Assembly (NCBI RefSeq): GCF_002117005.1
Contig: NZ_CP021023.1
Location: 310,001 to 374,000, forward strand
Direction: 5' to 3'
DNA: 64,000 nucleotides
Origin: Sedimentisphaera salicampi
GTDB lineage: Bacteria; Planctomycetota; Phycisphaerae; Sedimentisphaerales; Sedimentisphaeraceae
The notes below the pieces were generated by a model that had not been told where the DNA came from, did no database searches, and saw only the letters and a program-made list of their open reading frames with translations. Positions within the stretch are counted from its first letter, which is position 1. Every line of letters begins with the position of its first letter. Positions 1 through 64,000 of the stretch are shown one piece after another. The position numbers and the translations under genes are program-made.

Positions 1-2
1 TG

Positions 3-941
3 TTCGATCCTCAGGAGCTGCTGCTGCCTCTGAGGAGTGTTGCAAAGGGGATGGTGGGTGATAAAGATGTTGAAGTTGCCCTTGAGATCGGTAGCTCCGT
101 TCCGGATCTTATCTATTCAGACAAGCAAAAGGTAAATCAGGTTCTCCTTAACATACTTGGAAACGCTGTCAAATTCACCGATCAGGGCACGGTATATCTG
201 AGGTGTTTTCTCAAGGACGATATGCTGAAATTTGAGATTGAGGATACCGGAATCGGTATTGCCCAGGAAGATATGAACGGTATTTTTGATGAGTTCAAGC
301 AGGTGGACAGCTCTACAACAAAAAAATATTCCGGCACAGGGCTTGGCCTTGCGATATGTAAAAAGCTTCTCAACCTTCTCGGTGGCGGCATAAAGGCCGA
401 GAGCGAGGTGGGCAAAGGAACTAAGTTCAAGTTTTCTGTTCCTGCGAATTTAGATAAGATCAAGGCCAGAGAAGCCGGCGGCTATCAGCTCCCAGGAGAA
501 GAATACGATAAATCATCTGGACAGCTTAGTGCCTACCAGAGCAGCACTGCCCTTGGTGAAGGCTCTTCAGAGGAGGCAGAGATAAAGATGCCCCGTGTTT
601 TGCTTGTGGAGGATAACAAATTCGGCAGAATCACGGTTCAGATGATGGTAGGTGATTTGTATAAGGTAGAAAGTGCGGAGAACGGCAAGGTAGCGCTTGA
701 TATGCTGGAAGAATCAAGCTATGATGTTATTCTGATGGATATAATGATGCCCGAGATGGACGGTGTAACAGCGTTTAGAAAACTCCGTGAAAGAGGACTT
801 GATGTTCCTGTTATAGCATTAACAGCCAAGGCTATGAAAGGGGACAGAGACAGTTTGCTCTCAGAAGGCTTCAACTCGTATGTCTCAAAGCCTGTTGACA
901 GAGATACGCTGGTTGATGCAATACAGAGTATGCTTGATTGA
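3..941 (+). CDS. Hybrid sensor histidine kinase/response regulator, C-terminal part (5' truncated by window edge)
   Basis: The reading frame is open to the window edge, so the sensor and most of the dimerisation region lie upstream. The visible part holds a HATPase_c domain with an N box (NILGNAVKFT), G1 box (DTGIGI) and G2 box (GTGLGL). After a linker comes a receiver domain with the acidic pair VED, the phospho-acceptor Asp in VILMDIMMPEMDG, the T of ALTAKA and the Lys of SKPVD. The kinase should autophosphorylate an upstream His and pass phosphate to its own receiver. No separate output domain follows. The ATG at 51 is internal and not a credible start. A VanZ-like gene begins 26 bp downstream. 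The signal sensed cannot be inferred. Confidence 0.93.
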   Translation, partial: FDPQELLLPLRSVAKGMVGDKDVEVALEIGSSVPDLIYSDKQKVNQVLLNILGNAVKFTDQGTVYLRCFLKDDMLKFEIEDTGIGIAQEDMNGIFDEFKQVDSSTTKKYSGTGLGLAICKKLLNLLGGGIKAESEVGKGTKFKFSVPANLDKIKAREAGGYQLPGEEYDKSSGQLSAYQSSTALGEGSSEEAEIKMPRVLLVEDNKFGRITVQMMVGDLYKVESAENGKVALDMLEESSYDVILMDIMMPEMDGVTAFRKLRERGLDVPVIALTAKAMKGDRDSLLSEGFNSYVSKPVDRDTLVDAIQSMLD

Positions 942-967
942 ACGAGGCCTGATTTGAGAAAATAAAT

Positions 968-1369
968 ATGCTTTTAAAGATTCAATACCAAGCAGTTGTT
1001 CTTTCTGTAATATTAACAATTGTTGTTTTTTTTCTTACTCATATACCAGCCGGCTGGTTGCCCGATGCGGCTAATTATAATGATAAAATGATTCATTTTG
1101 CAGCGTATTTCTTGTTAGCATTCCTTTACAACCTCAGTTTCAGCGCTGCGAGCTGGAAAAGTGTTCTTATAAGTTTTGCGATTATCATCGTTCTTGCAGG
1201 CGTTGGTTTCCTTGATGAATACACCCAGCAGTTTTTCGGCAGAGAATATTGTATGGCAGACTATTATGCAGACTTAAAGGGTATTGTTTCAGGCACGTTT
1301 GCAGCAAAGGCTCTCAAGGTGCTTTATTATTTGACAATCGGCAAAATACGCCTTATTTTGTCTAATTAA
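968..1369 (+). CDS. VanZ-like small membrane protein
   Basis: This 133-residue protein has about four hydrophobic segments and the scattered polar pattern of VanZ-like proteins: DKMIHFAAYFLLA in the second segment, DEYTQQFF after the third, and D-Y-YADLKGIVSG before the last. VanZ family members are small integral membrane proteins, some linked to teicoplanin resistance, but their biochemical role is unknown. The gene lies between a histidine kinase and an NRPS, ending 11 bp before the NRPS start, so it may be co-transcribed with the NRPS. A role in self-protection against the peptide product is possible but only a guess from position. Confidence 0.75.
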   Translation: MLLKIQYQAVVLSVILTIVVFFLTHIPAGWLPDAANYNDKMIHFAAYFLLAFLYNLSFSAASWKSVLISFAIIIVLAGVGFLDEYTQQFFGREYCMADYYADLKGIVSGTFAAKALKVLYYLTIGKIRLILSN

Positions 1370-1380
1370 GAAAGGCAGTA

Positions 1381-4300
1381 ATGAATAATATTGTTGATAT
1401 GTTCCTCGAACAGGCCGAGGCAACGCCAGATGCTTCAGCTTTACTGCAAGGTAGGCGAACTCTGAGCTATCTTGAGCTTGATAATGCTTCTGAGAATATT
1501 GCCAAAGCAATAGAAAAAAGGGGTCTTACCGGCGAAGTTGTTGGGATTTATTCATCCAGAAGTATTGAATTTATCGCATCAGCCCTTGGCATTATGAAGG
1601 CTGGATGCGTTTATGTGTCTCTTGATTCTGAACTCCCGCTGGCACGGCTGCAAAAAATAATCAGCGATGCAGATATTAAGCTTCTTCTTTCTCAGCCTGA
1701 TATTCCTGCACTTCAGATTTCCGAAGGTGCTGAAATTGTTTATGTTGAAATAGATGATATAAAAACATCCTCTCCTTTAAGAAATGAGCGAAAAGTATCG
1801 GACGACAGACTTGCCTATGTGATATTCACCAGCGGCTCGACAGGCGAGCCGAAAGGCACTAAGATTACTCATAAATGCCTTGCAAATTTTGTTAACTGGA
1901 TGGTAGTATGTTATAATTTCAAGTCGGGAACTAAAACCAGCTGGATTTCCAGGCCAGCTTTTGATGCCTCTCTGTTTGAAATATGGCCGTTTATCGCTTC
2001 CGGCGGTTTGATATCAATACCTCCTGATGAGCTTCTTTATGAGCCGCCCAAATTATTAGAATGGATAAAAGAAAATAATTTGGACACCTGTTTTATGCCA
2101 ACGCCTTTAGCTGAGAGCTGCTTAGACTTGAAATGGCCTGAAGAATGCCGTTTGAAGTATCTTTTCAGCGGCGGGGACGCCCTTCGCAAGGCACCTAAGC
2201 CCGATGCTCCATTCAAAATGTTTGATCACTACGGTCCAAGCGAATGTACTGTAGTTTCAACGTATGCAGAGATCACTCCTGAGCAAAGCAAGAATAAATT
2301 TCCAAATATTGGCTTTCCTATTTCGGGAGCTAAGGTTTATATCCTTAATGAGAGCCTTAATCCTGTGGAAGATGGTCAGGTGGGTGAGATCTTTATCGCA
2401 GGAGCAGGTGTTGGGGATGGTTATCTGAAAGACCCTGAGCTTACCAAGGCTAAATTTCTCCCTGATAAGTTTTCGAAAACCCGAGATGCGAAAATGTATA
2501 AAACGGGCGATCTCGGGGCAAGGCTCAAAGACGGCAGCATTGAATTTCACGGCAGAACAGACCGGATGGTTAAGATTAGAGGTTTTAGAATTGAGCTTGG
2601 TGAAATTGAGTCTTTAATATTAAAACAGTCATATATATCGCAAGCAGCGGTTGTTCTTAAGCAGGGGCAGGCGGCAAAGAGGATTGTTGCCTTTGCTGAA
2701 ACTCTGGATAACACATCAGATTGTTTGGAAAAGCTCAAGAAGGTTATCTCAGAAAACTTACCTTCTTATATGATGCCATCAAAAATTATATTTTTGGATA
2801 GTCTGCCTAAAACATTAAACGGCAAAATAGACCGCTCTGCCTTAGCTTCAGGAGAATATTTCAATCAGTCTGATAATAATGAAAATGCAGATCCAAAAGA
2901 ACTTTCTGATAAAGAGAAAGCGATTTTTGAAATTTGGGAAGAAGTATTGGGCGATGATAACTTTTCCGCAGACACAAATTTTTTTGATGCCGGCGGGCAT
3001 TCGCTCAAAGCTTTCAGGGCGGTTTCGAGGATTAATGAAAGATTCGGCTCCAAAATAACCGTTAGGCATATGTTTGATTACCCTACGATTCGCTCTCTCG
3101 CAGAGATAGTTAAAGGATCTGAGCAGTTTTCTGGCTCGCGTATTGAACATAAAGGGCTTAATAAGGCCCCCGCAACCCCATGGCAAGTCCATATGTGGCT
3201 CTTAGACTCTTTCAGTTCGGAGATTAATGTTTGCAATATTATCTGCAGCTTTGAGATTTCTGGCAAGTTAGATGTTGAGCTTCTTGAGTTGTCTGTTAAA
3301 AAGCTTGTTGAATTTCAGCACTGTTTGAGGCTTAAGTTTCTTATTTCAGACTCTTATCTCATAAAAGAAAAAGAGGATTACTCAGTTGATTATGTCTTTC
3401 ATGATCTTTCGGATATCTCAGCCGAAGAGGCCGAGGATTTATCGGAAGAGATTATTTGCGGGTTTAGAGATTGCAAGTTTGATTTAAAGGAAGGGAATGT
3501 TTGCAGATTTGCTCTCCTTAAATATGACTCTCAAACCTACACTTTGCTCGCAAGTTTCCACCATGCTGTCTTTGATGGTTTCTCCCTTGCAGTTTTCGTT
3601 AAACAGTTAAAGGGAATTTATGAAACTCTCTTAGTAGGCGGCGATGCAGAAAATTTAAGACCTGAGATTTCATATTTTGACTACTCTCTGTGGCTTGAGA
3701 AATGGCTGGGGTCTCAGGACGCACAGGAGCAGAAAAAATTCTGGCTAGACAAATTAGATGGAATAAAAGGTCTCTTGATGCTTGATTGCACCCTTCCCAG
3801 GCCAGAAGCATATACATTTGAAGGCAGAAGGCATTATTTTAATTTTGGAAAAGAAAGAAGCAGAAAGATTGAGGATTTCTGCTCAAAAAATTCGATTACT
3901 GAATATATGCTTCTTTTAACTGCATACTCGCTTCTGCTTAGAGGACATACTGATACAAATGAAATAATTGTAGGCTCGCCAATAGCCAACCGTCCCGACT
4001 TGCAAACAGAGCAGCTGGTTGGGCTCTTCATAAATGGTATAGTTCAAAGATTAAATATTTTGCCTGAAAACAGTATTATTTCATTGCTTGATACTGTAAA
4101 AAAAGATACCTTGCAGGCCTTTGCAAACCAGAATTATCCTTTAGAAAATCACGTGCATGATTTGAATTTAGTGAAGTATCCTTCTGCTCATCCTCTTTTT
4201 CAGCATCTTTTCAGTTTCCAAAATGCCCACATCCCTGAAGCAGAATTGGGAAGCAGTAAAATGCGCGTTGACGATATTGGCAATAACACAGCAAAGGTTG

Positions 4301-7089
4301 ACTTAGCCTTGGTTCTGGAATTACGTAATGGAAATATTGAGGGATGGTTTGAATATAACACAAATATTTTTACAAGTTCAGTAGTCGATGAACTCTCGGA
4401 CGAACTTTTCGAAATTTCAGATAAAATAATCTCTTCACCAGACTCTAAAATTTCTGATTTGATCTCTTTAGAGCCCTTCAATGAAAGTAAGATGTCAGAA
4501 TTAGAAAATGGACCTATTGATCTGCCAGAAAGTTTTGTTAGATTTTCAGGGTTAAGCCCGGATAAGCCGGCAGTCTGTGCTGATTCAAATTTTCTCACTT
4601 ACTCAGAGCTCGATAAAATAACAGATTTGCTCGCTAGTAAGCTGATAAATGCCGGTGTTAAGGCAGACAGCAGGGTTGCGGTTTTTTATGACAGCAGCCT
4701 CGAATTTATTGCCGCTGCGCTGGCGGTGCTCAAAGCAGGAGGGGGATATGTTCCTGTAGATCCCGATTATCCTGATGAGAGAATTGATTATATTATTCAG
4801 AATGCTCAGGTTTCTTGCGCTTTTGCTCCAGCAGGCACAGTGAATAAAGCCTTTCTTGAAGGTATCACCTGTTTTCCTGTTGATTTAGATCAGCTGAAAA
4901 ATACTGAAAGGAAGGAGCGGATTTGTGTTGATGTTTCGGAGGACAGCCTTGCTTATGTTATATATACTTCAGGCTCCACCGGAAATCCGAAGGGAGTTGA
5001 GGTTGAGAGGAGGAATCTCAAAAATCTTATTGAGTGGCAGTTGAATTATTATCAGATCAATGCTCGCGACAGGGCAAGCAATCTGGCAAGAAGCAGCTTC
5101 GACACCTCTGTATCTGAGATATGGCCTTATCTGATGGCTGGAGCGAGCGTTTATATACCTCAAGAGAGAATCGTACTTAACCCTAAGAAAATGATTGAAT
5201 GGCTTTGCGCTAGTCGGATAACAATATGCGATATGACTACCCAGCTCGCTGAACTTGCCGTTTTCGAAAATTGGCCTTCAGAATGCAGTCTTAGGGTACT
5301 TAAAACGGGTGGTGAGAGACTAAAGAAACGCCCGCCTGCGGGACTCAGTTTTGATTTGTATAACGAATACGGTCCTACAGAATGTACCGTAATAGCAACA
5401 TCCGGGAAGGTTTCTCCGGCTTGTGCTGGCGGGGAATTCCCTGATATAGGTGTTGCAATTTCAGGAAATAAAGCGCACATTTTAGGGGCAGATCTCAAGC
5501 CTGTTGCCAAAGGGAGCGAGGGTGAGCTTTGCATCAGCGGCAAGGGGGTAGCACGCGGGTATATTGGGCTTGATGAAGAGATGGAAGAAAGATTTATTCA
5601 AAGCCCGTTTGACCCGGCAGCGAGAATGTATCGCACGGGCGATTTGGTAAGAAGAAAAGAAGACGGAAATCTTGAATACATAGGCCGAAAAGACTCTCAG
5701 ATTCAGATACGCGGTTTCCGTGTTGAGCCCGGCGAGATTGAAAAAGCGGTTACAGAATATGGAGGTGTAAAGGAGGCGGCGGTAATATCATCAGATGAAC
5801 AGGATTCGGAAATAAAACTGCTTTGCTTTGTGGCTGCTGATGATATAAATAATTTTTCTGAAGAAAAACTGCTGTCTTATCTTAAAGAGAAGCTCCCGGA
5901 TTATATGCAGCCCGCTCAAATTTTCACTGTTGAAAAAATTCCGTTAAACCACAACGGCAAGACAGACCGTGATGCACTTCTTGAAATAGCTAAAGAGGAT
6001 GTGCCCCAGCCAAACCGGACGGATTCAAAAGTTGTTATGCCTCGCAATCCTATGGAAGAGGTTCTGTGGGATATCTGGGAGCAGCTGCTGGGGAGGAGCG
6101 ATTTTGGCGTTTATGAGAATTTCTTCGACTTGGGCGGACATTCATTGATGCTTATAAAAATGGATTCTTTGCTGTCTGAGCGGGGGCTCTATGTCGGAAT
6201 AGAAAAGATACTTCAGTATCCTGAGATTTCCAGGCTTTCCGGATGTCTGGACTTCAGGGTTGCGGGAGAAGCATGCTGCAGCGGGGAGAAATGTCTTATT
6301 GAACTTAATAAGGGCAGCAGGGGGCGTCTGCCTGTTTATTTTATCCATTCTCTAAGCGGAGATGTGCTCGGCTATGCAAATTTGGTTCATCATCTCGGCA
6401 AAGACCAGCCTTGTTATGGCTTTCAGTCTGCCGGCCTTTCTGATTTGGATAAAGCCCATAAAACACTGCCTGAAATGGCGGAGCATTATGTAAAGCTTAT
6501 GCTTGATTTTCAACCCGAAGGGCCTTTTCTGCTCGCAGGCTGGTGTTTTGGCGGTTTTATTGCCTACGAGATGGCTCAGATGCTCAAAGGTATGGGAAGG
6601 CAGGTGGGCATGCTTTTGATGGTAGATGCCCCGTCAATGCCTCCAGCTGATATTAATCTGTCATACTATTTTGATATAGCTTGTAATCTGGCATCGCTCG
6701 GGCCGTCTGGTATGTTTAAATTCATAATTTCATATCTGAAGAAACATAAACAGTTTGAAAGTGTTGAGGAGATTATAGGAGAGCGTTTCAGCATGCAGGA
6801 TAATGAAATTAAGAATAAATATGTTTCAAACAGAGAAGGTGTTTACAAAATAAATCTCAATGCAGCCAGAAGCCATAAAATCCATAAATACAATGGCGAA
6901 ATCATACTTTGCACTGCCGCTAAAAGAGAGCATTGGCTTCTCAGGGGCGATACTCTCGGATGGAAAAATTTTGTCAACAATGTGGAGCTTAAAGTTATCC
7001 CAGGTGATCACGGTTTTATTATCAGGAAATCGAAAGTCCTGCCGAAGTTCATAAGAGAAAAAATTGATCAGGTGATCAATGCAAACTGA
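1381..7089 (+). CDS. Dimodular nonribosomal peptide synthetase, A-T-C-A-T-TE
   Basis: The 1902-residue synthetase should activate two amino acids, join them and release a dipeptide or dipeptide-derived product. Adenylation domain 1 (about 1-490) has YVIFTSGSTGEPKG, FDASLFEIWP, YGPSEC, YKTGDL and a terminal NGKID. Carrier 1 has the phosphopantetheine Ser541 in GGHSL. The condensation domain (about 595-1020) has its active site HHAVFDG at 727-733. Adenylation domain 2 (about 1050-1530) has YVIYTSGSTGNPKG, YGPTEC and YRTGDL. Carrier 2 uses Ser1588. The thioesterase (about 1650-1902) reads GWCFGG, so Cys1722 stands where Ser is usual, with Asp1749 and His1877 completing the triad. There is no N-terminal condensation domain, as expected for an initiation module, and no epimerase or methyltransferase. 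An AAAGG ribosome site precedes the ATG. The end overlaps the next gene, a phosphopantetheinyl transferase, by 11 bp. Confidence 0.97.
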   Translation: MNNIVDMFLEQAEATPDASALLQGRRTLSYLELDNASENIAKAIEKRGLTGEVVGIYSSRSIEFIASALGIMKAGCVYVSLDSELPLARLQKIISDADIKLLLSQPDIPALQISEGAEIVYVEIDDIKTSSPLRNERKVSDDRLAYVIFTSGSTGEPKGTKITHKCLANFVNWMVVCYNFKSGTKTSWISRPAFDASLFEIWPFIASGGLISIPPDELLYEPPKLLEWIKENNLDTCFMPTPLAESCLDLKWPEECRLKYLFSGGDALRKAPKPDAPFKMFDHYGPSECTVVSTYAEITPEQSKNKFPNIGFPISGAKVYILNESLNPVEDGQVGEIFIAGAGVGDGYLKDPELTKAKFLPDKFSKTRDAKMYKTGDLGARLKDGSIEFHGRTDRMVKIRGFRIELGEIESLILKQSYISQAAVVLKQGQAAKRIVAFAETLDNTSDCLEKLKKVISENLPSYMMPSKIIFLDSLPKTLNGKIDRSALASGEYFNQSDNNENADPKELSDKEKAIFEIWEEVLGDDNFSADTNFFDAGGHSLKAFRAVSRINERFGSKITVRHMFDYPTIRSLAEIVKGSEQFSGSRIEHKGLNKAPATPWQVHMWLLDSFSSEINVCNIICSFEISGKLDVELLELSVKKLVEFQHCLRLKFLISDSYLIKEKEDYSVDYVFHDLSDISAEEAEDLSEEIICGFRDCKFDLKEGNVCRFALLKYDSQTYTLLASFHHAVFDGFSLAVFVKQLKGIYETLLVGGDAENLRPEISYFDYSLWLEKWLGSQDAQEQKKFWLDKLDGIKGLLMLDCTLPRPEAYTFEGRRHYFNFGKERSRKIEDFCSKNSITEYMLLLTAYSLLLRGHTDTNEIIVGSPIANRPDLQTEQLVGLFINGIVQRLNILPENSIISLLDTVKKDTLQAFANQNYPLENHVHDLNLVKYPSAHPLFQHLFSFQNAHIPEAELGSSKMRVDDIGNNTAKVDLALVLELRNGNIEGWFEYNTNIFTSSVVDELSDELFEISDKIISSPDSKISDLISLEPFNESKMSELENGPIDLPESFVRFSGLSPDKPAVCADSNFLTYSELDKITDLLASKLINAGVKADSRVAVFYDSSLEFIAAALAVLKAGGGYVPVDPDYPDERIDYIIQNAQVSCAFAPAGTVNKAFLEGITCFPVDLDQLKNTERKERICVDVSEDSLAYVIYTSGSTGNPKGVEVERRNLKNLIEWQLNYYQINARDRASNLARSSFDTSVSEIWPYLMAGASVYIPQERIVLNPKKMIEWLCASRITICDMTTQLAELAVFENWPSECSLRVLKTGGERLKKRPPAGLSFDLYNEYGPTECTVIATSGKVSPACAGGEFPDIGVAISGNKAHILGADLKPVAKGSEGELCISGKGVARGYIGLDEEMEERFIQSPFDPAARMYRTGDLVRRKEDGNLEYIGRKDSQIQIRGFRVEPGEIEKAVTEYGGVKEAAVISSDEQDSEIKLLCFVAADDINNFSEEKLLSYLKEKLPDYMQPAQIFTVEKIPLNHNGKTDRDALLEIAKEDVPQPNRTDSKVVMPRNPMEEVLWDIWEQLLGRSDFGVYENFFDLGGHSLMLIKMDSLLSERGLYVGIEKILQYPEISRLSGCLDFRVAGEACCSGEKCLIELNKGSRGRLPVYFIHSLSGDVLGYANLVHHLGKDQPCYGFQSAGLSDLDKAHKTLPEMAEHYVKLMLDFQPEGPFLLAGWCFGGFIAYEMAQMLKGMGRQVGMLLMVDAPSMPPADINLSYYFDIACNLASLGPSGMFKFIISYLKKHKQFESVEEIIGERFSMQDNEIKNKYVSNREGVYKINLNAARSHKIHKYNGEIILCTAAKREHWLLRGDTLGWKNFVNNVELKVIPGDHGFIIRKSKVLPKFIREKIDQVINAN

Positions 7090-7762
7090 AAGACTAAATG
7101 CTCTTAGCAGGGGATGGAGAGAAATACTGCCGTCGGATGTTCGTTTTGAGATTGCCCAAGCATCTGATTACACCAGCAAGCTTTCTGTTTTAGAGAATGA
7201 GGCTATCAGAAATGCCCGAAAGCAGAGGGCAGAGGAATTTTCTACCGGCAGGCATTTACTAAAAAAAATATTATCCAAGATGAATGTGTCTTTCGGAGAT
7301 CTAACGGTAACCCCCAATGGAAGCGTTAAAACCGGCAGCAGTGTAACCTGCTCAATATCCCATTCTGGAGGGTTTGTGTTTGCGGCTGCCGCTCCGGCAA
7401 GCAGCTTCCAAAGCATAGGAGCGGATATGGAGGTGTTGGAAGATATAAACCCTGAGGACATTGAAGGCTATATCCCGCAGACTGAATTCCGCCAGATTAT
7501 CTCAGATTTATCCCTGCCAAGGGCGGCAGTTTCATTTTCTCTCAGGGAATCTATAGCCAAATGTTTCGGCAATTTTGAAAGGAGGTTTATAGATTTTGCC
7601 GAAGTCCTGATTGATTACAAAAATAACGGGGCAGTTGAAATTCTTCCGATCTCCGATTATATGCAAAAAAAATTTTTACGTGATTCTCACCGTTCTTTTT
7701 ATTATGATTATATTGTAAATGAGGATTTCATTTTAACTTTCTTCTGCATAAACTTTCATTGA
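7079..7762 (+). CDS. 4'-phosphopantetheinyl transferase, EntD-like
   Basis: This 227-residue enzyme should transfer phosphopantetheine from coenzyme A to the carrier-domain serines of the NRPS upstream. Family motifs are visible in order: R-x-EEFSTGRHLLKKIL near residue 45, the substrate-binding SISHSGG, the metal-binding IGADME (usual form G-D/A-D-x-E), and FSLRESIAKCF, equivalent to the catalytic W/F-S-x-K-E-S-x-x-K segment, here with Arg for the first Lys. The GR-H-L and SHSG forms favour the EntD branch over Sfp. The ATG lies inside the last codons of the NRPS, so the two are almost certainly translated from one message. Confidence 0.9.
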   Translation: MQTERLNALSRGWREILPSDVRFEIAQASDYTSKLSVLENEAIRNARKQRAEEFSTGRHLLKKILSKMNVSFGDLTVTPNGSVKTGSSVTCSISHSGGFVFAAAAPASSFQSIGADMEVLEDINPEDIEGYIPQTEFRQIISDLSLPRAAVSFSLRESIAKCFGNFERRFIDFAEVLIDYKNNGAVEILPISDYMQKKFLRDSHRSFYYDYIVNEDFILTFFCINFH

Positions 7763-7781
7763 AAAGCAAAGCGGGAAAACG

Positions 7782-8552
7782 ATGGTACTTGGCAAGATAA
7801 TAAGGAAGAGAAGGAAAGAGCTCCAGCTTACTCTTGATGATGTAAGCGAGAAAATCGGCTATTCTAAGCCGTACATCTCCACCGTTGAAACCGGAAAAGT
7901 TCGCAATCCCCCCGGGCAGGATTTTCTTACAAAGCTGGAAGATCTGCTTGGTTTTGACAGGGGCGAGCTGCTTTATCTTGCCGAAATGAAGAAGATGCCC
8001 ATCCTGCTCAGGGATCAGATTGAAGGCTCATTTGTGGAAAACGAAAGACTCAGGCGGATTCTCTCAGAAATGCTTCAGGAGGATAATACCGGACAGGTTC
8101 GCCGGTTTCTCGAGAAACATCACTTAGACATAAAGGATTTTCGCAAAAACAGCATTTCCGGTGTGATTCCCGTTATCAATAAGGTAAGCGCAGGATATCC
8201 GGCTGATTTTGGAGACCTGTCTTACCCTGCCGGCTTTGCTGACGAATACATTAACTGCCCGGGACTTAACGATCCGAATGCATTTGCTGTGAGGGTTGTA
8301 GGGGATTCTATGAAACCAGATTACTGCGAGGGGGATATCGTTGTGTTTTCGCCTTCAAGGGCGGTGAACAACGGAGATGACTGCTTCGTAAGATTCAAAG
8401 ACCCGTTTGAGGCTACCTTTAAGAGGGTTTATTATGAAAATGATGGAAGTATCAGGCTGCAGCCGAGGAATACCGATTTCCCGCCGTCTAAAGCCTCTAC
8501 TTACCGGCTGAACGGGGTCTATAAAGCTGTACTGAAATACCAATATTTATAA
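7782..8552 (+). CDS. XRE-type transcriptional regulator with S24 (LexA-like) peptidase domain
   Basis: Residues about 4-60 form a helix-turn-helix of the XRE type (LTLDDVSEKIGYSKPYISTVETG). Residues about 125-256 form a peptidase S24 domain with a likely cleavage site Ala137-Gly138 (SAGYPAD), nucleophile Ser176 in GDSMKPDYCEGD and general-base Lys214 in TFKRVYY. Such CI/LexA-like repressors are inactivated by self-cleavage, classically triggered by RecA filaments after DNA damage. The gene starts 19 bp after the phosphopantetheinyl transferase and could regulate the NRPS or the cell's damage response. No operator was identified. It is longer than typical LexA, and its N-terminus is XRE rather than the LexA winged helix. 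Confidence 0.9.
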   Translation: MVLGKIIRKRRKELQLTLDDVSEKIGYSKPYISTVETGKVRNPPGQDFLTKLEDLLGFDRGELLYLAEMKKMPILLRDQIEGSFVENERLRRILSEMLQEDNTGQVRRFLEKHHLDIKDFRKNSISGVIPVINKVSAGYPADFGDLSYPAGFADEYINCPGLNDPNAFAVRVVGDSMKPDYCEGDIVVFSPSRAVNNGDDCFVRFKDPFEATFKRVYYENDGSIRLQPRNTDFPPSKASTYRLNGVYKAVLKYQYL

Positions 8553-8564
8553 AGGGGAACATTT

Positions 8565-8942
8565 ATGGCTATTACAAAACTTTACAACAAGACAGGGGAT
8601 GAGAAAGCAGTTGAGATCCAGAATAATCTGGAAAAGAATTTTGGCTTCCTTCCAGAAACTTTTCAGGCTATGGGCAGAAACGGCAATTTCCTTGAAGGAG
8701 TGCTGAAGGTTATGGAAACCGCCGGTGCAGGGCTGGACGGAAAAACCAAAGAACTGATAGCGATTGCCGTAAGTGCAGCTAATGGCTGCAGCTACTGCAT
8801 TGATGCCCACAGAGCTCTTGCCAAGCAGCAGGGGATCAGCGATGAGGAAATTACTGCGGCTATTGAGATGGCGTCTATGATGAGCCTCTTCAATACATAC
8901 AACAAGTCTATTGGCCTGAATCATGACATTAAGGCAGACTGA
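8565..8942 (+). CDS. Carboxymuconolactone decarboxylase/AhpD-like protein
   Basis: The 125-residue protein has the AhpD core: Glu63 (KTKELIAIAVSAANGC), the redox pair Cys75 and Cys78 (CSYC) and His82. In AhpD the CxxC pair and the Glu/His relay reduce peroxides or a partner thiol protein, so an alkylhydroperoxidase-type or disulfide-exchange role is likely. A strong ribosome site (AAGGGGAA) precedes the ATG 12 bp after the S24 regulator, so it is probably the last gene of that operon. A terminator follows directly. Confidence 0.88.
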   Translation: MAITKLYNKTGDEKAVEIQNNLEKNFGFLPETFQAMGRNGNFLEGVLKVMETAGAGLDGKTKELIAIAVSAANGCSYCIDAHRALAKQQGISDEEITAAIEMASMMSLFNTYNKSIGLNHDIKAD

Positions 8943-8965
8943 TTCCTTTTCAAAATTGTTCAGAT

Positions 8966-9000
8966 AAAGGCCGTCTAATTTCCTTGGGCGGTCTTTTTTA
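8966..9000 (+). terminator. Rho-independent terminator, probably bidirectional
   Basis: AAAGGCCGTC pairs over about ten positions with GGCGGTCTTT, allowing two G-U pairs, and a run of T follows. It closes the plus-strand operon ending with the AhpD-like gene. The convergent prepilin-like gene ends within the T run, so the same stem may also stop its transcript. Confidence 0.75.
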
Positions 9001-9756
9001 TGGCTTGAGGCTGTATGCAGAATTGTCTGAGGAGAGAAATCCTGTTCCCTCAGCCAGATTTTCAATATCGCTTCGGGTCGCATTGCTGTTTTCAGCAAAA
9101 CATTTTTTTTGTGAATTCACGTGTCCATCTGCCCAAGCAATATTGGTTTTTCCGTTGTGCCGGTAGCCTTGCGTCCCTGCATTTCTTCCGCTGAAAGATT
9201 TGTCAAACCGGCTGGGCTCTGGGCTTCGCATAAACTTGTTTGCTCCCCCAGAAAATTCGCCGTCTCCAAACACAGCGCAGCGGTAAGGCCGGCTTATTTC
9301 TTCAATCTTAGCCGGTCTGCTCACGGTTTCGTTTGCCCCTCTGCCGATGTAGCTGGTATTGTAATTGTAGCCGGTGTAACTGTCTGACGGGGTGTTTGAG
9401 TTTCCCCTGAAAGCGGGGCACTGCTGAATCTCAGGCTCGCTTTCGCCCATCCAGAGAAGTCCAGGCTTAGTCGTAGTTGAGTTCTTGATTATAAAATCCC
9501 AGTTGATGTGCAAAAATCCAGAATCGGTTTTTTTGAAATCGTAGGCAAGGGGAAAATAGCCGTCGTAGGTGTTGTTGTATGAGTTTGCAGCCAAAGACAT
9601 CTGCCTGAGTCTGCTCTTGCAAACAGCAGATTTAGCTTCCTGCCTCGCTGAAGCTAGCGCAGGAAGTAGAACTGAAATCAGCATAGCTGTTACGGCTATA
9701 ACTATAAGCAGCTCTATAAGCGTGAAACCTGATTTATGTTTTTCTGTTCTTGCCAT
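8998..9756 (-). CDS. Prepilin-type N-terminal methylation protein with H-X9-DG tail
   Basis: The N-terminus has a type IV pilin/type II pseudopilin signal (SGFTLIELLIVIAV with Glu at +5), cut after Gly by prepilin peptidase. It leads into a long hydrophobic helix (LLPALASARQEAKSA). The C-terminal part contains H-N-G-K-T-N-I-A-W-A-D-G, the H-X9-DG signature abundant in planctomycete pseudopilins (DUF1559-like), whose function is unknown. The protein should sit in the inner membrane or cell surface through the pilin helix. It begins 54 bp after the B12-regulated dockerin protein on the same strand, so it may be co-transcribed with it. A strong hairpin lies between them. Confidence 0.88.
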   Translation of the reverse strand: MARTEKHKSGFTLIELLIVIAVTAMLISVLLPALASARQEAKSAVCKSRLRQMSLAANSYNNTYDGYFPLAYDFKKTDSGFLHINWDFIIKNSTTTKPGLLWMGESEPEIQQCPAFRGNSNTPSDSYTGYNYNTSYIGRGANETVSRPAKIEEISRPYRCAVFGDGEFSGGANKFMRSPEPSRFDKSFSGRNAGTQGYRHNGKTNIAWADGHVNSQKKCFAENSNATRSDIENLAEGTGFLSSDNSAYSLKP

Positions 9757-9764
9757 ATTATGAT

Positions 9765-9787
9765 GGGAGCGGGGTTAAACCGCTCCC
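9765..9787 (-). other. Perfect 8-bp hairpin just upstream of the prepilin-like gene
   Basis: GGGAGCGG and CCGCTCCC form a perfect stem around a 7-base loop, between the dockerin protein gene and the ATG at 9756. No T run follows on the minus strand, so it is not a standard terminator. It could stabilise the upstream message or hide the ribosome site, because the purine run GGGGGAG on the minus strand lies in the stem. Confidence 0.5.
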
Positions 9788-9810
9788 CCGAGATATGTTA
9801 AATTGAATTC

Positions 9811-11103
9811 TTAATTCAAATCCTGGCAGCCCCATGTGCAGTTCATCCAGTCCGCTGCCAGCTGGGCAAAATCTTCAATATCAACTCGGCAGTCTCCGGT
9901 AACATCGCCCGCGGGTTGGGGATGCTGAGGATCGCCGCAGTATGTAACATCGGAAACAGCATCAATTTCTCCGCTGCTGCCTTCGAATTTAATATACTTA
10001 ATCCATTCAAAGCCGCTTTGTTGCAGGTCGAAGGCTGTTCCGCCGCCGCTGTTGCCGTAGGCATCTATTATGCTTGAAATATCTACTGAGCTTCCGTCGA
10101 GAAGGTTGTTCTTAATGGATGGGTCAACTGGCTGAGTGAAGTCTTTTTCAATGGATGTCCATCCATACCCTTCGCTGTCGTATTTGTCCTGATCCCAGTG
10201 AAAGCCTTGCGTGGGGAATTCACCGTCTGCAAAGGGGCCGGAGCTGTATGTGTACCAGTTCTCCCCGTCCTGACTTACAGAGACTGTAATTTCTCCGCTT
10301 CCGATGCTTCCGCTGGTGTAAAAGGCTGACATATCGCTGTCATCGTCTGCCCAGCCGGATTCACAGGAGTAGAAAGCGTTGCCGAAAACGATAAAATCTT
10401 TCCCGTAGGGATTTGATGGGTCGTCCATCACTTTGTGGTCAAATTTTACGACAGCATACTCTCCTTCATTAACAGAAAGAAGGGTATTTTCGCCGTAAGG
10501 GGCTTCCACAACCTTTGTAATGCGGGTCTCTCCAGACCATGAATCGAAGAACGAGCTGGCGGGTTTGCCCGTGATATTTTCCGGATTTCTGTATGTTCCT
10601 CCGTCGAAAGAACCCTGCGCATCAGTTACCCATAAACCAAAATCGCTTGTACCTTCTATTGTGTAAACCCATTTGTCAAAATCGCCGTCCGAGAGCACTC
10701 TCGATCCAGCTCCTGTGAAGCTTTGGGAGTAGTTTTGGCCGTCTACGGAGGTGTAGTATGCCCACCATTGTTGAGCCTGCGAGCCCCAAACCGCTTCATA
10801 ATCTCGCCCGCCTGCTGCGAATCGAGTGATGAATGCACCGTAAGTGCTCGTTGTATAATCGCATTCAATCACACCTTCAGCAGCGAGCGCATCGATAACA
10901 TCGAGCCCCGTTACAGTCTGGCCTGCCTCAAACATATAGCCGTAGGTTACATTGTCGTTTGTAAGGTCTGAATCAAAATCGATTGACAGATAGCAGATTG
11001 AACTGCCGCTTCCGATAACTTCATCACAGATAATTGTGTTTGGGTCTTCTGCAAGCAGACTGCCGGCAATACAAAAACAAAACATTACAATAAAATTTTT
11101 CAT
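9811..11103 (-). CDS. Secreted DUF4430 (transcobalamin-like) protein with dockerin-like C-terminus, B12-regulated
   Basis: The 430-residue protein starts with a signal peptide (MKNFIVMFCFCIAGSLLAED). Residues about 35-155 match the DUF4430/transcobalamin C-terminal-like pattern: LDVIDALAAEGV, YGAFITRFAAG, then WWAYYTSVDG and LSDGDFDKWVYT. The middle (about 195-375) reads like the beta-sheet 'cell surface protein' module I recall near B12 uptake genes (GKDFIVFGNAF, ITVSVSQDGENWYTY). The C-terminus has a single dockerin-like calcium loop (GDVTGDCRVDIEDFAQLAADWM), often an anchoring or assembly tag in these bacteria. A cobalamin riboswitch and attenuator lie in its leader, so expression should rise when corrinoid is scarce. 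A role in capturing extracellular cobamides is a strong inference but untested. A GAAGGA ribosome site precedes the ATG. Confidence 0.85.
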   Translation of the reverse strand: MKNFIVMFCFCIAGSLLAEDPNTIICDEVIGSGSSICYLSIDFDSDLTNDNVTYGYMFEAGQTVTGLDVIDALAAEGVIECDYTTSTYGAFITRFAAGGRDYEAVWGSQAQQWWAYYTSVDGQNYSQSFTGAGSRVLSDGDFDKWVYTIEGTSDFGLWVTDAQGSFDGGTYRNPENITGKPASSFFDSWSGETRITKVVEAPYGENTLLSVNEGEYAVVKFDHKVMDDPSNPYGKDFIVFGNAFYSCESGWADDDSDMSAFYTSGSIGSGEITVSVSQDGENWYTYSSGPFADGEFPTQGFHWDQDKYDSEGYGWTSIEKDFTQPVDPSIKNNLLDGSSVDISSIIDAYGNSGGGTAFDLQQSGFEWIKYIKFEGSSGEIDAVSDVTYCGDPQHPQPAGDVTGDCRVDIEDFAQLAADWMNCTWGCQDLN

Positions 11104-11133
11104 AGATACGCGTTCCTTCTGGAAAGAGTTAAT

Positions 11134-11167
11134 AAAAAAGACCCTGCTCCCGCAAAGAGAACAAGGC
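11134..11167 (-). terminator. Attenuator (expression platform) of the cobalamin riboswitch
   Basis: On the minus strand, GGCCTTGTTCTC pairs with GGGAGCAGGGTC over about 12 positions with several G-U pairs, followed directly by TTTTTT. It lies between the aptamer and the start codon at 11103. This suggests that ligand binding ends transcription before the gene. Confidence 0.75.
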
Positions 11168-11238
11168 CTTATTAAAAACAGTATTTACGTAATGTTTTGA
11201 ATATGCCTCTGTCCTGTAACGCGAGAACAAGCATTCAA

Positions 11239-11384
11239 GCAATAGAAAGGTTTTCTGACTTGCGTAAAACTGCTCCGCCTTCCCGCCTTCGGCAGTGGCT
11301 TAATGAAGCAGTCTTCGGGAAACCCGAAACGCTCACAGCGGCGCGTCCGTCGCAGTTTTTCACTGCGTTCCCTTAAACTATTGC
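11239..11384 (-). promoter_or_regulatory. Cobalamin (adenosylcobalamin-type) riboswitch
   Basis: Read on the minus strand, the closing stem P1 is GCAATAG (11378-11384) with CTATTGC (11239-11245). Inside it in order are AAGGGAACGCAGTG, the conserved core GACGGACGCGCCGCTGTGA, the segment AAGCCACTGCCGAAGGCGGG, and AAGTCAGAAAACC. These match the class I B12-box layout. An extra hairpin (about 11205-11235) could provide the kissing loop. The element heads the leader of the DUF4430 dockerin gene. A -35-like TTGACT sits at 11435-11440 on the minus strand, but no convincing -10 was found. Confidence 0.92.
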
Positions 11385-11449
11385 ACATTTTCAATTTTTA
11401 AAGATTGCTGGAAGTTTAGATTATCTTTTAGTTAAGTCAAGGAATAATT

Positions 11450-11485
11450 AAAAAAAGACGCATCAGCTTCAAACCGATGCGTCTT
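11450..11485 (-). terminator. Rho-independent terminator of the HtrA protease gene
   Basis: On the minus strand AAGACGCATC pairs with GATGCGTCTT across an 11-base loop, followed by a long T run. It lies 24 bp past the protease stop codon and also shields the riboswitch leader from read-through. Confidence 0.88.
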
Positions 11486-11508
11486 ATGGGCTTCAGAATT
11501 AATTTCTG

Positions 11509-12930
11509 TTAGAATTCCTTGAGGTAAACTTTTCTTTCCTTGTCGTTCTTGGTTACCACATTCAGCAGTATTCCGTCCTCAAGGTCAGCGTCTTCAATAA
11601 GTTCCTGGAAATCTTCTGCCTCTTCAAAGCCTTCACCGTTAACTTCCATGATTCGATCGCCCACTTCGATTCCGAACTGTTCAGCAATTGAATCTGGGCG
11701 TACATATCTAACCACAGCTCCTTCGGAGAAGTCTGCCTCGCCTTGTTCATTGTATCTTTCAATAGCGATTCCGATTTTCTTGAAAGACTCAGTCTCTCGG
11801 TCTTTACCCGTTACTACGCCTTTACCGCCTTGGCGGCCTGTGCCCGGGCGAATTCCAAGAGTAACTTCCAGCTCTTCTTTTTCGCCGTCCCTGAAAATCT
11901 GGATTTCCACTTCAGTTTCCGGTTCCATTGAACTGATAATTTTAATAAGCTCGCTGGCGTCTTTAACACCCTCGCCGTTAATTGAGAGAACTATATCGCC
12001 TGCTTCCATATCCGCTTCATCTGCAGGGCCGTCATCTAAGACGTCAACAATGTATGCACCGCCTCTGTCCATAATGCGTTCAGGGATTTCCTCAAGCATA
12101 TCTTCATCTTCTATTGCATCCAGCGGTGATACTGTTACCCCGAGCCAGCCGCGAACTATCACGCCCTCAGTAATGAGTTTTTCAACCACATCTGAAGCTA
12201 TATTGCTGGGAACTGCAAAACCAAGGCCTGCATTAAAGCCGGTTCTTGATATGATGTTGGAGTTGATGCCGATAATCTCTCCGTCGGTATTAACAAGCGG
12301 ACCTCCGCTGTTTCCTTTGTTGATTACTGCATCGGTTTGTATGAAATTTTCAATCCCAAGTTTGCCGAGGATGCCGCTTTTTCTGCCTTTACCGCTTACT
12401 ATACCAGCCGATACTGAATTAGCCAGTGCCTCGCCCAGCGGAGAGCCCATAGCGAGTACCCAGTCGCCAACTTTCACCTCATCCGAATCACCGAAGGAGA
12501 TTTCGGGCAGCTTTTCGCCTTCTGTGTCTATCTGAACTACTCCAACGTCCGTTTGTGTGTCGTATATGAAATCTATTGCCTCAAATTCTCTGCCGTCCGG
12601 AAGGTGAACAACTGCAGCATCTACATCCTTAATTACATGTGCAGCAGTAAGTACATACCCTTTTTCAGCGTCTATTATCGCTCCGCTGCCGCTTCCTTTG
12701 ATGATCTGTTTTTCTTTTTCGGGGGCTTCTCTCTGTCCTCTGTCCCAAGGTATCCAGTCAAATTCTTTGAACGGCGAGCTTACTACTTCCCGTTCCTGAG
12801 TAACTTCAATGAACACCACTGCCGGATTCACCTTTTCAACAACATTGCTGAAAGAATCCGTCATGCCGGCTGATGCCGAGAAGGGAACAATCAGTGAAAC
12901 TAAAACTGCTGCAAATAAACTGCGTTTCAT
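11509..12930 (-). CDS. htrA: Do-like (HtrA/Deg) periplasmic serine protease with two PDZ domains
   Basis: Numbered from the chosen ATG (473 residues), the protein has a signal peptide (MKRSLFAAVLVSLIVPFSASAG) and an S1C trypsin-like domain with catalytic His98 (TAAHVI), Asp128 (TDVGVVQID) and Ser208 (KGNSGGPL). Two PDZ domains follow, one with GPADEADMEAGDIVLSINGE and a weaker one near the C-terminus (GIEVGDRIMEVNGE). HtrA proteases degrade or refold damaged envelope proteins. The start at 12930 is preferred because GAGG lies 7 bases upstream; an in-frame TTG at 12945 has no such site. The gene appears monocistronic, with a strong terminator. Confidence 0.95.
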   Translation of the reverse strand: MKRSLFAAVLVSLIVPFSASAGMTDSFSNVVEKVNPAVVFIEVTQEREVVSSPFKEFDWIPWDRGQREAPEKEKQIIKGSGSGAIIDAEKGYVLTAAHVIKDVDAAVVHLPDGREFEAIDFIYDTQTDVGVVQIDTEGEKLPEISFGDSDEVKVGDWVLAMGSPLGEALANSVSAGIVSGKGRKSGILGKLGIENFIQTDAVINKGNSGGPLVNTDGEIIGINSNIISRTGFNAGLGFAVPSNIASDVVEKLITEGVIVRGWLGVTVSPLDAIEDEDMLEEIPERIMDRGGAYIVDVLDDGPADEADMEAGDIVLSINGEGVKDASELIKIISSMEPETEVEIQIFRDGEKEELEVTLGIRPGTGRQGGKGVVTGKDRETESFKKIGIAIERYNEQGEADFSEGAVVRYVRPDSIAEQFGIEVGDRIMEVNGEGFEEAEDFQELIEDADLEDGILLNVVTKNDKERKVYLKEF

Positions 12931-13054
12931 TATTTTACCTCGCAATTAAATATTAAATTCGAAAAAGTTAAATTTTGTGCTGCCTAAGCAGCTCCAACAA
13001 AACAACAATCAAATTACGCTTCCTGAAAATTCTTGTTCGAATTTGAAAATATGT

Positions 13055-13921
13055 TCACTCTGCATTAATAATAGAGCCTGTTTCCCCGCTGTTAAGAGAG
13101 AGTTGTGAGCTCAGCCCAGGTATCTTGTTTTCAATATACGAAGAAACAGATTTCTTGGCCTGCATTATCCCCGAGTTTTGGGGGAGGATGTCAAAAAAGA
13201 ACTGAATATAGCCGTCATCTACAAACCGCTTTAATGTTTGCCTGAAGTTTAGATCATAAACCCAGCAGAGCTGAAGGAGTTTGCGGTCTGTAAGTGTTTG
13301 AACCTTGTTGTAGTCTGCCTGTCTTCGCTGGATTACATCTTGTAAAACATCTTCTGTGTATTCGTCGGTAATCTCGCTTCTTCTTATCCCCAGCGTAACC
13401 AGAAAATTGCTGTCGTAATTAGAACTCAAGAGTTTCTGGTGCGTCTCTTTTATTACCCTGCATATATCGAGTTTGTCTGCATCTCGTATCATTTTCAAGT
13501 AAAGGTCCGTTAAAGCAGGAAGGCCGAGGGGCAGATTTACATCCATATCGCTGTGGTGCTCTATCGACTGTAAAATAATTTGCTTTTTCTGCTCATCTAT
13601 CCCCTCTAAAACTTCAAGCTCATTTATAACTTTCACGCCGAGAAGAGAATGGCTTTCGCTGTCTCTGTCCTGAAATGTACGGTAAACCTGAATCTGGCGA
13701 AATCTGCCTATATCGTGCAGCAAGCCTATGGCCTCAGCGAGAAGTATCTGCTGATTATTCATGCCCAGCTCGCCTGCTAGCCAGCGTATTATCTCGGCAA
13801 CTTTATAAGTATGGATATGTTTGAGTCTTGTTTTCTCATTTATGAAATCGTCATCACAGTAAAAGCTTTTGATATAGTTTTCTGCCCATTTTTTTATGTC
13901 TGTGAGGCTGCCTATTTCCAT
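13055..13921 (-). CDS. HD-domain phosphohydrolase
   Basis: The metal-binding HD pattern is complete: H in LKHIHTYKVA, the HD pair in GLLHDIGRFRQ, histidines in QSIEHHSDMD and Asp in MIRDADKLD. HD enzymes hydrolyse phosphate esters, often nucleotides or signalling nucleotides; the substrate cannot be told from sequence. There is no signal peptide or fused sensor domain, so it should act in the cytosol. I chose the ATG at 13921 (288 residues). A GTG at 13951 would add ten residues, and neither start has a strong ribosome site. The neighbouring genes give no functional hint. Confidence 0.85.
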   Translation of the reverse strand: MEIGSLTDIKKWAENYIKSFYCDDDFINEKTRLKHIHTYKVAEIIRWLAGELGMNNQQILLAEAIGLLHDIGRFRQIQVYRTFQDRDSESHSLLGVKVINELEVLEGIDEQKKQIILQSIEHHSDMDVNLPLGLPALTDLYLKMIRDADKLDICRVIKETHQKLLSSNYDSNFLVTLGIRRSEITDEYTEDVLQDVIQRRQADYNKVQTLTDRKLLQLCWVYDLNFRQTLKRFVDDGYIQFFFDILPQNSGIMQAKKSVSSYIENKIPGLSSQLSLNSGETGSIINAE

Positions 13922-14098
13922 AAGTATCTGGTTCTTCCAAATTAAGTGCACAGGTGTTTTCCATTTTAATCCAATTTGAAAATCTTAAGCGCTGAGGGTT
14001 AAAAAACAATTAAATCTTTGCAGTTTTTTTATTCAATGTTAAAATGATTACACGTAGATTCAAATATTATGCATAAAACGAGGGAAAAGGGGTAATAA

Positions 14099-15601
14099 AT
14101 GAGAATCAAATTAACTGTAATCTCCGCAGTATTATTTTCTTTCGTATTCTATAACGGGCTGCAAGCTGCTGAGCGTGTACCGAATGCCCGCAGGAGGGCG
14201 ATTCCGGATACTCGCAGCATAGACAGGAATTCCAGCAGGGAGCAGAGATTGAACGAGCTGAAAAATAAAGCTCAAACTGCGCATCAGGAAATAAAACAGC
14301 TTGTTTCAAAACTGGCCGGCTTGGTCGCTGAGTCTAAAGAATTAGACAAAAAGCAGAAACGAGAGATTCGTATGAAGCTCATTGCCGGTAAGAAATACAG
14401 CCGTTATATGAGCAATGAACAGAAGAGCGATCTTTACGTGGCCGATGCATGGTACGGCTATCTGGAAGGCGAAGATCCGGGACGCTGCAGGAAAAAGGCT
14501 CTCAGCGCTTGCAAGCTCTCACCAGGAAGCGAGATTGCATATAAATCCCTCACTGTGTTTTCTCTTATTGCTCTTGAAAAGCCAATAGACAGGGAATATT
14601 TCCTCAAGCGTATGGACGAAGAGCAGGCTGAATCGGTGAGCTCTTATGATATTCCTGTGAAGCTTGATTATGATAAAAATATTTTCAAACTCAGAGGCAG
14701 GAACATCTCCGAGCTTGGCATAGACGGAAAGCTTCTCAAAAAGGATAATATGAAGCCCCTGAACTGCATTTTTATGTGGTCTGCAGGTAAATACGAGCTT
14801 ACCCAAGCTCAGAAAACTTACTCTGAAAATGATAAGCTTCTAAGCGATATAATCTCGCAGAGGAATGTTGAAAAAAACAGAATTGCCCAAAATTTGGAAT
14901 ATTTTTTACACCTCAAGAATATTAACAAAGAGCTTCCTGCAGCAAATTTTGTTTCTCTAAATGTTGATAAAGACAGAAGCAAAGCAGAAGAAATGCTCAA
15001 AAATGCAGATGTTGAGCAGAAGGATACTGTTTTTGTATCTCAGCCTAAAGAAGAAGATGAGCAGCTTGAAGAGCTTCCCGAGGATCTCGGAGCGTGGGCG
15101 AATGCGTTGGATATGGCGGTTTTGGTATGTGATAATGCCGGCAGTATAAAATACGCAGGCCCGGAGTTCGGTGTTGTATTCAGACTTTTGAGCGACAGGC
15201 TTATGGGCGGAATCACCCATCCGGATTCCCTGAAGGGGCTGGTGGGCGCAGGTGCTTCTGAAGATCCTTTCGGCGGGGAAGGGTTTGACCCGTTTGCCCA
15301 GCCTCAGCAGCAAAATCCCTCACAGCAAAGCCAATCAAAGCAGCCGGCAGACCCTAATTCCCCCGAAAAGGCTCAGTCAAGCCAGCTTTCAGAAACTGAA
15401 GAGTATAAGGCTAAAAGGCTCCTGAAGAAGGCCGAGATGCTCAGAGGCAGCTACACGCGTCTGGGCAGCTCTAAGAAGCTCATAGAGGCATGCAGAGAGG
15501 TTATAGAGAAATACCCGGGCACAAAATATGCTAAACAGGCACGCGAAATTTACGAATCAATCCCGAAGCACCAGAGAGAACGCAGAGACCCGATAGAATA
15601 A
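14099..15601 (+). CDS. Secreted protein of unknown function, TPR-like C-terminus
   Basis: I do not recognise the family. A signal peptide (MRIKLTVISAVLFSFVFYNGLQAAE) is followed by a charged helical region, a central domain, and a low-complexity Q/S/P stretch around residues 400-435. The C-terminal helical segment (ACREVIEKYPGTKYAKQAREIYESI) looks like a tetratricopeptide unit of the YfiO/BamD sort. The AGRRR-type segment after the signal peptide is basic. A GGAAAAGGGG ribosome site precedes the ATG. It should be exported to the periplasm and may be a planctomycete-specific envelope protein. Confidence 0.8.
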   Translation: MRIKLTVISAVLFSFVFYNGLQAAERVPNARRRAIPDTRSIDRNSSREQRLNELKNKAQTAHQEIKQLVSKLAGLVAESKELDKKQKREIRMKLIAGKKYSRYMSNEQKSDLYVADAWYGYLEGEDPGRCRKKALSACKLSPGSEIAYKSLTVFSLIALEKPIDREYFLKRMDEEQAESVSSYDIPVKLDYDKNIFKLRGRNISELGIDGKLLKKDNMKPLNCIFMWSAGKYELTQAQKTYSENDKLLSDIISQRNVEKNRIAQNLEYFLHLKNINKELPAANFVSLNVDKDRSKAEEMLKNADVEQKDTVFVSQPKEEDEQLEELPEDLGAWANALDMAVLVCDNAGSIKYAGPEFGVVFRLLSDRLMGGITHPDSLKGLVGAGASEDPFGGEGFDPFAQPQQQNPSQQSQSKQPADPNSPEKAQSSQLSETEEYKAKRLLKKAEMLRGSYTRLGSSKKLIEACREVIEKYPGTKYAKQAREIYESIPKHQRERRDPIE

Positions 15602-15613
15602 TCTTTGCCTCGC

Positions 15614-16324
15614 TTATCTATTCCTTCTTCTGTCTTTGAGCAGAAGACCTAAGCCGAGTATGGCGATTGAAGCAGGCTCGGGGATCGTAATAATCATCTG
15701 CGGATCGGTGAGCGAGCCGGAACCCTCAAAAGTTCCATCATCATAAAAATTCAGAGGATTGGCGTATTTGCTTTCGCCTTGAGAAACGAAATACCAATCG
15801 AAATCAGTTGAAGCCGTATTGCCAACAGCAACCTGGATTTCGCTGTTTTCTTCAGGGTTGGAGAGCAAATCGCCGATTACGCCGCCATCCCCGTAAGAGC
15901 TCCATAACCAATTGCCCTGAAATTCATTTTCTGAAGCCTCGTACTGAAGTTCTGAAGACTTGTCATCTGCCACAAGCACCGTGTCAAATCCAGCGGGCAG
16001 GCCGGCATCAGCGTTGAAAAAACGCATATCCACATTTGAGGCCACTCCCCCTTGTCTGTTTACAATCATGCACAGCTGCATGGTAGAGGTGCCTTCCTGC
16101 TCATAAAGCCAGAAAAATCCCTTTCTACTTTCAGGACCGAAATCCGGATTACCTCCGTTAGCTAACCCTCCGTAATCGTAGTATTGTGCGGCTGTTTCGC
16201 TCCCTGTAATCGGATTTACATTGAAAGAACTTCCGTCGTTTGATACTGAGACTGCCGAAACTGGCAAAGCATACAAAGATAAAAGTAACGCCGCAATTGA
16301 AAGGTTTTTTAATGAATAACACAT
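15614..16324 (-). CDS. PEP-CTERM sorting domain protein
   Basis: The 236-residue protein has a signal peptide (NLSIAALLLSLYALPVSAVS) and the PEP-CTERM tripartite tail: IPEPAS, a hydrophobic stretch (IAILGLGLLL) and a basic end (KDRRRNR). PEP-CTERM tails are processed by exosortase and direct proteins to the surface or matrix. The region between holds acidic, beta-rich sequence without a recognised domain. A GGAG ribosome site lies upstream of the ATG. It converges with the preceding secreted gene across 12 bp and diverges from the GH97 gene. Confidence 0.88.
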   Translation of the reverse strand: MCYSLKNLSIAALLLSLYALPVSAVSVSNDGSSFNVNPITGSETAAQYYDYGGLANGGNPDFGPESRKGFFWLYEQEGTSTMQLCMIVNRQGGVASNVDMRFFNADAGLPAGFDTVLVADDKSSELQYEASENEFQGNWLWSSYGDGGVIGDLLSNPEENSEIQVAVGNTASTDFDWYFVSQGESKYANPLNFYDDGTFEGSGSLTDPQMIITIPEPASIAILGLGLLLKDRRRNR

Positions 16325-16456
16325 AATTACTCCTTCACTTACTGTTAGAAAGCCTTTACCTAAGCTTCTTATAATATACGAATAAAACTATTTCAAATAA
16401 AAAATCGATTTGGAGGAAAAATTATACCTCAAAAGCTATAGTTAAAGTGTTTTTAC

Positions 16457-16486
16457 TTGCAAGCTTTCCCTTTATCTTTTTATACT
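16457..16486 (+). promoter_or_regulatory. Probable sigma70-type promoter of the GH97 gene
   Basis: A TTGCAA -35 box and a TATACT -10 box are separated by 18 bp, 60 bp upstream of the GH97 start codon. The match is by eye. Confidence 0.45.
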
Positions 16487-16545
16487 ATCAATTACAATAA
16501 ATGGAAATGCAAGTTATTAAGCGTTATCATTAAGAAAGGATTACT

Positions 16546-18510
16546 ATGCGGTTTTCGAGATTTATGCTTTTTGTTACCATCTTGTTGTTTGCGGTTCATT
16601 CACTTAATGCGCAAACCTTAAAGGTTAAATCACCTGATGAATCTGTAGCGGTTTCTGTAAATGTTGGGAAAGAAATTCACTGGTCCGTTTCAAAAAGCGG
16701 AAAAAAGGTTCTCTCGCCATCAAAAATTATGCTCAATTCAAGCAGGGGGGCGTTTGGCTCTAAACCTGATTTGGTCTCGCAAAATAAACGTACCGTGAGC
16801 AGGATACTCAAGCCTGCAGTAGCTGAGAAACGAAGTGAAGTAAAGGATAATTTTCAGGAGCTGGTGCTTAATTTTAAGGGGCAGTGGTCTTTGGAGTTTC
16901 GGATCTATAACGACGGCGCTGCCTACAGATTCAAAACTGATTTGCCCGGAGAGCAGATAATAAAATCTGAAACCGCCCAGTTCAATTTTCCTGAAGACCA
17001 CAAGCTCTATTTCCCGGAAGAAAACAGTATGATTACCCATCAGGAGAGAGAATATCTTCATACTTCCCTTTCAAAAATAGATTCAATGAGGTTCTGTTCG
17101 ATTCCTGCCCTTATCGCGCCTACGAACGCCCCTAAGGTTATTCTCACAGAATCTGACCTTCGTGATTATCCGGGTTTCTATCTGCAGGGTAATGGAGCAA
17201 CATCGCTGGAGGCGGTTTTCCCGAACTATGTATTAGAGTCTCATATTAGGGCTGCTGGCAAGGGCGACAGAGTTCCGGTTGTAGATAAACGCGCAGATTA
17301 CATTGCAGAAACCAAGGGGAGCAGGGCTTTCCCGTGGCGAGTGGTTGGGATTGCTCAAGCCGATGAGGACCTCATAGACAGCCAGCTTGTCTGGAAGCTT
17401 GCAAGCCCCTGCGAGCTGGAAGATACCTCATGGATAAAGCCCGGGAAAGTAGCTTGGGACTGGTACAATGCCAATAATATTTTCGGCGTTGATTTCAAGG
17501 CCGGAGTGAATACCAAGACATACAAGTATTTTATTGATTTCGCTTCTGAATACGGCATTGATTACATAATACTAGATGAAGGCTGGTATGTGCTGAAAGA
17601 CCTTACAGCTCCAGCTGAAGATATGAACCTGCCTGAGCTTTTCAGCTATGCTGAGAAAAAGGATGTTGGGATTATCCTCTGGATGACCTGGCACACACTA
17701 AATGAGCAGTTTGAACAGGTGATGCCCATGTTTGAGAAATGGGGCGCTGAGGGGCTCAAGGTTGATTTTATGCAGAGAGACGATCAGTGGATGGTGAATT
17801 TTTATGAGAAGGTGGCCAAAGAGGCTGCAAAGCGGCATTTGCTTGTGGATTTTCACGGTTCATACAAACCTTCCGGGCTCAGAAGGGCATACCCGAATGT
17901 TATAACTCGCGAAGGCGTGCGAGGCGGGGAGCAGAACAAATGGAGCGAGTATGCAAACCCTGAACATAACATCACTCTTCCCTTTACGAGGATGTATGCA
18001 GGGCCATTGGATTATACGCCCGGTGCGATGGTTAATGCCCAGAAGGACAACTTCGCTGAGAGATTTGAACGCCCGATGAGCCTCGGAACACGCTGCCATC
18101 AGCTTGCGATGTATGTGATTTTCGAAAGTCCCCTGCAGATGCTATGCGACAGCCCGTCGCTTTATTACCAAGAGCCTGAATGTATGAAATTTCTCTCGGC
18201 CGTGCCCACTGTATGGGATGAAACTGACGTACTTGATGCGGAGATAGCTGAGTATGCGGTTGTTGCGAGGAAATCCGGCGAAGAGTGGTATCTCGGGGCT
18301 ATGACAGACTGGAGCAAAAGAGAGCTCCAAGCAGATCTTTCATTCCTCAATGAAGGCAGCTATACTGCGCATATTTGGAAAGACGGCGCAAATGCGGATA
18401 GATACGCAAGCGATTATGCATATATTAAGAAGAAAGTAACCAGCAGCGATAATCTGAAAATTGATCTTGCCTCCGGCGGCGGATTTGCTGCGAGGTTTAT
18501 ACCTGAATAG
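16546..18510 (+). CDS. Glycoside hydrolase family 97 (alpha-galactosidase/alpha-glucosidase type)
   Basis: The 654-residue enzyme has a signal peptide (MRFSRFMLFVTILLFAVHSLNAQ), an N-terminal beta-sandwich, and a catalytic barrel beginning near VAWDWYNANNIFG. Barrel landmarks are YIILDEGWYV (Asp344, Glu345), GLKVDFMQRDD (Asp407), LVDFHGSYKPSG and NVITREGVRGGEQ. A small C-terminal beta domain ends the protein. In GH97, retaining enzymes use an Asp nucleophile, while the inverting SusB type lacks it. The Asp in KVDF suggests the retaining alpha-galactosidase-like group, but this needs an alignment. It should act in the periplasm or at the surface on alpha-linked sugars. An AGGA ribosome site precedes the ATG, and a URO-D-like gene follows after 34 bp. 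Confidence 0.92.
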   Translation: MRFSRFMLFVTILLFAVHSLNAQTLKVKSPDESVAVSVNVGKEIHWSVSKSGKKVLSPSKIMLNSSRGAFGSKPDLVSQNKRTVSRILKPAVAEKRSEVKDNFQELVLNFKGQWSLEFRIYNDGAAYRFKTDLPGEQIIKSETAQFNFPEDHKLYFPEENSMITHQEREYLHTSLSKIDSMRFCSIPALIAPTNAPKVILTESDLRDYPGFYLQGNGATSLEAVFPNYVLESHIRAAGKGDRVPVVDKRADYIAETKGSRAFPWRVVGIAQADEDLIDSQLVWKLASPCELEDTSWIKPGKVAWDWYNANNIFGVDFKAGVNTKTYKYFIDFASEYGIDYIILDEGWYVLKDLTAPAEDMNLPELFSYAEKKDVGIILWMTWHTLNEQFEQVMPMFEKWGAEGLKVDFMQRDDQWMVNFYEKVAKEAAKRHLLVDFHGSYKPSGLRRAYPNVITREGVRGGEQNKWSEYANPEHNITLPFTRMYAGPLDYTPGAMVNAQKDNFAERFERPMSLGTRCHQLAMYVIFESPLQMLCDSPSLYYQEPECMKFLSAVPTVWDETDVLDAEIAEYAVVARKSGEEWYLGAMTDWSKRELQADLSFLNEGSYTAHIWKDGANADRYASDYAYIKKKVTSSDNLKIDLASGGGFAARFIPE

Positions 18511-18544
18511 ATGAAAAGATTTTTTATTTAACTGGAGCCCCGCT

Positions 18545-19591
18545 TTGAAAGAGATACAATGGAAAAAGCTTCTTGAGACTATAAACGGAACTAAATGCGA
18601 AACCATACCCCCCGGATTTATTATAGACAGCCCGTGGCTTCCCGGGTGGTTCGGAATATCTACAATTGATTATTTCTCAAATGATGAGCTATGGTTTGAG
18701 GCTAACAAAAGGGCAGTGGAAACCTTCCCTGATGTAATGTTTCTCCCAGGATTCTGGTCTGAATACGGGATGTGTACCGAGCCTTCGGCCTTCGGGGCTA
18801 AATGCAGCTTCAAGAAGAATGATCTGCCCCATGCCGAGAAAATCATCAGCTCTGTTGGCGATATAGACAGCCTCACTCTTCCGAAAACCGAAACAGACGG
18901 ATTGGCGTCTTTTGTTTTGAATCGCATTCGGTTGAACAGAAAGAAAATTGAGAGCCTTGGCCATTCAATTAGATTCGCCTGCGCAAGAGGGCCTCTCAAT
19001 ATAGCCTCTTTTCTGATGGGTACAACAGAATTCCTTATTGCTCTTAGAACGGATCCAGATAAGGCGCATAAGCTGCTTGGAATAATCACAGAATACACAG
19101 AAAACTGGCTGCGGCTGCAAAAGCAGGAGTTCGATACCATAGACGGCATCCTCATACTTGATGATATAGTGGGATTCTGCGGGGAGCCGGATTTTCAGGA
19201 GTTCGCTTCCAGATACCTGAAGAGGCTTTTCTCTTCGTTTGACTGTTCAGTGCGATTCTTCCATAACGACGCTGATGCGAAAGGGTGCAGCCCGCACTTG
19301 GCGGAAGTTGGTGTGAATATGTTTAATTTCAGCTTCCTGCATTCAATACAAGAGCTGAGGCAATGGACAGGAGGAGAAATTACATTATTTGGAAATATAC
19401 CTCCAAGAGATGTCTTGGCATCGGGAACTCCTGAGCAGGTTGCAGAAAGCGTAAAATCAAACTTTTCAGGCTTGGAGAATACTTCACGAATTATTGCTTC
19501 AGCAGGCGGCGGTATGCCGGACGGGGTTTCAACCGAAAATATACGCTCATTTACTGACGCACTTGGTGATATTAGCTCCTTGCCGTCATAA
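18545..19591 (+). CDS. Uroporphyrinogen decarboxylase-family protein (URO-D/methyltransferase-like)
   Basis: This 348-residue cytosolic protein follows the URO-D superfamily pattern: an N-terminal barrel strand, ARGPLNIASFLMG, then DGILILDDIVGFCGEPDF, a HNDADAKG turn, GVNMFNFS, LFGNIPP and the C-terminal ASAGGGMPDGVSTENI. In this superfamily true HemE decarboxylates uroporphyrinogen, while relatives such as MtaA and CmuA move methyl groups from corrinoid proteins to thiols. The sequence lacks the HemE N-terminal RQAGRY motif, so a methyltransferase-like or unknown role is more likely. It starts at TTG, since no ATG lies near and GGAG sits upstream. It lies between GH97 and the DUF1080 operon, a recurring carbohydrate setting whose logic is unknown. 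Confidence 0.75.
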   Translation: MKEIQWKKLLETINGTKCETIPPGFIIDSPWLPGWFGISTIDYFSNDELWFEANKRAVETFPDVMFLPGFWSEYGMCTEPSAFGAKCSFKKNDLPHAEKIISSVGDIDSLTLPKTETDGLASFVLNRIRLNRKKIESLGHSIRFACARGPLNIASFLMGTTEFLIALRTDPDKAHKLLGIITEYTENWLRLQKQEFDTIDGILILDDIVGFCGEPDFQEFASRYLKRLFSSFDCSVRFFHNDADAKGCSPHLAEVGVNMFNFSFLHSIQELRQWTGGEITLFGNIPPRDVLASGTPEQVAESVKSNFSGLENTSRIIASAGGGMPDGVSTENIRSFTDALGDISSLPS

Positions 19592-19620
19592 GATAAATCC
19601 TTGTATAACCGTAAATTTCC

Positions 19621-19648
19621 TTGACAGAAGTTATTTTATTGTTATCTT
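19621..19648 (+). promoter_or_regulatory. Sigma70-type promoter of the DUF1080/oxidoreductase operon
   Basis: A perfect TTGACA -35 box is spaced 16 bp from TATCTT. A perfect palindrome begins one base after the -10 box, around the likely transcription start, and the start codon is about 70 bp further on. Confidence 0.6.
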
Positions 19649-19649
19649 C

Positions 19650-19668
19650 AAACTCAAGGCTTGAGTTT
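19650..19668 (+). promoter_or_regulatory. Palindromic operator at the promoter of the DUF1080 operon
   Basis: AAACTCAAG and CTTGAGTTT are exact inverted repeats around one central G, 19 bp in all. The site overlaps the expected +1 position of the TTGACA promoter, so a bound dimeric regulator would block transcription. There is no T run after it and the stem is AT-rich, so a terminator is unlikely. The regulator is not evident in this window. Confidence 0.65.
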
Positions 19669-19721
19669 AATCTTGCTTTTCGTGAAATCATATAATAATC
19701 ATTTATTTTATGGAGCTTTTT

Positions 19722-21077
19722 ATGTTTAGAAAAATTGCTTTCTGTGTTTTATCTATAGGTTTTATTGCAGTCTGTTCTGCTGATACGCCCCCATGGAAGT
19801 GGCTTTTCAATGGTAACGACCTCTCCGGCTGGCATCAGAAAAATGGGGAAGCGGTTTATGAAGTTTCCGATGGTGCAATTGTAGGCAAAACAGTAAGGAA
19901 CACGCCGAACAGCTTTCTTTGCACTAATAATACGTATTCAGATTTTATATTGAGGCTTAAGTTCAAGGTTGATTCAAAGCTCAATTCCGGCGTGCAGATA
20001 CGCAGCCGCAGCTTGGCTGATTACCGAAACTACAGAGTCCATGGGTATCAGGTGGAAATAGACCCCTCCAGCAGGGCCTGGACAGGCGGCATCTACGATG
20101 AAGCAAGAAGAGGCTGGCTTCACCCGCTCTCTCACGGCGAACCCGCTGCGAAGGCATTCAAGCAGAATGAATGGAACGAATTTAGAATAGAGGCAATCGG
20201 CAGTACCTTCAAAACCTGGCTTAACGGTAAGCCTGCCGTTCATCTTGAAGACGATATGACAAAAGAAGGCTTCATCGGCCTTCAGGTACATTCAATCGGC
20301 AACGATAAGGGCAAAGAGGGGATCAAGGTTATGTGGAAGGATATCCAGATAATTACGGATAATCCTGAGAAATACTCCAAACCGATTTCTCTGCCTAAGA
20401 GAGACCTCCACAACAAACTCACTTCAAACGAGGAACGAGCCGGCTGGGAGCTTCTCTTCGACGGCAAATCAACAGACAAATGGCGGGGAGCAAAGCTTGA
20501 TAGATTTCCTGATTTCGGCTGGTATGTGCATGACGGAATCCTTACTATCAAGGAATCCGGCGGCGGAGAAGCCGCAAATGCAGGCGATATCGTTACAAAG
20601 AAGCAGTACAAAGATTTCGAGCTTCGTGTTGACTTTAAGATTACCCCCGGGGCAAATTCAGGCATCAAATACTACGTTGACACTGAGATAAACAAAGGCC
20701 CGGGTTCATCGATTGGCCTTGAATACCAGATTCTTGATGACAAAAGGCATCCCGATGCCAAAAAAGGAAATCATGTAGGGAGCCGTACGCTTGCATCTCT
20801 TTACGATCTCATAATGGCGGTTAATAAGCACCCAAATCCTATGGGTGATTGGAATCATGCGAGGATTGTTTCAAAAGACAATCACATCCAGCACTGGCTC
20901 AACGGAAGAAAGGTTTTGGAGTATGAAAGACGTACTCCGAAATTCAGGAAGCTAGTTCAGGAAAGCAAGTATGTTAAATGGGACAATTTCGGAGAGCTGC
21001 CCAAAGGCAATATCCTCCTTCAGGACCACGGAAACAGAGTATCATTCAGAAATATTAAAATAAGAGAACTAAAATAA
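19722..21077 (+). CDS. Secreted protein with two tandem DUF1080 (3-keto-disaccharide hydrolase) domains
   Basis: The protein has a signal peptide (MFRKIAFCVLSIGFIAVCSADT) and two similar lectin-like jelly-roll units. Unit 1 (about residues 25-225) has WLFNGNDLSGW, FILRLKFKV and NSGVQIRSR. Unit 2 (about 245-451) has ELLFDGKSTDKWRG, FELRVDFKITPGANSGIKYYV and HWLNGRKVLEYE. Pfam now calls this family 3-keto-disaccharide hydrolase. Its partners are oxidoreductases that make 3-keto sugars, matching the two Gfo/Idh/MocA genes downstream. The start at 19722 is chosen because GGAG lies 6 bases before it; the ATG at 19710 contributes that GGAG to the site. It is the first gene of a compact operon reaching 24707. 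Confidence 0.9.
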   Translation: MFRKIAFCVLSIGFIAVCSADTPPWKWLFNGNDLSGWHQKNGEAVYEVSDGAIVGKTVRNTPNSFLCTNNTYSDFILRLKFKVDSKLNSGVQIRSRSLADYRNYRVHGYQVEIDPSSRAWTGGIYDEARRGWLHPLSHGEPAAKAFKQNEWNEFRIEAIGSTFKTWLNGKPAVHLEDDMTKEGFIGLQVHSIGNDKGKEGIKVMWKDIQIITDNPEKYSKPISLPKRDLHNKLTSNEERAGWELLFDGKSTDKWRGAKLDRFPDFGWYVHDGILTIKESGGGEAANAGDIVTKKQYKDFELRVDFKITPGANSGIKYYVDTEINKGPGSSIGLEYQILDDKRHPDAKKGNHVGSRTLASLYDLIMAVNKHPNPMGDWNHARIVSKDNHIQHWLNGRKVLEYERRTPKFRKLVQESKYVKWDNFGELPKGNILLQDHGNRVSFRNIKIRELK

Positions 21078-21087
21078 GGGGCTAGAT

Positions 21088-22413
21088 ATGGACAACATTA
21101 CAAGAAGAAATTTTGGCAAACTCTCGCTTTCTGCCGCAGGTGCGCTGAGTCTTGGCGGAATATCGCAAATCTCAGCAGCAGCTTCGGCTAACTCTAAGGT
21201 CGTTTTGGCTGTTGCGGGAATCAGAAGCAGAGGAAGACAGTTGGCGGAAAACTTTGCCGGCATAAAAGACTGCGAAGTTAAATACGTTATAGATGTTGAT
21301 TCAAGGTACCTTGACCATGCCGCAAAGAGTGTGGAACAAAAGCAGGGAAAGGCGCCGAAGGCTATCAAAGATTACCGCGAAGCCCTTGATGATAAAGACG
21401 TTCACGGATTAGTTGTTGCCACGCCGGAACATTGGCATGCCCCAATGAGCATTGAAGCTGTGAAGGCCGGCAAGCACGTGTACGTAGAAAAGCCGTGTTG
21501 CCACAATCCCGCAGAAGGTGAGATGCTGGTGGAGGCTATGAATAAATATGACAAACTCATCCAGATGGGCAACCAGCGCCGCTCATTCCGTATTGTTGAG
21601 CAGATGATTGATGAGATCAGGAGCGGAGAGATCGGAAGGCCGTATTTCGCACGCACATGGTATTCAAGAAAACGCGGCCCGATAGGCAAGGGCAAGGTGA
21701 TTGATGTACCCTCATATTTGGACTGGGAGCTCTGGCAGGGACCAGCCCCGAGAGAAGAATATCGCGATAACGTACACCCGTACAACTGGCACTGGTTTTG
21801 GAACTGGGGCACAGGAGAAGCCCTCAATAACGGCACGCACGAACTCGATGTTGCCAGATGGGCTCTCGGCGTGGACTTCCCCACAAAAGTAACAAGTCTG
21901 GGCGGCAGATACCACTACCCCAAAGATGACTGGGAGTTTTTTGATACACAGAATATAAGTGTTGAATTTGAAGGCGATAAACTCATAACATGGGAAGGAA
22001 TCAGCAGCGCTTCAATGAAGATCTGCGGCCACAGCCGCGGGGCTCTGATACAAGGCACAAAAGGATACGTTGAATACGGCTCAAGCTCATATAAAGTTTT
22101 CGATCTAAACGGCAAGCTTCTAAGGCATGAAGATCAGGCTGCTAAAAGCAAGGACAGCACAAATGTTATAGACCCTGGCCTTAATGATTATCACGCAGAG
22201 AATTTTGTTTATTCGATCCTCGGCAAAGACAGCATAAACTCTCCTGTGGATGAAGGCTATAAGAGCATCCTTCTCGGGCTTCTGGGGAATATTGCTGCCA
22301 AAACCTCAACTATGCTCCATTGCGATCCGAAAAACGGACATATTCTCGATAATCCCGATGCTCAGAGGTATTGGAGAAGGGTTTATGAGCCCGGTTGGGA
22401 GCCGAAAGTTTAA
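21088..22413 (+). CDS. Tat-exported Gfo/Idh/MocA family oxidoreductase
   Basis: The N-terminus carries a twin-arginine signal (TRRNFGKLSLSAAGALSLGG), so the folded enzyme with its nucleotide should be exported by Tat. A Rossmann domain follows (KVVLAVAGIRSRGRQLAENF, VIDVDSRYLDHA), then GLVVATPEHWHAPMSIEAVKAGKHVYVEKPCCHNP, with the family's EKP segment, and the alpha/beta substrate domain (WNWGTGEALNNGTHELDVARWALG). Such enzymes oxidise or reduce sugars with NAD(P), often at C3. It begins 10 bp after the DUF1080 gene and ends 8 bp before ApbE. Residues SASMKICGHSRGALIQGTKG mark the C-terminal strand region typical of planctomycete paralogues. Confidence 0.93.
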   Translation: MDNITRRNFGKLSLSAAGALSLGGISQISAAASANSKVVLAVAGIRSRGRQLAENFAGIKDCEVKYVIDVDSRYLDHAAKSVEQKQGKAPKAIKDYREALDDKDVHGLVVATPEHWHAPMSIEAVKAGKHVYVEKPCCHNPAEGEMLVEAMNKYDKLIQMGNQRRSFRIVEQMIDEIRSGEIGRPYFARTWYSRKRGPIGKGKVIDVPSYLDWELWQGPAPREEYRDNVHPYNWHWFWNWGTGEALNNGTHELDVARWALGVDFPTKVTSLGGRYHYPKDDWEFFDTQNISVEFEGDKLITWEGISSASMKICGHSRGALIQGTKGYVEYGSSSYKVFDLNGKLLRHEDQAAKSKDSTNVIDPGLNDYHAENFVYSILGKDSINSPVDEGYKSILLGLLGNIAAKTSTMLHCDPKNGHILDNPDAQRYWRRVYEPGWEPKV

Positions 22414-22421
22414 TCATCTCA

Positions 22422-23189
22422 ATGAAGGATTGTTTTCACAGCAGTTTTTGGGCTATGAACACAAGGTTTAACCTCGTTCTCCCGAGTGTTGATTTCGAAC
22501 ATTCTGAAGAAATTTTCGAACAAGTAAAAACCGAAGTTTTGAGGCTTGAGAAAGTTTTCAGCAGATTTGACAGCGAAGCAGAGCTTTATAGATTTAACCA
22601 GAGCAGTGAAAAAGATATAATCACTGTTTCCGGGGATTTGTCAAAGGCTCTGCGAATCTGCAAAGATTATTCTGAAAAAACTGATGGCTATTTTAACCCC
22701 TCATATTCAGGTGAAATAGACCTCGGGGGCATTGGCAAGGGCTATGCACTTGAAGAAGTGAGGAAAATATTATTGGACTATGCTCTCTCCAGAGCTTTTG
22801 TGAGTTTTGGAGAGAGCTCCATTTACGGCCTTGGAAGCCATCCGCACGGGAACTGCTGGGAGGTTGCTGTATGCAATCCTTTCAGGAAAGATGAGTCCCT
22901 TGACAATTTCAAACTGCTAAACAGTTCTTTGTCAGTATCGGGTTTTTCTGTTTTGCAGAACGGTGTCTCGGGATATCATATAGTCGATCCGAAGACCGGC
23001 CGACTTGCCCAAAACAATATGCTGGTATGCGTTTTATCAGATAGCAGCATAAAATCGGAAGTGATTTCAACAGCTGTTTATGCCAGTTCAGGTAAGTGGC
23101 TCCCAGGAAAAGATCTTTTCCCCTCAATTAAAACAGCAGTAATAGAATTGAATGGTAATGGTGAAATAATCAGGAAACATTATGTCTAA
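22422..23189 (+). CDS. apbE: ApbE-like FAD:protein FMN transferase
   Basis: The protein shows the ApbE sequence of motifs: FWAMNTRFNLVL at the N-terminus, VFSRFDSEAELYRFN, DGYFNPSY, the metal/FAD site EIDLGGIGKGYALEEV, FVSFGESSIYGLG and HIVDPKTGRLA. ApbE attaches FMN covalently to Ser/Thr of target proteins. There is no signal or lipobox, unlike most periplasmic ApbE proteins, so it would act in the cytosol if the start is right. The ATG at 22422 gives 255 residues; a TTG at 22395 would overlap the upstream gene. It overlaps the next oxidoreductase gene by 8 bp, so it belongs to the sugar operon. No FMN target with a D-x-x-T/S-G-A-T site is evident nearby. Confidence 0.82.
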   Translation: MKDCFHSSFWAMNTRFNLVLPSVDFEHSEEIFEQVKTEVLRLEKVFSRFDSEAELYRFNQSSEKDIITVSGDLSKALRICKDYSEKTDGYFNPSYSGEIDLGGIGKGYALEEVRKILLDYALSRAFVSFGESSIYGLGSHPHGNCWEVAVCNPFRKDESLDNFKLLNSSLSVSGFSVLQNGVSGYHIVDPKTGRLAQNNMLVCVLSDSSIKSEVISTAVYASSGKWLPGKDLFPSIKTAVIELNGNGEIIRKHYV

Positions 23190-24456
23190 TGATAAAAAGT
23201 TTACGCGGCGAGAATTAATAGAGAATATGAAAACGATTGCCGCAGGCGGGGCCCTTGCGGGCACAGTGCCTTGGATATCCCTTTTGAGCGAAAATGTACC
23301 GGCATCAGTTGCTCCGTCAGATAAAGTGAATGTGGGTTTTATAGGCACAGGTTCCCGAGGGAAAGCGCTGATAAGGTACGCCAACAATGTGCCTGCAATA
23401 AATATTGCTGCAACATGCGATAACTATGAGCCCAATTTCAAAAGAGGGCTGGAAATAGCCAAAGGCAGCCCAAAGGGATACAAAGACTACAAGAAGCTCC
23501 TCAAAGATAAGAGTATTGATTGCGTTATAATCGCTACACCTTTGCATCTCCATGCTCAGATGGTTCTGGACGCCTTTGCAGCAGGCAAGCACGTATTTTG
23601 CGAAAAGACGCTTACCAAAACTATTGAAGAAGCAAAACAAGTTAGCAGCGCGCAGAAGGAAACCGGCCTTATACTTCAAACAGGGCATCAGAGAATCTTT
23701 GATATCCGCTACCTCAAGGCCTTTGAGGATATGAAAGCGGGCAAACTCGGCAAGATAACTCAGATCAGGGCATATTGGCACAGAAACGGCGACTGGCGAA
23801 GGCATGTCCCAAAGCCCTCTCTCGAGAGAAAAATCAACTGGCGGATGTATCGTGAGTATTCCCTTGGGTTAATGACAGAGCTCGCCTCACACCACCTCCA
23901 GGTGGCTAACTGGTTCCTCGGCGCCACTCCGGAAAAGGTTATGGGTTCAGGAAGCATTAACTACTGGAAAGACGGACGTGAGGTGTACGACAATGTAAAC
24001 GTGGTTTACAGATATCCGGGCGGGATTCATGTGATATACGATTCGCTGATCAGCAATAAGCATTACGGCTGCGAGCTTCAGATGATGGGTGATAAAGGGC
24101 TTTACGAGCTCGAGCTTGGAAAGTTTTATTCGGAAAATCCTCCCGCACCTGCCGGCATTCTCAGGCTGATAAATGATATTGAACATTCAATCTTTGATCC
24201 CGTTCCCATTGCCGGAGCGAGCTGGGTGCCCGAAACTGCATCAAAATACAAGGGCGAGTATATTGTTGATATGCACAGGAGCAGAATCCCCAACAATACG
24301 CTTCTTTCGCTTGAGGCATTTGCCGAAACTGTAAAGAAGGGCAAACCTGTTCCGGGTATGCTAGAGCACGGCATCGATGCTGCTGTTGCTGTGATATTAG
24401 GCGATAAGGCTATGGTAGATAATGAGATAGTTAATTTCCAGAAGGAGCTGGCATAA
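23182..24456 (+). CDS. Second Tat-exported Gfo/Idh/MocA family oxidoreductase
   Basis: A twin-arginine signal (FTRRELIENMKTIAAGGALAGT) leads to a Rossmann domain (KVNVGFIGTGSRGKALIRYA) and the DCVIIATPLHLHAQMVLDAFAAGKHVFCEKTL segment, where EKT replaces the common EKP. The C-terminal domain has MTELASHHLQVANWFLG. It is a paralogue of the oxidoreductase at 21088, only distantly similar in the substrate domain (STSNKHYGCELQM-type differences), suggesting two steps or substrates. A CAGGAAAC ribosome site lies inside the ApbE gene. The stop codon overlaps the ATG of a small membrane gene (ATAATGA). Confidence 0.92.
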   Translation: MSNDKKFTRRELIENMKTIAAGGALAGTVPWISLLSENVPASVAPSDKVNVGFIGTGSRGKALIRYANNVPAINIAATCDNYEPNFKRGLEIAKGSPKGYKDYKKLLKDKSIDCVIIATPLHLHAQMVLDAFAAGKHVFCEKTLTKTIEEAKQVSSAQKETGLILQTGHQRIFDIRYLKAFEDMKAGKLGKITQIRAYWHRNGDWRRHVPKPSLERKINWRMYREYSLGLMTELASHHLQVANWFLGATPEKVMGSGSINYWKDGREVYDNVNVVYRYPGGIHVIYDSLISNKHYGCELQMMGDKGLYELELGKFYSENPPAPAGILRLINDIEHSIFDPVPIAGASWVPETASKYKGEYIVDMHRSRIPNNTLLSLEAFAETVKKGKPVPGMLEHGIDAAVAVILGDKAMVDNEIVNFQKELA

Positions 24457-24707
24457 TGAAGGATTTAGTGATTAAGGCCAAAACGATAAAGAAGGAGCTC
24501 CTGATTTGGCTGCTGTGTTTTCTTACTGCATTCGGGATGAATATTTACAGCATTGTAAAATACGATAACACAAGCTTTACAGAGCTTATCACCAAGCTTC
24601 ATATTGTTGTTGTGTTGAGCTTTGTGTTATTTGCTCTGCTGTATATCCTGCGATTGATTCTCAGGCTGGCAGCTTACCCGTTCACGAAGAATCGCTCAAA
24701 GGAATGA
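24456..24707 (+). CDS. Small membrane protein of unknown function in the sugar-oxidoreductase operon
   Basis: The 83-residue protein has two hydrophobic helices (LLIWLLCFLTAFGMNIYSIV and IVVVLSFVLFALLYILRLIL) with basic ends. Its start overlaps the preceding oxidoreductase stop, indicating translational coupling. I do not recognise a named family. The tight coupling suggests a companion of the Tat-exported oxidoreductases, perhaps a membrane anchor or electron-transfer helper, but no cofactor motif is visible. Confidence 0.75.
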   Translation: MKDLVIKAKTIKKELLIWLLCFLTAFGMNIYSIVKYDNTSFTELITKLHIVVVLSFVLFALLYILRLILRLAAYPFTKNRSKE

Positions 24708-24719
24708 ACGACCGTTTTC

Positions 24720-26387
24720 TCAGTTGAAGTTTTCGTTCGGACTTTCAAGAATCTGCCGAACCTTATCCATATACTGAGCAGCGTAAGCTCCGTTTACCAC
24801 TTTGTGATCGACGCTGATCGTTAGCGTGCAGACCTGTTTTGCCTGAATCTCACCGCCGCGCTTGGTAAGCGTTTCTTTTATTCGTCCAACGCCTATAATA
24901 CTTGTCTGTCCGGGGGGAACAATCGGGATGAACCAGTCTATTCCGAGATTTCCTAGATTGCTTATGGCTGTTGATGCGCCTTCAAGCTCCCCGGCTGTTA
25001 GACTCCCTGTTTGGGCCTTTTCTATGAGCTGCTTATTTGTAAGTGCTGTTTCACGAAGTGATTTTCCTGCGGCATTTTTGCACACCGGAACAAGAAGCGC
25101 CTCTCCTGTATCTACGGCAAGCCCGATAGAAATCTCCTCAGCGAGTTTGATATGGTCTCCGGCTGCCTGGCCGGTCATCAGCGGGTAATCCTTCATGGCA
25201 TCCGCTGCTGCTTTCATAATAAAATCGTTGAATGAAACCTTAACATCCCCGTAAGCATTTACCTGTTTGCGGTATTCAATCAGCTCGGTGAAATCCACTA
25301 CGCTGTTTAGATAAAAGCACGGTATATTCTGCTTAGAAAACACCATCCTTTCGCCAATTATTTTCTGTACCCTTGAGAGCGGTACAGTTTCGCCTCTGTC
25401 CGGAGTTTCAGGGATTACAGTAAGGCTCTGGCTAACATCTGAATCGTTTACTTGCCCTTCCTGCAAGTCTCCGAATTCCTCAAATCTGAAGTTTTCTGGC
25501 TCACTCCTTTTGGCTTCGTTTAGCAGATTCTTATTGTTTTGCTTAATCGATTCAATCTGCTCTCCAGAAATGGAACTTTCGGACTGCTCTGTTTTCACTA
25601 TAACCAGAACGGCTCCAACTGCAGCCTCTTCTCCCTCTTCGGCAACTATGCATTCAACCATTCCGCTGAGATGGCTTTCCACTTCCATAGCAGCCTTGTC
25701 GGTTTCAATCTCTATGAGCGGGTCGGATTTTTGAACATTTTCCCCTTCCTCGCATAGGAAGGCGGATATAACAGCACTTTTGGTTTCTTCTCCAAGGCGA
25801 GGCAGTTTCACCACCTCAAACCCGTCAGGAAGCTCAGCACTTTCTCCAGAAACGCCTTCGATCTCTTTTTTTATATCTGACGGTATCTCTCCAGCCTCTG
25901 GGCCAATGACGGCCACGGGGCAGCCGTTGTTGATTTCATCTCCCTCGCTGGCGAGAAGCTCTCTTACCCAGCCGTCTTTTTCGCTAATAACATCAAAAGC
26001 AGCCTTGTCAGTTTCAACTTCTGCAATTACGCTGCCTTTTTTAATGTGGTCGCCGATTTTATAATATATCTCAGCGACCACTGCCTCATCTGTGTCATCT
26101 CCCAGCCCGGAAAGCCGGACTATATGGAAATCCTCGCTTTCTTTTGAATCTGGGATTTCAAGCCGAATTACAGGCTCACCTACCGGCACAGTCTGGTCTA
26201 TTCCCACGAAAATCTCGCTTACAGTTCCATCTTCCGGGCATTTCATATCGTAAGAGGCTTTGTCTGTTTCCAGCTCAAAGAGTTTATCTCCCTTAGAAAC
26301 TTTCTGCCCCTTTTCCACGAGAATCGTAACAATCAATCCTTCCTTCATGGAACTCCCGAAAGCCGGTAGTGTGATGTCTTTTTCCAT
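24720..26387 (-). CDS. Lipoyl-domain 2-oxoacid dehydrogenase E2-like acyltransferase, three lipoyl domains
   Basis: The 555-residue protein has three lipoyl domains at the N-terminus, with attachment lysines Lys43, Lys128 and Lys231, each in an ETDKA motif. A charged linker (about 265-335) follows, then a catalytic acyltransferase domain (about 336-555, PLSRVQKIIGERM to VDHKVVNGAYAAQYM). The usual active site is DHRxxxDG. Here it reads DHKVVNG, so His528 is kept but Asn532 replaces Asp. No peripheral-subunit-binding domain is visible in the linker. No E1 or E3 gene is adjacent, so any partner complex is elsewhere, and a diverged or regulatory role is possible. It is the last gene of the minus-strand operon reaching 31395. 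Confidence 0.88.
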   Translation of the reverse strand: MEKDITLPAFGSSMKEGLIVTILVEKGQKVSKGDKLFELETDKASYDMKCPEDGTVSEIFVGIDQTVPVGEPVIRLEIPDSKESEDFHIVRLSGLGDDTDEAVVAEIYYKIGDHIKKGSVIAEVETDKAAFDVISEKDGWVRELLASEGDEINNGCPVAVIGPEAGEIPSDIKKEIEGVSGESAELPDGFEVVKLPRLGEETKSAVISAFLCEEGENVQKSDPLIEIETDKAAMEVESHLSGMVECIVAEEGEEAAVGAVLVIVKTEQSESSISGEQIESIKQNNKNLLNEAKRSEPENFRFEEFGDLQEGQVNDSDVSQSLTVIPETPDRGETVPLSRVQKIIGERMVFSKQNIPCFYLNSVVDFTELIEYRKQVNAYGDVKVSFNDFIMKAAADAMKDYPLMTGQAAGDHIKLAEEISIGLAVDTGEALLVPVCKNAAGKSLRETALTNKQLIEKAQTGSLTAGELEGASTAISNLGNLGIDWFIPIVPPGQTSIIGVGRIKETLTKRGGEIQAKQVCTLTISVDHKVVNGAYAAQYMDKVRQILESPNENFN

Positions 26388-26428
26388 AATTGTATTTCTG
26401 ATGCTGAATTCGGTTGGTATTTCTTACA

Positions 26429-27316
26429 TTAAATATCTTTGGCTGCCTGAGCAATTGCGTTAATATGTTCGGGGGTTGTTCCGCAGCATCCGCCAACTAC
26501 ATTAGCACCCGCCTGGGCAATATCTTTCACGAGCGAGGCCATAAATTCAGGCGTATCAGGGAAAACATCCACACCGTCAACATTTTCCGGAAGCCCTGCG
26601 TTTGCGTGTATAAGGATAGGCTTATCCCCGCAAACTGCTTTAATCTGCTTTACAATATCGATCATCCTTTCGAAGCCGTTCCCGCAGTTTGTACCAACGA
26701 TATCTGCCCCAGCTTCAATTGCGGCTTTCGTGCCGGCCTCTGGGTCGATTCCCATCATTGTTCTGTACTCACCGCCGGTAGTTCTCTCATAGGTAAGCGT
26801 GCAGATAACCTCGCAGTTTGTATGGTCTTTCGCAGCTTTTACAGCAAGGGATGCTTCCTGTACGTCGCTCATTGTTTCCACACAAATCGCATCAGCGCCG
26901 CCCGCTTCAAGCCCTTTAACCTGCTCTGCAAAGCTGTCATACATCTGCTGTTCTGTTACATCTCCCATCAAGAGCATCTTCCCGCAAGGCCCGAGCGAGC
27001 CTAATACCCATTTATCCTCGCCTGCGGCTTTACGTGAAATCTCAGCGGCTGCCTTGTTTATTTCAAAGCATTGTTCGCTAAGCCCGAAATGCTCGAGTTT
27101 CAGTTTGCTCCCGCCGAAGCTGTTCGCTCCAATCATATCTGCGCCAGCATTGGCGTAGCTTTGAGCAATATCCAAAACTTCATCGGGCTTATCAAGGTTC
27201 CATTTTTCAGGGCATTCCCCAGGTTCTAAGCCTTTTCTCTGGAGGTAAGTGCCCCAAGCACCGTCTGAAATGAGAATTCTGGTTTTTGCGATTTCACTGA
27301 TTTTCTTTCTGGACAT
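26429..27316 (-). CDS. Homocysteine S-methyltransferase-family protein (MetH/BHMT-like)
   Basis: The 295-residue protein is a homocysteine methyltransferase domain alone. It has the N-terminal DGAWGTYLQRKGL, ANSFGGSKLKL, GSLGPCG, and the zinc site formed by Cys in GTNCGNG and the CC pair in GGCCGTTPEH. The family transfers methyl groups to homocysteine or other thiols from a corrinoid protein, betaine or S-methylmethionine. There are no folate, cobalamin or reactivation domains, so the methyl donor would come from a separate protein. An AGGAG ribosome site sits upstream. It lies between the DRTGG protein and the E2-like gene and could supply methionine with a separate corrinoid protein. Confidence 0.9.
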   Translation of the reverse strand: MSRKKISEIAKTRILISDGAWGTYLQRKGLEPGECPEKWNLDKPDEVLDIAQSYANAGADMIGANSFGGSKLKLEHFGLSEQCFEINKAAAEISRKAAGEDKWVLGSLGPCGKMLLMGDVTEQQMYDSFAEQVKGLEAGGADAICVETMSDVQEASLAVKAAKDHTNCEVICTLTYERTTGGEYRTMMGIDPEAGTKAAIEAGADIVGTNCGNGFERMIDIVKQIKAVCGDKPILIHANAGLPENVDGVDVFPDTPEFMASLVKDIAQAGANVVGGCCGTTPEHINAIAQAAKDI

Positions 27317-27341
27317 ATTTCTCCTAATGAATTAAACAACA

Positions 27342-28439
27342 TTAATTGAACTTACTTAATATGTAATCAACGTCAACATGTTCTTTCACCATCTGGTGAG
27401 TCTTTTTAATTTTATCGGTATCGTTAGGCCTGATCTTAAAGAGCAGGTCTTTCATTCTCGCAGAAACGGTGTATGTTTCTTCCTGCGTAAAAAGAACAGG
27501 AATCTCGCTTGCCACAAGCAGATTCAGAATTTCATCGTGCGGCATAAGCCCGCCGGTAAGAATAAGCCCGCCGGTACAAAAACTGTCATGGTATGTTTTA
27601 GTTTTTGAAAGGCTTATGGCAAGAAGAATATTATCCATTCTGTCTCCCGGGGTAATAATAAGCGATCGCGGCCTGATGTGCCTCAGCACGTTTTCAGGCT
27701 CCATTGCTGCTACTACCACGCTGTCGATCTTGTTCCTCACTGCGCAGCCGCCACACAAAACCTCATAATTGAAGGTTTGTGCAATCTGCTCTATAGTGTA
27801 CTGAGTAAGCATTTTGTAGTAGGGGATTGCTCCGAGAAATTTAATCCCCATGTTGTCAAGAGCCTTTGTTACGGTTTCAACAACCTTTTCGTATTTATCC
27901 TGACGCACTTTATTCTGTATTACCCCGAGAATTTCAACATTATGTTCTCTGAAAAGGGAGAGCGAAAGGGAAACCTCATCAAGCATCTTGCCAATTCCGC
28001 CCGGGGCAACAATTATAACTTTTGAATCTGTAAGCTCAGCTACCCTTGCGTTTGAAAGCCCGAAGCAGCTGCCTACTCCAGCATGGCCGGTGCCTTCTAC
28101 GAGATTGAGCTCGTGATTTCCGTTGAGTTTGCTGAAAGCATTATGTATCTTGTTTTCGAGCCTTGTGGGATCAGGGTGATTTATATATTTTTTCGTAAAT
28201 CCTCTCTCTATTGCTATAGGACTCATATCTTTTGGGTTGTCTATCTGAAAGCCCAGCCCGTCAAGAATCAGAACCGCATCTTCATCGAGCTTCTGTCCGT
28301 TATGCTCAATATACTGCTGCCCCACAGGCTTTATATAGCCCGGGTTGTGCCCGATTTCGCGAAGCTGCTGCATCAGGCCTAATGTAACGCTTGTTTTTCC
28401 GCAGTCTTTGAGTGTTGCTGCTATGTATATATTATTCAT
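27342..28439 (-). CDS. BioD-like P-loop protein with DRTGG domain (Pta N-terminal-like)
   Basis: The N-terminal part (about 1-230) resembles the P-loop of dethiobiotin synthetase/CobB proteins, with ATLKDCGKTSVTLGLMQQL as the nucleotide-binding loop and YIKPVGQQY nearby. The C-terminal part (about 240-365) is a DRTGG-like domain (VVVAAMEPENVL, IITPGDRMDNI, GLILTGGLMPH). Long phosphate acetyltransferases carry exactly this P-loop plus DRTGG part fused in front of the catalytic domain. Here the catalytic domain is a separate gene at 61625-62626. The gene is also like stand-alone DRTGG proteins with no known enzymatic role. It is followed at 26 bp by the homocysteine methyltransferase. Confidence 0.82.
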   Translation of the reverse strand: MNNIYIAATLKDCGKTSVTLGLMQQLREIGHNPGYIKPVGQQYIEHNGQKLDEDAVLILDGLGFQIDNPKDMSPIAIERGFTKKYINHPDPTRLENKIHNAFSKLNGNHELNLVEGTGHAGVGSCFGLSNARVAELTDSKVIIVAPGGIGKMLDEVSLSLSLFREHNVEILGVIQNKVRQDKYEKVVETVTKALDNMGIKFLGAIPYYKMLTQYTIEQIAQTFNYEVLCGGCAVRNKIDSVVVAAMEPENVLRHIRPRSLIITPGDRMDNILLAISLSKTKTYHDSFCTGGLILTGGLMPHDEILNLLVASEIPVLFTQEETYTVSARMKDLLFKIRPNDTDKIKKTHQMVKEHVDVDYILSKFN

Positions 28440-28451
28440 ACTTGCTTAATC

Positions 28452-30593
28452 CTACTGAAGAAGCTGGGTTTCATACAAATTCTTATATGTTTGGCATCTT
28501 TCTATAAGCTCAGAGTGTTTGCCTGTATCAACTATCCTGCCTTCATGTATCACAGCAATCACATCAGAATTGATTACAGTTGAGAAACGGTGCGCTATCA
28601 CAAAGCTTGTTCGCTCAGTTGTAAGCTGCTCCAAGGCCCGATTTATCTTTGCCTCGCTGTCGGCATCCACCTGACTCATCGCCTCATCAAAAATGAGAAT
28701 TTCCGGGTCTTTCAGAATCGCTCTTGCAATCACTATCCTCTGGAGCTGTCCGCCGCTTAAACCTGCTCCATTCTCACCGATAAATGTATCATACCCCTCA
28801 GGCATAGACCTTATAAATTCATCAGCGTAGGCCAGTTTGGCGGCCTGAATAATTTCATCTTTGCTTGCAGAAGGGCGGCCGTATGCTATGTTCTGCGAAA
28901 CTGTATCGTGGAACGTTATAACCTTCTGTGATACAACTGCAATCTTTTCACGAAGCCCTTTCAAAGACATATCTTGAATATTTACACCGTCTATAAGGAT
29001 TTCACCCGAAGTGGGGTCGTAGAATCTCGGCAGCAGGTTCAGCAGAGTGGTCTTTCCCGAGCCGTTCGAGCCCACAACCGCAATATTCTCGCCCTTTCTA
29101 ACTGTTAGATTTACGTTTTTCAGGGCATCATTTTTTGCACCCGGATATCTGAAAGAGATATCTTTGAAACTAATCTCTTTTTCAATTTTTGCTGGAGCTG
29201 CCGGCCTGTTTGTATCACGCTCTTTTTCGGTATCCACAAGGCTGAATATCCTCTCACAGGCAGCATTTGCCTGCTGTAGTTTGTTCCATACATTGCTCGC
29301 TTTTCTGAAGGACTCTGCTGATGTGCCCAGAAGCATAAGCATGGCAAAGAATTCTGTTTCATCCATATTTCCGGCAAGCACCCACTCCAGAGCCATAAGA
29401 AAGCCAATAATGCCAGCAAAAAGTCCTAAAATCTCCATCAGAGGGCTTGTTAGTGCATTAACCTTGGCGATCTTATTCTGTTCCTTAAGGAGCCTCTGGT
29501 TTACCCCGCGGAAAGATTCCTTCTCCCTGTCCTGCTGATTGTAAACTTTCACTGCCCTGAGCCCGTTTACAGATTCATCAAGTTTTGAGAGCATCTGACC
29601 CCAGCTAACGAGAGATTTTCTTGTGGCCTTTTTTATCCTTTTGCCGAGCTTGTTAATAGCAAATCCCAGAAAAGGTATTCCGCACAGGAAAACAAGCACA
29701 ATCTGCCAGCTCAGCATAAACGCCATAACAAGACACATAAGCCCCTTTGCAGGTTCTCTGATAGCCTTTTCGAAAACTGTTTTAATCCCATTGCCAGCCA
29801 TCTGAGAGTCCTGGAGGAACTTACTCACCGTGTCCGAGGAGCCCTTGAGCGAGAAGTAGCCTATGGGCATTTCCACTATGTGCGAAAAAACATCATTTCT
29901 CAGGTCTGCAAGACCGATATTAACCACCTTCTGTGATAAGTAACCTTGGAAAAATCGGCTTACACACCTTAGAACAGTCATGCCGGCAACGATCAACATC
30001 ACCACCCGCATTGCCTCGCTTTTGCTGTCTTGCGAATTTGCCTGCGAAACCATACTCAAAAGTCCCTGAGATGCCCCGAGATAGAAGGGCGGAGCGTTGG
30101 CCTTTATTTCTGTTTTGTGTTCTGATTCCTCGCCGGAGTCTTCAAAGCTTACATACTTTATATAGAGCCGTTTATCCGCTCCGAGATTTGCCAGCTTATC
30201 GAGCATTTCTGAGGCCGCCATGCTCCCGGGATCGTCTCCGAAGTTCTTTTCAGAAACGTAAACTATCCTGTCGTTTGCCCGAAGTCCGCTTTTATAGCCC
30301 AGCTTGTCTTCTTCTGCCTTTGTGAGAAGCAGAAAGGTCGTGTAGCCGTTTTCGGGGTCTGAAAGCTCGGTATTATCAGGCACGTAAAAATCTATGCCGT
30401 ATCTGTCGCTGCAGATTTTTCTGTGCGCCCAGCCGTGCAGGCCTTCCTGACCCATCATAACCTTCAAAAGCGGGATAACGGTCAGAAAGCTTGCCGAAAA
30501 GGTGAGGGCAATAACAAACACGCAGATAAGTATTACAATTATCCGAGGCCACTGTGGCCAGATATAATTTAACAGTCTCTTGAAATAATTCAC
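28452..30593 (-). CDS. MsbA-like ABC exporter with a periplasmic insert
   Basis: The 713-residue protein fuses an exporter membrane domain and an ATPase. The ATPase has Walker A GSNGSGKTT, Q-loop VVSQKV, signature LSGGQLQR, Walker B ILIFDEAMS and the switch His in IAHRFST. Between the first and second transmembrane helices is about 140 residues that are absent from ordinary exporters. They include GLRANDRIVYVSEKN, reminiscent of a PDZ fold. MsbA-type proteins flip lipid A or lipids; a PDZ-like periplasmic domain could bind peptides or a partner. It starts with GTG, with AGGGA upstream. It overlaps the same minus-strand operon as the uracil-DNA glycosylase and DRTGG protein. Confidence 0.92.
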   Translation of the reverse strand: MNYFKRLLNYIWPQWPRIIVILICVFVIALTFSASFLTVIPLLKVMMGQEGLHGWAHRKICSDRYGIDFYVPDNTELSDPENGYTTFLLLTKAEEDKLGYKSGLRANDRIVYVSEKNFGDDPGSMAASEMLDKLANLGADKRLYIKYVSFEDSGEESEHKTEIKANAPPFYLGASQGLLSMVSQANSQDSKSEAMRVVMLIVAGMTVLRCVSRFFQGYLSQKVVNIGLADLRNDVFSHIVEMPIGYFSLKGSSDTVSKFLQDSQMAGNGIKTVFEKAIREPAKGLMCLVMAFMLSWQIVLVFLCGIPFLGFAINKLGKRIKKATRKSLVSWGQMLSKLDESVNGLRAVKVYNQQDREKESFRGVNQRLLKEQNKIAKVNALTSPLMEILGLFAGIIGFLMALEWVLAGNMDETEFFAMLMLLGTSAESFRKASNVWNKLQQANAACERIFSLVDTEKERDTNRPAAPAKIEKEISFKDISFRYPGAKNDALKNVNLTVRKGENIAVVGSNGSGKTTLLNLLPRFYDPTSGEILIDGVNIQDMSLKGLREKIAVVSQKVITFHDTVSQNIAYGRPSASKDEIIQAAKLAYADEFIRSMPEGYDTFIGENGAGLSGGQLQRIVIARAILKDPEILIFDEAMSQVDADSEAKINRALEQLTTERTSFVIAHRFSTVINSDVIAVIHEGRIVDTGKHSELIERCQTYKNLYETQLLQ

Positions 30594-30636
30594 AGATGAG
30601 AGTCCCTAATTGCGGGTTATCATTTTTAGTTTGAGC

Positions 30637-31395
30637 TCAGGATTTTATCCCGATTTCCTGCATAACCATCTTCATATCATCCCAAACTTTTTTTCGGTTT
30701 TCGGTGCTGTAGTTACGCAAGAGATATGCTGGATGGTAAGTGGGCATAAACTTTATTGTCTCGGTGCCGCCTTTTATCGTAAAATCGTGAAATCTCCCGC
30801 GGAGTTTTCCGATAGCGGTATCTGTATCAAGGAGTTCTTTAGCCGCATGAGAACCGAGAGCGACAATAATATCCGGTTCTATAACGGCAAGCTGCCTATA
30901 GAGATAATCTCTGCAAGCATCTTTCTCGCTTGCAAGAGGGTCTCTGTTGTTGGGCGGCCGGCATTTAATCACATTACATATAAACACATCTTCCCGAGTG
31001 AGTCTCATTGCGTTTATGATTTTTGTAAGAAGCTGCCCGGCCCTGCCTACAAAAGGCCTTCCGCTCTTGTCCTCATCGCCTCCCGGCCCCTCGCCTACGA
31101 ACACTATACGCGCATCGGGATTGCCTTCCCCGGGTACGGCGAACGTTCTTGTTTGGCTGAGGTTGCATTTCGTGCAGACTTTAACTTCTTCTGCTATTTT
31201 TTCAAGCTGTTCGCTTTTGCTCAATTCATTTTCCGTTTCTGTTGTTTCAGCATGGACGCTGCTGATTTTTTTTTCGGCTTCATCCTCTGAGCTTTCAAGC
31301 TTCTGAGAGATTCCTTCACCTTTAACCGCGAATCCCCCGCTGAAAAAATTGTCAATATCAAGAAGCTGGTTTATTGCTTTTTTCTCTTTTTCCAT
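30637..31395 (-). CDS. Uracil-DNA glycosylase, family 4
   Basis: The C-terminal 180 residues match family 4/5-type glycosylases with a 4Fe-4S cluster. Cys74, Cys77, Cys145 and Cys161 are in the expected spacing (CTKC, KCRPPNNRDP and ACRDYL). Motif A is GEGPGGDED (usual GEGPGEAED), and the C-terminal motif is PTYHPAYLLRN. It removes uracil from DNA and starts base excision repair. The first 65 residues are charged and probably disordered (QKLESSEDEAEKKISS). The gene leads the minus-strand operon to the ABC exporter. Confidence 0.93.
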   Translation of the reverse strand: MEKEKKAINQLLDIDNFFSGGFAVKGEGISQKLESSEDEAEKKISSVHAETTETENELSKSEQLEKIAEEVKVCTKCNLSQTRTFAVPGEGNPDARIVFVGEGPGGDEDKSGRPFVGRAGQLLTKIINAMRLTREDVFICNVIKCRPPNNRDPLASEKDACRDYLYRQLAVIEPDIIVALGSHAAKELLDTDTAIGKLRGRFHDFTIKGGTETIKFMPTYHPAYLLRNYSTENRKKVWDDMKMVMQEIGIKS

Positions 31396-31483
31396 GCTGA
31401 AGAGTTTATTGTATCGCTTTTATCTTTCAAGCAAAATACCTTCATCTAATCCGTCAAGGTTGAATTATAATCTGGTATTTTAA

Positions 31484-31512
31484 TTGACGCCGCAAGTTGA
31501 ATCCGGTATTTT
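31484..31512 (+). promoter_or_regulatory. Probable promoter of the anchored unknown gene at 31544
   Basis: TTGACG and TATTTT are spaced by 17 bp, 31 bp upstream of the start codon. A near-copy of the -10 segment occurs about 30 bp upstream (TCTGGTATTTTA against TCCGGTATTTTA), so the promoter block looks partly duplicated. Confidence 0.4.
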
Positions 31513-31543
31513 ATTAGAATAATCATTTATTTGGAGAATACAA

Positions 31544-32530
31544 ATGGCTTCTAAAAATAGGAAATCTTTGTTGGTGTTGGCTGTTTTAGCAGTTTTTATC
31601 TGTGTTTCTGTGTTTGGTGTTAAGCTTACTGTTCAGAGAAAAGCACAGGCGAAGGTTGATGCCGTTTTTGCAGGCTGGGAAACCTTCTGCGATATCGAAT
31701 ATGACAAAGTGAACACTTCCCTTATGCGGCAAAGCGTATCGATTGAAGACGTTAAACTGTCTTCCCCGTTTTTAGGGGGAAGTATCGGAAGCGTTAGAAT
31801 CAGCGACTACAAACCCGGTATTGAAGTTCAATTGCCAAACGGCCAGACAAGGCCTATCCCGGAATCTATGGATGTCAGTTTCGAGGAAATTGCAGTTCCG
31901 GTAACGAAGAATTTAGAGAGCCTTTCAAATAATCCTCTCGTAGCGGACGAACTTTTTCAAGAGATCAATTCGGTAGTGGAATCTTTAGATCTGGGGGATG
32001 AGATTGTGATAAATTACAATATCACATCTAATTCAGATTTTGAGAAAAATGAGCATTTCTTGAATGCCTCTTTGGATTTTGAAGGAGTTTTTCAGTTTAC
32101 TGAAGAGGTTAAGGTTTCCGGTTTTGATATAGCCAAGTTTCTGGTTAAGGCCAAAAAGCTTCAGGATCAGGGTGTTAAAAATCAGATGCCCCATTCCGAA
32201 ATGCTCGAGATAGCTTTGGAGCATATATCTTTTGAGCTGATAAATGAAACACTTATAGACAAGATTTTTGCTGCAGCTGCCAAACAGGCCAATCAGACTC
32301 CTGAGGTTCTCAGGCAGCAGGCCTCAGCTCAAATTGTGAATGCCCAGCCAGGAGCCAATGCGCCTGATATTGCACGTCAGCTTTCAATAGCTTTGCTTGA
32401 GATGATAAACGGAGACAGGAAGAGATTAAAAATTTCAGCATCGCCTCAATCTGCTGTCAGGATTGAAGAGCTCGTTAATGCCCAGAATGTTGAAGAGGCT
32501 GTAGAGAAGCTCTCTTTAAGCATAAATTGA
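31544..32530 (+). CDS. Membrane-anchored protein of unknown function
   Basis: The 328-residue protein has one N-terminal transmembrane helix (SLLVLAVLAVFICVSVFGV) followed by an extracytoplasmic domain. Repeating beta-strand segments such as DIEYDKVNTSLMRQSVSIEDVKLSSP and YNITSNSDFEKNEHFLNASLDFEGVFQF resemble DUF945/YdgA or AsmA-like lipid-contacting proteins, but the likeness is weak. The C-terminal part is helical and Q/N-rich. A GGAG ribosome site precedes the ATG. It converges with dapF across only 16 bp. Confidence 0.7.
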   Translation: MASKNRKSLLVLAVLAVFICVSVFGVKLTVQRKAQAKVDAVFAGWETFCDIEYDKVNTSLMRQSVSIEDVKLSSPFLGGSIGSVRISDYKPGIEVQLPNGQTRPIPESMDVSFEEIAVPVTKNLESLSNNPLVADELFQEINSVVESLDLGDEIVINYNITSNSDFEKNEHFLNASLDFEGVFQFTEEVKVSGFDIAKFLVKAKKLQDQGVKNQMPHSEMLEIALEHISFELINETLIDKIFAAAAKQANQTPEVLRQQASAQIVNAQPGANAPDIARQLSIALLEMINGDRKRLKISASPQSAVRIEELVNAQNVEEAVEKLSLSIN

Positions 32531-32546
32531 GGTGTGGCGAGAGTCT

Positions 32547-33422
32547 TCAGCCGAGAAGGTAGCCGTTGTAAACCTCAGTAGCAGCGCCTGTCATATAGAT
32601 ATTCCCGTCCTCTTCACACCAATGAAGCTCTAAGTCTCCACCGGGCAGGTGGCAGAGCACAGCCCTCTGACTTTTTCCGTTGAGAACACTTGCAGCAAGA
32701 CACGCGCAAGCTCCTGTACCGCAGGCCATGGTTATCCCGGAGCCTCTTTCCCATGTTCTCATTGTTATCTCCTCAGGCGTGTTTACCTTTACAAAATGCA
32801 CGTTGGTTCTTCTCGGGAATATGGGGTCTGTTTCTATGAAAGGCCCTATCTTTCCCAGCTCCAGCCCTTCCAGATCGTCGCAGAAGAACACTGCATGCGG
32901 GTTGCCCATCGAAACGCAGGTCATCCGGAGCTGTGCGCCGGAATACTCGTAGGGTTCATCTACAACCCTTTCACCTTCAAAATTTACTGGGATTTCATCT
33001 GGCGAAAGAACTGGCCTTCCCATATTAACGCATACACTTTCAGCGATACCCTCTTCATCCGGAATAATACCAACTTTCAGTATGCCGCTGCCGGTTTCAA
33101 TATTCAGTGAATGCGGGCAGGGACGCTGGCCGGGAACAGAAAAGCTTGTCCCGGGTTCGGCAAGCTTGTGGTCGAAGGCGTACTTGGCTACGCAGCGGAT
33201 CCCGTTTCCGCACATCTCTGATTCGCTCCCGTCTGAATTGAACATTCGCATACGCACATCTGCCGTCTGCGAGGGGCATATCAGGATCAGTCCGTCAGCA
33301 CCAACTCCGAAGTTTCTGTCGCTTACCCATCTTGCTAATTCTGCCGGGTTCTCCACTGTCTCTTCAAAGCAGTTTATGTAGACATAATCGTTCCCGAGGC
33401 CCTGCATCTTAGTAAATTTCAT
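32547..33422 (-). CDS. dapF: Diaminopimelate epimerase
   Basis: DapF converts LL- to meso-diaminopimelate for peptidoglycan and lysine synthesis. The N-terminus FTKMQGLGNDYVYIN is the family signature. The two catalytic cysteines are seen in SEMCGNGIRC and ITMACGTGAC. Other conserved segments are MRMFNSDGSE, SMGNPHAVFF and RVWERGSG-like RTWERGSG. The length of 291 residues is slightly longer than usual, with a small insertion around QRPCPHSLN. Its presence indicates a DAP-type peptidoglycan pathway in this planctomycete. The neighbour across the gap is a divergent TetR gene. Confidence 0.97.
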   Translation of the reverse strand: MKFTKMQGLGNDYVYINCFEETVENPAELARWVSDRNFGVGADGLILICPSQTADVRMRMFNSDGSESEMCGNGIRCVAKYAFDHKLAEPGTSFSVPGQRPCPHSLNIETGSGILKVGIIPDEEGIAESVCVNMGRPVLSPDEIPVNFEGERVVDEPYEYSGAQLRMTCVSMGNPHAVFFCDDLEGLELGKIGPFIETDPIFPRRTNVHFVKVNTPEEITMRTWERGSGITMACGTGACACLAASVLNGKSQRAVLCHLPGGDLELHWCEEDGNIYMTGAATEVYNGYLLG

Positions 33423-33519
33423 TTGTTTTTCCCGCTTTTTTATAAATATTTCAATTTTTCACAGCATTATATGTAAATATTCTTGCATTTCAATTTTTAT
33501 ATGTCAAAATAATAATAGA

Positions 33520-33537
33520 AGTTTACCGCTGTAAACT
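33520..33537. promoter_or_regulatory. Inverted repeat in the dapF/TetR intergenic region, candidate operator
   Basis: AGTTTAC and GTAAACT are perfect inverted repeats around CGCT, between dapF and the TetR regulator. TetR-family repressors often bind such sites near their own gene, so autoregulation is plausible. Confidence 0.4.
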
Positions 33538-33553
33538 CAATAAGAGCTGTCGT

Positions 33554-33583
33554 GGTAATTACTTTTGCAGGAAATGGTAATTA
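33554..33583. repeat. Direct repeat GGTAATTA upstream of the TetR gene
   Basis: The octamer GGTAATTA occurs twice, 22 bp apart (about two helical turns), and contains the palindromic GTAATTA core. It lies just before the TetR start, so it could be a second binding site. Confidence 0.35.
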
Positions 33584-33618
33584 AGTTGATGTAATTTTTT
33601 AAAGTAAGAGGTGTAACT

Positions 33619-34281
33619 ATGAATACTCCAAGGGAGAACTGGGTTCGAGCAAGAACCCCCGAGCAAAAGGAATTTCGCACCGATGAAATTCTGCAGTCTG
33701 CTGATAAGATCTTTCAGGAAAAAGATTTCGAAGAGATAAGTCTTAACGAAATCGCCCGGGGAGCGGGGATCAGCAAACCTAACATTTACAGGTATTTTTT
33801 AACCAAGGAAGATATCTTCCTCAGACTGGTAATTAAGTATTTCGATCTAATGCTCGACTATCAGGCCAAAAATCTTTCCGGTGTTAAAAAGGGCAATGCT
33901 AAGGTCTTTGCTTCTGCATGGGCGAAAAATACAATGGAATGCGAGAGGTTTCTCAGGCTGGTTACCAGACTCGGCGCTTCACTGGAGAGATATTCTTCCG
34001 AAAAAGGTCTTTTCAACTACAAGAGCAGGCTTTTCCCCCTAATCGAAAAGGGAGCTGAAATTATACAAAAATACTTCCCTGACCTTTCTGTAACTAAGTG
34101 CCAGAAGTTTATTTATTATCATTATGGAATGTCTGCCGGATTGATGTCTTTAATAAAGCCTTCAGCTAACCTGCAGAAAACGATGGCTATGCCCGAATTC
34201 AAAGAGTACAAGCTTGATGGTGAAAAGCTTTACGTTGATTCAGTTTACTACCTTTTAGACGGGTTGGTGAACAAGGGCTGA
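33619..34281 (+). CDS. TetR/AcrR family transcriptional regulator
   Basis: The N-terminal helix-turn-helix is clear (TDEILQSADKIFQEKDFEEISLNEIARGAGISKPNIYRYFLTKEDIFL, residues about 24-70). The C-terminal part is a helical ligand domain of the TetR kind (about 75-220). TetR repressors respond to small hydrophobic molecules or metabolites; the ligand cannot be predicted. An AGGTG site precedes the ATG. Inverted and direct repeats lie in the upstream region, suggesting autoregulation. No efflux or target gene is directly adjacent. Confidence 0.93.
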   Translation: MNTPRENWVRARTPEQKEFRTDEILQSADKIFQEKDFEEISLNEIARGAGISKPNIYRYFLTKEDIFLRLVIKYFDLMLDYQAKNLSGVKKGNAKVFASAWAKNTMECERFLRLVTRLGASLERYSSEKGLFNYKSRLFPLIEKGAEIIQKYFPDLSVTKCQKFIYYHYGMSAGLMSLIKPSANLQKTMAMPEFKEYKLDGEKLYVDSVYYLLDGLVNKG

Positions 34282-34295
34282 AAAAGAAATAAAAA

Positions 34296-34325
34296 GCCTC
34301 CCGCAAAAAGGCGGGAGGTTTTGTG
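34296..34325. terminator. Bidirectional rho-independent terminator
   Basis: CCTCCCGC and GCGGGAGG form a perfect 8-bp stem with a 6-base loop. T-rich runs flank it on both strands, so it ends both the TetR gene and the convergent unknown gene. Confidence 0.9.
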
Positions 34326-34341
34326 TTTGCCATTTGTTTTT

Positions 34342-36267
34342 TCAGCTTTCTGAAATAATGTCCTTTACAACGTCGATTACCATACTTTTGGATTCATTGC
34401 TGAAAAAGAGGATTCCGCTGCCTTCCTTAGACCTAATAAGGGGGCAGTCATAAAGGTATTCTCTTTGGAGTGAAGGTTTTTCTCCGTTTACAGAAGGCCG
34501 CTCGGAGTCTTGGAGATCTGTCTGTATTTTCGCAGGTTCTTTGTCCGTATTTACGCCGTAGAAAGTAAGATTGCCATCTTCAATTGAAGCAAACTGTTTT
34601 TCAAGATAAGCCGAGAAAGCCTCAAAATCTTTGTATTTATAGCTCAGCCCTGTAACCATTGCTACAGGCCCTTTCTCTTTGTCGAATATGAGCCTGCTGC
34701 CGTTTGCCCATCTGCCTTCATCTGTGGTTTGTCCGTCCTTCGGCGAAAACCCTTTTATTCCAACCCATACTCCGCCTGTTTTGAAAATTTTCCAGCCGCT
34801 GCTTAGCCTCATATTAGAGGAAAGGCCAGATGACATTATTAGTTCAACTGCACCTTCGGGATATCTGCTTCGATTTGGCATGTAAAGAGTAATATTTTTA
34901 TTTTGAACAGAAACTAAAGAGTTGTATTCTCTTATCTCGTTTTCTCCGTTTCTCAGTACCGGATAGATAATGCTCCCCGGGCTGCTTTGAAAAGTCAGGC
35001 CGCTCATAATGTTCTCGAAGGCATCTGAGGCAATATTCATTTTTTTTTCATCTTCAAACCCACTAACAGCTTCTGGTGATGCAATTACTGATGATTGGCA
35101 GTAATAATTTGTTACATATGAGTATGAGAGGAATTTTTTCCCGTCTTTATCAAGGTACTCTCTGCCTTGCTTTTCGATAATATTTGCAGGGTAGGCAGAT
35201 ATTGAAACAAAGCTCTTTCGAGGTTTTTTGCCGAGTGCTGTTGCCAAAACAACATCTGGGAGCTGATAGTTTGTTGTTGCGGAAACATAGATCCCGAAGT
35301 CGTTTGCATACACATCTTTTTCGGTTTCGAGCCATTCATTGCTGCTTCCCACAAACGGTGCTGTGTAATACCGCCATTTATCAGATTGGGAATAGATATC
35401 TGAAGATTCGAAATTCATCCCTGTTCTTGCTCCAGCATAAACCCCGTTGTAATGCAGGTGAGACCAGTCTGCGAGGATAAAGGTAATAAGAATATCTACC
35501 TTTCTTTTTAGGTCGCTGTCTTTTGTGAAATCATAAAGATTAAACAGGCTAATCAGGATAGAGGCCTGATCAGGGCTTGAGAAAATTTCCGGAAACAATC
35601 CGAATTTGCAGTGTTCAAGAACAAATAGTTCCAAGAATTCAGTCCATAAAGCATAATGATATTCGATTGTTTTGCCGTCGCTGAATTCTGCGGCCTTGAA
35701 CTTCTGCTCATTTCTTACTGCTTCTATGCAGAGGTAGGTTCTTATCCAACGCTTAATTGTTTTGCTTTTATTTCCTTCAACTGCCCATATCAGCTCCCCC
35801 TGGACTTCCTCCGAATTGCTCATAACTGAAGCGTACGTAAAGAAAACCGACTCAAGCTCTTTAGCAAGGGTGCTGCTGAGCTGAGCGTGCTTGCCCTGAT
35901 TTTTATCCGGGTGAAACTCGAAATAAAGCCTCAGCCACCAGTCCAAGTCCTCTTCAATATCCTGTACACTCTTTTCGTCAGCGTCTTTAGCGGCAGAGCC
36001 GAGCTCGCCCTGCAGGTAGCTGAGCATATCTTCGTTCGCGTTTAAGGCGTCGTTGTTTAGAAACAGCGAGCTGAAACCCTTTATGCTAATCGGCGTATTC
36101 TCGCCGGCAAGACCTGTCATACACAATCTTCTGGCGTTGATCTGGCGCATCTTTCGTTTTGTTTCAAGCGAACTTCCTGAAAGCCCTGCAATGCTAAGAG
36201 CTGCCGGCAGCAGTAAACTGAGCAGAATAACTAATATTTTTCTGTTGTCTGAGATTATGTCTTTCAT
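34342..36267 (-). CDS. Large secreted or membrane-tethered protein of unknown function
   Basis: The 641-residue protein has an N-terminal hydrophobic segment (ILVILLSLLLPAALSIAG), so it should be exported or anchored. The first half is alpha-helical with aromatic residues (DWWLRLYFEFHP, RWIRTYLCIEAV, YHYALWTEFLELFVLEHC, LADWSHLHYNGVY), like an alpha/alpha toroid. The second half is beta-rich (NITLYMPNRSRYPEGAVELIMSSG, WKIFKTGGVWVGIKGFSP). That architecture resembles polysaccharide lyases and heparinase-like proteins, but no catalytic motif was recognised, so the function is unassigned. It starts inside the last codons of exonuclease III (4-bp overlap), with GGAG upstream. Confidence 0.75.
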   Translation of the reverse strand: MKDIISDNRKILVILLSLLLPAALSIAGLSGSSLETKRKMRQINARRLCMTGLAGENTPISIKGFSSLFLNNDALNANEDMLSYLQGELGSAAKDADEKSVQDIEEDLDWWLRLYFEFHPDKNQGKHAQLSSTLAKELESVFFTYASVMSNSEEVQGELIWAVEGNKSKTIKRWIRTYLCIEAVRNEQKFKAAEFSDGKTIEYHYALWTEFLELFVLEHCKFGLFPEIFSSPDQASILISLFNLYDFTKDSDLKRKVDILITFILADWSHLHYNGVYAGARTGMNFESSDIYSQSDKWRYYTAPFVGSSNEWLETEKDVYANDFGIYVSATTNYQLPDVVLATALGKKPRKSFVSISAYPANIIEKQGREYLDKDGKKFLSYSYVTNYYCQSSVIASPEAVSGFEDEKKMNIASDAFENIMSGLTFQSSPGSIIYPVLRNGENEIREYNSLVSVQNKNITLYMPNRSRYPEGAVELIMSSGLSSNMRLSSGWKIFKTGGVWVGIKGFSPKDGQTTDEGRWANGSRLIFDKEKGPVAMVTGLSYKYKDFEAFSAYLEKQFASIEDGNLTFYGVNTDKEPAKIQTDLQDSERPSVNGEKPSLQREYLYDCPLIRSKEGSGILFFSNESKSMVIDVVKDIISES

Positions 36268-37031
36268 ATATCAAACTCCGCTGCTAAGAAAGTGTGGTCG
36301 CTTGGTTTATGTTTTTTCCGGGGCTCTAAATCCACGAAGCATTTTATGCTGCGTTCAGATAGAGGGGCGGTTGCCAGTATATGGTCAATACGCCAGCCTT
36401 TGTTGTTTGGGAAAGAGCCCGCCCTATAATCCCAGAATGTATAGATAACATCTTCCGGGTAATGTTTTCTGAGGATGTCTGTGAATCCCCAGTTCATAAC
36501 ATCCTTAAAAGCGTCCCATGTTTCCTGTCTGAAGCATACGTGGCCAAGTAGCCCTTCAGGGTTGTGAACATCGATGTTTTCTGGTGCAACATTCATATCT
36601 CCAAGCCACAAAACGTTATCTTCCGGCGAGAATTTTCTGCTGAAAAAGGCCTTAAGTCTTTTGTACCAATCGAGCTTGTACTGAAATTTATCCGAATCCG
36701 GACTGTTTCCCTGTGGGATGTAAGTATTAACTATATTTATTTCAGGATACTGGGCATATACCAGCCGGCTTTTGTCTTCAGGCTCAGTATCCAGCCCATA
36801 TTCCACTTTCAAAGCCTCTTCGCGGGACAAAACTGCCACCCCATTATAGCTCTTCTGTCCGCTGAAATATACGTTATATCCAATATCTTCGAAAAAGGAT
36901 GAAGGGAAATCCTTATCCTGCACTTTGGTTTCCTGAATGCAGAGAATATCAGGGCTCTTTTCTTCAAGCCAGTCTTTGATGATTTCTTTTCTTGTTCTAA
37001 TTGAATTTGCGTTGAAAGTGGCTGTAAGCAT
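36264..37031 (-). CDS. xth: Exodeoxyribonuclease III
   Basis: The 255-residue enzyme belongs to the AP endonuclease/exonuclease III family. It has ILCIQETKV (metal-binding Glu), VNTYIPQG, WLGDMNVAPENIDV (Asp and Asn), HPEGL-like VHNPEGLLGHV and the C-terminal SDHTFL with the catalytic His. It cleaves at abasic sites and removes 3' blocks in base excision repair, matching the glycosylase nearby. GAGG precedes the ATG at 37031, and the last codons overlap the next gene by 4 bp. Confidence 0.95.
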   Translation of the reverse strand: MLTATFNANSIRTRKEIIKDWLEEKSPDILCIQETKVQDKDFPSSFFEDIGYNVYFSGQKSYNGVAVLSREEALKVEYGLDTEPEDKSRLVYAQYPEINIVNTYIPQGNSPDSDKFQYKLDWYKRLKAFFSRKFSPEDNVLWLGDMNVAPENIDVHNPEGLLGHVCFRQETWDAFKDVMNWGFTDILRKHYPEDVIYTFWDYRAGSFPNNKGWRIDHILATAPLSERSIKCFVDLEPRKKHKPSDHTFLAAEFDI

Positions 37032-37134
37032 TCGTTCCTCGGATAGTTAAAGATTATTTCTCTTAGATTATATCATATAAACCTTTCCGGTAAATACAAA
37101 TAAGCCTTTCACTGAAATTAACCGCAGGTAATTT

Positions 37135-37848
37135 TTATACTTTGGCCGAATCACGCATAACCGCTAAAAACGAACAAAAGCAGATTGCTGCTGTTTCAGT
37201 TCTAAGGATGGTTGATGTGAGTGATATGCTTTTTGCGCCAGCCTGCTCGAGAATTTTTTCTTCACTTTCCGTAAATCCTCCCTCAGGTCCTATAAATACT
37301 GCATAGTTGTCTGAAGGATTTAGTGTTGTCTTAAAAAGGCTTTCGGAATTACCTGATAAAGTTGCCGATAACAAAACCGAATCGTTAAGCCCATTCAAAT
37401 ATTCTTCAAAGGGGGCCGGGGCGAGGATTTCCGGAAGGAATAAATTTCTGCTTTGTTTGCAAGCTGATATTGCAACTTTCCTGTATCTTTCCAGAAGGTT
37501 TTTCCCTTTGGCGGTTTTTACTGTACGTTCAAATACTGCGGGCATAATACGATCTGCACCGAGCTCTGCGGCTTTGGAGATGAGCCAGTCGAACCTTTGC
37601 CCCTTTGCGATACTTACAATCAGGGATATTTTACCATTCTCGCGTGGGCTGGCCGTCTGCTTGCTGAGAATCTCAAGTTCAGTGCTGTTTTTGCCTGTCT
37701 CTCTTACTAAACCTGTTGCGGAGTTCCCTTTGCCGTCGAATATTTGTATATTATCGCCTTTTTTAATGCGGAAAGCTGCAAGATGCTTGGTTTCTGATTG
37801 GTCCAGAAAGGTAGTGGGATTGATATTTTCAGCGAAAAATAAAGGCAT
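37135..37848 (-). CDS. rsmE: 16S rRNA (uracil(1498)-N3)-methyltransferase
   Basis: RsmE methylates U1498 of 16S rRNA using S-adenosylmethionine. The SPOUT/RsmE landmarks are HLAAFRIKKGD near the N-terminus, RFDWLISKAAELGADRIMPAVFERT, the SAM-binding FIGPEGGFTESE and LTSTILRTETAAI near the C-terminus. The 237-residue length is normal. Its ATG lies only 2 bases after the stop of the HEAT gene, so they share a transcript with lnt. Confidence 0.94.
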   Translation of the reverse strand: MPLFFAENINPTTFLDQSETKHLAAFRIKKGDNIQIFDGKGNSATGLVRETGKNSTELEILSKQTASPRENGKISLIVSIAKGQRFDWLISKAAELGADRIMPAVFERTVKTAKGKNLLERYRKVAISACKQSRNLFLPEILAPAPFEEYLNGLNDSVLLSATLSGNSESLFKTTLNPSDNYAVFIGPEGGFTESEEKILEQAGAKSISLTSTILRTETAAICFCSFLAVMRDSAKV

Positions 37849-37850
37849 TT

Positions 37851-38849
37851 TTACATACTCAATATTGCTTGGGCAGCTTTGAGCTGGATCTTTTTAGAGT
37901 TGTAATCCAGATAATCAGGAACATATTGGGCACTGTCAACACCCTTTATAGCCATCGCTGCATCTATTGCGTGCAGCAGGGCGCGGTCCCTGTCTTTTTT
38001 GTCCAGCGTATTCACTTTGTTCTTGAAGAAATTCAGCACGATATCCCTGCCGGATTTATCCCCGAGCAGGGCGGCATTTTCAGCAGCCACCAGCCTCACT
38101 TCAAGAACCCCGTCATCAAGCATAGTAAGTATCGCATTTTTGGCTTTAAGCGTTTTGAGCTTCTGCATTGAGGTGATGCCCATAACTCTGTCATCAGCTC
38201 TTTTACTTATCATTAATGCCCAAGCCTTTGAGCGAGCTTCGGGATCCCTGAGCCTTGAGAGGGCTTCGACAATCAAAAGCTTCGTTCTCTCGGTAGAGTT
38301 TTCATTATTGTAAAGCCATCGCAGAACGCTTATATATTTTCGTTCTCCAGCCTTGCCCAGAAGCAATACCGCATTGTCTTTAGTTTTTTGATCTTCAGAA
38401 TCGAGATGATTTAATATTATTTTGTAGTTAGAGTTAGAAGTTTTTCCGAGTCTTATAAGGGCATACGCCGCTGCCATTTTAAGATTTGGGTTTTCATCTG
38501 TTTTGTACTTCTCAGCAAACTTCAGCCCCCCTGAATATTTTGCATCGCCAATCGCCATGAGGCCTGCAAATTTGATTGGCTCGGGGGCCTTCTCATCATT
38601 TAAAACAGGCATAATATTAGAAAGAAGGGTTTCATCGCCGCTTTTCGCTGCCACTTCAATAGCGTCCATTTGCAGATCGATGCTCCCGCTTTGCATAATT
38701 TCCATAACTTTCCATCTTGCCTTTTCTTCCAAAGGCAGCCCTTCCTCAACACCTCTGGATCTGCTGTCTCCCATTGCTGAGCAAATGACCGGTATTGACA
38801 CAATGATTGCGGCGATATACTTGATTTTGATAAATTTATCTTTCAGCAT
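37851..38849 (-). CDS. HEAT-repeat-like exported protein
   Basis: The 332-residue protein has an N-terminal hydrophobic segment (YIAAIIVSIPVICSAMG) and then repeated two-helix units such as NAVLLLGKAGERKYISVLRWLYNNE, LIVEALSRLRDPEARSKAWALM and LEVRLVAAENAALLGDKSGRDIVLNF. HEAT or PBS-lyase-like repeats bind other proteins. It overlaps lnt by 7 bp and starts inside its end. A role in envelope assembly with Lnt is only positional. Confidence 0.82.
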   Translation of the reverse strand: MLKDKFIKIKYIAAIIVSIPVICSAMGDSRSRGVEEGLPLEEKARWKVMEIMQSGSIDLQMDAIEVAAKSGDETLLSNIMPVLNDEKAPEPIKFAGLMAIGDAKYSGGLKFAEKYKTDENPNLKMAAAYALIRLGKTSNSNYKIILNHLDSEDQKTKDNAVLLLGKAGERKYISVLRWLYNNENSTERTKLLIVEALSRLRDPEARSKAWALMISKRADDRVMGITSMQKLKTLKAKNAILTMLDDGVLEVRLVAAENAALLGDKSGRDIVLNFFKNKVNTLDKKDRDRALLHAIDAAMAIKGVDSAQYVPDYLDYNSKKIQLKAAQAILSM

Positions 38850-40534
38850 TTTCTTCCGTTTTTTTTATTTCTCTTTAGCCATAACTTTTCAATTACAATT
38901 GCAGCAAATATAACTATTATTACCTTTAGAAAGATGCGTGAAAACCATCTTCCGTGCCAGCTGAAGAAGCTTCTTCTTCGGCAGAGTATTATATTATCGC
39001 TGAACCATCCTTCAACAGCTCCTCTGTTTAATGCTTTCTCGGGAAGATTGCCCTCTTTGTATCCGTTTATTATCCTTCCGAGTGGATCTATCGTGCAGCT
39101 TATGCCAGTATTTACAGAACGCATAAGAGTTACCCTGTTCTCTACAGCCCTGAAAGCTGAAATCGCTGTTCTCTGGTAATGTTCTTTTCCTGCTCGTGCT
39201 GTGCCGTCGCCGTCAAATTTCACGTACCAGCCGTCGTTGCTTATGTTCAGAAGTAGGTCGGATTTTTCGCCGTTGGTATGAAGAGATTTCTTAGTAAATT
39301 CTGCATCGGTATCTTCGTAGCAGATTGAAGGTGTGATTAAAATCTCTCTTCCATCAGCCTTAAGCCTGAATCTCTGCAAGCTTTTTCCTCGGTTGATTGT
39401 GAAGTCCAGTCCCTGGGGGTTGAAGTGCATAATCAAATCGTTTATCCAGCTGATGTGTCCGAGGGGTATATATTCTCCAAAGGGTACTAGGTGAATTTTA
39501 TCGTATCTTTTATCAAGGAGTTTCCCGTTCTTGAAGATAATTGCAGAATTGTACTCCTCGTCAAACCGAAGGCTCCCGTCTTCGATGGTTAGCGTTGCGT
39601 AAGGCGCACCTGCAATAAGGGTGAAATCTTCAGTGAGTTTTTTGAGCCTTCTATAAAATTTTTGGGGCAGAGAATCGCTCCTGCAGCATTCAATGTATTC
39701 TTTATTCATCGGTGCTGGTATCATAGTTTCTGGCCAAGCAATAATATCCGCTCCGCTCTGTCTGCAAAGCACTGTTTGTTTTTCAAGCCTTTTGAGCATT
39801 TTATCGTAGCTCACTTGTATGCCTTTGGCTGTAGATGGTACGTCCGGCTGCACAATTCCGATAAGCGGGCCTTCAGAGAGCTTTTCGTTTTCGATTCTGA
39901 AATGCCCGTAAAGAAACACTGAGGCAAGAACAATCACCACTGAAGCGTCCAGAGCACCGTATTTGGCAAGCATCTTGGCGTTTATTTCGGGCTTCTCCTT
40001 TATAAGCCGGCGGGTTATCAGAAACGCATCAGCCAAATAACCGTTTACCATCGCCACTGCGAAACTAACTCCCGCTGCACCCGTTATATCTGCAATTTGA
40101 ATCAAATGCAGAAAACGGTATTGGCTGTGGGCGAGGAAATTCCAGTCGAAACCTCCGAAAAGGTACCCCTGAATCGCTTCAAGCCCTACAAGAACGATGG
40201 GGAAAGCAAACGTGAAGAAAATGCCTTTCTGGTGGAGAAAACGCACGGAAAAGTAAAGCAGGAGCCATTTGATGCCCATTATTGCTGCGGCAGTTATCCA
40301 AGCAGCGAATGCAATATTTACAAACCAGTCTGTGCTGAAAAGCCAAAGCGAGAAGCCTGCAAGCCAGAATGTAAAAGCCGCAAACTTGCCTTTAGCCGCT
40401 GTAAGACTCAGCAAAACCGGCACAAAAGCAACCCAAGCCAGCCAGCTGACGTTGTATGGAGCAAAAGACAAAGCACACATAACTGCCCCGGCGAATACCG
40501 CGGCTGCGGCTTTGAGGTGAATTTTCTGCTTCAT
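38843..40534 (-). CDS. lnt: Apolipoprotein N-acyltransferase
   Basis: Lnt adds the third acyl chain to bacterial lipoproteins in the inner membrane. The first 200 residues hold about six transmembrane helices, and the rest is the nitrilase-like domain. The Glu-Lys-Cys triad is seen in IAWPETMIPAP, YDKIHLVPFGEYIP and ITPSICYEDTD. The C-terminus ends with another hydrophobic helix. The 563-residue length is a little above the usual 510-530. Several lipoproteins are expected in this genome, including one at 53879. It follows the TPR-like gene immediately. Confidence 0.95.
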   Translation of the reverse strand: MKQKIHLKAAAAVFAGAVMCALSFAPYNVSWLAWVAFVPVLLSLTAAKGKFAAFTFWLAGFSLWLFSTDWFVNIAFAAWITAAAIMGIKWLLLYFSVRFLHQKGIFFTFAFPIVLVGLEAIQGYLFGGFDWNFLAHSQYRFLHLIQIADITGAAGVSFAVAMVNGYLADAFLITRRLIKEKPEINAKMLAKYGALDASVVIVLASVFLYGHFRIENEKLSEGPLIGIVQPDVPSTAKGIQVSYDKMLKRLEKQTVLCRQSGADIIAWPETMIPAPMNKEYIECCRSDSLPQKFYRRLKKLTEDFTLIAGAPYATLTIEDGSLRFDEEYNSAIIFKNGKLLDKRYDKIHLVPFGEYIPLGHISWINDLIMHFNPQGLDFTINRGKSLQRFRLKADGREILITPSICYEDTDAEFTKKSLHTNGEKSDLLLNISNDGWYVKFDGDGTARAGKEHYQRTAISAFRAVENRVTLMRSVNTGISCTIDPLGRIINGYKEGNLPEKALNRGAVEGWFSDNIILCRRRSFFSWHGRWFSRIFLKVIIVIFAAIVIEKLWLKRNKKNGRKC

Positions 40535-40535
40535 A

Positions 40536-42116
40536 CTACTGCTCTAACTGCTCCTGAGCCTCAGTTGATGAACTGAAATCTGCGCCGATCTGTTCGGCAA
40601 GCAGTCCGGCATTTTTCTTGAATCCTTCATCTCTGAAATTATCTTTTGCCGTCCGCAGCTGCTCACGTGCCCAGTCCGGATTATCCATCTGATAGTAAAT
40701 GTATGAAAGCAGGAAAACCAGTTTGCTTGAACCGTTTCTCTCTATCCACCGCTCAACATCAACCATCCTGTTTTCTATGATATCTCTGCTGCCTATAATG
40801 TCTGTGAGCTCAACACGCATTTTAACTATATCCGGATATATGAGCATTGCCCTGTTCAAGCTTACTGAGCTGCTGAGATATTCGCCTGCGGCGAATTGTG
40901 CAAAACAGATCCCCAGATGGCAGAGAGGGTCGTATTTTTTGTAAATCTTGGCTATTTTGTAAGCGCTGATCGCTTTGTAATACTGCCCCTGAGACATAAG
41001 CTTTTCTGCTTTTCGCATATAGGTGTTGAATTTGTCGTTTGAAAGCGTTGCAAAGGTTGAATGCTTACCTAAGATGTTTTCAGCCTGCTGGCGGAGATTA
41101 TCACCTTCAGGGACAGCAATTTCCAGAGATTCTTCAATATCCTTTTCGGCCTCTGTTTTCGGGTTTTCAAAATCCTTTATGTATTTCTCGTATTTTTCTC
41201 TAGCCGAAAGGGGTTTTTCATTGCCTTTATCTGAAGAGTCTTCGCTGTCTAACTTTTTCTCATCTTCTTTTTTCTTTTGGGACGCAGATTGATAGTTCTG
41301 GATTTCGTCTTTTATTCTTTCAAACACGTCCATGTCTTCCTGCTTCTGTTTTGCCGCCGGATCCTGGAGCGGTGAATTTTCCTTAACCTTTTCGTTTTCT
41401 GTTCTTCTCAGCTCAGATTCTTTATTGATCTGTCGTTGTTTATCAGGGCTTGCGGGCTGCTGCGGCTTTAGAATATCATCTAAAGGATCCTTACTGCTTA
41501 CCTTTCCCTGCTCTTTGGCAATGAGATCCTGAACGTATTTTTTAGTGATTAGGTCTTGGTGCTCCTGCTCAAAATTTTCGGGAAGAGAATACCTGTCTGC
41601 GTCCTTCCTTGAAGAGTATTCGCTGTTTTTCAGTTTGTTGGAGTCTATCTTAATGTTGCGGCCGTATCTCGTTTCCGAGAGAACTTTATTCCTCAGATAT
41701 TCTTCGTATTCTGGCATGCCGGTTTTCAGGTTAGAGCGGTCAGTGATTCTGTGCGGGAGTTTTGTCCCGCTGAGAGGATAGCTGTATTTGAGCCCCGTAG
41801 AAGATTTGGAATAACGGTCGTACTCTCTATATGTGGTGATTGGGTTCTGATTATACTGCCTTCCGTTTACATCCATACCTGCCCGGGAATAGTTTTGATA
41901 TCCTGGCTTCTGGTCATAGTAGTTGTAATTGCCCGTGTAAGGGCTTGTTTTGCTTTGGAGCTGAGTAGAAGGGGTAGTGTATCTTGCTCTGTTTGTGTTT
42001 CTGTTGATTCGCCTCTGCTGGTAGGCCTGCTGACCGGTACGGGGGATATCCCTTTCCGCAGCAGTCAATGCTGAAGTGAACAGCAGAATTAGTATGCATA
42101 TAATATTTCTTCTCAT
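40536..42116 (-). CDS. Exported TPR-like protein with Q/N/K-rich central region
   Basis: The 526-residue protein has a signal peptide (MRRNIICILILLFTSALTAAE). The first 300 residues are low-complexity, rich in Tyr, Gln, Lys and Asp (for example RTGQQAYQQRRINRNTN), with no known domain. The C-terminal region is TPR-like (LMSQGQYYKAISAYKIAKIYKKYDPLCHLGICF, MDNPDWAREQLRTAKDNF). The start at 42116 has GAGG 8 bases upstream; the upstream ATG at 42146 lacks a site. It ends 2 bases before lnt. It may belong to the planctomycete envelope. Confidence 0.8.
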   Translation of the reverse strand: MRRNIICILILLFTSALTAAERDIPRTGQQAYQQRRINRNTNRARYTTPSTQLQSKTSPYTGNYNYYDQKPGYQNYSRAGMDVNGRQYNQNPITTYREYDRYSKSSTGLKYSYPLSGTKLPHRITDRSNLKTGMPEYEEYLRNKVLSETRYGRNIKIDSNKLKNSEYSSRKDADRYSLPENFEQEHQDLITKKYVQDLIAKEQGKVSSKDPLDDILKPQQPASPDKQRQINKESELRRTENEKVKENSPLQDPAAKQKQEDMDVFERIKDEIQNYQSASQKKKEDEKKLDSEDSSDKGNEKPLSAREKYEKYIKDFENPKTEAEKDIEESLEIAVPEGDNLRQQAENILGKHSTFATLSNDKFNTYMRKAEKLMSQGQYYKAISAYKIAKIYKKYDPLCHLGICFAQFAAGEYLSSSVSLNRAMLIYPDIVKMRVELTDIIGSRDIIENRMVDVERWIERNGSSKLVFLLSYIYYQMDNPDWAREQLRTAKDNFRDEGFKKNAGLLAEQIGADFSSSTEAQEQLEQ

Positions 42117-42402
42117 AATAGCGCCCTCGAATAAATAAATTATCATACGCCGATTTTAAAATATTAAACCCTTCAAGTCAAACAAATACACAGGTAAGAT
42201 TTTGCAATATTAAAGCTTATATCTCTATTCCTTTTACACTTGCCTTATTATTTTTGTTCGCTTTAGAACTGTGAAGGTTAGGTGATATGGCTAATCTTGA
42301 TATCTCAAAAATATTTTATTGCTTGAAATCAGCCTGTGAATTTGATATTTTATTCGGGCTTAAAGTGGGAAATCAGGTCTATTTGGAAAGGGTACTGATA
42401 AT

Positions 42403-43869
42403 ATGTATTCCGAATCTTCGCAAGACGAAAAATTTCCCGAAACTGCCGGGATCGCGAAGGCAGCTACGGGAATTAATGGCTTGGATGAAATACTGATGGG
42501 CGGTCTGCCGTCCGGTTCGCTTACGCTCATAAACGGCGGTCCAGGGACAGGCAAGACGATCCTTGGTTCAGAATTTATATATCGCGGGGCGATTAACGGC
42601 GAACCCGGGATAATTCTTTCATTTGAAGAGAAAGCTGAAACACTGAAGAATAACGCTTTAACCCTTGGCTGGGATTTCAGGAAGCTTGAAAATGAAAATA
42701 AGCTTTCAGTTATTGAAGCAAGGATAGACCCTCAAGCGGTGCTTTCAGGCAGGTTTGATTTGTCTGGTCTGCTGGCAATTATTGATAGCGAGGCGGCAAG
42801 AATCAATTCAAAAAGAATCCTCATCGACGGGCCGGATGTCTTTCTCAGGCTCCTTGACGACCTTGTAAAAGAACGCAATGAATTGTACAGTTTCAAAAAT
42901 TGGCTGGAGGACAACCAGATAACTACTGCGCTTACCATAAAAAAGTATGAAGGGGATTACAACCGCTATGAATTTTTGGACTATCTCTGCGACTGTGTTA
43001 TCCAGTTAGACCAGCGGGTTTACAATCAGATTGCCACAAGGCGGCTTCGAGTGCTGAAGTGTCGCGGCTCGGACTTCGGCAGGAATGAATACCCGTTCGC
43101 AATATATCTCAACGGGGTTAAGATAATCCCCGTTACAACCACATCACTCCAGCACAAAGGTCTTGGCAAATCAGTTTCCAGCGGGGTTGAAAAGCTCGAT
43201 GAACTCCTTGGCGGGGGCTACAGGAGAAATTCCTGCAACCTGATTTCAGGTACCTCAGGCACAGGGAAAACCACCCTTGTCTGTTCGTTTGTCAGTTCAA
43301 TATGTCAAAACGGCGAAAAGGCTCTATATATAGATTTTGAAGAATCTCAGCAGGCAGTCGTTGAAGGTATGCTCAGCCCGGGAATCAATCTCAAAGCCCA
43401 CATAGATAAAGGTCTGCTTAAATTTCACCCGGTAATGCCCGAAGCTCTTGGTGTTGAGGAGCATCTGGTGCGGGTTTTTCGTTTGATTGAAGAGTTTAAC
43501 CCGGGATTTCTTGTGGTTGATGCCATTTCTGCCTGCAGGCGTATGGGCGATAAGCACGCGGCCTTCGATTATATCCTGAGGCTCATAAACTACTGCAAAC
43601 AGAGAGGCATTACAACTCTGCTGACAAATCTTGCAGACAACGAGAGAGAGGGTAGGGAAATTACAGGAATTGATCTTTCTTCTGTGATTGACACTGTGAT
43701 TCTGCTTAGAAACGTTGAATTTCAGGGGCGTTTGAATCGCCTTCTGCTAATACTAAAATCTAGAGCAAGGGCTCATTCAAATCAATGTCATCTTTTCAAA
43801 ATTACAGACAATGGTATTAAAATAGGCGGTGTGTATTCAGGTGCGGAGAAAAGAGATGAGCGGCGATAA
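42403..43869 (+). CDS. kaiC: KaiC-family circadian-clock ATPase with two domains
   Basis: The 488-residue protein has two KaiC/RecA-like ATPase domains. CI has Walker A GGPGTGKT (Lys51), LSFEEK with a catalytic Glu and RILIDGPDV. CII has GTSGTGKTT (Lys289), IDFEES and LVVDAISACRR. In KaiC of cyanobacteria the CII phosphosites are Ser and Thr in ISTITD. Here the aligned segment reads LSSVID with Ser426 and Ser427. KaiC hexamers autophosphorylate and hydrolyse ATP, and bind KaiB. No KaiA is seen. The kaiB-like gene overlaps its 3' end. The ribosome site is weak (GGG about 9 bases before ATG). Confidence 0.94.
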   Translation: MYSESSQDEKFPETAGIAKAATGINGLDEILMGGLPSGSLTLINGGPGTGKTILGSEFIYRGAINGEPGIILSFEEKAETLKNNALTLGWDFRKLENENKLSVIEARIDPQAVLSGRFDLSGLLAIIDSEAARINSKRILIDGPDVFLRLLDDLVKERNELYSFKNWLEDNQITTALTIKKYEGDYNRYEFLDYLCDCVIQLDQRVYNQIATRRLRVLKCRGSDFGRNEYPFAIYLNGVKIIPVTTTSLQHKGLGKSVSSGVEKLDELLGGGYRRNSCNLISGTSGTGKTTLVCSFVSSICQNGEKALYIDFEESQQAVVEGMLSPGINLKAHIDKGLLKFHPVMPEALGVEEHLVRVFRLIEEFNPGFLVVDAISACRRMGDKHAAFDYILRLINYCKQRGITTLLTNLADNEREGREITGIDLSSVIDTVILLRNVEFQGRLNRLLLILKSRARAHSNQCHLFKITDNGIKIGGVYSGAEKRDERR

Positions 43870-44137
43870 CACTTTGATGGTTTTGAGGCTTTATGTGGCC
43901 GGAAAAAACGTAAATTCAACTCTGGCCATTGAGAATCTTGAAAAATTGTGCAGAAGATGCAATTCGTTTGAATACGATCTTAAAATTGTAGATGTGCTCA
44001 AAAACCCAGAAACTGCGCTGGAAAAGGGGATTTTCGTTACGCCGGCGCTTGAGATTCTTGAACCGGCTCCAGGGGGTATGGTTTACGGAACACTCTCAGA
44101 CAGTGCTGTTCTAAAACCCTTTTTTCCCAATTTGTGA
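43856..44137 (+). CDS. kaiB: KaiB-like protein
   Basis: The 93-residue protein has the KaiB thioredoxin-like pattern: VLRLYVAGKNVNSTLAIENLEKLCRRC, YDLKIVDVLKNPETALEKGIFVTPALEI and YGTLSDSAVLKPF. KaiB binds phosphorylated KaiC in cyanobacteria. The start at 43856 follows GGAG with 7-base spacing and overlaps kaiC by 14 bp; a GTG at 43829 lacks a site. The order kaiC-kaiB in an apparent two-gene unit is the reverse of the cyanobacterial kaiBC. Confidence 0.9.
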   Translation: MSGDNTLMVLRLYVAGKNVNSTLAIENLEKLCRRCNSFEYDLKIVDVLKNPETALEKGIFVTPALEILEPAPGGMVYGTLSDSAVLKPFFPNL

Positions 44138-44175
44138 TTAGTTATGGACTTTAATTTGGTGTCAAAGCTAATAAT

Positions 44176-45408
44176 ATGGGAAGTAAATTGAGTTATTCCA
44201 GAAAATTTATTTATGGTGCTACCGGACTGTTTGGTCTGCTTGCAGCTTTAAGGCTTATTAAAGTTGTTATTAATGAAAGCAGTTTCATTGATTTTCTCGC
44301 CTATTACGATATTACAAAGACTATCAGAAATGGGGTTGATCCTTATATTCTTGAAAATTTGTCTTTGCAATGGGGAAAACCGCCTATTGTATTTCCGGGA
44401 TATACTGCAATATTTTATCCTATCACATTTTTTTCTTCAGTTGCAGCAGGGTATGTATTTTTAGTATTGAATGTGATAATAACTGTCATTCTTTTCTACT
44501 TGCTGTTTAGAAAAACAGGCCTGATAAGCAGCGATAAAAAAGATTTGTTAGATTCAGGCTTCCTTCTTACTTTATTCATATTTATGAGCTCCACACCCTA
44601 TTTTGCATCGCTGGATCACGGGCAGATCACTATAATTGTAACTTTCTTTCTGATTTCGATTCTCTTAACAAAGCATTTCTATCTTAAGGTGTTATTCTTT
44701 GGTGCGGCCGCTGCGCTGAAATACTCTATGCTGCCTCTTTACGGTCTTGCTCTGTTTTTCAAAAAAAATTACCGGCTTTGCATATTCTCATTTGTTCTGT
44801 TTTTGCTTTTCGCAGCAGTTCCTCTGCTTCTTGGACATAATCTTATCGAGCTCTATTCGAGCTATACAGAACCCCTATTAACTCAGGTTTCAGAGGGAGG
44901 CTTCAATACATTCGCTGTGAGCGGATACAATATGATTCACCTGGATTTCATTGCTGTTAAATGGTTGCAATTAACCGCAAAAATATCCTGTGCGGCTTTA
45001 TTTTTCTATGCCCTGTTCCTAACCAGGAAAGATGAGAACATAAGTATGCATCTTATGTTTTTTATTACCTCCCTGACGATGTTGATATCTTACCATCGAC
45101 TGTACGATCTTGTTTTTGTTTTGCCCTTTGCGCTTTATCTAATAAATATTTACCTAAGGGAGGGTAAGTTTTTCAAGGCTGCTGTAACTTCAGGCTTTGT
45201 TGGTTTCTTTATTATTCCCGAGTCGATCATATTCAATTCTGCGGATTTTTTGGGTAGTTTTGTGAAAGGTAATTCTGCCATTCATTTGACAAGTTTTAAT
45301 CGAAATCAGTACGCAAATATGTTTCCAGTACTGCCTGCAGCCTGCATCTTTCTCACTATATGGGCATTTTATCTTTTAGTTGTACGATACAGGGAATCGC
45401 AAAAATAG
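44176..45408 (+). CDS. Glycosyltransferase family 87-like (DUF2029) membrane protein
   Basis: The 410-residue protein has about ten transmembrane helices. It has the GT87/DUF2029 landmarks: an acidic start region (SFIDFLAYYDITKTIRNGVDPY), KPPIVFPGYTAIFYPI, SLDHGQITIIVT and a helix AAALKYSMLPLYGLALFFKKN. Such GT-C enzymes use polyprenyl-phosphate sugars outside the membrane. It starts the glycan gene cluster after kaiB, but the gap has no clear terminator, so read-through from kaiCB is possible. Confidence 0.82.
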   Translation: MGSKLSYSRKFIYGATGLFGLLAALRLIKVVINESSFIDFLAYYDITKTIRNGVDPYILENLSLQWGKPPIVFPGYTAIFYPITFFSSVAAGYVFLVLNVIITVILFYLLFRKTGLISSDKKDLLDSGFLLTLFIFMSSTPYFASLDHGQITIIVTFFLISILLTKHFYLKVLFFGAAAALKYSMLPLYGLALFFKKNYRLCIFSFVLFLLFAAVPLLLGHNLIELYSSYTEPLLTQVSEGGFNTFAVSGYNMIHLDFIAVKWLQLTAKISCAALFFYALFLTRKDENISMHLMFFITSLTMLISYHRLYDLVFVLPFALYLINIYLREGKFFKAAVTSGFVGFFIIPESIIFNSADFLGSFVKGNSAIHLTSFNRNQYANMFPVLPAACIFLTIWAFYLLVVRYRESQK

Positions 45409-45439
45409 GTTGAATATATTAATTTAGAAAGCTGCTATT

Positions 45440-47062
45440 ATGGGAAGTATCAAAAAATTTTCTAAGATCGGCGTGTTTTACAGCGGTAATAAGGCCCGCC
45501 TGCTGCTTGTTCTGCTCATACCTTTAGTTCTTCTCGCCCCTTATATTGCCGGCAGCCTCTTCAGCGGAGATACCTTTTTCACCGGCTATTTAATGAATGC
45601 CCACGATCAGAATATCTATTACAGTTTTATGAAGCAGGCTCAGGATGGGCATATAAGATTTCTGAACCTCAGCTGCGATATTCCGCACGAGAGGGAGTAT
45701 ATACATACCCTTTTCCTATTGCTTGGCGGGATTTCAGGGCTTTTGAATTTGCCTCTATGGCTTGTTTATCTTGTTTCCAAATATATTTTTTCTGTGTTAT
45801 TTGGCTTTGCAGCTTGGGCGATGCTCAAAAAAGTCGTATCGGGCGGTTGGCTTACTACCGGCCTTCTTGCTGTTATGCTTGGCTCCGGTTTCGGGCTGTT
45901 TGGGAAGATATTCAGTTTAATCTCGGGTATTGAGGTATCAGGGGAGGCGATGTCTTCCTTCCCGGGCGATCTCTGGATGCCTGAGATGACCGTATGGAAC
46001 TCAATCAACTATACGCCTCTTTTCATTTGGAGCTATCTTCTTATAGTTCTGATTTACGGCGGCATATATTTTGGCGAAAAAAAAGAATCATTCAAACCGT
46101 TTTTGGTCTCCGCCGGCTCTGTTTTTCTCATCGGTCTTTCTCATTCATACGACCTCGTTCCAATTGCATTTATATCCTTTGCTTTGTTCCTTTTGTTCAG
46201 ATTTTTCAAAAGCTGGCCGTTTAAGCAGCGGGTCTTCTGGGGCTACTCTGCTTACGGCGTTTTATTTTTCGCCACACTGCTTTATCAGTATTATGTGCTC
46301 AAGACGAATGCCGGTTTCAGCCTCTGGGCGGAGAAGAACGTTAATCTACCGCCAAACTTTATTGTGATTCTAATGGGTTTCGGCCTGCTCTCCCTCGGTT
46401 ATGTAGAATGTATTCTCAGAGTTTTCAAGTTTAAGCAAATGAGCTTAGAGCTCAAATTTATGGCGATATGGCTCCTTCTACAAACGGCTCTGATGTATTC
46501 GCCGTTTGCATTTTCGAGGCGATTTATACTCGGTATTAGTGTGCCGTTAGCTGTGTTTTTCGTGCTGTTTCTCAAGAGACTTCCCAATACAAAATTGCCG
46601 CCGAAAATTTCATATACTCTCTGCGGGCTTCTGCTTTGTATTACTTTTCTTACGCCTGCCTATCAAGTTGCTGCAAATTTCGGGAAAGTGGTTATCAGAG
46701 ACTCAAGATTTTTCTATTCTCAAGAGGCCTATTCCGCCTACAGCTATATCTCCAATAACCTTACTGAAGAAGATACATTGCTTTCCGGTATTAAAGAGTC
46801 TAACAGGGCACTGAGATTCAGCTCAGCGCCGGTATCAGCAGGGAGCACTCAGCAAACGCCGGAGGATGTACGGAATAAGGTGGAGGTTCTTTTCTCTCAA
46901 GCCGGCGGGGAGCTTGATAATTTCGTTCAGAACAGAGGCATAAGCCATATCTTGTGCAATAAATCAGAGCATAAAGCCTTCCTCAATAAAAATAAAGGTT
47001 TTCTCAGTAAAAATGATGTTGTTTTTGAAAATGATCTTTATATTGTTTATGAAGTGATGTGA
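45440..47062 (+). CDS. Large polytopic membrane protein, probable GT-C fold glycosyltransferase
   Basis: The 540-residue protein has about ten hydrophobic helices and a soluble C-terminal domain (about 440-540). The first loop has FLMNAHDQNIYYSFMKQAQDGHIRF, resembling the Asp-containing first loop of GT-C enzymes, where an Asp-rich motif binds the lipid-linked sugar donor. I could not assign a numbered family. It lies between GT87-like and GT2-GtrA genes, so lipid-linked glycan assembly is the likely role. Confidence 0.7.
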   Translation: MGSIKKFSKIGVFYSGNKARLLLVLLIPLVLLAPYIAGSLFSGDTFFTGYLMNAHDQNIYYSFMKQAQDGHIRFLNLSCDIPHEREYIHTLFLLLGGISGLLNLPLWLVYLVSKYIFSVLFGFAAWAMLKKVVSGGWLTTGLLAVMLGSGFGLFGKIFSLISGIEVSGEAMSSFPGDLWMPEMTVWNSINYTPLFIWSYLLIVLIYGGIYFGEKKESFKPFLVSAGSVFLIGLSHSYDLVPIAFISFALFLLFRFFKSWPFKQRVFWGYSAYGVLFFATLLYQYYVLKTNAGFSLWAEKNVNLPPNFIVILMGFGLLSLGYVECILRVFKFKQMSLELKFMAIWLLLQTALMYSPFAFSRRFILGISVPLAVFFVLFLKRLPNTKLPPKISYTLCGLLLCITFLTPAYQVAANFGKVVIRDSRFFYSQEAYSAYSYISNNLTEEDTLLSGIKESNRALRFSSAPVSAGSTQQTPEDVRNKVEVLFSQAGGELDNFVQNRGISHILCNKSEHKAFLNKNKGFLSKNDVVFENDLYIVYEVM

Positions 47063-47256
47063 TTTGCCCTCGGCATAATCTCTTGATACGTTTGAATGTT
47101 TTGGCATAAGTTTATAAAAATAGAGCGTAAAATTGATATTTATCAAAATAAACTATCCATCAGGATAAATAAGCAAAAGATGATTTTGATTTTAGAATGT
47201 TTTCTATTAAATATAATAATACCATTATTTTTATTCAGTTTTTTAAGGGGCATTGA

Positions 47257-48426
47257 ATGAATCCCTCTCATGGGGAAGTTAAAGAGAACATTGAATTATT
47301 TGATTTTTCTGCTGATTTTGAGCCGAAAGATGAAGAAAACGCTGATTTTGTTAGTGTTGTAATTCCGGTTTATAAAGAAGAAGCCAACATCCCGTTAGTC
47401 GTGAGAGAGGTTTCTAAGGTTTTAGAAGCAGGCAAATATTCATATGAGCTCATTTTGGTTGATGATAACAGTCAGGATGGGTCTGTTGAACAATTAAAGA
47501 AGCTCCAGCAGGAAGGGCTTCCAGTATGTATGATTGTTAGGAAAAATCAGAGGGGGCTGAGTTCAGCAGTTATAGAGGGATTTAAGAGGGCGAAAGGTTC
47601 AGTGCTGGTTTGTATGGATGCTGATTTGAGCCATCCCCCAAAAACTTTACCGGAATTGATTAAAGCTGTCTTAGAGGAGCAGGCAGATTTTGCGATAGGA
47701 AGCAGATATGTCGAAGGTGCGGCAATTGAAAAGGACAGTAGCATTTTCAGGCGTTTGAGCGGTAAGATCGCAAGATTGATGGCTTTGCCGTTCACTAAAG
47801 CCAAAGATCCGGTGTCCGGTTTTTTTGCTTTGAAGAAACAAACCTTTCTAAGCAGCGCATATTTAAATCCCATAGGATCTAAAATCGGCCTTGAGCTGAT
47901 CGTAAAATGCGGCTGCAGGAATATCAAAGAGATCCCAATATTCTTCTCAGACAGGAAATCCGGCAGCAGTAAGCTTAATTTCAAAGAGCAGCTCAGATAT
48001 ATCCAGCACATAAAAAGATTATTCGATTATAAATACGGCAATCTGGCAAAATTCTTTCAGTTCTGCATTGTCGGGGCAACAGGGGCCGTTGTTGACCTTA
48101 CATCATACAACATCTTTATGAGTTTTATGCCAATAGAAACAGCCAGAATAATTGCTATTATCACAGCAATGACTTGGAATTTCGAAATGAACAGGCGCTT
48201 TACATTCAGCTACGGCAAGCACCGGCACTGGTTAAAGCAGTACTTCGGTTTTGTTTGCTGCTGCTCTATAGGGGCAGTGGTGAACTGGTTTGTCAGTATG
48301 TCATTAAGCAGGAATTTTGAATTCTGGTCAGAGCATCTAACCCTGGCGGCAGCTGTTGGAATACTATGCGGCACGTTATTTAATTTCCTGCTGAACAGAT
48401 TTTGGGTTTACAGAAAAAAGGACTAA
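47257..48426 (+). CDS. Glycosyltransferase family 2 (polyprenol-phosphate mannosyltransferase-like) with GtrA domain
   Basis: Residues about 30-250 are GT2: VSVVIPVYKEEANIPLVVREV, ILVDDNSQDGS, and CMDADLSHPPKTLPEL with the DxD-type acidic motif. This closely follows dolichol-phosphate mannosyltransferases. The C-terminal 120 residues form four helices of a GtrA-like domain (FCIVGATGAVVDLTSYNIFM, FNFLLNRFWVYRK). It should make a polyprenyl-phosphate sugar on the cytosolic side, and the GtrA part may help flip it. A GGG ribosome site precedes the ATG. Confidence 0.94.
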   Translation: MNPSHGEVKENIELFDFSADFEPKDEENADFVSVVIPVYKEEANIPLVVREVSKVLEAGKYSYELILVDDNSQDGSVEQLKKLQQEGLPVCMIVRKNQRGLSSAVIEGFKRAKGSVLVCMDADLSHPPKTLPELIKAVLEEQADFAIGSRYVEGAAIEKDSSIFRRLSGKIARLMALPFTKAKDPVSGFFALKKQTFLSSAYLNPIGSKIGLELIVKCGCRNIKEIPIFFSDRKSGSSKLNFKEQLRYIQHIKRLFDYKYGNLAKFFQFCIVGATGAVVDLTSYNIFMSFMPIETARIIAIITAMTWNFEMNRRFTFSYGKHRHWLKQYFGFVCCCSIGAVVNWFVSMSLSRNFEFWSEHLTLAAAVGILCGTLFNFLLNRFWVYRKKD

Positions 48427-48441
48427 TGGGAATTTTTTAAA

Positions 48442-50061
48442 ATGGAAGCAAAGCGGCCAGAAATATTTGATCTTTTCCGGATTTACAGGCTTCTGTTTAT
48501 AACAGGCCTTGGGATTTTCGCTCTTCTTATTTATCATTTCGGCGGGTTTGAGAGTTCGGGGATTTCGTTTAATTCGATAATTCTATTATTTGGGGCGGCG
48601 TGTTTAGGGCTTTTTCTAAGGAGCCTGCGGCGGAAGCTGTTTTTCGGGAAGGAGATTTCTCTGCACCAGTCTATGTCGTTTGAGGTAGTGATGCAGTATC
48701 TGCATTTTATGAGCCCTCTGCTTCCGGAAAAGACCTTTGAATCAGAGTTCCTAGCGCGAGAAACACGGATATCATCTGAGAAAATAAGCTTATGGCTTCA
48801 TTCAAGGGTGCTGGGAGTTTATTTTATCTGTTCGCTCGCCGGCCTTCTTGTCTCAATCTTATACGCCAGCTTAGTGTTTTCTGTGATTTTTGCCGTTTCG
48901 GCAGCCGCTGCTTTGCTGGTTGCTTTTTTGAGAAAACACATAGGCGTTTTGAGCTATGTCAATTCTGTTGTATTTGGTGTTATTGTCTGGGGGCTGGAGG
49001 GGCTTGTTGTAACATCAGTGCTCAATCATTTCGTATCGCCGGCAGATTCATGGACGGCATACCTCATATTAACTGCCGTGATAGAATTATCTCCTGTACC
49101 TTTTGCAGTTGGTCTTGCTGAACTGCCTCTGCTGATTTTTGAATCGCCTGTTATTTTCTGGCTGTGCGTTGTGTTCCATTTGTCGAGAATAATCCCCGTA
49201 CTTGCCTTATCAGCGGTTTACATAACACGATACAAGTTTAAAATTTCCGATTTCTTCAACCCGAGGATCATAGAATTTCTCCATAGATACCCTGAACAGG
49301 AAATCCCTGGGATAGAGGAAAACGAAGACGCCCCTGATGTGAGCATTGTTATACCGGCATACAATGAGGAGCAAAGACTTCCGGCTTTTATGAAGGATAT
49401 ATTGAATTATATAGAAGCAAACAGTTCTCGCTTATCTATAGAGGTTGTCATAGTTGATGACGGCTCAAGCGATAACACTGTTGAGGTTGCTCAGAAATTG
49501 GCAGGTGAAAATCCGAGCGTCAGACTTCTGCGTCAAGTAAGGAATCAGGGCAAGGGAGCAGCCGTGCGAAGGGGAATGCTTGAGGCAAAAGGACGGTATG
49601 CGCTTTACGCTGATGCGGATGGTGCAACGCCCATAAGGGAGCTGGATAAATTTATTCCATTTATTGAAAACCGTGATAAAATAGTAATAGGCTCTCGTAA
49701 TATATCTGCCAGTGATGTTAAGCAGGAGAGAGAAGGTTTGAGGTCTGTAATGGGCGCAGCTTTTTACAAGATGGTCAATTTCCTTGCAGTTCCAGGTATC
49801 AAAGACACTCAGTGCGGGTTCAAAATGTACAGAAGGGATATAATCCATAAGATTTTCACACGCTCACTTGAAAACGGATGGGCGTTTGATGTTGAGCTTC
49901 TCTATCTGGCTCAGCTTATGGGCCATTCGATTGTAGAAGTGCCGGTGAACTGGCACGAAGTGGAAGGTTCGAAAATCAGCCCTGTAAAAGATGCCTTGAA
50001 AATGCTGGCCGCTATCTTTAGGATAAGAAGCAGGCAAGGGGGGTTTTTGAGTGATTCCTAA
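48442..50061 (+). CDS. Fusion of a flippase-like membrane region and a GT2 (ALG5-like) glycosyltransferase
   Basis: The N-terminal 290 residues hold about eight transmembrane helices similar to lysylphosphatidylglycerol synthase/YbhN-type TM regions (VVMQYLHFMSPLLPEKTFE, ELSPVPFAVGLAELPLLIF). Residues about 300-530 form a GT2 enzyme of the polyprenyl-phosphate glucose type: VSIVIPAYNEEQRLPAFMKDI, VVIVDDGSSDNTVEVA, YADADGATPI, then DTQCGFKMYRRDI and the ALG5-like C-terminal EVPVNWHEVEGSKI. The order is unusual, since these two modules are usually separate. It starts 15 bp after the GT2-GtrA gene. It probably makes a lipid-linked sugar for surface glycans. Confidence 0.9.
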   Translation: MEAKRPEIFDLFRIYRLLFITGLGIFALLIYHFGGFESSGISFNSIILLFGAACLGLFLRSLRRKLFFGKEISLHQSMSFEVVMQYLHFMSPLLPEKTFESEFLARETRISSEKISLWLHSRVLGVYFICSLAGLLVSILYASLVFSVIFAVSAAAALLVAFLRKHIGVLSYVNSVVFGVIVWGLEGLVVTSVLNHFVSPADSWTAYLILTAVIELSPVPFAVGLAELPLLIFESPVIFWLCVVFHLSRIIPVLALSAVYITRYKFKISDFFNPRIIEFLHRYPEQEIPGIEENEDAPDVSIVIPAYNEEQRLPAFMKDILNYIEANSSRLSIEVVIVDDGSSDNTVEVAQKLAGENPSVRLLRQVRNQGKGAAVRRGMLEAKGRYALYADADGATPIRELDKFIPFIENRDKIVIGSRNISASDVKQEREGLRSVMGAAFYKMVNFLAVPGIKDTQCGFKMYRRDIIHKIFTRSLENGWAFDVELLYLAQLMGHSIVEVPVNWHEVEGSKISPVKDALKMLAAIFRIRSRQGGFLSDS

Positions 50062-50123
50062 GCCCTTGTTTTGTATAATACAGGATTGCGTTTATTAGAA
50101 GAATAACACTTTAGGGTTTAAGT

Positions 50124-51134
50124 ATGATAGATTACTTCAAAGATTTAGCAAAGTCGTTCATAGGCAGAGGGAATTTGCGATGCTATATACTCAATTACTC
50201 TCCCCCGGTAATAGTCTGTTATGAATACGATTTTCTCAGATCGAAGGATCAGATAATAAAAACTCTGCCCAAGGACAGAGTGTCTTATGTGCTTTTTATG
50301 CTGGGCTGGCACAGGCAGACAAAAGAGCGTATTGATGACTTGGTGAAGGATATACATAGCTTTCAGGCTGAAAACGAAGCGGTTGAATATGTGTGTATGG
50401 CAAACAGCGAGGACGAAAACCGCAAGATTCAAAACGCAGGGCTCAAGAGCTTTTTCTGCCATCAGAATGCATTTTTGGATACGAGTAAATACAAGATTGT
50501 ACCTGATACTAAAAAGAGCTTTGATGCAATATATGTTGCAAGGATTACACCTTTCAAAAGGCATGAACTTGCACGTAAAATTGAGAGTCTCAAGATTGTG
50601 GGTGTGCATTCAGAGAGGGAAACTCAGCATTATAACAAAATAAGGGCAATTCTTCCGCAGGCTGAGTACACAGAATCTGTACCTTCCAGTAAAATTTACA
50701 AGGTTATAAATGAAGCACGATGCGGGCTTTGCCTTTCAAAGGAAGAAGGCGCTATGTTTGTCAGTGCTGAGTATCTGCTTTGCGGGCTCGGTATTGTGAA
50801 CACCCCCAATATAGGAGGCAGAGATGAGCTTTTCAGCGATGAGTATGTTGTAACTGTACAGGATGATGAAGACGCCGTGGCTGAGGGGGTTCAGGAAATT
50901 ATAAGGAGGGATTTAGATCCTTACTTAATCCGAAAAAAGACAATCGAGATTATGAACTCCCACCGAGAGAGACTGAAGAATTTTATTCAGGAAAAATGCG
51001 ATCAGGCAGGTGCTGGATATGATTATTCAGCTCACTGGCAAGATATTTTTACTCATAAGCTTGGAATTAGGGTAACTGTCCCTATTTTCAGCCGGCAGAG
51101 AAAACGCATACTTAATAAAAACACCCGCCTATAG
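50124..51134 (+). CDS. Glycosyltransferase, GT4-like C-terminal fold
   Basis: The 336-residue protein has a GT-B style C-terminal half with the nucleotide-sugar segment CLSKEEGAMFVSAEYLLCGLGIVNTPNIGGRDELF, where the two Glu are spaced as in GT4 (E-x7-E). FDAIYVARITPFKRHELA is the start of that domain. The N-terminal acceptor domain is poorly conserved. AGGG precedes the ATG, and it ends the glycan cluster. Confidence 0.82.
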   Translation: MIDYFKDLAKSFIGRGNLRCYILNYSPPVIVCYEYDFLRSKDQIIKTLPKDRVSYVLFMLGWHRQTKERIDDLVKDIHSFQAENEAVEYVCMANSEDENRKIQNAGLKSFFCHQNAFLDTSKYKIVPDTKKSFDAIYVARITPFKRHELARKIESLKIVGVHSERETQHYNKIRAILPQAEYTESVPSSKIYKVINEARCGLCLSKEEGAMFVSAEYLLCGLGIVNTPNIGGRDELFSDEYVVTVQDDEDAVAEGVQEIIRRDLDPYLIRKKTIEIMNSHRERLKNFIQEKCDQAGAGYDYSAHWQDIFTHKLGIRVTVPIFSRQRKRILNKNTRL

Positions 51135-51168
51135 ATGGGGCTTTATTGCTGCTTTTCAGGAACCAAGG

Positions 51169-52143
51169 TTAATCTGCGTTTGCCGGCCGACGAAAAACAT
51201 CATCAATATGGTTCCAGAAATCCTCGCTAACCTCAGAATTGGCGTATTCAGATGCCTGCTGATAGAGCTGGAGTCTTTGTGATTCTATTTTATCCTTGAG
51301 CATCTGCATTCCGGGAAGAAGCTTTGGGAACGGTCTTGCGCTTCCGAAATATTCAATCGTCCTCTGCTTTTCTTCCTCAATGAGATTTTCCAAGCCTATT
51401 TTCCAAACGTCTCGATCGTGCATATCCCCAAGCATAGTTTGGAAATTTTTAACTTTAGTTATTGTTTGCTCAAGCGAGCCATCAAATGCCTTGTCAGCAG
51501 CTTCAAGACAGTAGCGGGTTTTCTTAACGGCAATTCTGAGCTTGTGGTGGCCGCCGTTGTTTTCTATGTCCTTTAGAAGCTCAAGCTTGTTTATCACATC
51601 ATTTTTATGCGGCGAGATTCTCTCTCTGAGTCTTTCCAAAAGAGACTCGCTGATTCTCGGGATTTCTTTGTTTCTAAGGGGGAAGAGCATTCTTTCAGTG
51701 TCAAGATGCATATCGATGAGAATATTTTTATCCTCAAAACGCCTTATCTCTTTAGCCATCTTAGGCTGCAATTTTTGCCTTGCCTGCTGTTTTCTAAGAA
51801 GAGCTCTTCTGAGACCCGGCACCTGCCTTCTCGAATCGTAATTGAGCTCAGAGAGAATGCCTTCAATGAAAATAATCTCAACATCCAAATCCCTCGCTTC
51901 AGACATTCCTTTAAGAAGCTTTTTGAGCTGTTTTTGCCAGTTGTCCGCTCTTTCCTTGCCGTAAACATCTCCAAACAGACGCAAAACAGCCCTCAGCCTT
52001 CTCGAAGCCAATCGAACCTTATGAACATCTTCCACATCCCTTGCAAATTTAGCGCCTTCAAGCCGCTTAGTAATAGTTTTAAGCTGTTTTTTTACATTCT
52101 CGCAAGCGAGTTGTTGGGTTGCGGAATCTTGATTTTGCTGCAT
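51169..52143 (-). CDS. CHAD domain protein
   Basis: The 324-residue protein is mostly a CHAD domain: histidine-rich helices with conserved basic residues, VEDVHKVRLASRRLRAVLRLFGDVYG, EARDLDVEIIFIEGIL, HKLRIAVKKTRYCLEAAD and MLGDMHDRDVWK. CHAD domains bind inorganic polyphosphate. The start at 52143 is supported by GGAGAGG directly upstream; an in-frame start at 52203 lies inside the upstream gene. Only 10 bp separate it from the guanylate kinase-like gene, so they are co-transcribed. Confidence 0.9.
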   Translation of the reverse strand: MQQNQDSATQQLACENVKKQLKTITKRLEGAKFARDVEDVHKVRLASRRLRAVLRLFGDVYGKERADNWQKQLKKLLKGMSEARDLDVEIIFIEGILSELNYDSRRQVPGLRRALLRKQQARQKLQPKMAKEIRRFEDKNILIDMHLDTERMLFPLRNKEIPRISESLLERLRERISPHKNDVINKLELLKDIENNGGHHKLRIAVKKTRYCLEAADKAFDGSLEQTITKVKNFQTMLGDMHDRDVWKIGLENLIEEEKQRTIEYFGSARPFPKLLPGMQMLKDKIESQRLQLYQQASEYANSEVSEDFWNHIDDVFRRPANAD

Positions 52144-52153
52144 TTTCCTCTCC

Positions 52154-52897
52154 CTATTTAATTGAACCCAGAAGGTCTGCAGGCCATTTCTCTGATTCTT
52201 CACTGATGCCGTTTTCTAAAAGTTCTGCAAAGCTTTTGAGGGTTTTTCTTGCATCTGCAATCGGGTAATAGAAGGCATCCCAGTTCTCGCTGTCTTCGCC
52301 GTCGTGATTTGGCAATACAGCGTCAAAAATATGAGCCATCTGCATTTCTCGAAATGCGCTTGATGCCCTGGTTTCAATGTTTTCGAGGTCTTTCAAGCCG
52401 AGAAGTCCTTTATGCCTTGAAGTGCGGCGGAGGAGTTTGCGTCTCATAACGTCAGCGATAAAATCTTCAATGCAAACGCCAATCTCCTTGAGCTCCTGGA
52501 TTTCATTTTTTTCGAGCGGAGACAGGAAAATTTTAAGCGTTTTAATGTTGTCTTTTATTCCCGCCTTCAGCAGTTCAAAAACTACAAATGGATTACCCTC
52601 GAAAAATACATCTCCGTTTTGCAGCATTTTCGTGAGTTCTCGGATGTCCATAGCCTGTAAATCAGTTCGTACTTCAAGCACAAGATAGTCGTTATTTTCT
52701 CTCAAGGCCTCAATTTTTTCTCTTTTTCGGAAGTGATAATCTTCGCCGTCTGTTTCACCGGGCCTCGGACTGCGGCTGTTGTACAACACGCATTTCCTCA
52801 GCCTTCCAGCAAGATCAGGGTAAAATTTCCGCAAACTGCTGTATAAAGGACCTTTGCCTGCGCATGAGGGACCTGAAAGAATGATTAGCTTGCCCAT
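52154..52897 (-). CDS. Guanylate kinase-like nucleotide kinase with altered P-loop
   Basis: The 247-residue protein opens with GKLIILSGPSCAGKGPLYSSL. A normal guanylate kinase P-loop is GPSGAGKST, so the Ser/Thr after Lys is replaced by Gly here. YNSRSPRPGETDGEDYHF is the GMP-binding segment, which is well conserved, and LEVRTDLQAMDIRELTKML follows. It is longer than usual (about 205), with an extended C-terminus. Pairing with a CHAD gene suggests a link to polyphosphate or nucleotide signalling. It may be catalytically weak or use another phosphate donor. Confidence 0.8.
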   Translation of the reverse strand: MGKLIILSGPSCAGKGPLYSSLRKFYPDLAGRLRKCVLYNSRSPRPGETDGEDYHFRKREKIEALRENNDYLVLEVRTDLQAMDIRELTKMLQNGDVFFEGNPFVVFELLKAGIKDNIKTLKIFLSPLEKNEIQELKEIGVCIEDFIADVMRRKLLRRTSRHKGLLGLKDLENIETRASSAFREMQMAHIFDAVLPNHDGEDSENWDAFYYPIADARKTLKSFAELLENGISEESEKWPADLLGSIK

Positions 52898-53013
52898 TTT
52901 TCGCTCCCCGTTAAATGTTTGAGCTTATTCAGTAAATTATAGCCGATTTTCAGCCCATTGTCAAAGCAAGGGTTCCTCTGGAGGGGTATCTACTTATTAA
53001 AATGCAGGCCGCT

Positions 53014-53865
53014 CTACTTCAGTCCTGATAAGATATCGTGAATAACTCTTGAGCCAAGCGGGTCGGCTTCGAGTATCAGTTCGTGTTTGCCTCGCGGGTA
53101 TTCGATCAGCTCGGCGTTTGGCCAGTAGTTTTTGAAATACTCTGCACCCTCATTTGTGTCAACAGTTGTGTCTTTGAGGCCGTAGAGGACTCTTGCCGGC
53201 ACGCTGCATTTACCCTTTTTGCGAAGTTCCGCTTCCCATCTGTGAAGGGCCTTAACCCAGCTCAGCGGTAGGAAATTTTCCCGAAGCGGATCGCTGCGTT
53301 CCATCTCAATGTAGAACGGATCTGATGTTTCTTTTTTGTACACTCGCGGGATCTTGTCTGTAATTTCATCGAATGCTGAAGTGGCTTTTTTTGTTATTTC
53401 CCAAAGGGCGTTTCTGATAAGCGGGGCGGCTAAAACTGTTTTTTTGAAGGCCCCTTTACCGTTTTTCAGGTGGTAATCAACAAAAATTGCCCCGCCAAGA
53501 CTGAAGCCAAGTCCATATACAGGAAGGGCGGTAAAGCGATTTTTTACCTGATCAGCGAACACTTCTAAAACCAGTCTATACTCATCAAAGTTGGAAATGG
53601 CATATTTCTTCCCGTTGGAAAGTCCGTGCCCGGGCAAGTCTAATGCGCAAACTGAATACCCATTTTTATTAACTTCAGGGATCAGCTTGCCCATCTGCAC
53701 GCAATGTCCCAGATATCCGTGAAGAGCCAATATAACGCCTTTGGGAGATTGTGCGGGAAAGTGGTATGAGGCTATGTTGAACCCGCCTGCCTGTAAATAT
53801 TCAAATTCGGTATTTTCCGCAGGAAGATGATAATACTTCAAATGATCGGAGATGTTTTTTTTCAT
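53014..53865 (-). CDS. Alpha/beta hydrolase, monoacylglycerol-lipase-like
   Basis: The 283-residue protein has the hydrolase landmarks LALHGYLGHCVQMG (oxyanion loop), VCALDLPGHGLSNGKK, the nucleophile Ser in GLGFSLGGAIF, an Asp in GLKDTTVDTNEG and the catalytic His in YPRGKHELILE. The HGxLGH and PGHGxS pattern fits monoacylglycerol lipase-like hydrolases. The substrate is probably a lipid ester. No signal peptide is seen. It lies after a lipoprotein gene in the same operon. Confidence 0.92.
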   Translation of the reverse strand: MKKNISDHLKYYHLPAENTEFEYLQAGGFNIASYHFPAQSPKGVILALHGYLGHCVQMGKLIPEVNKNGYSVCALDLPGHGLSNGKKYAISNFDEYRLVLEVFADQVKNRFTALPVYGLGFSLGGAIFVDYHLKNGKGAFKKTVLAAPLIRNALWEITKKATSAFDEITDKIPRVYKKETSDPFYIEMERSDPLRENFLPLSWVKALHRWEAELRKKGKCSVPARVLYGLKDTTVDTNEGAEYFKNYWPNAELIEYPRGKHELILEADPLGSRVIHDILSGLK

Positions 53866-53878
53866 ATCTAAGCCGCTT

Positions 53879-54694
53879 TTAATTTGGGGTGATTGGTGAA
53901 AAGGTACAATTTTCTTTCAGACGAAAGTACTTATCACTTTCAGGCAGAGAAAAGAATCGCTCTTTCATTTGTTTGGTAAAGTTGAATAATTTTATTTTAT
54001 CAGCCTTCAGGTGTATGAATGCGTTATCCTGTTCGGTTTGAATTTGTATAACATCTGGCACTTTGAAATTTTCTTTCAGTGCAGTGTATGAGGGAAGTAC
54101 TATCGAAACTGCAAGGCGGGCGTTTCTGTATATCTCTATAGACTGGGGCAAAAGGCTTTTGCTGTCGAAACTGTATTTTGCGTATTCTCCGGCAGATGAT
54201 TTGTCTTCAAAATACCATCTCCCATCTGAGTAAACCAGATCGCTCTTGCTAATAGTCTCGGGAGGTATAAAACCGAGCATTATTTCAGGTTTGATTCCGC
54301 TCAGTCCTCCAATTACAGAGCATTCATCAGTAATCGTACGGGGGAATATATAGCACGATTTATCTTTGCCTTTGTATGATTTGTACCAGATCTTTTCTTG
54401 ATCAGAGCCTGCGATAATCATTGTGCCCATGATAGACTTGAGCTGTACAGCGATGCTTTTAAGCGAATCGAAATATAGATTTGCGGTTACATCTCCGGAA
54501 ATGCTGTCAGATTTATACTTCCCCTCAGCCCGTAAGGCAAAGGACTGGGCAGCCATTTTTCTCCTCTCCAGCTTTTCTGCAATTTTCACCGGCGAGGGGG
54601 CATCAGCGGTTTGACGTCCGAAGTCTATTTTAGCGGGCATTGAGCACCCGGCTGTAAATATCAGCCCCGCTGTGAGCCACATCCAAACCTTCAT
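53879..54694 (-). CDS. Lipoprotein with LolA/DUF4292-like fold
   Basis: The N-terminus has a lipobox (LIFTAGC), so Cys16 should be lipidated. The rest is beta-strand rich (FALRAEGKYKSDSISGDVTANLYFD, WYKSYKGKDKSCYIF, RLAVSIVLPSYTALK) and resembles LolA/DUF4292-type lipid-binding lipoproteins. GGAGG lies 4 bases before the ATG inside the upstream gene, which overlaps by 4 bp. A role in lipoprotein or lipid transport in the envelope is inferred. Confidence 0.78.
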   Translation of the reverse strand: MKVWMWLTAGLIFTAGCSMPAKIDFGRQTADAPSPVKIAEKLERRKMAAQSFALRAEGKYKSDSISGDVTANLYFDSLKSIAVQLKSIMGTMIIAGSDQEKIWYKSYKGKDKSCYIFPRTITDECSVIGGLSGIKPEIMLGFIPPETISKSDLVYSDGRWYFEDKSSAGEYAKYSFDSKSLLPQSIEIYRNARLAVSIVLPSYTALKENFKVPDVIQIQTEQDNAFIHLKADKIKLFNFTKQMKERFFSLPESDKYFRLKENCTFSPITPN

Positions 54695-55185
54695 TCATCC
54701 TCCAAAAGCATAATGTCCCCGATATTTTCGCTGAGCTTTTCGATCTGTTCTTCACCAATATGCGGGTCTAAAACCTCTACCATCTTATCCTGTCCGGTAA
54801 TTTTCAACCTCCAGTAGTCTTTCCCGTCTCTGCTGAAGGTGTCTTTGTATCGAAGGATTCGTTTTCTTACGAGCACGAGCATAAGTACAAAGCGGAAATT
54901 GATTTTTTCGGGCTCTTCTGACTGCTCAAGCTTCTCGAGGAATTCGAGCATAGTTTCATCGTTAAGAAACTTCTGCTTGCCTTTCTCTTCCGGCTGGGGC
55001 ATTTTAGTTTTCCAGAAGTAAAAGGTTCGTGGTTTCTTCTCTTGCCAGCAGCCGATGCAAGTGTCTATTCTCTCGAAGCCTTCCTGCCCATCTACAAGAC
55101 CTGCATAGAATTCTTCATCAGTCTCAAATTCTCTGCCGCATATCGAGCAAACGCCTTCAGGTTTCTTTATGTTCCAGTCTGCCAT
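54691..55185 (-). CDS. Small protein with an N-terminal zinc-ribbon pattern
   Basis: The 164-residue protein has four cysteines as CSIC and CIGC, separated by about 28 residues, likely a zinc site. The rest is charged and helical (MLEFLEKLEQSEEPEKINFRFVLMLVLVRKRILRYKDTF). I do not recognise a named family. It is translationally coupled to the lipoprotein downstream (4-bp overlap) and to ComEA upstream (1-base overlap). Confidence 0.78.
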   Translation of the reverse strand: MADWNIKKPEGVCSICGREFETDEEFYAGLVDGQEGFERIDTCIGCWQEKKPRTFYFWKTKMPQPEEKGKQKFLNDETMLEFLEKLEQSEEPEKINFRFVLMLVLVRKRILRYKDTFSRDGKDYWRLKITGQDKMVEVLDPHIGEEQIEKLSENIGDIMLLEDE

Positions 55186-55502
55186 TATTCAAACTCGGTG
55201 TATTCAGAGATTTTTTCAATGGTAACCGGCCCTATGCCGTAAACGTTGTCTAATTGTTTAAGAGTTTCAAGATTTTGTTTTTTTCTGTATTCGATAATTC
55301 TATCAGCAAGCACGTTACCAATTCCCGGGAGCCTTACAAGGCTTGCTTTCGGGGCGGTTTGAGGATGAACCTTTGAATAAATATCTATGCTGCGTTCGCT
55401 GCTCCCCGCAGCACCTGCAAAAGACAGCAGTATCCCCGCAATGATTACAATCAACGCAAAATTCCATTGATACCTCAAGTGAAAGTCTTGAAAATTGCCC
55501 AT
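55185..55502 (-). CDS. ComEA-like helix-hairpin-helix protein with membrane anchor
   Basis: The 105-residue protein has an N-terminal hydrophobic helix (FALIVIIAGILLSFAGAAG) and a ComEA helix-hairpin-helix pair: LVRLPGIGNVLADRIIEYR and LDNVYGIGPVTIEKISEY. ComEA binds DNA during uptake in competence. It could act in natural transformation or simply be a DNA-binding envelope protein. The rest of a competence system is not in the window. Confidence 0.88.
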   Translation of the reverse strand: MGNFQDFHLRYQWNFALIVIIAGILLSFAGAAGSSERSIDIYSKVHPQTAPKASLVRLPGIGNVLADRIIEYRKKQNLETLKQLDNVYGIGPVTIEKISEYTEFE

Positions 55503-55506
55503 AAAG

Positions 55507-56949
55507 TCAGCCGCAAAGCAGTTTTCGGAAATTTCTAAGAGTTTTCATTGCTTTTTTCGGTTCGCCTCCGGAAGTTACAATCCCCACTGGTTCCTCGATA
55601 TCTACAAAAGAATCATAGGTTACCGATGCCATCTGCTCCTTGGCAAGCAGTATTTTGTAAAGGGCTCTGAGGAATGCTGCCTGAGTGTTCTCAGACCACG
55701 GCTCCCGCCAGTATCCTGAGCCTTCAATCGGCTTTGAAGGAACTTTTATTGACGTAACGCAGATCGGTCTGCTTGATACTGTGAGTTGGTCTATCATTGC
55801 TGATATCTGCATAAGGTCTTTGGTTGCAGCGTCAGGGGTTTTCCCGGAGAGGTCGAGCTCAATTCCGATCTTATCGAAGGTTATAGCGTTTTGCATGAGA
55901 GTTTCAGCAAACTGGACAGTGGGTATTGTGCAGGCATTTCTTGAATGATACCAGCCCCAAGGTTTATCAAGGGTGATAATCTTGGTTGTTTTTGAGTTTG
56001 CTGCACGTGCTGCAAGGCAGGCTGCTCTGCAGATTTCAATACATTCATCAAAGCTGAACCCAAGATCATTGCTTGAATTCATACTTCCCACAAGCTGCCA
56101 TGTGTCTATTTTGCCTGCATACTTCTTTACGATTTTCGTGATAAAGTTGTAGGCCAGCTCTTTTATGCCGTCGTATTCATAGCCTCCAAGCCATTCAGGG
56201 TAAATGCCCCTTTCAAACTTCAGCAGGGGGCCTGCTGAAAGACGAATCTTTTCCGGCCCGAACGCAGCAAGACAATTGTCTATAGAAGAAAAATCGTATT
56301 CGCCTTTTTTCTTTTCAATCTCGCCCCAGCTAACCGGTATTACAGCATAATTGAACAAGTCGAGTATTTTTCTTCTGTAGCTCTCGCTCGCCGCAAATTT
56401 GGGCTGGAGAGTGCATCCGAAAGACATCTCATTGAATTTACCGCTTCCGGCCTTTGTATTCAAATTTGTTTCAGCATGCCTCTGAGCAAGATTCTCTGAG
56501 GCAAGAACAGCCTTTTTGAGGCATTTATCCGCATAAACTGAGGCCTTTTCAGGCTGATTTATGTGTGATAAGGCACTCACAAAAAGCTTTTCAGCTGATT
56601 GAATTGCTTTATTTGTATGGTTATCGTTTTCGTCGAAGAGCTGCCAGTCTTCCCGCTTGAGCATTATCTGCATCAGCCGAGCGCGTGCCAGTTCAAGATT
56701 GAGTATGTAAGGCTCCGAACGTTTGCGCAGTTTAGTTGTGCAGAGCTGCATCTTTCCGAGCCCTTCAACCTCCCACATCACAGCAAGGCCTCCAGCTTCG
56801 TATGTAAGCATATCAAAGCTTATTACGCTGTCGGAAAAATCCAGAGATTCGCTCACCCTGAGGGCTGCTCCTTCCGAATCGAAAACATAAGCCCCGTCCA
56901 AGTTGAAAGTGTCTGTTAATTTTCCTTCTTTATATACCTGAAATCTCAA
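55507..56949 (-). CDS. GH10-like glycoside hydrolase fold protein, probably inactive as a glycosidase
   Basis: The 480-residue protein has a beta-rich N-terminal part and a C-terminal TIM barrel resembling GH10 xylanases: FGCTLQPKFAASESYRRKIL, PVSWGEIEKKKGEYDFSSID and LSAGPLLKFERGIYPEWLG. In active GH10 the acid/base Glu sits in a W-x-V-V-N-E motif; here the aligned part is WQLVGSMNSS. The nucleophile-like Glu may be kept in IGIELDLSG. No signal peptide is visible and it starts at TTG, so it would be cytosolic. It may be a binding protein or a different hydrolase. Confidence 0.72.
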   Translation of the reverse strand: MRFQVYKEGKLTDTFNLDGAYVFDSEGAALRVSESLDFSDSVISFDMLTYEAGGLAVMWEVEGLGKMQLCTTKLRKRSEPYILNLELARARLMQIMLKREDWQLFDENDNHTNKAIQSAEKLFVSALSHINQPEKASVYADKCLKKAVLASENLAQRHAETNLNTKAGSGKFNEMSFGCTLQPKFAASESYRRKILDLFNYAVIPVSWGEIEKKKGEYDFSSIDNCLAAFGPEKIRLSAGPLLKFERGIYPEWLGGYEYDGIKELAYNFITKIVKKYAGKIDTWQLVGSMNSSNDLGFSFDECIEICRAACLAARAANSKTTKIITLDKPWGWYHSRNACTIPTVQFAETLMQNAITFDKIGIELDLSGKTPDAATKDLMQISAMIDQLTVSSRPICVTSIKVPSKPIEGSGYWREPWSENTQAAFLRALYKILLAKEQMASVTYDSFVDIEEPVGIVTSGGEPKKAMKTLRNFRKLLCG

Positions 56950-57039
56950 CGCTGATCCCTGATTAAACTTTTGTAAATTATCAACTCAAAGAGGCGAGAT
57001 TATAATTATAAATGCAAGGTTTTGCAAATATTTTACGCA

Positions 57040-57073
57040 GAAAACGCCTGATAAAGCAAAAAAGCCCTCAGGC
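57040..57073 (-). terminator. Weak terminator candidate of the sigma factor operon
   Basis: GCCTGA and TCAGGC pair across a 16-base loop, with a short T-rich stretch after it on the minus strand. The long loop makes this uncertain. Confidence 0.3.
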
Positions 57074-57138
57074 AGGAATGTGATTGCAACGATTTTTGCA
57101 GCTTTTCAAACGCTGAGAAACAGGCTGAATTCTGATAA

Positions 57139-57357
57139 TCAGCCTGAAAGTTTCGCGGAAGCAGAGGAATCAACCGTAATCTCGCCTTTTTCAAGGCAGC
57201 TGAAACAGAAAATGAAATTTCTGTAATACTCTCTGGCTTCCCTGCTTGAGGCAAGAATCTGGTTTAGCTTATTTAACTGCCCCTTTGTTATTTCACCAGT
57301 TAGTGAGGCGAGAATTAACCTGCTTAGAATGCTCTTATAGATAAAGTGATTTTTCAT
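57139..57357 (-). CDS. Minimal FecR-like/anti-sigma N-terminal protein
   Basis: The 72-residue protein has the helical start of planctomycete FecR/anti-sigma proteins: LSRLILASLTGEITKGQLNKLNQIL and SREAREYYRNFIFCF. In typical proteins this is followed by a transmembrane helix, a FecR domain and often a LamG domain; here the frame stops. It overlaps the sigma gene stop (TGATG), so translation is coupled. It may bind the sigma factor alone or be a relic. Confidence 0.7.
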   Translation of the reverse strand: MKNHFIYKSILSRLILASLTGEITKGQLNKLNQILASSREAREYYRNFIFCFSCLEKGEITVDSSASAKLSG

Positions 57358-57863
57358 CAATATTCCAGCATCTTTCTTCCGATGCACCTTGAGAGAACGT
57401 CATGAGTTTTTGAGAGCCGCCTGTGGACTGCCGTTATAGACAAGTTGAGTATGCCTGCTATTTCGTTCAAAGTAAACCTCTGCTGATACTTCATTGAAAG
57501 TAAATGTTTGCATGGCCCGCTTACATTTTCTACACACTCTTCAAGCAGTTCCTTCCTGATTTCGCAGTTATGATTTTCTTTTGTGTTTTCCGATTCAATC
57601 AGCTCTAAGACTTCATGGTCTAAATATGAGTTTCTGGAATAATGTTTTCGGCAGTAATTTTTTGCGCAGAAGCGTGCAATTGTCCTGCCCCAGGAAAGAA
57701 AATTCGTGCCTTTCTTAAAGCTGGCTCTTTTTTGCCACATAATCAGCGAAGCCTCCTGAAATATGTCTTCAGCATCAGCTGCATTAGGCACTAACATAAG
57801 GATATAATTATAAATCTTAGTCCCTTCAAGTGCCATTTTTTCTGCAAAATACTTTTCTTCCAT
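57357..57863 (-). CDS. ECF-type RNA polymerase sigma factor
   Basis: The 168-residue protein has sigma region 2 (NAADAEDIFQEASLIMWQK with the following FLSWGRTIARFCAKNYCRKH) and region 4 (LNEIAGILNLSITAVHRRLSKT). Planctomycetes have many such factors paired with FecR-like regulators. It should direct a small regulon responding to an envelope signal. The FecR-like partner follows directly. The helix region also has an uncommon number of Cys residues. Confidence 0.92.
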   Translation of the reverse strand: MEEKYFAEKMALEGTKIYNYILMLVPNAADAEDIFQEASLIMWQKRASFKKGTNFLSWGRTIARFCAKNYCRKHYSRNSYLDHEVLELIESENTKENHNCEIRKELLEECVENVSGPCKHLLSMKYQQRFTLNEIAGILNLSITAVHRRLSKTHDVLSRCIGRKMLEY

Positions 57864-58097
57864 AGCTTCTCTGACGTATTATAACATAATTTATTATTAA
57901 AGCATTCTAACACTTTATCGATTCAGGGTAACACCAAATTTAACATTTTTCCTTTCAATTTGTAAACAAGTGAGCTGCTGAGCAGCTTAAATGGTGGAAG
58001 CAGGCATACGAAATTATTTTTGGTTCTGAATACTGATTGAAATTCAGCAAAGGTAAGTATAATAAATAAAAGATATTTTTACTTTCAGGCACAAAGA

Positions 58098-59324
58098 ATG
58101 AGAAAAATAAATTTAATAATACTCTTACTCGCAGCTTCTTTGTTTTCATATTCAGGCGGAGACGGCTCTTTGGATGCCCCGTTTGAGATAGATTCAGCTG
58201 AAGATCTCTCTCAATTGGCCGGAACGCCCGGTCATTGGGGCAAAAGCTTTAAATTCACCTCCGATATTGAAATGAAAGGCCGGCATATAGAACCCATAGC
58301 GCCGGAGCAGGAGGATCCTTTCGGGGGAACTGTTCAGGGAGGCGGCCATAAAATACATAATCTGAGCTATACAGGGCGTTTTTCTGAGACTGCCGGCTTC
58401 TTTGCCAATCTTTCGCCTAATGCAAGGATTGTTGATCTGCACCTAGTTAATCCGAAAATGTTTGCCGCAAGAGATGACCTTGTTTATGCGGGAACACTTG
58501 CAGGACTCTGTAAGGGCAAGCTTATCAAATGCTCTGCAACGGAGGTAAAAATGAACATAAGATGCGGCGATTATGCCGCAGGAGGCGCTCTCGTAGGACG
58601 GCTCAAGGGCGGGCTAATTACTGGATGCCGCAGTTCAGGCGAGGTTGCTGTTTATGCCGGCAGAAGGGCGTTTGCAGGCGGGCTGGTTGGATATTCACTT
58701 CAGGCAGTAGTGGAAAACAGCTCTTCTGAATGTGATGTTTCTGTGGATTCGGATAAATTCTCATATGCCGGCGGGATTACAGGATATGCTGTTGAAGGCG
58801 AGATAACAAGATGTTTCACGGCAGACTCTCGAGTTAGCTCGGGAAATAACAACAGCTATTGCGGCGGAATCTCTGGTGAGCTTTACAATGGCACACTTAC
58901 TGCATGCTGGAGTAAATCAGACGTATTCCCGCATAAAAGCGCCTTTGGCGGAGGTATTACAGGCCGGCAGTATTACTCAATTATAAGAAATTCATTTTTC
59001 GCGGGCGGACTTTCCACGGAGCTCTCTGATAATTCAAGAGGCGGAGTGGCAGGTGAAACGCAAAAGAGCATTCTTGAGGGCTGTTTTTGGAATTTAGAAA
59101 CTTCCGAATGCTTCAATCCTGCCGGCTGCGGAGATGAATACAAAGGAAGAACCAGCAGGGCTCTTAAGCCCGAATTGATGAAGGATTACTATTTTTACAA
59201 GCATGCCGGCTGGCTTTTTGCCGGGCAAGCAAAAAAGGGCGAAGAGCCCAACTGGAAAGAAGTTCCGGGCAGTCTCCCGCAGCTCTACATGGAAGGAACC
59301 TCTGAAACTCCCCTGGACAAATAG
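58098..59324 (+). CDS. Exported GLUG-repeat protein
   Basis: The 408-residue protein has a signal peptide (MRKINLIILLLAASLFSYSGG) and repeated GLUG-type beta units, each with a G-G-x-x-G pattern (AGGALVGRLKGG, AGGLVGYSLQAV, AGGITGYAVEG, GGISGELYNG, GGGITGRQYY, GGVAGETQKS). These units form beta-helix or beta-barrel-like rods found in adhesins and some proteases. The N-terminal DAPFEIDSAEDLSQLAGTPGHW also begins this kind of domain. There is no anchor or catalytic motif. It is probably a surface or secreted binding protein. Confidence 0.82.
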   Translation: MRKINLIILLLAASLFSYSGGDGSLDAPFEIDSAEDLSQLAGTPGHWGKSFKFTSDIEMKGRHIEPIAPEQEDPFGGTVQGGGHKIHNLSYTGRFSETAGFFANLSPNARIVDLHLVNPKMFAARDDLVYAGTLAGLCKGKLIKCSATEVKMNIRCGDYAAGGALVGRLKGGLITGCRSSGEVAVYAGRRAFAGGLVGYSLQAVVENSSSECDVSVDSDKFSYAGGITGYAVEGEITRCFTADSRVSSGNNNSYCGGISGELYNGTLTACWSKSDVFPHKSAFGGGITGRQYYSIIRNSFFAGGLSTELSDNSRGGVAGETQKSILEGCFWNLETSECFNPAGCGDEYKGRTSRALKPELMKDYYFYKHAGWLFAGQAKKGEEPNWKEVPGSLPQLYMEGTSETPLDK

Positions 59325-59340
59325 GGTTTGAAATCGGAAT

Positions 59341-60288
59341 ATGGCATTCTTATATGGAATAGATGAAGCGGGCTACGGACCAATACTTGGCCCGCTTGCT
59401 GTCAGTTATACGGGGTTTCGCATTCCTGATGAAATTATCGCTGAAGATCTGTGGGAGATCCTTAAAAACGCAGCGGGAAAAAATAAACGCGCCCTTCGCG
59501 GGCGTCTTCTTATAACAGACAGCAAAAAGGTTTATTCACGGAAATCCGGTATTGCTCATTTGCTCAAAACAGTTCTCGCACTTACGGCTCTTCGCCCTGC
59601 ATCTTCAAGAGATCTGATTGACTCTTTAACTTCCAGTTCGCTGAAAAAGCCTGCCGATTATCCGTGGTATGAAGGGCTCAGAGCCGAATCGCTAGATTAC
59701 GACATAGACGATGTGAACATTTCCGGCGAAGTTTTCAGCAGAGAATGCGGTAAGAACTATATCGAGTATATTGGCGCAGGCTCAGAGCTTCTTGATGCCG
59801 GAGCATATAACGACTTGATCCTGAGCGTTCAGAATAAATCTTCACTTCTCTTTACGCTTTTATGCCGCCTGATTGCGATTATCGCAGAGAATCACCCGAA
59901 AGAGACAATTCAAATCATAGCAGACCGGCAGGGCGGCAGGGCGCATTATTCAAGGCCGCTTGCTAAGATGTTTCCGTATATGGAAGTGGCGGTGCTTAAG
60001 GAATCGGAGAATATCTCAAGCTATCTGCTACAAGGCAGCTCAGAGATTAAGATACATTTCACTGCAAAAGCAGATCAGAGGTTTCTGCCAGTATCCGCTG
60101 CATCAATGATATGCAAGCTGCTCAGGGAGATTATGGTTGAATCGCTTAACAAATATTTCATTGCGAGAAAACCAGGGCTTGCCCCAACTGCCGGCTACTG
60201 GAAGGATGGCTTGCGGTTTATTTCAGAAATTGAGCCTATAATTGAACAGCAGCAGATAGACAGAACACGCCTTGTCCGATCGCGCTAA
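59341..60288 (+). CDS. Ribonuclease HII-like protein
   Basis: The N-terminus (YGIDEAGYGPILGPLAVSYTG) closely resembles the RNase HII start GIDEAGRGPLAGPV, with the Asp-Glu pair. LITDSKKVYSRKSGI matches the DSK segment, and QIIADRQGGRAHY could supply the third acidic residue. It is 315 residues, longer than RNase HII (about 200), with unrelated-looking inserts in the middle. It may cleave RNA-DNA hybrids or be a diverged paralogue. It follows the GLUG gene by 16 bp. Confidence 0.72.
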   Translation: MAFLYGIDEAGYGPILGPLAVSYTGFRIPDEIIAEDLWEILKNAAGKNKRALRGRLLITDSKKVYSRKSGIAHLLKTVLALTALRPASSRDLIDSLTSSSLKKPADYPWYEGLRAESLDYDIDDVNISGEVFSRECGKNYIEYIGAGSELLDAGAYNDLILSVQNKSSLLFTLLCRLIAIIAENHPKETIQIIADRQGGRAHYSRPLAKMFPYMEVAVLKESENISSYLLQGSSEIKIHFTAKADQRFLPVSAASMICKLLREIMVESLNKYFIARKPGLAPTAGYWKDGLRFISEIEPIIEQQQIDRTRLVRSR

Positions 60289-60298
60289 TATTAAAATT

Positions 60299-60329
60299 AA
60301 AAAAGCCGGAGAGCTTTAAACGCCCCGAC
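60299..60329 (-). terminator. Probable terminator of ackA
   Basis: On the minus strand GTCGGGG pairs with CTCCGGC over about seven positions (two G-U pairs), followed by TTTTTT. It lies 27 bp past the ackA stop. Confidence 0.55.
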
Positions 60330-60355
60330 CTTAGATTCCCGTTTTATGCAAGCTT

Positions 60356-61543
60356 TCAGTTAATCAGTTTGTAGGTATCCATTGCAATCATCAGTTCTTC
60401 GTTTGTAGGTATAAGCAAAGCTTTCACTTTCGAATCTTCGGTAGAAAATATTTTCTCGCCGGTCTCATTTTTATTCTTATCCACTTTGATTCCGGCATAT
60501 TCAAAGCAGCTCAAAACTTTGTCTCTGATAATTGGATTATTCTCGCCGATACCAGCCGTAAAGACAACGCCGTCAGCACCGCCCAGCGTTGCAAGATATG
60601 AGCCGATATACTTCTGAATGCTGTAAACCAGAATTTCAACAGCGTTCTCCGCGTCTTGATTTCCCTGTTCGGCCATATCGATCACATCCCTCAAATCAGA
60701 GCTGCCTGCAAGGCCGAGAAGACCTGATTTCTTGTTTAGTATTTCATCCATCTTTTTCGGGCCTATACCATCGGACTGCATAACAGAGAGAACTGCTGCC
60801 GGGTCAACATCGCCGCATCTTGTGCCCATAACAACGCCTTGGAGGGGAGTGAGCCCCATAGAAGTATCCTGAACCTTGCCGTCTTTGAATGCCGTTATTG
60901 AGCTTCCGTTTCCAAGATGGCAGGTGATAATCCTGCACTGCTCGAAAGGCTTTCCGATGAGTTTTGCAGCCTCAGCCGAAACATAATCGTGGCTTGTGCC
61001 GTGGAATCCGTATTTCCTTATGCCCTTGTTCTTGTAATACTCCAATGGCAGGCCGTACATAAAGGCCTTTTCCGGCATTGTCTGATGTACAGCAGTGTCA
61101 AATACTGCAACGTTCGGTGCATCCATAAGCTGCCTGCAGGTTTGGATGCCTGTAAGGTTTGCGGGATTATGCAGAGGGGCAAATTTGGATAAATCATCAA
61201 TGTCGTTGATAACTTTATCATCAATAAACACGGACGACTTAAAAATCTCGCCCCCGTGAACTACCCTGTGTCCGATGCCGTTAATCTCTGATATATCTTT
61301 AAGCACACCGTATGTTTTATCAGTGAGCAGAGGTTCAATTGCAAGCATCGCTTCTTTATGATTTTTCAAAGGCTTTTCTATAGTGCATTCCTCTTTGCCT
61401 GAAGGCTTATGTTCTATTAGAGAACCTTCAATTCCTATCCGTGTTGCAGAGCCCTTAGCAAGAAGGTTGAAAGTGCCTTCTTCAACCTTGAAAATTTGAT
61501 ATTTCAAGCTGCTTGATCCGCAGTTTACTACGAGAATTTTCAT
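60356..61543 (-). CDS. ackA: Acetate kinase
   Basis: AckA turns acetyl phosphate and ADP into acetate and ATP, a substrate-level step in fermentation. Motifs are the N-terminal VVNCGSSSLKYQIF, VVHGGEIF, DTAVHQTMP, RKYGFHGTSHDYVS, CHLGNGSSITAFKDG and GIGENNPIIRDKVL. The length of 395 is normal. GGTGA lies before the ATG. A strong terminator separates it from pta, which lies upstream on the same strand, so ackA probably has its own promoter or receives read-through. Confidence 0.97.
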   Translation of the reverse strand: MKILVVNCGSSSLKYQIFKVEEGTFNLLAKGSATRIGIEGSLIEHKPSGKEECTIEKPLKNHKEAMLAIEPLLTDKTYGVLKDISEINGIGHRVVHGGEIFKSSVFIDDKVINDIDDLSKFAPLHNPANLTGIQTCRQLMDAPNVAVFDTAVHQTMPEKAFMYGLPLEYYKNKGIRKYGFHGTSHDYVSAEAAKLIGKPFEQCRIITCHLGNGSSITAFKDGKVQDTSMGLTPLQGVVMGTRCGDVDPAAVLSVMQSDGIGPKKMDEILNKKSGLLGLAGSSDLRDVIDMAEQGNQDAENAVEILVYSIQKYIGSYLATLGGADGVVFTAGIGENNPIIRDKVLSCFEYAGIKVDKNKNETGEKIFSTEDSKVKALLIPTNEELMIAMDTYKLIN

Positions 61544-61593
61544 TTATCTAATCACCTTATACTTCTCTGTTTCTAATTATATATGCTGAACTA

Positions 61594-61620
61594 AAAAAGG
61601 GTGCATTATGCACCCTTTTT
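61594..61620. terminator. Strong bidirectional terminator between pta and ackA
   Basis: GGGTGCAT and ATGCACCC form a perfect 16-base palindrome (61599-61614) flanked by A and T runs on both sides. It lies 4 bases past the pta stop, between two genes on the same strand that usually share a message. Confidence 0.88.
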
Positions 61621-61624
61621 GTTT

Positions 61625-62626
61625 TTATTTTTCGCCCTGTATGGCTGTTATTGCTATTGTGGCCAGAATGTCTCTTGCGCTGCAGCCTCTGGACAGGTCG
61701 TTCACAGGCTTTGCTACACCCTGCAGTATCGGGCCGTATGCGCTCATACCTCCCATTCTCTCAGCCAGCTTGTATGCTATGTTGCCTGCGCAGAGGTCTG
61801 GGAATATGAACACATTTGCCTTACCATCCAGCGGGCTTTCGGGTGCTTTTTTAGCTGCCACCTCAGGCACAAAAGCCGCATCCAGCTGAAGCTCGCCGTC
61901 AATATCGTAATCACCTTCAAATTCGCTGGATAGCTTCTCTTTAGCTGCCTTTGTTGCCTCCTGCATCGCATCGACATCAGGACCGAGTCCTGAGCCTTTT
62001 GTCGAATAGCACAGCATTGCAATGCGGGGTTTGATGCTGAACTGCCTCGCTGTGTTTGCTGTTGCTAGGGCAATGTCTGCGTGCTGTTCGGGAGTGGGGT
62101 TGAGGTTAAGGCCGCAGTCTGAAAAGAGGTAAGTTTCCTCGCCCCTGCATATAAAAAACATACTCGAAACAGTATTAACAGACGGGGCGCATTTGACAAT
62201 CTGAAGAGCGGGTCGGATTGTATCGGCCGAGGAATGAACTGCTCCAGCTACGAGCCCGTCGGCATCGTTCTGCTTGAGCATCATTGTGCCGAAATACATA
62301 CTGTCCTTAACGGCCTGCTCGGCCTTGGACATATCTATTCCCTTCTTCTTGCGGAGCTGGTAAAATTCTTCAGCATATTCCTGAAGCTTTGGAGAATCAG
62401 CCGGATTGACAACGTTTATCATATCCATTGCTGCGCCGGCTTCTTCGAGTTTTGATGTTATGCTTTGTGCATCGCCAAGCATAGTAATTATTGCCATTTT
62501 TTCCTTCGAAGCCATCGAAGCAGCATCCACCATGCGCTGGTCTTCCCCTTCAGGCAGAACTATATGTCTGCAGAGAGACTTAGCTTTTTTCGTAATATTT
62601 GTTAGAAATTGTTCTGTTTCAGACAT
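61625..62626 (-). CDS. pta: Phosphate acetyltransferase, short form
   Basis: Pta converts acetyl-CoA and phosphate into acetyl phosphate. The 333-residue protein is only the PTA_PTB catalytic domain: IVLPEGEDQRMVDAA near the start, DGLVAGAVHSSADTIRPALQIV, FSDCGLNLNPTPEQHADIALATA, MLCYSTKGSG and LQLDAAFVPEVAAKKAPESP. The P-loop/DRTGG part found in long forms is absent and may be represented by the separate gene at 27342-28439. It forms the acetate pathway with ackA. Confidence 0.95.
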   Translation of the reverse strand: MSETEQFLTNITKKAKSLCRHIVLPEGEDQRMVDAASMASKEKMAIITMLGDAQSITSKLEEAGAAMDMINVVNPADSPKLQEYAEEFYQLRKKKGIDMSKAEQAVKDSMYFGTMMLKQNDADGLVAGAVHSSADTIRPALQIVKCAPSVNTVSSMFFICRGEETYLFSDCGLNLNPTPEQHADIALATANTARQFSIKPRIAMLCYSTKGSGLGPDVDAMQEATKAAKEKLSSEFEGDYDIDGELQLDAAFVPEVAAKKAPESPLDGKANVFIFPDLCAGNIAYKLAERMGGMSAYGPILQGVAKPVNDLSRGCSARDILATIAITAIQGEK

Positions 62627-62792
62627 TGTGCCAACTTTCTTGAATTGTTAAAAGATAAAAACCACGTCGGAAAATTATAAAAAAACTCTTTTACTGTTCA
62701 AGACAGTTTGCAGTTAATCCTGAATATTTTGGAAAAATATCAGCAAAACGATTTCAAACTGAAAATCTGCAATGCTAAGGAAGGGATAATTA

Positions 62793-62805
62793 AACTATTA
62801 TAGTT
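62793..62805. promoter_or_regulatory. Palindrome upstream of the pfkA promoter
   Basis: AACTAT and ATAGTT are exact inverted repeats around one base, about 60 bp upstream of the -35 box. It is flanked by imperfect AAGGGA/TTCCCTT arms. It might be a regulator site, but the gap of 296 bp between pta and pfkA shows nothing else. Confidence 0.3.
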
Positions 62806-62861
62806 CCCTTAAGTAAGCAGTCATCAGGAATTTGTATCGTAATTGCAAAACTTTTGTTGTG

Positions 62862-62889
62862 TTGATAATTTAATCGTGCAGTATATACT
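62862..62889 (+). promoter_or_regulatory. Sigma70-type promoter of pfkA
   Basis: TTGATA (5 of 6) and TATACT (5 of 6) are 16 bp apart, 33 bp before the start codon. Confidence 0.6.
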
Positions 62890-62922
62890 AAGCCTTAAAA
62901 TAAGAAAAATACAGGGTGAATT

Positions 62923-64000
62923 ATGAGCAACAAAACAAAATGCGTAGGAATATTAACCTCCGGCGGCGACTGTCCGGGGCTGAATGCCGCAATCAGAGGC
63001 GTGGCGAAGTCTGCAATGGCAAACGGTTCAAGGGTCGTAGGTTTTCTCGACGGTTTCAGAGGCCTAGTTGAGAACAGAACGATGGTTCTAGAAGACCGGA
63101 ACGTCAGCGGCATACTTACCAACGGCGGTACTATTCTCGGTACAAGCAGGGACAAACCCCGAAAGATGCCAATGGGCGACCAGATTCTTGACGTAACAGA
63201 TATTGCTGTTGCAAACGCTCAGAGAAATCACATAGACTGCCTTGTGTGTCTCGGCGGGAACGGTACGCAGAAGAATGCTATGGATCTGTGCAAGAAGGGG
63301 CTGAATGTTATAACACTGCCCAAAACCATCGATAATGACGTGGCAGAAACCGATATCACATTCGGCTTTGATACGGCAATTGAAATCGCCACAGACGCTA
63401 TTGATAAGCTCCATACTACTGCAACAAGCCATCACAGGGTGATTGTATGCGAGATTATGGGTAACAAGGCTGGCTGGCTCACTCTCGGGGCTGGGATTGC
63501 AGGCGGAGCGGATGTGATTCTCATTCCTGAACTGCCTTACAAAATAGAAAGCATTGTAGATCACCTGCTTGCCCGAAGAAGACATCAGAAAAGATTCTCA
63601 ATTGTTGCTGTGGCAGAGGGTGCAATCTCACAAAAAGAGGCGGATGAGATAAAGGAAAACGGCAAAAAGAAAAAGAAGAAGAAAACATATATGGATGATG
63701 ACGGTACTTACCTAGTTGAAGAAACCACTTCAACCAAGATTGCCCGCAAGATCACTCAGGCCTGCGGAATTGATACAAGGGTTACAAGGCTCGGGCACGT
63801 CCAGCGGGGCGGGAGCCCGTCGGCATCCGACCGCCTGCTTTGTACGAGGCTTGGAACGAAAGTAGGACAGCTGCTTGCTGAGGGGGTTTATAATGTGATG
63901 GTGGGCGTTAAAAATGACAAATGTGTTCCGGTTGATCTGGAGAAGGTTGCCGGAATCACAAGGAAAGTTCCCAGCGACCACGAATGGCTCAAAACTGCTC
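62923..64000 (+). CDS. pfkA: 6-phosphofructokinase, 3' truncated by window edge
   Basis: The 359 visible codons begin with [20 protein letters not shown], followed by the substrate loop GTSRDKP. The nucleotide or diphosphate-binding motif reads CLGGNGTQ, where GGDG is usual for ATP enzymes and GGDD for pyrophosphate enzymes. The catalytic region PKTIDNDV carries Lys, as in pyrophosphate or mixed-group enzymes, where ATP-PfkA has Gly. [21 protein letters not shown] and [15 protein letters not shown] are typical. A seven-lysine run lies in an insert around residue 245. The phosphate donor cannot be fixed by eye. AGGGTG precedes the ATG. Confidence 0.93.

Follow-up and report, generated by a model that had tools for sequence, protein, structure and literature searches.

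The terminal thioesterase (TE) of a bimodular nonribosomal peptide synthetase (NRPS) in Sedimentisphaera salicampi carries a cysteine where the active-site serine is usually found, which raises the question of whether its product is released by an altered chemistry. Such a change had been put forward as possible in the initial annotation, and we still regard it as possible, by a route other than the one suggested there. The gene lies in the 64,000-nucleotide stretch that was analysed as a whole (the window; contig NZ_CP021023.1, positions 310,001 to 374,000), and the features of the locus and of its relatives are collected in Table 1.

Table 1. Coordinates of the NRPS, its parts, its neighbour and its relatives (window positions unless a locus is named).
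Feature	Position	Strand	Details and basis
Bimodular NRPS, 1902 aa	1381-7089	+	A1-T1-C-A2-T2-TE; ORF, Pfam
A1 adenylation domain	1399-2880, bounds approximate	+	Pfam, ORF translation
T1 carrier domain	2920-3110	+	FDAGGHSL; Pfam, ORF translation
Module junction	3015-3200	+	through GGHSLKAF like sister module 1; from about codon 605 like sister second C domain
C domain	3163-4491	+	HHAVFDG intact; Pfam
A2 adenylation domain	4540-6040, bounds approximate	+	Pfam, ORF translation
T2 carrier domain	6055-6250, bounds approximate	+	FDLGGHSL; Pfam, ORF translation
TE domain	6292-7086 (start about 6290)	+	Pfam, AB3403 homology, AF2, Foldseek
Nucleophile elbow	6538-6555	+	GWCFGG; sequence
Cys1722	6544-6546	+	codon TGT; GWCFGG elbow
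Asp1749	6625-6627	+	triad acid, position I; alignment, after AF2 model strand 120-126
His1877	7009-7011	+	triad base; alignment, after AF2 model strand 243-251
4'-Phosphopantetheinyl transferase (PPTase)	7079-7762	+	overlaps NRPS stop
Sister-species orthologue (G001), 2946 aa	L019 4319-13159	-	three modules
A-T-TE paralogue, same genome, 868 aa	L021 5554-8160	+	one module; GWCFGG

The Pfam search assigned two AMP-binding, two PP-binding, one Condensation and one Thioesterase domain to the NRPS, and a starter condensation domain was absent from this order. GGHSL was retained in both carriers and HHxxxDG in the C domain, and judged by its sequence the protein appears to be functional and maintained by selection. 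The adjoining PPTase is probably what activates T1 and T2, and the two genes stand in the same order in the sister species. Genes for a VanZ-like protein, an S24/HTH regulator and a carboxymuconolactone decarboxylase-like protein flank the pair (968-1369 and 7782-8942) in an order identical in the sister species. Throughout the genome, Pfam searches returned a single condensation domain, that of the window NRPS, and two TE domains, one on this NRPS and the other on the A-T-TE paralogue. Bimodular NRPSs of the AusA type (aureusimine) have the order A-T-C-A-T without a starter C domain, and the window NRPS resembles them in both respects; however, it reached only 1022 bits with the AusA model NF047350, far under the cut-off of 2500, and it ends in a Cys TE whereas AusA ends in a reductase, so that an assignment as AusA was rejected. 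The adenylation pocket codes were read by hand from alignments to LgrA and are tentative. That of A1 (DAFFFGHVVK) we tentatively take to be an aliphatic, Leu/Ile/Val-like code, while that of A2 (DTSDKGEVIK) is not known to match any substrate with confidence and is presumably unlike those for Thr or Ser; naming the A2 substrate from code tables was dropped as unreliable.

We then defined the TE itself. Pfam Thioesterase PF00975 matched residues 1652-1751 (E 1e-18), and homology to the TE of AB3403 extended from about codon 1638 almost to the C-terminus, which places the start of the domain near 6290, about 190 bases before the 6481 originally given. The GWCFGG motif with Cys1722, Asp1749 and His1877 was found by alignment exactly where the initial annotation had put it. 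In an AlphaFold2 (AF2) model built from a 45-sequence alignment (mean pLDDT 86, with an unreliable lid at about 169-185), Cys1722 (domain residue 100) occupies the usual elbow, preceded by the nucleophile strand 94-99 and followed by the helix 101-115, and no serine was found to take its place. Asp1749 (domain residue 127), which aligned with the Asp of AB3403, directly follows model strand 120-126, and His1877 (domain residue 255) comes after strand 243-251. No Asp was present at position II: the loop that follows model strand 215-224 consists of KREHW here and of EREHW in the sister. The modelled triad is a canonical Cys-Asp-His with the Asp after strand beta-6 (position I), behind a carrier and with a GxCxG alpha/beta-hydrolase elbow. 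A sequencing error at the Cys codon was ruled out by TGT in the sister and TGC in the paralogue at the equivalent site.

Comparison with known enzymes placed this TE next to AB3403 of Acinetobacter baumannii (ABBFA_003403 / A1S_0115, PDB 4ZXH/4ZXI), which ranked first both by sequence (E 5e-24) and by Foldseek (4zxh) and which shares the GWCFGG motif and the position-I Asp; the two nevertheless have only about 30% TE identity and stand on separate branches of the tree. AB3403 is a C-A-T-TE protein that has a glycine A domain and is supplied by an acyl carrier protein (PMC5376624). The SulM study describes its TE as the one further Cys TE of known structure, and its Asp is at position I (PMC11298585). 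BulbE-TE of the bulbiferamide pathway, compared through its published numbering, has the same Cys-Asp-His triad with the Asp after beta-6 and the same Cys-Asp spacing of 27, while the 15-atom indolyl-amide macrocycle that it closes on a ureidopeptide is its own. Biochemical characterisation of BulbE-TE showed that a position-I Cys TE can favour amide formation, hydrolysis being all that its C-to-S mutant carries out (PMC11536411).

The initial annotation had turned instead to obafluorin and a strained beta-lactone. The TEs of ObiF (obafluorin) and SulM (sulfazecin) are indeed NRPS terminal TEs with a Cys nucleophile in common with ours, and a strained ring closed on the final residue could accommodate chains of differing length. 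However, these two solved beta-lactone/lactam TEs have their catalytic Asp at position II, after beta-7 (PMC11298585, PMC6668435), and make four-membered-ring products; an ObiF double mutant with the Asp moved to position I was reduced in activity, much of it being lost (PMC6668435). The obafluorin comparison, drawn from the Cys alone, thus fails on the defining structural feature, the position of the Asp. The Gln-Cys-Asn motif of SulM was also missing from the window TE, and neither ObiF nor SulM appeared among its best 50 fold matches in Foldseek, where AB3403 came first. In ObiF and SulM the residue loaded by the last module carries a beta-nucleophile (beta-hydroxy acid or sulfamated Dap); the hand-read A2 code points to no confident substrate and appears unlike those for Thr or Ser. 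A search of the genome for an MbtH-like protein (PF03621), a partner in the case of ObiF only, gave no match, and a domain search of the neighbouring genes found none with an obvious tailoring role. Alignment with Cys-type TEs bore out the class of the enzyme, with AB3403 as best match, and not the ObiF/SulM layout. On the model, the position-I Asp strongly lowers the expectation of a beta-lactone or beta-lactam, which we now consider very improbable, and leaves room for other changed chemistry.

The sister species and the paralogue were also compared. The sister orthologue shares the gene neighbourhood, the GWCFGG elbow and the TGT codon. Its TE is 88% identical to that of the window with a dN/dS of about 0.07 (0.066), while the A and C domains are 73-80% identical; the TE is the best conserved and most constrained domain of the NRPS between the two species. 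The A-T-TE paralogue, which is 47% identical to window A2-T2-TE, lacks a C domain and sits downstream of ExbB, ExbD, TonB and TPR genes. Its copy in the sister species (L020 4047-6673) is split into two frames by a break inside the TE, either a frameshift or a sequencing error. Closely similar TEs close lines of two modules here and of three in the sister, and the 47%-identical one closes a single A-T unit, as if the TE were indifferent to chain length. The last modules of the two-module and three-module NRPSs have the same hand-read code, DTSDKGEVIK. These relations bear on a diketopiperazine formed head to tail, in which the dipeptide would attack the acyl-S-Cys with its own free N-terminal amine. 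The absence of a starter C domain would leave the amine of the first residue free, and thioesters favour aminolysis (PMC11536411); yet the 88%-identical sister TE would receive a tripeptide and the paralogue TE a single amino acid, from which the same ring is impossible, and such a product appears unlikely. The occurrence of these TEs on lines of one, two and three modules fits better with chemistry at the last residue, an external acceptor or hydrolysis than with head-to-tail cyclisation.

The two NRPSs also differ by a whole module. Window codons 1 to about 545 matched sister module 1 (for instance 20/20 residues at 508-527), the likeness began to switch at about codon 605, and from about codon 628 the window scored 13-18/20 against the second C domain of the sister and 4-8/20 against the first. 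From this comparison of two genomes, the window NRPS has one C-A-T module fewer than its sister, and the junction, as located by sequence, falls either within the carrier domain, in its second half, or in the carrier/C-domain linker.

Cys TEs had been called uncommon, which does not hold in this phylum. Among 70 TE-family loci retrieved from 392 phylum genomes, the nucleophile was Ser in 49, Cys in 20 and Gly in one, in a census whose query itself has Cys and may slightly favour Cys matches, the weakest few matches being outside the count. Two of the 20 Cys loci belong to this genus. A contig scan that used GWCFGG as its pattern returned only Cys and was excluded as a measure of frequency. The domain context was read for ten Cys TEs, nine of which lie directly behind a carrier domain. 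A separate locus (L060 538-2247, + strand) holds a Cys-type TE that follows a sulfotransferase domain, with no carrier domain found between them, and the Gly-type TE (GWGFGG; L057 1462-2283, - strand), from another genome of the phylum, is possibly inactive. No relatives of the window TE were found in viral contigs, and the literature on Sedimentisphaera NRPSs and on pyrrolizidine-type Cys TEs yielded nothing of use. In a tree of 86 TEs, the three TEs of the genus formed one supported clade separate from that of AB3403; supported branches forced at least two Cys/Ser changes and parsimony gave seven, which indicates that Cys was gained or lost several times, and the tree did not support one common origin for the Cys TEs as a whole.

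Such interchanges agree with a plain hydrolytic TE in which the exchange of Ser for Cys is near-neutral and a linear dipeptide (a tripeptide in the sister) is released. The canonical position-I triad is that of ordinary Ser TEs, the TE remains 88% identical although chain length differs between the species, and the S105C mutant of RufT, which still hydrolyses, indicates that the effect of a Cys can be no more than increased hydrolysis (PMC11934086). Against hydrolysis, the Cys is retained by the sister as well as by the two TEs of this genome, and in BulbE, ObiF and SulM the Cys is required for the special ring closure, Ser shifting the enzymes to hydrolysis (PMC11536411, PMC6668435, PMC11298585). 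We hold plain hydrolysis to be a serious candidate, though one that falls somewhat short of even.

The reading that we prefer, and consider quite probable, is an active Cys-type terminal TE of the AB3403/BulbE layout on a bimodular NRPS, for which the complete domains, the intact triad, the conservation of the Cys and the adjacent PPTase all argue. A1 would load an aliphatic amino acid onto T1 and A2 a second residue onto T2, and the C domain would join the two. Cys1722, activated by His1877 and Asp1749, would then accept the dipeptide from T2 and hold it in a peptidyl-S-Cys thioester, and this predicted covalent route is well supported by homology. The thioester might be resolved by an amine, at a chance approaching even, to give a side-chain lactam, the product of an external amine or a diketopiperazine, or by water, at an appreciable chance below even, to give the free dipeptide. 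What speaks against this explanation is that the chemistry of AB3403 is unsettled and that the A-T-TE paralogue may differ in its chemistry. A more far-reaching idea, which we think improbable, is a Cys TE family private to the genus in which substrates of one, two and three residues all undergo one C-terminal ring closure or transfer.

As judged from alignment and fold model, the window TE is a position-I Cys-type terminal TE, a kind already known, and does not have the beta-lactone layout. If the genus did possess a private family, its small release products would form a class not yet described. In the sister pair a whole module has been gained or lost in nature, and the mapped junction makes this case useful for NRPS engineering. 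Few Cys-type terminal TEs have been studied so far, and because closely related TEs end lines of one, two and three modules here, it can be asked directly whether the Cys is there for a difficult release reaction or is no more than tolerated.
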